Assembly: GCA_946887425.1 (NCBI GenBank)
Contig: CAMPKW010000029.1
Location: 1 to 11,678, forward strand
Origin: an uncultured Candidatus Saccharibacteria bacterium
Lineage (GTDB): Bacteria > Patescibacteria > Saccharimonadia > Saccharimonadales > UBA6022
DNA length: 11,678 bases
Direction of reading: 5' to 3'
Part shown: in pieces, positions 1 through 11,678 of the stretch
Numbering within the stretch: the first letter of the stretch is position 1
Layout: each line of letters opens with the position of its first letter
Program-made: the position numbers and the translations under genes
Notes under the pieces: model-generated
Databases searched by the model: none
The model's input: only the letters and a program-made list of their open reading frames with translations
What the model was told of the DNA's origin: nothing

Positions 1-185
1 TTTTTTGAGGCCATGGCAATTGAATAGGCCAGCTCTTTGCCGTGACCAATGCGCTCAGTCGCAATGAGCTCAACTTTTTGTTTTGGAAAACGCTCTTTTA
101 GCTGCGCTTCTAACTCCTTCGCCATTTGCCCACTCGACCCGGTGCTATTCGGGTTATATATAATAGCGATAGTCGTATAACTCAT
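1..185 (-). CDS. Lipid kinase of the diacylglycerol kinase (YegS/LCB5) family, N-terminal part
   Basis: Only the first 61 codons are in the window; the gene runs off the left edge. The peptide begins MSYTTIAIIYNPNSTGSSG and continues to GHGKELAYSIA. A short beta strand followed by an NPxS(T)G-type turn near residues 11-16, then a strand and a GHGxELA helix, is the opening of the diacylglycerol kinase catalytic domain (DAGK_cat), which transfers phosphate from ATP to diacylglycerol or related lipids at the membrane. The ATG at 185 is chosen because the divergent gene starts only 21 bp away and a TATAAT box lies 6 nt upstream. The neighbouring CDP-lipid synthase and CDP-alcohol phosphatidyltransferase support a lipid role. 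The substrate (diacylglycerol, undecaprenol or a sphingoid base) cannot be decided from this fragment. Confidence 0.75.
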   Translation of the reverse strand, partial: MSYTTIAIIYNPNSTGSSGQMAKELEAQLKERFPKQKVELIATERIGHGKELAYSIAMASK

Positions 186-191
186 ATATCA

Positions 192-197
192 ATTATA
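192..197 (-). promoter_or_regulatory. -10 box (TATAAT) of the lipid kinase gene, leaderless arrangement
   Basis: A perfect TATAAT on the minus strand ends 6 nt before the ATG at 185, so transcription would begin at or within a base or two of the start codon. No Shine-Dalgarno sequence fits. No good -35 hexamer or TGn extension is visible. The box overlaps the -10 box of the divergent gene by 4 bp. Confidence 0.55.
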
Positions 198-199
198 CT
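194..199 (+). promoter_or_regulatory. -10 box (TATACT) of the CarS-like gene, leaderless arrangement
   Basis: TATACT ends 7 nt before the ATG at 207, predicting a transcript that starts at or next to the start codon. A GAGGG sits at 201-205 but is only 1 nt from the ATG, too close for a normal Shine-Dalgarno role. The -35 region would lie inside the lipid kinase gene and is weak. Confidence 0.5.
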
Positions 200-206
200 A
201 GAGGGT

Positions 207-764
207 ATGCTACAAGATATCTTATTCGCAATCTGGTTTTTACTTCCGGCCGCTATTTCAAATGCAACACCCGTATTTGCTGCTGCGCTGCCCGTTTTGA
301 AAAAATTCAACGCACCGATTGATGCCGGCAAAACGTGGCGCGGACATCCCCTGCTTGGGCCGCACAAAACATGGCGCGGTATTATCACGGGCATTATCAC
401 CGCAACGCTTATCCTGTGGATCCAGCAGCTCCTATTCGGGCAATTCGAGTGGGCACAGTATCTGGCAAATGGCGTCGACTACGCCGCCCTGCCCGTACTA
501 CTACTCGGGCCTCTTTTTGCTATTGGTGCACTTGGCGGCGATGCGATCGAAAGCTTCTTAAAACGTCAGAGAAACATCAAGTCTGGTGGCAGCTGGGTAC
601 CATTTGATCAGCTCGATTATATTATCGGCAGCGTCATAGTCTCGCTCCTATTTGTTGTGTTATCCCCTGTGCAATACCTGTGGATATTCGTCGTTTGGTT
701 CCTTGGTCACCTACTGGCAAGCTTCGTCGGCTACAAGCTTGGCCTCAAAAAAGATCCGATTTAA
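207..764 (+). CDS. CarS-like CDP-archaeol/CDP-diacylglycerol synthase (CTP:lipid cytidylyltransferase)
   Basis: This 185-residue integral membrane protein resembles the CarS/DUF46 family, which activates a phosphatidate-type lipid with CTP to give a CDP-lipid for phospholipid synthesis. The start MLQDILFAIWFLLPA gives a first membrane helix, and further helices lie near residues 58-78, 94-110, 138-154 and 157-177. Family-type motifs are visible: GPHKTWRG (51-58), GDAIESFLKR (111-120) and PFDQLD (132-137), carrying the Asp/Lys/Arg residues expected for nucleotide and metal binding. An in-frame ATG at 126 is rejected as start because it would overlap the divergent lipid kinase by 60 bp and add a non-family extension. 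CarS was described in archaea; in a bacterium the lipid is probably phosphatidic acid, which is inference. The stop codon overlaps that of the convergent phosphatidyltransferase gene. Confidence 0.85.
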   Translation: MLQDILFAIWFLLPAAISNATPVFAAALPVLKKFNAPIDAGKTWRGHPLLGPHKTWRGIITGIITATLILWIQQLLFGQFEWAQYLANGVDYAALPVLLLGPLFAIGALGGDAIESFLKRQRNIKSGGSWVPFDQLDYIIGSVIVSLLFVVLSPVQYLWIFVVWFLGHLLASFVGYKLGLKKDPI

Positions 765-1375
765 TTCCGGTCAGTTGCGTACTGCCAAAGAGCATAAAGT
801 CCCAAGATGACTGAAACGGCGATAATAGTATAAACGGCGAGTGTGAGAGCGAGCGGATCATGCAAAGCTTCTGCGAGTAATACCCCTACGATTCCCGCCC
901 AAGCTGCGGCCATACTTAACTTTCCTTGGCGCGTTGGATGAACACCAATCCCCTTGGACTTTTTGTATAGAATTACTAGTGTGATAAGAATTTGTGGAGC
1001 AATGAGTGCCATTATCACCCACCAATGCGTAATATCTGCAAATAATAACACGACGATTGTGAGTAATGTGCCAATCTTGTCAGCGGCCGCATCGAACAGC
1101 TCACCCAGTGGCGACTTCGTGTGCGTGGCTTCGGCTACAAGGCCATCAACAATATCCAGTAAACGACCACTCACAAGGAGTACTAACCCCGCCCAGAACT
1201 GCTGCTGCAAAATTGACACGAGCCCGTAGATAACCATGCCCAGGCCAATGACGGTAATGATATTTGCTGGCGACACAATACCGCCGGTTGCCGCAGCCAT
1301 ATTTTGAAATACATTGCGGTCAGCTGCTTTTACAGTTGCCCAGTCGGGTGTTCCAGATGTACGATGAAGATTCAT
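761..1375 (-). CDS. CDP-alcohol phosphatidyltransferase family membrane protein
   Basis: A 204-residue polytopic membrane enzyme of the family that swaps the CMP of a CDP-lipid for an alcohol such as glycerol-3-phosphate or inositol phosphate. The signature lies at residues 74-99: D74-x2-D77-G78-x2-A81, then G91-x3-D95-x3-D99, with all four metal-binding Asp present and canonical spacing. The Arg that normally follows A81 is Glu82 here, which is unusual. SPANIITVIG (35-44) matches the usual start of the first membrane helix; other helices lie near 60-75, 102-117, 118-137, 155-172 and 175-198. Its probable CDP-lipid donor is made by the convergent CarS-like gene. The ATG at 1375 has TATAAT 6 nt upstream and no Shine-Dalgarno. 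Whether it is a phosphatidylglycerophosphate, phosphatidylinositol-phosphate or other synthase cannot be told. Confidence 0.88.
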   Translation of the reverse strand: MNLHRTSGTPDWATVKAADRNVFQNMAAATGGIVSPANIITVIGLGMVIYGLVSILQQQFWAGLVLLVSGRLLDIVDGLVAEATHTKSPLGELFDAAADKIGTLLTIVVLLFADITHWWVIMALIAPQILITLVILYKKSKGIGVHPTRQGKLSMAAAWAGIVGVLLAEALHDPLALTLAVYTIIAVSVILGLYALWQYATDRN

Positions 1376-1381
1376 CGTTAC

Positions 1382-1387
1382 ATTATA
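1382..1387 (-). promoter_or_regulatory. -10 box (TATAAT) of the phosphatidyltransferase gene, leaderless arrangement
   Basis: A perfect TATAAT on the minus strand ends 6 nt before the ATG at 1375. The whole intergenic gap to the preceding gene's TAG stop (1406) is 30 nt, so the gene has its own promoter despite following another gene on the same strand. No Shine-Dalgarno is seen. A weak TTTAGC could serve as -35 at 17 bp spacing. Confidence 0.55.
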
Positions 1388-1405
1388 CCTCTTACCTCGG
1401 CATCG

Positions 1406-2326
1406 CTAAAGTTGTATAGCGAGGTTGTATACCGCATTCTCGAGTACGCGCGCCCGCGTAAGCTTACCACCGGTGAAGAAAGGATACGGATCTTTCAACT
1501 TTGAGCCATATTCTTGCTGAACCAATACGCCGATATCCGGGTATTCATGTGGGATTCTATCGGTCATGGAGCGGGGAAACTCAATATCGAGATCGACACC
1601 AATTTTTTGTTCACCACCCACCTTTTCAATCACGAGCGCCGCACAGCCAAAGGCATTGTGGTTCGCATGGACGCTGTGATACCCACTTTCAATAGTGGCA
1701 AGGTACTGCACGTCGTTCGCTACCGGCAATGCTTTTAAGTTCGTATGGCGCGTCACCGCCCCTTCGTAGCTTTCTTCGATACTGATTGGCTGGTCGTTGA
1801 CGCCCGATTCAACTTTTACGCCCACGACGCGCGTGCGAATCCCTGCCCTGCGGAGGCCACGGCTAAGCGCCAAGTGCTTCACTGGACTCTCGCTACTGAC
1901 GGCGAGAACCGGCAAAGAATCCATATATCCATCTATTTTTGCTAGATCACCTTCGAGGATCACCGGCTGCATACTGCGGATTTCATCGGCGTAAGCCACC
2001 TCTGGCACAGGATGAAGAAGAAATATTTCGAGTCCCTGCGCATAGGCGCGTCCGATCTCAAGCAGCGTATTGCCACCAATATACCCATCTATCCCATTCT
2101 TGGCTTCATTGATCACCAACACCGCATCCGACGCATCAATCTTGGTAAAATGCTCGTCAATATATCGACGCTTGTCACTGTCACTTAAAGTCGCACGAAC
2201 ACCATCGACAAATTCACCCTCATTTAGATTAGGACGCTCAATTTCGTACCCTTGAGCCTCGAGTGTCTTTTGAGCAACCGTCATTGCCGACGCATGCGCC
2301 ATAGAACCGCAAATTGCAATTTTCAT
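1406..2326 (-). CDS. Fusion of a nucleoside 2-deoxyribosyltransferase-like domain and a YjjX-like non-canonical purine NTP phosphatase
   Basis: The 306-residue protein has two halves. Residues 1-125 (start KIAICGSM; then GGNTLLEIGRAYAQGLEIFLL at about 84-104, with E90 in the catalytic-Glu position) resemble nucleoside 2-deoxyribosyltransferases, which cut or exchange the base of deoxynucleosides or deoxynucleotides. Residues 138-306 resemble the YjjX/DUF84 inosine/xanthosine triphosphatases that hydrolyse ITP and XTP: VESGVNDQPISIEE (172-185), ATIESG (210-215), and FFTGGKLTRARVLENA (283-298), close to the YjjX ending with its TAGKLTRA motif. The Asn of the usual TTNPxK loop is replaced (SSESPVK, 144-150). 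The ATG at 2326 has GGGAG 5 nt upstream. The gene lies just past the nrdB terminator, so it is probably separately transcribed. Joint use in deoxynucleotide salvage and pool cleaning is inferred from the domain pair and neighbours. Confidence 0.75.
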   Translation of the reverse strand: MKIAICGSMAHASAMTVAQKTLEAQGYEIERPNLNEGEFVDGVRATLSDSDKRRYIDEHFTKIDASDAVLVINEAKNGIDGYIGGNTLLEIGRAYAQGLEIFLLHPVPEVAYADEIRSMQPVILEGDLAKIDGYMDSLPVLAVSSESPVKHLALSRGLRRAGIRTRVVGVKVESGVNDQPISIEESYEGAVTRHTNLKALPVANDVQYLATIESGYHSVHANHNAFGCAALVIEKVGGEQKIGVDLDIEFPRSMTDRIPHEYPDIGVLVQQEYGSKLKDPYPFFTGGKLTRARVLENAVYNLAIQL

Positions 2327-2361
2327 ATCATCTCCCGTTAGAATATTCAGCCACTAGAAGA

Positions 2362-2384
2362 AAGTAGGCCTCGACGGCCTACTT
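2362..2384 (-). terminator. Intrinsic terminator after nrdB
   Basis: A 9-bp perfect stem (AAGTAGGCC / GGCCTACTT) with a 5-nt loop lies 7 nt beyond the nrdB stop, followed on the minus strand by TCTTCT. On the plus strand the hairpin is followed by TTGGTTTATTTTTTC, so weak activity in the other direction is possible, but no plus-strand gene ends here. Confidence 0.75.
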
Positions 2385-2390
2385 CTTGGT

Positions 2391-3455
2391 TTATTTTTTC
2401 AAAATACTGTTATCTGGATCGTTTTCGTGACGGTCAGCGCTCGGACTTTGGCCCTCAACCGGCTTTGACGATGAGCCACCGCCAGCGTTCACCTCGTAGC
2501 TCGTATTCGTGGCTTCAAAGAAGTTCACGAGCTGCAACGTATCGTTGGCACCAGCCATCCACTTGGCAGGGTTTGAGACCTTGTAGTGCGGGTCAAACCC
2601 AAGCTCTTCAAGACGGCGATCAGCCAAGTACTTCACGTATTGGTTGATGTAGTCGCTATTGAGGCCAAGGATGCCGTTTGGCAACAAGTCCTTATTGTAG
2701 GCTTCTTCCATCTCCACGGCATCGAGAATCATTTGCTTGATTTCGTTGGCGAACTCTTCAGTCTGAAGGTCTTCGTTTTCTTCAAGTACGGTAAGAATAA
2801 GGTTGATACCGAACTTGAGGTGGAGTGATTCGTCGCGCACTACCCAGTCCATGAGAGAGCCGAAATTGCGGAGCAAGTTGCGCTGGCGGAATGAAAGTGC
2901 CACCATAAACCCGCTGTAGAACCAGATGCCTTCAAGGATAATGTTGTAGGCTACGAGGTTGCGGACAAAGTCTTTCTTGCCTTCAGTAGTAGTAATATCG
3001 AGCGTATCTTCCGTCATACGCTTAATAAACTTGGTCTCGAAAGCTTCTTTGGCAGCCATCGAAGGAGTTTCCACGTGTGCAGCATAGGCTTCTTCGCGGT
3101 TGATCGGGAATGTCTCGAGCACATACTCAAATGACATACAGTGATTCGCCTCTTCCCACATTTGCTTGGCAAGATAGAGGTGACATTCAGCAGCATTTAC
3201 ATACGGATACACACCAAAGGCCAGCGCTTTATTGACGAGCAGCTCATTCGGGTTGAAGTAACTCATAAGGAACGTGAGCGCGTGGCGCTCTTCATCGCTC
3301 ATTTTCTTCCAGTCGGCTAGGTCTTGTCCGAGCTGAATCTCATTTGGAAACCATGTGTTTGCCACTGCTTGATCGTAAAGATCCATAGCCCACTTATAGT
3401 GAACTGGCTTTAAAAGCAGTCCGTCCTGAATACCTGTACCTAAAATTCCTGCCAT
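2391..3455 (-). CDS. nrdB: Ribonucleoside-diphosphate reductase class I beta subunit, Tyr-less (class Ic-like)
   Basis: This 354-residue ferritin-fold subunit generates the oxidant that starts the NrdA radical reaction, reducing ribonucleotides to deoxyribonucleotides. Metal ligands can be assigned as E71, E102, H105, E175, E209 and H212; the spacings 31, 73 and 34 match those I recall for Chlamydia trachomatis NrdB (E89, E120, E193, E227). The radical tyrosine site, H105 plus four, is Phe109 (HCMSF), and the first ligand is Glu rather than Asp, both marks of class Ic, which uses a Mn/Fe centre instead of a tyrosyl radical. W35 and the tail tyrosine Y320 (NFFEATNTSY, 311-320) are in place for radical transfer. 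The 34 residues after Y320 are a Gly/Ser-rich polar tail that is probably disordered. A strong GAGGAGG (3460-3466) lies 4 nt before the ATG. Metal identity cannot be read from sequence. Confidence 0.93.
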   Translation of the reverse strand: MAGILGTGIQDGLLLKPVHYKWAMDLYDQAVANTWFPNEIQLGQDLADWKKMSDEERHALTFLMSYFNPNELLVNKALAFGVYPYVNAAECHLYLAKQMWEEANHCMSFEYVLETFPINREEAYAAHVETPSMAAKEAFETKFIKRMTEDTLDITTTEGKKDFVRNLVAYNIILEGIWFYSGFMVALSFRQRNLLRNFGSLMDWVVRDESLHLKFGINLILTVLEENEDLQTEEFANEIKQMILDAVEMEEAYNKDLLPNGILGLNSDYINQYVKYLADRRLEELGFDPHYKVSNPAKWMAGANDTLQLVNFFEATNTSYEVNAGGGSSSKPVEGQSPSADRHENDPDNSILKK

Positions 3456-3477
3456 ATATCCTCCTCTTTTCTTAGTG

Positions 3478-3732
3478 CTATGCCGCTATCGTTTCTAGTT
3501 CAAGCAGGCCGTTTCGAACACAATATTGCGTCAATTTATTTAGTTGCTCTTCGTGACGATTATACTCGGCGAGCGCTTCAGTGCGCTCAGCACCCTCTAC
3601 AGATCCATATAGAAGAAGTCGCTCCGCATCATTCATTCCATCAAGTGACCGCTCTCGCAGCTCAAGCGCTTGATCATGCAGGTGTTCGTCTATCGCGAGT
3701 GGATATACCTGACCGTAACGTTCGTGCCCCAT
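3478..3732 (-). CDS. 84-aa protein of unknown function inside the nrd operon
   Basis: I do not recognise this protein. It starts MGHERYGQVY at an ATG one nucleotide after the TAA of the upstream 60-aa ORF (TAATATG), which suggests translational coupling, and it ends 22 nt before nrdB. It is charged and probably mostly helical: residues 17-32 (DEHLHDQALELRERSL), 33-43 and 48-70 would form amphipathic helices, and there is one cysteine (C71). No signal peptide or membrane segment is seen. The open frame continues upstream to an ATG at 3879, but that would run across the 60-aa ORF in another frame and translate poorly (Leu/Arg-rich, unlike the rest), so the ATG at 3732 is preferred. Its position between nrdA and nrdB suggests a role with ribonucleotide reductase, which is inference only. 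Confidence 0.65.
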   Translation of the reverse strand: MGHERYGQVYPLAIDEHLHDQALELRERSLDGMNDAERLLLYGSVEGAERTEALAEYNRHEEQLNKLTQYCVRNGLLELETIAA

Positions 3733-3733
3733 A

Positions 3734-3916
3734 TTACTGGCAACCCATGCACATAGTGAGGTCTGCTGGGTCAAGTGGCGCCACAACCTGACCACCAAAG
3801 CCATTATCATTAGCGTCCTGTTGTGCCTGAGCTTGAGCATTTGCCATTGCCTGGTCGATAGCTGCAAGTTTTTCTTCAAGTGTCATATCTTCTGAGATGA
3901 TTTGTGATGCGTTCAT
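3734..3916 (-). CDS. 60-aa protein with a NrdA-type C-terminal CxxC tail, candidate separate redox tail of ribonucleotide reductase
   Basis: The protein has three parts: a helical segment rich in Ala and Gln (about 10-34), a flexible Gly-containing linker (36-45), and the ending PLDPADLTMCMGCQ. Class I NrdA proteins commonly end in a flexible tail with a cysteine pair, often as CxxCQ at the very C-terminus, that carries electrons from thioredoxin or glutaredoxin into the active site. The NrdA encoded just upstream has no such cysteines. This ORF is in the same frame as nrdA, 87 nt beyond its stop, with its own AGGGG ribosome binding site (3924-3928) 7 nt before the ATG. I infer that it supplies the reducing CxxC in trans, its helix docking on NrdA. 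Alternatives are a NrdH-like redox peptide of other origin or a regulator. Confidence 0.7.
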   Translation of the reverse strand: MNASQIISEDMTLEEKLAAIDQAMANAQAQAQQDANDNGFGGQVVAPLDPADLTMCMGCQ

Positions 3917-4003
3917 AGTGCTTCCCCTTTTTGCTTTCCTTATTATCGCTACTTTATTCGTAAATGTCTGTGAAATTTCTTGCTTACGTTCGATCCATCA
4001 TAC

Positions 4004-6403
4004 TTATGCCTCAACCTTCGCTTTTGCGAATCCAAAGCCAGTCTTGCGCGGTCCGCCGCTTGCTTCTGCCTTGTTGACCTTGACGGTACTTTGCTCGGCG
4101 GTGTGACGCGGTTTTACGTGCAGGTAGTAGGTTGTCTTGAGGCCACGCTTCCATGCGGCGGTATAGATATCAATGTAATCATCGATGTTACGAGTTTCGA
4201 GGTACATGTTACGACTAATTGCTTGGTCGACCCACTTTTGCGCACGAGCGGCAACTTCGATAAATGAGTACGGGCTGAGCTGGAAGCTCGTTTTGTATAC
4301 ATCTTTGATGTGCTGCGGGATTGCATCAATTTGTTGTACATCACCCTGTGCACGAAGTACATCTTCTTTGACGTCGTCCCAAATACCGAGTTTCTTTAAG
4401 TCGTTCACGAGGTTCACGTTTACTTCTAGGAACTTACCATTCAAAGTTGCACGAGAAAAGATTTGTGCAAACTGTGGGTCGATACCTGGAGTGGTGCCAG
4501 AAACATGGGCGTTATTGGCAGTTGGGGCAATCGCCATGAGCGTTGCGTTACGCATGCCTTTTTGTACCTTAGCGCGAAGTGTTTCCCAATCGAGGCGTGT
4601 TTTGCGGCTAATCTCTACCTTTACGTTACGGTCGGCGTCGAGTACGTCGAGCGTATCGATAGGAAGAATGCCCTTGCTCCAGCCACTTCCCTTGAATGTT
4701 GTGTAGCTGCCGCGTTCTTTGGCAAGGTCGGCACTGGCATCAATCGCGTGGTAGCTGATGAATTCGGTTAACTGATCGATCAGCTCATACGCTTCTTCTG
4801 ATTCATAGCTATGACCAAGCTTTTCAAGGACATCAGAGAATCCCATAATACCAAGACCAACCGCGCGGTTTTGGAGATTAGAGTGCATTGCCTGAGGAAT
4901 TGGTGTGTTCGTAAGGTCACAAAGATTGTCGAGCTGACGAATAGACACGCGAACAGCTTTTTCAAGACGATCCCAGTCCCATGTTCCGTCTTCACGAAGG
5001 TGAACCGACAAGTTGATGCTCGAAAGGTTACATACGGCAGTATTATCTTTGTCCTGCGGAAGTGTAATTTCAGTACAGAGGTTTGAGTGGTGAATCGTAC
5101 CGGTGTTGTTATTAAGCGCACGAACATTCATTGTATCTTTCCAGGTAAGCCACGGGTGACTCGTTGCCTGAAGAACCGTCAGGATCTGATGGAACTGCTC
5201 ACGAGCATTGATCTTGGCAAAGTCACGCAGCTTGCCCGCTTCGGCAAGCTGAGCGTATTCTTCGTAACGCTTCGCGAACGCGCTACCGTAAAGTTCGATC
5301 AAATCAGCAGTCTCGGCTGGGTCAAACAAGTACCAATCTTCATTATTTTGAACACGACGCATAAATTCGTCGCTCAACACAACAGCGGTGTTGGCAATAC
5401 GAGTACGAAGGTAGGGGTCGCCCGAGTTTTGCTTGAGGTCGAGGAATTGTGGAAAGTTAAGGTGCCAGTTCTCCATGAAGATAGCAGCTGCACCTTGTTT
5501 TTTGCCCTTGCGGCTCACTGCAAAGAGCGCTGTGTCGATCATCTTAATAAATGGAATCGGGCCAGTTGATTCGCTGTTGGTGGTATGAACTGGTGAACCT
5601 GCCGCACGAAGCTTAGTGATGCCGATACCAATACCACCCGTACCCTTGGCAATCCACATTGTATCGCGTACACCGCGAGAGATTGCCTCCATGTCATCTT
5701 CGATATCAAAAAGGAAACAGTTTGAAAGCTGCGGGAATGATCCACCAGCATTGATACGAGTTGAACCTGCCGGGTTGGCGTCGAGCTTACTGATATATTC
5801 GTAGAATTCAAGGGCTGTTGCGGTTGGATCTTTCTCAAGCAAGCTAAGACCCATTGCAATACGCATAGCCGTGAATTGAGGAACTTCCATAGATCCACCA
5901 CTGTTTTTACGAAGGCTATAGCGGTTGCGGCTCGTCACCACACCAAGGTAGCGCATCAAGCGATCGCGAGATGGCTCAAGGGCTTCAGTGAGCTTATCGA
6001 GGTCAAAGGTCGTGGCATTCATCCGCTCATCAAGTAGACCATCGGCGATACCCTGCTGCAAATATTCAGGGAATTTTTCGGCATGAAGCTTTTTTAGATC
6101 AGCGGCATCTTTGTAGCTGCCGAGTACTTTTTTGTAGATATTCTTAAGAAGCAAGCTTGCCGCAATTTTATCAAAATCAGGATCATCTTTTACGTTCTGC
6201 AAAGCCGCGTGAATCACCGACTCGTCGAGCTGCTCAGTGGTAATACCATCAAATAATGTCAATTGAACTTCTGTCGCAACTTGTACAACCTTACTAATTT
6301 GGTCAGGAAGTCCTTCGCTGGCTTCGACTAACGCAAGATTGATTTTGTTGGCGTCGAATGGTTCGCGTGTGCCGTCGCGTTTTACCACATTGATCGTACT
6401 CAT
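4004..6403 (-). CDS. nrdA: Ribonucleoside-diphosphate reductase class I alpha (catalytic) subunit, lacking the C-terminal Cys pair
   Basis: The 799-residue catalytic subunit reduces ribonucleotides using a thiyl radical. Residues 1-95 form an ATP-cone (VVKRDGTREPFDANKI near the start), so dATP/ATP control of overall activity is likely. C229 (LSNCFL) and C458 (AVCNLSS) are the active-site redox pair, C443 in NLCTE (441-445) is the thiyl-radical cysteine with N441 and E445 beside it, and Y759-Y760 (KTTYY) are the radical-transfer tyrosines. The only other cysteine is C495. The last 40 residues (ending GFGFAKAKVEA) have none, whereas class I enzymes normally end with a Cys pair that re-reduces C229/C458. 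A CxxC-ending small ORF follows. The ATG at 6403 has AGGGG 7 nt upstream. It is the first gene of a four-gene operon with the 60-aa ORF, the 84-aa ORF and nrdB. Confidence 0.95.
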   Translation of the reverse strand: MSTINVVKRDGTREPFDANKINLALVEASEGLPDQISKVVQVATEVQLTLFDGITTEQLDESVIHAALQNVKDDPDFDKIAASLLLKNIYKKVLGSYKDAADLKKLHAEKFPEYLQQGIADGLLDERMNATTFDLDKLTEALEPSRDRLMRYLGVVTSRNRYSLRKNSGGSMEVPQFTAMRIAMGLSLLEKDPTATALEFYEYISKLDANPAGSTRINAGGSFPQLSNCFLFDIEDDMEAISRGVRDTMWIAKGTGGIGIGITKLRAAGSPVHTTNSESTGPIPFIKMIDTALFAVSRKGKKQGAAAIFMENWHLNFPQFLDLKQNSGDPYLRTRIANTAVVLSDEFMRRVQNNEDWYLFDPAETADLIELYGSAFAKRYEEYAQLAEAGKLRDFAKINAREQFHQILTVLQATSHPWLTWKDTMNVRALNNNTGTIHHSNLCTEITLPQDKDNTAVCNLSSINLSVHLREDGTWDWDRLEKAVRVSIRQLDNLCDLTNTPIPQAMHSNLQNRAVGLGIMGFSDVLEKLGHSYESEEAYELIDQLTEFISYHAIDASADLAKERGSYTTFKGSGWSKGILPIDTLDVLDADRNVKVEISRKTRLDWETLRAKVQKGMRNATLMAIAPTANNAHVSGTTPGIDPQFAQIFSRATLNGKFLEVNVNLVNDLKKLGIWDDVKEDVLRAQGDVQQIDAIPQHIKDVYKTSFQLSPYSFIEVAARAQKWVDQAISRNMYLETRNIDDYIDIYTAAWKRGLKTTYYLHVKPRHTAEQSTVKVNKAEASGGPRKTGFGFAKAKVEA

Positions 6404-6551
6404 ACTGTTCCCCTATTTATTATGTTGTTACACACAGCCACCTCCCTCAAAGTGGTGCAAGAAGACTACCCTCAGGGTTCTCCCCTAGGGTGGTGCAAAT
6501 CCTTCTTGCAAAATGTGTGTTTTGATTGAACTGCTACATATGTAGTGTCTG
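6404..6551 (-). promoter_or_regulatory. Structured 5' leader of the nrd operon
   Basis: From the predicted start site near 6551 to the nrdA ATG the leader is about 148 nt. It contains a nested structure: an outer 9-bp perfect stem (TGCAAGAAG at 6502-6510 pairing with CTTCTTGCA at 6456-6464 in minus-strand sense) enclosing an inner GC-rich hairpin (6468-6491) with an AGAA tetraloop. A roughly 20-nt imperfect repeat beginning TTGCACCAC occurs twice (6490-6498 and 6452-6460 mark the cores), each copy followed by an AGGG-rich stretch. A GGGAGG lies about 35 nt before the nrdA ATG and AGGGG lies 7 nt before it. It matches no riboswitch I know; a role in translational or attenuation control is inference. 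Confidence 0.5.
6534..6545. promoter_or_regulatory. Palindromic operator candidate at the nrd start site (CTACATATGTAG)
   Basis: A perfect 12-bp palindrome lies about 7-18 nt downstream of the predicted nrd transcription start. Its context GCTACATATGTAGTGTC repeats at 6667-6681 as GCTACATGTAGTGTC, differing only by an AT inserted at the centre. Position just after the start site suits a repressor. It resembles, but does not fit, the NrdR-box core because the centre is 2 bp longer. Confidence 0.45.
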
Positions 6552-6557
6552 AGTAGT

Positions 6558-6586
6558 ACTATATGCCCCCATATATGGTTTTTCAA
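6558..6586 (-). promoter_or_regulatory. Promoter of the nrd operon (TTGAAA-N17-TATAGT)
   Basis: On the minus strand TTGAAA (6581-6586) and TATAGT (6558-6563) are separated by exactly 17 bp, a good sigma-70-type promoter and the best in this window. The spacer contains the palindrome CCATATATGG (6569-6578). The start site would fall near 6551. Confidence 0.65.
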
Positions 6587-6667
6587 TAGTTTTTATAGGT
6601 TTTTTTCACCACAAGCATCATGCGGACATATCCACCTCTTATAGTGCTCTGTTTGTTATTTACAACG

Positions 6668-6677
6668 CTACATGTAG
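6668..6677. promoter_or_regulatory. NrdR-box-like palindrome upstream of the nrd promoter (CTACATGTAG)
   Basis: Read on the minus strand, ACACTACATGTAGCGT agrees with the published NrdR-box consensus as I recall it (acaCwAtATaTwGtgt) at 13 of 16 positions. NrdR is the general repressor of bacterial ribonucleotide reductase genes. The site lies about 80 bp upstream of the -35 box and 133 bp (centre to centre) from the related palindrome at 6534-6545; classical NrdR boxes are paired about 31 bp apart, so the spacing is atypical. Confidence 0.4.
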
Positions 6678-6702
6678 TGTCATTTTGCATGTTTTATAAA
6701 TT

Positions 6703-6728
6703 AAATAACGCCCTATGAGGCGTTACTT
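6703..6728 (-). terminator. Intrinsic terminator after tRNA-Ser
   Basis: A 10-bp stem with one G.U pair in minus-strand sense (AAGTAACGCC / GGCGTTATTT), with a 6-nt loop, starts 4 nt beyond the tRNA 3' end and runs into AATTTATAAAA. It separates the tRNA from the nrd control region. Confidence 0.7.
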
Positions 6729-6732
6729 AATA

Positions 6733-6822
6733 TGGCGGAGAGAACAGGATTCGAACCTGCGGTACCATCGCTGGCACACACGCTTTCCAAGCGTGCGCCT
6801 TCAACCACTCGGCCACCTCTCC
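6733..6822 (-). tRNA. tRNA-Ser (anticodon GGA)
   Basis: A 90-nt tRNA with encoded CCA. The acceptor stem GGAGAGG pairs with TCTCTCC (last pair G.U) followed by G73 and CCA (6733-6735 on the plus strand read TGG). The D-arm begins TGGCCGAGTGG; the anticodon stem-loop GCACGCTTGGAAAGCGTG carries GGA (complement of 6786-6788). A long variable arm (TGTGCCAGCGATGGTACC region) marks it as a class II tRNA, and the T-arm is GCAGGTTCGAATCCTGT. It would read UCC and UCU serine codons. Confidence 0.97.
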
Positions 6823-6832
6823 ATGTACATTT

Positions 6833-6838
6833 ATTATA
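6833..6838 (-). promoter_or_regulatory. -10 box (TATAAT) of the tRNA-Ser gene
   Basis: A perfect TATAAT on the minus strand ends 10 nt before the first base of the mature tRNA, giving a 5' leader of only a few nucleotides for RNase P. The -35 region is poor (GAATTA at 17 bp). Confidence 0.55.
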
Positions 6839-6876
6839 GTATACCAACGGTTGTATAATTCACGCCACACTAAAGG

Positions 6877-6906
6877 TTGCAGTTTATGCCTTCGCCTCTC
6901 TATAAT
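6877..6906 (+). promoter_or_regulatory. Promoter of the ABC exporter operon, leaderless arrangement
   Basis: TTGCAG (6877-6882), an 18-bp spacer and a perfect TATAAT (6901-6906) precede the ATG at 6914 by 7 nt, again predicting a transcript with almost no leader. AAGGGA (6908-6913) abuts the ATG, too close to act normally as Shine-Dalgarno. A second TATAAT at 6854-6859 could give a longer leader in which AAGGGA is still badly placed. Confidence 0.5.
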
Positions 6907-6913
6907 TAAGGGA

Positions 6914-7714
6914 ATGAATACTTCTCAGCCACCTGTCATCGATCTCCGAGCGCTTACCAAGCGTTTCGGCGTTGGTGATGCTAAGCACACGGCCCTTGAT
7001 AGTATTGACTTGACCATCGAGAAGGGTGAATTCGTTGCAATCATGGGTCCTAGTGGTTGCGGCAAGACTACACTACTTAACGTCCTTGGGCTGCTCGATC
7101 GGGCTAACGACGGTGAATATTTACTCGATGGCGTATCGGTTGAAACACTGAGTAGTCGCAAACATGCCCGTATCCGCTCGGAGCAGATCGGTATCGTCTT
7201 CCAAAGTTTCAATCTCGTTCCGCGCCTTAATGTTATTGAAAACGTCGCCCTTCCCCTCACATATAAAGGCGTCGGCCAAACCAAACGACTTAAGATGGCG
7301 AGCGCCATTTTAAAGTCGTTTCATCTGAGTGAACGTGAGTATTATATGCCTTGGCAATTATCTGGCGGACAAACACAACGTGTAGCTATCGCCCGCGCGC
7401 TTGTGAACGAACCGTCAATCATCTTGGCCGACGAGCCAACCGGCAACCTCGACAGCAAAGCCAGTCATATTATCATGGAGGAGCTGTCTGACATTCACAA
7501 ACGCGGCAACACCATCATCATGGTGACCCATAATCCAGACCTAACGACCTACGCTAGTCGCGTCATTACCATGCTCGACGGCAAGATCCACACCGACTCA
7601 AAAGCACCGTGTGAAGAACCTGAGGATACACACTCAAAACGTCGTCTCGATCAACATGCTACGCCGAAGCACCCCAAAAAAGCCAGCCCCAAGAAAAAGA
7701 AAGCTAAAAAATAA
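6914..7714 (+). CDS. ABC transporter ATP-binding protein, MacB/LolD type
   Basis: A 266-residue ATPase of the family that powers MacB-type mechanotransmission exporters of peptides, toxins or lipoproteins. The nucleotide-binding domain is complete: Walker A GPSGCGKT (45-52), Q-loop Gln97 in VFQSFN, signature LSGGQTQR (149-156), Walker B IILADEP (169-175) and switch His206 (VTHNPD). After about residue 228 comes an extra charged tail ending in a Lys-rich stretch ([12 protein letters not shown]), uncommon in this family and perhaps a contact with acidic lipids or nucleic acid. The ATG at 6914 fits the family N-terminus ([12 protein letters not shown]) and the promoter; an in-frame ATG at 6851 would overlap the -10 box and add 21 atypical residues. 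Its stop overlaps the permease start (TAATG), so the two are coupled. Confidence 0.92.
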
Positions 7715-8943
7715 TGCGTCTCCTTCTCATAAACCATCTCCAGAACGCCGCCCAATCACTCCGCAGTAATCGTATGCGCACCACACTTACGATGCTCGGG
7801 GTTACTATTGGTATCGCAAGCATCACCGCCATTCTCGCACTAAGCGAAGGAGCTAGCCAACTCGTAAGTCGGCAAATTGATGAGCTCGGGGGGAACATCG
7901 CCGTTATTCGACCTGGTGCTCCGGCAAATACGAAGGACAACTTCACCATGCCAGCATCCCAAACGCGCTTTGCGACCAGCACACTCACCGAGAGGGATCT
8001 TGCGCATATAAAGAATGTCGAACACGTAAAAGCAGTGGCGCCACTTATGGTGATTGACGGCAGTATCAAAACAGACGACCAAGCGCTGAGTCATGTGCCG
8101 ATTGTTGCCACAACTCCAGAACTAGCCGACATAGCTCATTTTAAGATGCGCTCTGGTCAGTTTATCGACAGAGAGACAAACAAAAATACTGCAGTACTCG
8201 GCATTCAAGCGTCTATTGATCTATTCGGTACCGAAGACTCAACCGGCCAGACGCTAACAATGCGCGGCCAAACCGTCACGGTAATTGGTGTACTTAAACG
8301 CATGAATGACCCTATTAATTATAATAACGTCGACTTCGACAACGCAGCCATCGTCAGCCTCGAAATGGGAAAGAGCTTCAATCAATACGTTGCCCAACTC
8401 CAGCAAATCAATATTCAGGCCGACAGTGTTCAGCACCTTCCGGCTATTATCGATAAAACAAACACCACCCTGCTCGCTCTTCATAAGCAAGAAAAAGATT
8501 TTGCCGTTCTAGCAGGCCAAGAACTCGCCAAACCGACTAGCCAACTCTTCTTTACAATTGCCGGAGTAAGCGCGGCTATTGCCGGTATCTCCCTTATCGT
8601 TGGTGGCATTGGCATCATGAACATTATGCTCGTTACCGTTGCTGAGCGCACCAGGGAAATTGGGCTTCGAAAATCACTTGGCGCCAGCAATGCCCATATC
8701 GTCTGGCAGTTTCTTATAGAATCGCTTGCAATCAGTATTGGCGGTGGCATCACTGGCTATCTACTGGGCTACTTAGCGGCGTTTGCGATCAGCACGCAAC
8801 TCACCTTCTCGCCGGTATTTACTTGGGATATCGTAGGCATCGCAGCACTCATCTCCCTTATTGTCGGCGGAATATTCGGCCTGTACCCAGCCGTCCGGGC
8901 AGCAAGAAAAGACCCGATCGAAGCACTACGCCAATACAGCTAA
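7714..8943 (+). CDS. ABC transporter permease, MacB/FtsX family
   Basis: A 409-residue permease forming the membrane part of the exporter with the preceding ATPase; the start ATG overlaps its TAA by one base. The layout is typical of MacB: a cytoplasmic amphipathic N-terminus with the RSNRMRTTLTMLGVTIGIAS motif, membrane helix 1 at about 25-43, a large extracytoplasmic MacB core domain (about 45-275), then the FtsX domain with three helices (about 278-308, 330-360 and 372-396). The coupling region is the family motif ERTREIGLRKSLGAS, and the C-terminus is AVRAARKDPIEALRQYS. There is no outer-membrane partner nearby, consistent with a monoderm cell. The substrate is unknown; homologs in Gram-positive bacteria often export or resist antimicrobial peptides. 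The stop overlaps that of the convergent isomerase gene. Confidence 0.92.
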   Translation: MRLLLINHLQNAAQSLRSNRMRTTLTMLGVTIGIASITAILALSEGASQLVSRQIDELGGNIAVIRPGAPANTKDNFTMPASQTRFATSTLTERDLAHIKNVEHVKAVAPLMVIDGSIKTDDQALSHVPIVATTPELADIAHFKMRSGQFIDRETNKNTAVLGIQASIDLFGTEDSTGQTLTMRGQTVTVIGVLKRMNDPINYNNVDFDNAAIVSLEMGKSFNQYVAQLQQINIQADSVQHLPAIIDKTNTTLLALHKQEKDFAVLAGQELAKPTSQLFFTIAGVSAAIAGISLIVGGIGIMNIMLVTVAERTREIGLRKSLGASNAHIVWQFLIESLAISIGGGITGYLLGYLAAFAISTQLTFSPVFTWDIVGIAALISLIVGGIFGLYPAVRAARKDPIEALRQYS

Positions 8944-9998
8944 GCAAGCTCTTGCTTTAACTTTTCAATAAGTGGCACCGGCGTCGGGTCGACACCATTT
9001 AAAATAGCCACGTAAATGCTCACGAAATCAGCAAGGATACTCCCCCATAACATCTGAGCAATTTCACTATCCCCTTCAAGACTCACCGTCGTGGACTTTG
9101 GTCGGCGTCCACTCAGCAGTCGGTCGGATACCTCAAACCGCTTCAAGATTTGCGCATGCTCAAGATTGCTCACCAGATCAAATACGGCAAACGGCTTTTC
9201 AACCGGGTGTGATGTCCAGCCCATAAATTCATTGTGGTTAAATTCCGGCAGCTCATTCCAAAAAGCAACATTCTTAGCATTCTCGTTCCAACTAATCTTC
9301 CACTTGTACGCCACGGGGCTCATCAAGTTGCCAGCATAAAACACCGGTGTCTTGCCAACCGCCGTAAGTGCAAGTTGCTTTGCGTAGTTCTTGTCCGTCG
9401 ACACATCACTCGTCCACTTGGCTGTTTCAGTCGCCAGCCAATCGGCTGTAGCCGCAATTTCATCAAATGCCATGTGTGAGGCGATGGAAAAATGGCCAAG
9501 CAACGCGACAAGCGCGCGGAGGTTATAAATAACCGCCATACGTGGTTGTAAGTGAGATGGCAACTGAACGTGAGTAATATCTTCCCGTTCAGCTACTTCT
9601 ATCAATGCTCCACCGGCGGCAATAACAGCAACCTGAGCACCGCGACTTCGTGCATCTTCAAGAGAACTCAATGTCTCCTCGGTATTGCCAGAGTAGCTAC
9701 TCGCGACCACCAGTGTCGAACTATCGACATATCCAGGCAGATCGTAGGTGCGCACCACCTCAAATGGCACCGATAACTCGGCTTTCAACCATGATTTTAC
9801 AAGCAGTGCCGCAAGTGCCGAGCCGCCCATGCCCGCTACGACGACACGAGTTATTTCGCGGCCGTCATGCTCCGGATTGTTGATCGCTACAGCAAACCGA
9901 GCCTGCTGATATTGTTCGGCCGCTACACCAAGCGCATTACTTGGATCACGTTGCCTAAGTACATTATTGTCGTCTAACATTTCCCACCCTTCACTCAC
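8940..9998 (-). CDS. Bifunctional phosphoglucose/phosphomannose isomerase (SIS domain)
   Basis: A 352-residue double-SIS protein like the bifunctional enzymes that interconvert glucose-6-P or mannose-6-P with fructose-6-P in glycolysis and sugar-nucleotide supply. Visible motifs are GMGGS (56-60) and SYSGNTEE (101-108), which bind the sugar phosphate, then WNENAKNVAFWNELPEFNH (237-255), in which E239 and H255 are 16 residues apart, the spacing I recall for the catalytic Glu203/His219 of the Pyrobaculum enzyme, and a C-terminal Lys in PVPLIEKLKQEL. The start is uncertain: a GTG at 9998 has AAGGAG 12 nt upstream, while the ATG at 9980 (MLDDNNVL) has AAGGG 6 nt upstream and is at least as good. 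The TAG stop overlaps the permease stop. No sugar-pathway neighbours are visible. Confidence 0.88.
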   Translation of the reverse strand: MSEGWEMLDDNNVLRQRDPSNALGVAAEQYQQARFAVAINNPEHDGREITRVVVAGMGGSALAALLVKSWLKAELSVPFEVVRTYDLPGYVDSSTLVVASSYSGNTEETLSSLEDARSRGAQVAVIAAGGALIEVAEREDITHVQLPSHLQPRMAVIYNLRALVALLGHFSIASHMAFDEIAATADWLATETAKWTSDVSTDKNYAKQLALTAVGKTPVFYAGNLMSPVAYKWKISWNENAKNVAFWNELPEFNHNEFMGWTSHPVEKPFAVFDLVSNLEHAQILKRFEVSDRLLSGRRPKSTTVSLEGDSEIAQMLWGSILADFVSIYVAILNGVDPTPVPLIEKLKQELA

Positions 9999-10069
9999 TT
10001 GCGAGTCTTACTCCTTCTATGATACAGTATTTAGTAAAGAAGCATAAGTACTAATATCAGAGGTGGGCC

Positions 10070-10525
10070 ATGGATATTCAACCGCAGAATCAACAACCAA
10101 TTAGTGATGATCAAGAACTTGCAAAGGTTCTTGCCGGCGTAACACAACAAGCCGATGAAGCCCCGAGTGGACTTCAGTTTGAAGAAACGCAAACAACACC
10201 GATGGCAACACCTCCGGCTATCGAAGAGCCTGTCGCCCCTGTCGCAGAAGAGCCAGTCGTAGCACCTGTAGCTACACCAGCTGCAAACGACCTCGAAGAA
10301 ATCAAGAAAGATGCGCTGAGCGAACTTCGCCCGCTCATCGATAAACTTGACGTTTCGCCAGAAGAGAAATTTGATACACTCCTTCTTATCATCCGCTCAA
10401 CTGACGATCAAAGCCTTCTGGCAGCCACGCACGAAGCCGCCAAAGCCATTACAGACGATAGCCGCCGCGCGCAAGCGCTCCTTGATATCATCAAGGAAAT
10501 CGACTTCTTCTCAAACAAAGCGTAA
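10070..10525 (+). CDS. Protein of unknown function with a Pro/Ala/Glu-rich linker and C-terminal helical domain
   Basis: I do not recognise this 151-residue protein. Residues 1-30 are polar and Gln-rich; residues 42-72 are a low-complexity linker of Pro, Ala, Val, Glu and Thr (EEPVAPVAEEPVVAPVATPA); residues 74-148 are predicted helical, with a hydrophobic core pattern (FDTLLLIIRS, 101-110; ALLDIIKEIDFF, 136-147). There is no signal peptide or membrane segment, so it is probably cytoplasmic. The overall charge is acidic. The ATG is supported by GAGGTG 5 nt upstream. It is transcribed alone, diverging from the isomerase gene and ending at a strong terminator shared with groEL. The C-terminal helical bundle is probably the functional part, tethered by the linker; its function cannot be assigned. 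Confidence 0.8.
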   Translation: MDIQPQNQQPISDDQELAKVLAGVTQQADEAPSGLQFEETQTTPMATPPAIEEPVAPVAEEPVVAPVATPAANDLEEIKKDALSELRPLIDKLDVSPEEKFDTLLLIIRSTDDQSLLAATHEAAKAITDDSRRAQALLDIIKEIDFFSNKA

Positions 10526-10541
10526 GTCACTATTGAGAAAA

Positions 10542-10575
10542 AATAAAATTCCGCCCATAGAGGCGGAATTTTATT
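10542..10575. terminator. Bidirectional intrinsic terminator between the unknown-protein gene and groEL
   Basis: A 14-bp perfect stem (AATAAAATTCCGCC and its complement) with a 6-nt loop (CATAGA) lies between two converging genes. Read on the minus strand it is followed by a long T-run (ATTTTATTTTTTC) and ends groEL; read on the plus strand it has AATTTTATTAATC and ends the 10070 gene. Confidence 0.9.
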
Positions 10576-10589
10576 AATCTATGCCGAGC

Positions 10590-11678
10590 CTAAAAGCCCA
10601 TGCCACCTGGCATACCACCAGCCGCAGGCACTTCTGCCTCTGGGATATCTACGACGAGTGCGCCCATAGTTGCCGCCGTGCTTGCAATTGAAACGGCATT
10701 TTGCACCGCTTCTTTCGTCACGCGAGCTGGGTCAATCACCCCATCCTTCTTCACATCAACAAGTCCTTTTTCTGGAGCATTCACATTAATACCAAAGCCG
10801 GCTTCACCTGCCTCTACTTGCGCAAGTAGCGCATCGCTATTGAGTCCGGCATTTGCTGTAATCTGCATGAATGGCTGCTTCAAAGCACTCTTGAGGATTT
10901 GACGTCCCGCGCTCACACTATCAGACCCATCCGCTTGTATGGCCTGTGAAAGATTCACGAGTGTCACACCACCACCCGCTACGATACCTTCAGCAAGCGC
11001 AGCCTTTGTGGCGGCCACGGCATCATCAACACGGAACTTCTTCTCATCAATTTCGGTTTCAGTTGCACCCCCAACCTTGATGACGGCTACCTTGCCCGAC
11101 AATGCTGCAACACGTTTTTCAAACTGCTCTTTATCATATTCGCTGCTTGCATTGTCAGCCTGAGCACTAATTTGCTCCATGCTCGTCTGAACATCTTCAA
11201 CCGCGCCGTTGCCTTCGATAATAGTGGTTTCATCTTTTCCAACGATCACCTTGCGAGCCGAACCTACAACCTCAAGACCGGCTGTTTCAAATGACAGCCC
11301 ACGTTCCTCGCTGACAAGCGTTGCACCGGTCAGCGTTGCAATATCTTGCAATATATCCTTGCGTCGATCACCAAATGACGGCGCCTTCACGGCAACGGTA
11401 TTAAATACGCCCTTTAGCTTATTGAGCACCAAAATACTCAGCGCCTCACCTTCAACTTCATCAGCAATCAGGACGACATCTTTCTTGCCCGCCTGAGCTA
11501 GTTTCTCAAGGATTGGCAAGAATTCAGCCACGCTCGAAATCTTCTTGTCCGTTACAATGATTGCTGGTTTTTCATAGACGGCCTCTTGGCGACCAGCGTC
11601 GGTCACAAAGAAGGGACTCACCCATCCGCGGTCTAAGCTAAAGCCTTCGACCACTTCAGCTTCGAGTTCCAACCCTTG
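10590..11678 (-). CDS. groEL: Chaperonin GroEL (Hsp60), C-terminal two thirds
   Basis: The visible 362 residues run to the natural stop; roughly the first 180 lie beyond the right edge, so no start is in the window. The large subunit of the GroEL/GroES folding machine is recognised by EVVEGFSLDRGWVSPFF at the start of the visible part, the apical-domain strand AVKAPSFGDRRKDILQDIA, and the ATP-pocket region KVGGATETEIDEKKFRVDDA with its catalytic-Asp element, followed by EGIVAGGGVTL. The C-terminus ends in the usual flexible Gly-Gly-Met tail (GGMPGGMGF). The reading frame continues in phase to the window edge (Gln-Gly before the TTG codon at 11672), which shows that this TTG is internal and not the start. 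A strong terminator follows. Whether groES precedes it cannot be seen. Confidence 0.97.
   Translation of the reverse strand, partial: QGLELEAEVVEGFSLDRGWVSPFFVTDAGRQEAVYEKPAIIVTDKKISSVAEFLPILEKLAQAGKKDVVLIADEVEGEALSILVLNKLKGVFNTVAVKAPSFGDRRKDILQDIATLTGATLVSEERGLSFETAGLEVVGSARKVIVGKDETTIIEGNGAVEDVQTSMEQISAQADNASSEYDKEQFEKRVAALSGKVAVIKVGGATETEIDEKKFRVDDAVAATKAALAEGIVAGGGVTLVNLSQAIQADGSDSVSAGRQILKSALKQPFMQITANAGLNSDALLAQVEAGEAGFGINVNAPEKGLVDVKKDGVIDPARVTKEAVQNAVSIASTAATMGALVVDIPEAEVPAAGGMPGGMGF

Follow-up and report, generated by a model that had tools for sequence, protein, structure and literature searches.

A separate 60-residue protein as the probable redox tail of a class I ribonucleotide reductase in Saccharimonadia

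A 60-aa protein encoded directly downstream of nrdA in an 11,678-nt stretch of an uncultured Saccharibacteria genome (the window) is most probably the detached, trans-acting C-terminal dithiol tail of a class I ribonucleotide reductase (RNR), a reading to which we give a probability of about 0.88. Re-reduction of RNR is commonly regarded as the job of the enzyme's own tail, which is normally flexible and enters the active site. The initial annotation had proposed a class I NrdA with its redox tail as a separate protein; sequence comparison strongly supports this, because the pairing holds in every genome of this NrdA type examined, relatives carry the same motif fused to NrdA, gene positions exclude read-through, and stand-alone copies occur in viral contigs.

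The RNR genes of the window

The features concerned all lie on the reverse strand:
2391..3455 (-): nrdB, radical-generating subunit, 354 aa, subclass Ic-like (PF00268)
3734..3916 (-): predicted detached redox tail protein, 60 aa, C-terminal Gln; conserved ORF with a Cys pair at its end
3740-3742 (-): codon of tail protein Cys59
3749-3751 (-): codon of tail protein Cys56
3922..3929 (-): purine-rich stretch AAGGGGAA in the gap sequence, read by eye as a possible ribosome-binding site for the tail gene
4004..6403 (-): nrdA, class I RNR catalytic subunit, 799 aa, with ATP-cone, all-alpha and barrel domains (NF005101)
5030-5032 (-): codon of NrdA Cys458
5075-5077 (-): codon of NrdA Cys443
5717-5719 (-): codon of NrdA Cys229

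NrdA possesses the barrel domain, ATP-cone, three active-site cysteines and Tyr-Tyr pair (759-760) of a class I enzyme, and its NrdB partner is encoded alongside. A residue listing bears out the earlier remark that C229, C443, C458 and the Tyr pair are kept with no cysteine after C495; these four are the only cysteines of the protein. The C-terminal Cys pair is thus absent from the NrdA chain, and a separate gene encodes one. Roles were assigned to the cysteines by comparison with the E. coli enzyme, C229-C458 presumably corresponding to E. coli C225-C462. The NCBIfam model NF005101 (822 long) matches over positions 2-793 with 1309 bits (cut-off 988), so that approximately 29 C-terminal positions are missing from NrdA. 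Assignment to class II is contradicted by the NrdJ_Z model, which scores 358.7 bits and falls below its cut-off of 399.95, by the NrdA model scoring above its own, and by the presence of nrdB. The closest solved chains to NrdB are 1syy and 4d8f, which we take to be Chlamydia trachomatis R2c. Alignment with these places Phe at the radical-Tyr position and Glu as the presumed first metal ligand, residues that would put NrdB in subclass Ic.

The 60-aa protein ends in PLDPADLTMCMGCQ, the C-terminal CxxCQ that had been described for it, and contains cysteines 56 and 59 only. Its ATG lies 87 nt from the nrdA TAA, in the same frame in the window and with a second in-frame stop in between; Shine-Dalgarno (SD)-like bases precede the tail gene in 52/70 distinct relatives. 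At E<=1, 1476 proteins match it (the best 120 of 1476 are listed), conservation across 25 hand-picked rows covers its start, its helix-like segment and its end, and the median pairwise dN/dS of the tail gene is 0.07 (102/110 pairs), a value lowered both by pre-selection of pairs at >=80% protein identity and by the inclusion of near-duplicate loci. Together, the number of matches, the conserved segments and the dN/dS place this ORF far beyond chance. No Pfam or NCBIfam family matched the 60-aa protein. For the neighbouring 84-aa ORF (3478-3732), tblastn against the loci searched returned no match, and no Pfam or NCBIfam family was found.

Pairing, gene positions and fused relatives

The NrdA type of the window occurs in 60/294 Saccharimonadia genomes. 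A separate tail protein is encoded in all 60, 57 having been found by HMM and three (G211, G248, G279) by ORF search, so the conserved pairs of nrdA and small ORF sought in relatives do exist and the CxxCQ ORF is not peculiar to the window. Counting HMM matches alone, 57/60 genomes with the NrdA type are positive versus 1/234 others (Fisher p 5e-56), and the sole match outside the type (G220) is a truncated relic without cysteines. The same split arrangement is seen in 30/30 Saccharibacteria-type loci that reach the end of nrdA, a count that includes two with the tail gene 1.8 and 2.7 kb downstream (L023 and L042), one with it on another contig (L026) and one with masked bases inside (L047). 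An assembly or annotation artefact, in which a false stop has cut off the end of nrdA in the record of the window, is refuted by these independent genomes and contradicted by the low dN/dS; nothing was found in its favour, and it is the least probable of the explanations considered.

The tail might alternatively reach NrdA in cis, with stop-codon read-through, a frameshift or protein joining yielding one chain. The shared frame in the window would allow this, as it would at 15 of the 41 loci where the tail gene lies between nrdA and nrdB; however, the other 26/41 are in other frames. Spacing from nrdA to the tail gene, measured to the HMM match, ranges over 4-182 nt with all three frames represented, and in one case up to five in-frame stops intervene. 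Moreover, the tail gene stands 3' of nrdB in 16/60 genomes and precedes nrdA in three viral contigs; tail genes unlinked to nrdA occur in Microbacteriaceae and divergent Saccharibacteria, and there are stand-alone viral copies. These positions exclude read-through. Neither a joining frameshift nor a false stop, either of which would have undone the original proposal, was borne out, and we consider a single chain highly improbable. Read-through, frameshift and assembly error were thus all rejected, on frames, gene positions, unlinked and viral copies, and independent genomes.

It had also been anticipated that a fused NrdA C-terminus matching the small ORF would be found among relatives. The motif DP(M/Q)xxLxC(E/D)(S/A)CQ indeed ends NrdA itself in 9 loci (L031, L034-L041) and in 20/20 close relatives retrieved from the Galbitalea order (L234-L253), where the fused tail stands 56-221 residues past the conserved end of the barrel region. 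These 20 have the closest NrdA (67-75% identical) of 42 NrdA-positive genomes besides G007, the 22 at 39-43% being left out. Detachment was also encountered elsewhere. The Microbacteriaceae NrdA has a fused tail in 0/60 genomes and a separate adjacent 21-57-aa ORF in 59/60 (60 of the 70 NrdA-positive genomes were fetched for locus reading), and the tail motif is present in 70/70 NrdA-positive versus 1/80 other genomes, with 0/150 in a reversed control. For the divergent NrdA type, unlinked tail genes of 32-37 aa occur in 8/11 tail-less genomes and in 0/2 genomes with a fused tail only. In the tree (FastTree with local support), from which L022, L043 and L138 are absent, L143, L149 and L152 are labelled unlinked, although a tail gene was not found for any of these three. 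We count against the trans-acting tail that no tail gene was found in three tail-less divergent genomes (G025, G028, G050), and that no NrdA was found in G054 and G410, which have the tail gene.

The small protein could instead act on RNR as a redox-controlled regulator or as a decoy, or be an electron carrier of the NrdH kind, with NrdA re-reduced by other means. Its being separate, small and cysteine-bearing would suit such a role, as would the conserved N-terminal segment of the 60-aa form. Yet its lack of any Pfam or NCBIfam family speaks against a glutaredoxin fold, its conserved end is the tail that relatives carry on their own NrdA, and loss of the tail from NrdA coincides with presence of the tail gene in three settings. 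We regard this alternative as unlikely, albeit less so than a cis-acting tail.

Viral copies of the tail gene

One scan of viral contigs gave 342 confirmed tail-gene places, of which 80 loci were kept and 40 records hand-picked from those 80. No RNR barrel domain was found in 53 whole tail-bearing viral records tested, and a search of viral contigs with the NrdA of the window returned no relative. In an annotated phage collection, neither the 60-aa protein nor a 35-aa viral tail of the divergent type had a match. The viral copies stand among late phage genes, as judged from 100 flanking proteins (of 106 listed for 54 hand-picked viral loci, six being left out). This position, together with the missing catalytic subunit, would also fit a regulator or decoy; we count it against the detached tail, since extra dNTP synthesis is unexpected among late genes, as we do the clear SD sites 5' of only 31/80 viral copies.

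We consider it reasonably probable, at a lower level than the assignment of the 60-aa protein itself, that class I RNR has been uncoupled from its tail in Saccharimonadia, divergent Saccharibacteria and Microbacteriaceae to give a diffusible peptide of, at its shortest, ~21 residues, and that many phages of these hosts carry the peptide alone; it would serve them as a minimal auxiliary metabolic gene for driving or rewiring the host enzyme in infection. If so, a viral gene of 21-60 aa with no catalytic subunit at its side would offer a very small means of controlling the supply of DNA building blocks in the host.

Known systems and proposed mechanism

The open-licence literature searched, as far as its available text extends, contains no description of a detached class I RNR tail. 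The closest precedent is the split class II NrdJa/NrdJb of Pseudomonas aeruginosa, where a separate polypeptide bears the C-terminal redox cysteines, NrdJb functions mainly in disulfide exchange, and both subunits are required in vivo (PMC4520616, PMC9669993). Redox cysteines on a separate polypeptide are the apparent likeness. In contrast to that B12-dependent class II enzyme, the present one is class I with nrdB; the class II tail subunit has a folded zinc-finger domain, whereas the tails described here have 21-76 aa, two cysteines and no known domain, and viral copies occur without a catalytic subunit. In phages such as Aeromonas phage Aeh1, a class I catalytic subunit is likewise made as two polypeptides, reported for Aeh1 as fully functional, but described as broken inside the gene by a homing endonuclease or intein and in single phages (PMC2988022, PMC3653736); here the tail alone is detached, and across whole bacterial groups. 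Facklamia ignava also rearranges the supply of reducing power to class I RNR, with a glutaredoxin fused to NrdB (PMC6187632); that enzyme carries a fused reductant, whereas the present one has its own tail detached. The fused-tail class I NrdA of Actinomycetota and Patescibacteria has the same terminal motif, e.g. CPVDPMERLQCESCQ, but in cis.

We propose that each turnover would leave an active-site disulfide C229-C458, which Cys56/Cys59 of the small protein would reduce. The small protein would enter the active site as a flexible tail does and depart oxidised, and a protein of the glutaredoxin or thioredoxin kind would then restore it to the reduced form. Among 17 hand-picked genomes, glutaredoxin families are present in 16/17, thioredoxin in 10/17 and either in 17/17. 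A free tail could be swapped for a newly reduced one, and its amount could be set independently of NrdA; it is thus predicted, if the reading is true, to be exchangeable, dosable and stealable. The function of the tail appears to have been turned into a separate microprotein, below the size that many gene finders report, and one that should be essential wherever this RNR is the only RNR. Detached tails may also explain other seemingly tail-less NrdAs.

The window's nrdA-gap-tail stretch was folded as one chain with AlphaFold2. The first of two models was of low quality (mean pLDDT 58.7), and the second gave a good NrdA (83.1, pTM 0.83) with a disordered tail end. A helix is predicted at residues 13-37 of the small protein with pLDDT of about 62-70, the CxxCQ C-terminus being <50; these low values are counted against the trans-acting tail, as is the existence of peptides of 21-30 aa that have no docking domain, when set against a tethered tail. 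In the 60-aa form, the helix may increase the concentration of the tail protein on NrdA. Helix docking is not general, as the 21-37-aa versions have little room for a helix, and the short forms of Microbacteriaceae and divergent Saccharibacteria would have to work through their abundance or by virtue of the motif. Since tethered, helix-bearing and bare-motif versions all exist naturally, how the tail finds the active site is directly testable.

A separate, probable tail gene in the nrdA operon

The catalytic subunit of class I ribonucleotide reductase (RNR), NrdA, lacks the C-terminal cysteine pair in the window, and a small ORF ending in CxxCQ lies downstream:

4004-6403, minus strand: nrdA, 799 aa, with cysteines only at 229, 443, 458 and 495 and a Tyr-Tyr pair at 759-760
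3734-3916, minus strand: 60-aa ORF (tail gene), starting 87 nt downstream of nrdA, with cysteines only at 56 and 59 and the end TMCMGCQ
3478-3732, minus strand: 84-aa ORF, starting just past the tail-gene stop and ending ahead of nrdB
2391-3455, minus strand: nrdB, after the 84-aa ORF

The best-fitting NCBIfam model for this NrdA is 822 positions long, and the match reaches position 793. The initial annotation had proposed that the redox tail is provided in trans by the 60-aa protein, and those of its figures that were checked are all correct. The 84-aa ORF matched no known family, nor anything by tblastn in the searched loci. NrdB has Phe at the class Ia radical-Tyr position (WEEANHCMSFEY) and a Tyr two residues further on; among solved structures it is closest to chains 1syy and 4d8f, which we take to be the Chlamydia subclass Ic (Mn/Fe) enzyme. 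A serine tRNA-like stretch, judged by eye, lies upstream of nrdA (approximately 6732-6822, minus strand).

The 60-aa protein has 1476 protein matches at E ≤ 1, and alignment of 25 hand-chosen examples reveals conservation at the start, in a segment that looks helical (MTLEEKLAAID..AMANAQ) and at the end (APxDPADxTMCxGCQ). A scan of named-species genomes with NrdA yielded 48 loci, 30 of them of the Saccharibacteria type and reaching the nrdA end. The small ORF adjoins nrdA in 26 of these 30; elsewhere it is broken by masked bases (L047), lies 1.8 or 2.7 kb downstream (L023 and L042, respectively), or is found on another contig of the genome where the nrdA contig stops (L026). Among 294 genomes drawn evenly from the class, Saccharibacteria-type NrdA (68-82% identical) was present in 60, three of them in pieces, and a divergent NrdA (39-42% identity) in 14. 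An HMM of the small protein matched 58 genomes, comprising 57 of the 60 as well as G220, a genome without matching NrdA whose match (C6:100631-100693) is a truncated relic lacking the cysteines, as expected if enzyme and tail are lost together. For the three genomes missed (G211, G248 and G279), an ORF search of the operon gave proteins of 66, 67 and about 76 aa with the ends VDPMDELGCEGCQ, TDPADAFMCDGCQ and ADPADAFACEGCQ, so that a tail protein occurs in 60/60 genomes with this NrdA type. The conserved pairing of nrdA and small ORF, which the initial annotation suggested looking for, is thus present. The HMM-found proteins are 53-62 aa long (55 with a rule-found start), and each of the 57 examined has CxxC and then Q or E at its end.

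A frameshift or false stop might instead join the ORF to nrdA, as the initial annotation had considered, or the two could be joined by recoding. We reject this: across 41 loci with the tail gene between nrdA and nrdB, the HMM match lies 4 to 182 nt past the nrdA stop and occurs in all three frames relative to nrdA (0 in 15, 1 in 17, 2 in 9), while the tail gene follows nrdB in 16/60 genomes. The ORF search added two further cases between nrdA and nrdB, and in one genome, G006, the contig is broken. Of 70 distinct tail ORFs, 52 have SD-like bases ahead of them; the median dN/dS is 0.07 (102 pre-selected pairs).

Fused and probable detached tails in relatives

The same end occurs in cis in complete NrdA of relatives, at 9 loci of the 48-locus scan and in 20/20 close-type NrdAs fetched from other genomes in the order of Galbitalea. 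The 20 fused ends are mostly ACPVDPM(E)xLQCESCQ, preceded by a long linker. When 14 chosen ends, detached and fused, were aligned, one Pro and the terminal C, C and Q did not vary at all, and the Asp hardly did. From these sequence comparisons, we consider it highly probable (nearly nine in ten) that the 60-aa protein is the missing C-terminal redox tail of class I NrdA.

Among 150 Microbacteriaceae genomes, 70 were NrdA-positive, and 60 NrdA 3' ends were fetched from these. None is fused; in 59/60 nrdA is followed by a separate ORF, 21-57 aa long when measured from its earliest possible start, that often overlaps the nrdA stop as ATGA or GTGA and ends in variants of VPxDPMDxLQC(D/E)SCQ. The sole exception, G435, has a motif match elsewhere in the genome, as does a Cryobacterium MAG (L033). 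A degenerate DNA pattern (motif plus stop) matched 71/150 genomes, namely all 70 with NrdA and G410 (Fisher p 1e-42); read backwards, it matched 0/150. Two or more matches occur in 59 of the 71, and 17 of 31 loci (30 from the pattern search, plus L055) lie away from nrdA by a motif test. Non-adjacent copies are mostly 26-28-aa genes, M....NDTVGGYAVPVDPMDLLQCDSCQ, with a GGAGG-like site ahead.

The 14 genomes with divergent NrdA include three fused forms (..CEACQ) and 11 tail-less ones, with no CxxCQ-type ORF found around nrdA in the latter. A search for the pattern C(E/D)xxCQ-stop turned up ORFs of 32-37 aa at unlinked places, among them MPEKSKISGSIKEDDWDKPMTCPIDPSDLAECEACQ, which has an SD site. 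An HMM built from ten of these (cut-off E ≤ 0.01) matched 20/294 genomes. Ten matches are full-length (E<1e-16), corresponding to 8/11 tail-less genomes, G037 (fused, plus two tail genes) and G054, where an NrdA search found none; the other ten are weak (E ≥ 3.9e-4) and fall on ends of the 60-aa type. The HMM found no divergent-type tail gene in the two fused-only genomes (p 6e-12), and neither pattern nor HMM found one in three tail-less genomes (G025, G028 and G050). In 8/10 loci (L160, L161, L163, L165-L168 and L255) the unlinked gene lies near a conserved gene, presumably LOG-family judging by its motifs.

An unrooted NrdA tree (93 rows, tail left out) requires at least five fused/detached changes. 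The simplest reading is detachment at three or more points of the tree; such counts, the tree being unrooted, do not distinguish detachment from re-fusion. Microbacteriaceae-like rows (support 99) lie within Actinomycetota, sister to fused forms (98), and the 19 of the 20 fused Galbitalea-order NrdAs in the tree cluster with Cellulomonas, Demequina and Nocardioides. A branch with support 100 sets the Saccharimonadia rows apart from the rest, next to Actinomycetota, and this sister position suggests gene transfer between the two groups.

Proposed role and known systems

Each RNR turnover oxidises two active-site cysteines. These are reduced by a C-terminal dithiol, which can serve the neighbouring subunit and in turn takes its electrons from thioredoxin or glutaredoxin. 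In a detached-tail RNR, a free peptide would carry the dithiol. Of 17 hand-picked genomes, 16 have glutaredoxin-family proteins, 10 have thioredoxin-family proteins and all 17 have at least one of the two. AlphaFold2, given the window nrdA-gap-tail stretch as one chain, predicted NrdA well to about residue 767 with a disordered end, and the tail as a helix at residues 13-37 (moderate confidence) with a disordered CxxCQ end. It is plausible that this predicted helix keeps the 60-aa form near the enzyme; the 21-37-aa forms would manage without most of it.

The real precedent for a trans redox partner is the split class II NrdJa/NrdJb (excerpts of PMC4520616), where NrdJb is folded (excerpt of PMC9669993). 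The 60-aa tail would be analogous to NrdJb in its trans redox role, yet falls outside the NrdJb family, and the window NrdA departs from its own class I in not carrying the tail on one chain. In the excerpts of PMC2988022 and PMC3653736, split class I NrdA appears only where a phage gene is broken internally. We found no report of a detached class I tail in the open-licence literature, in agreement with the initial annotation, which knew of no split-tail class I enzyme.

Putative tail genes in viral contigs

Alignment of the 60-aa protein identified copies of 51-55 aa in 13 viral contigs. The RNR barrel domain was found in 0/13 of these records, and in 4/4 examined (L275, L276, L278 and L286) the copy has a terminase, endolysin or primase gene nearby. 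A search with the Microbacteriaceae peptide alignment confirmed 342 places in viral DNA; 80 of them were retained and joined by two further loci. All 82 copies have CxxC and then Q or E at the end; tblastn found NrdA at none of the 82 loci in the DNA fetched (NrdB at one) and the barrel domain was found in 0/40 whole records tested, although nrdA absence is no proof, since many viral records may be fragments. A DPMDxLQC codon pattern, whose loci overlap with those of the 342-place scan, matched at least 120 viral places; among the matches listed, 119 continue to CxxCQ-stop, and of these 119 loci one has NrdA and four have NrdB. The same codons reordered gave 7 matches in the whole viral collection, 0 with CxxCQ-stop. 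Over the last 17 codons, 69 distinct copies display 16390 synonymous versus 7550 non-synonymous codon differences; a clear SD site precedes only 31/80. Endolysins, peptidases, tape-measure proteins and terminases are the commonest named matches of 100 flanking proteins, a late-gene neighbourhood in which one would not expect extra dNTP synthesis.

The motif also occurs in unannotated stretches of cultured Microbacteriaceae phages. In Pontimonas phage phiPsal1 it lies directly behind the holin (E 0.09 for one query, 1e-7 for a second); none of the 56 features of this complete record is an RNR, and tblastn found neither NrdA nor NrdB. Both queries also matched Clavibacter phages CMP1 (50 of 58.7 kb checked) and CN1A, one at E of about 0.1-0.2 and the other at E 3-7.

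Four viral contigs carry a relative of Microbacteriaceae NrdA, tail-less in L288 and L289 and fused in L291; in L288, L289 and L290 a separate tail gene lies upstream of nrdA. The simplest idea is that the viral copy supplies extra tail for the host's own RNR; a decoy or regulator is possible.

An insert of approximately 0.9 kb that may be an intron or an intein breaks the viral nrdA of L290 and L420 (one contig). Viral contigs L418, L432 and L490 have the tail gene and NrdB, with NrdA not found in the DNA fetched. At L280:4480-4830, a 60-aa-type viral tail gene lies just past an ORF for a dATP/dGTP diphosphohydrolase N-terminal domain. Pseudanabaena phage Pan2 (L377:1493-1576) carries the annotation of a hypothetical protein of 27 aa whose end is DPADLVSCESCQ (E 0.02 for one query, 2 for a second), hinting at detached tails beyond the two host groups.
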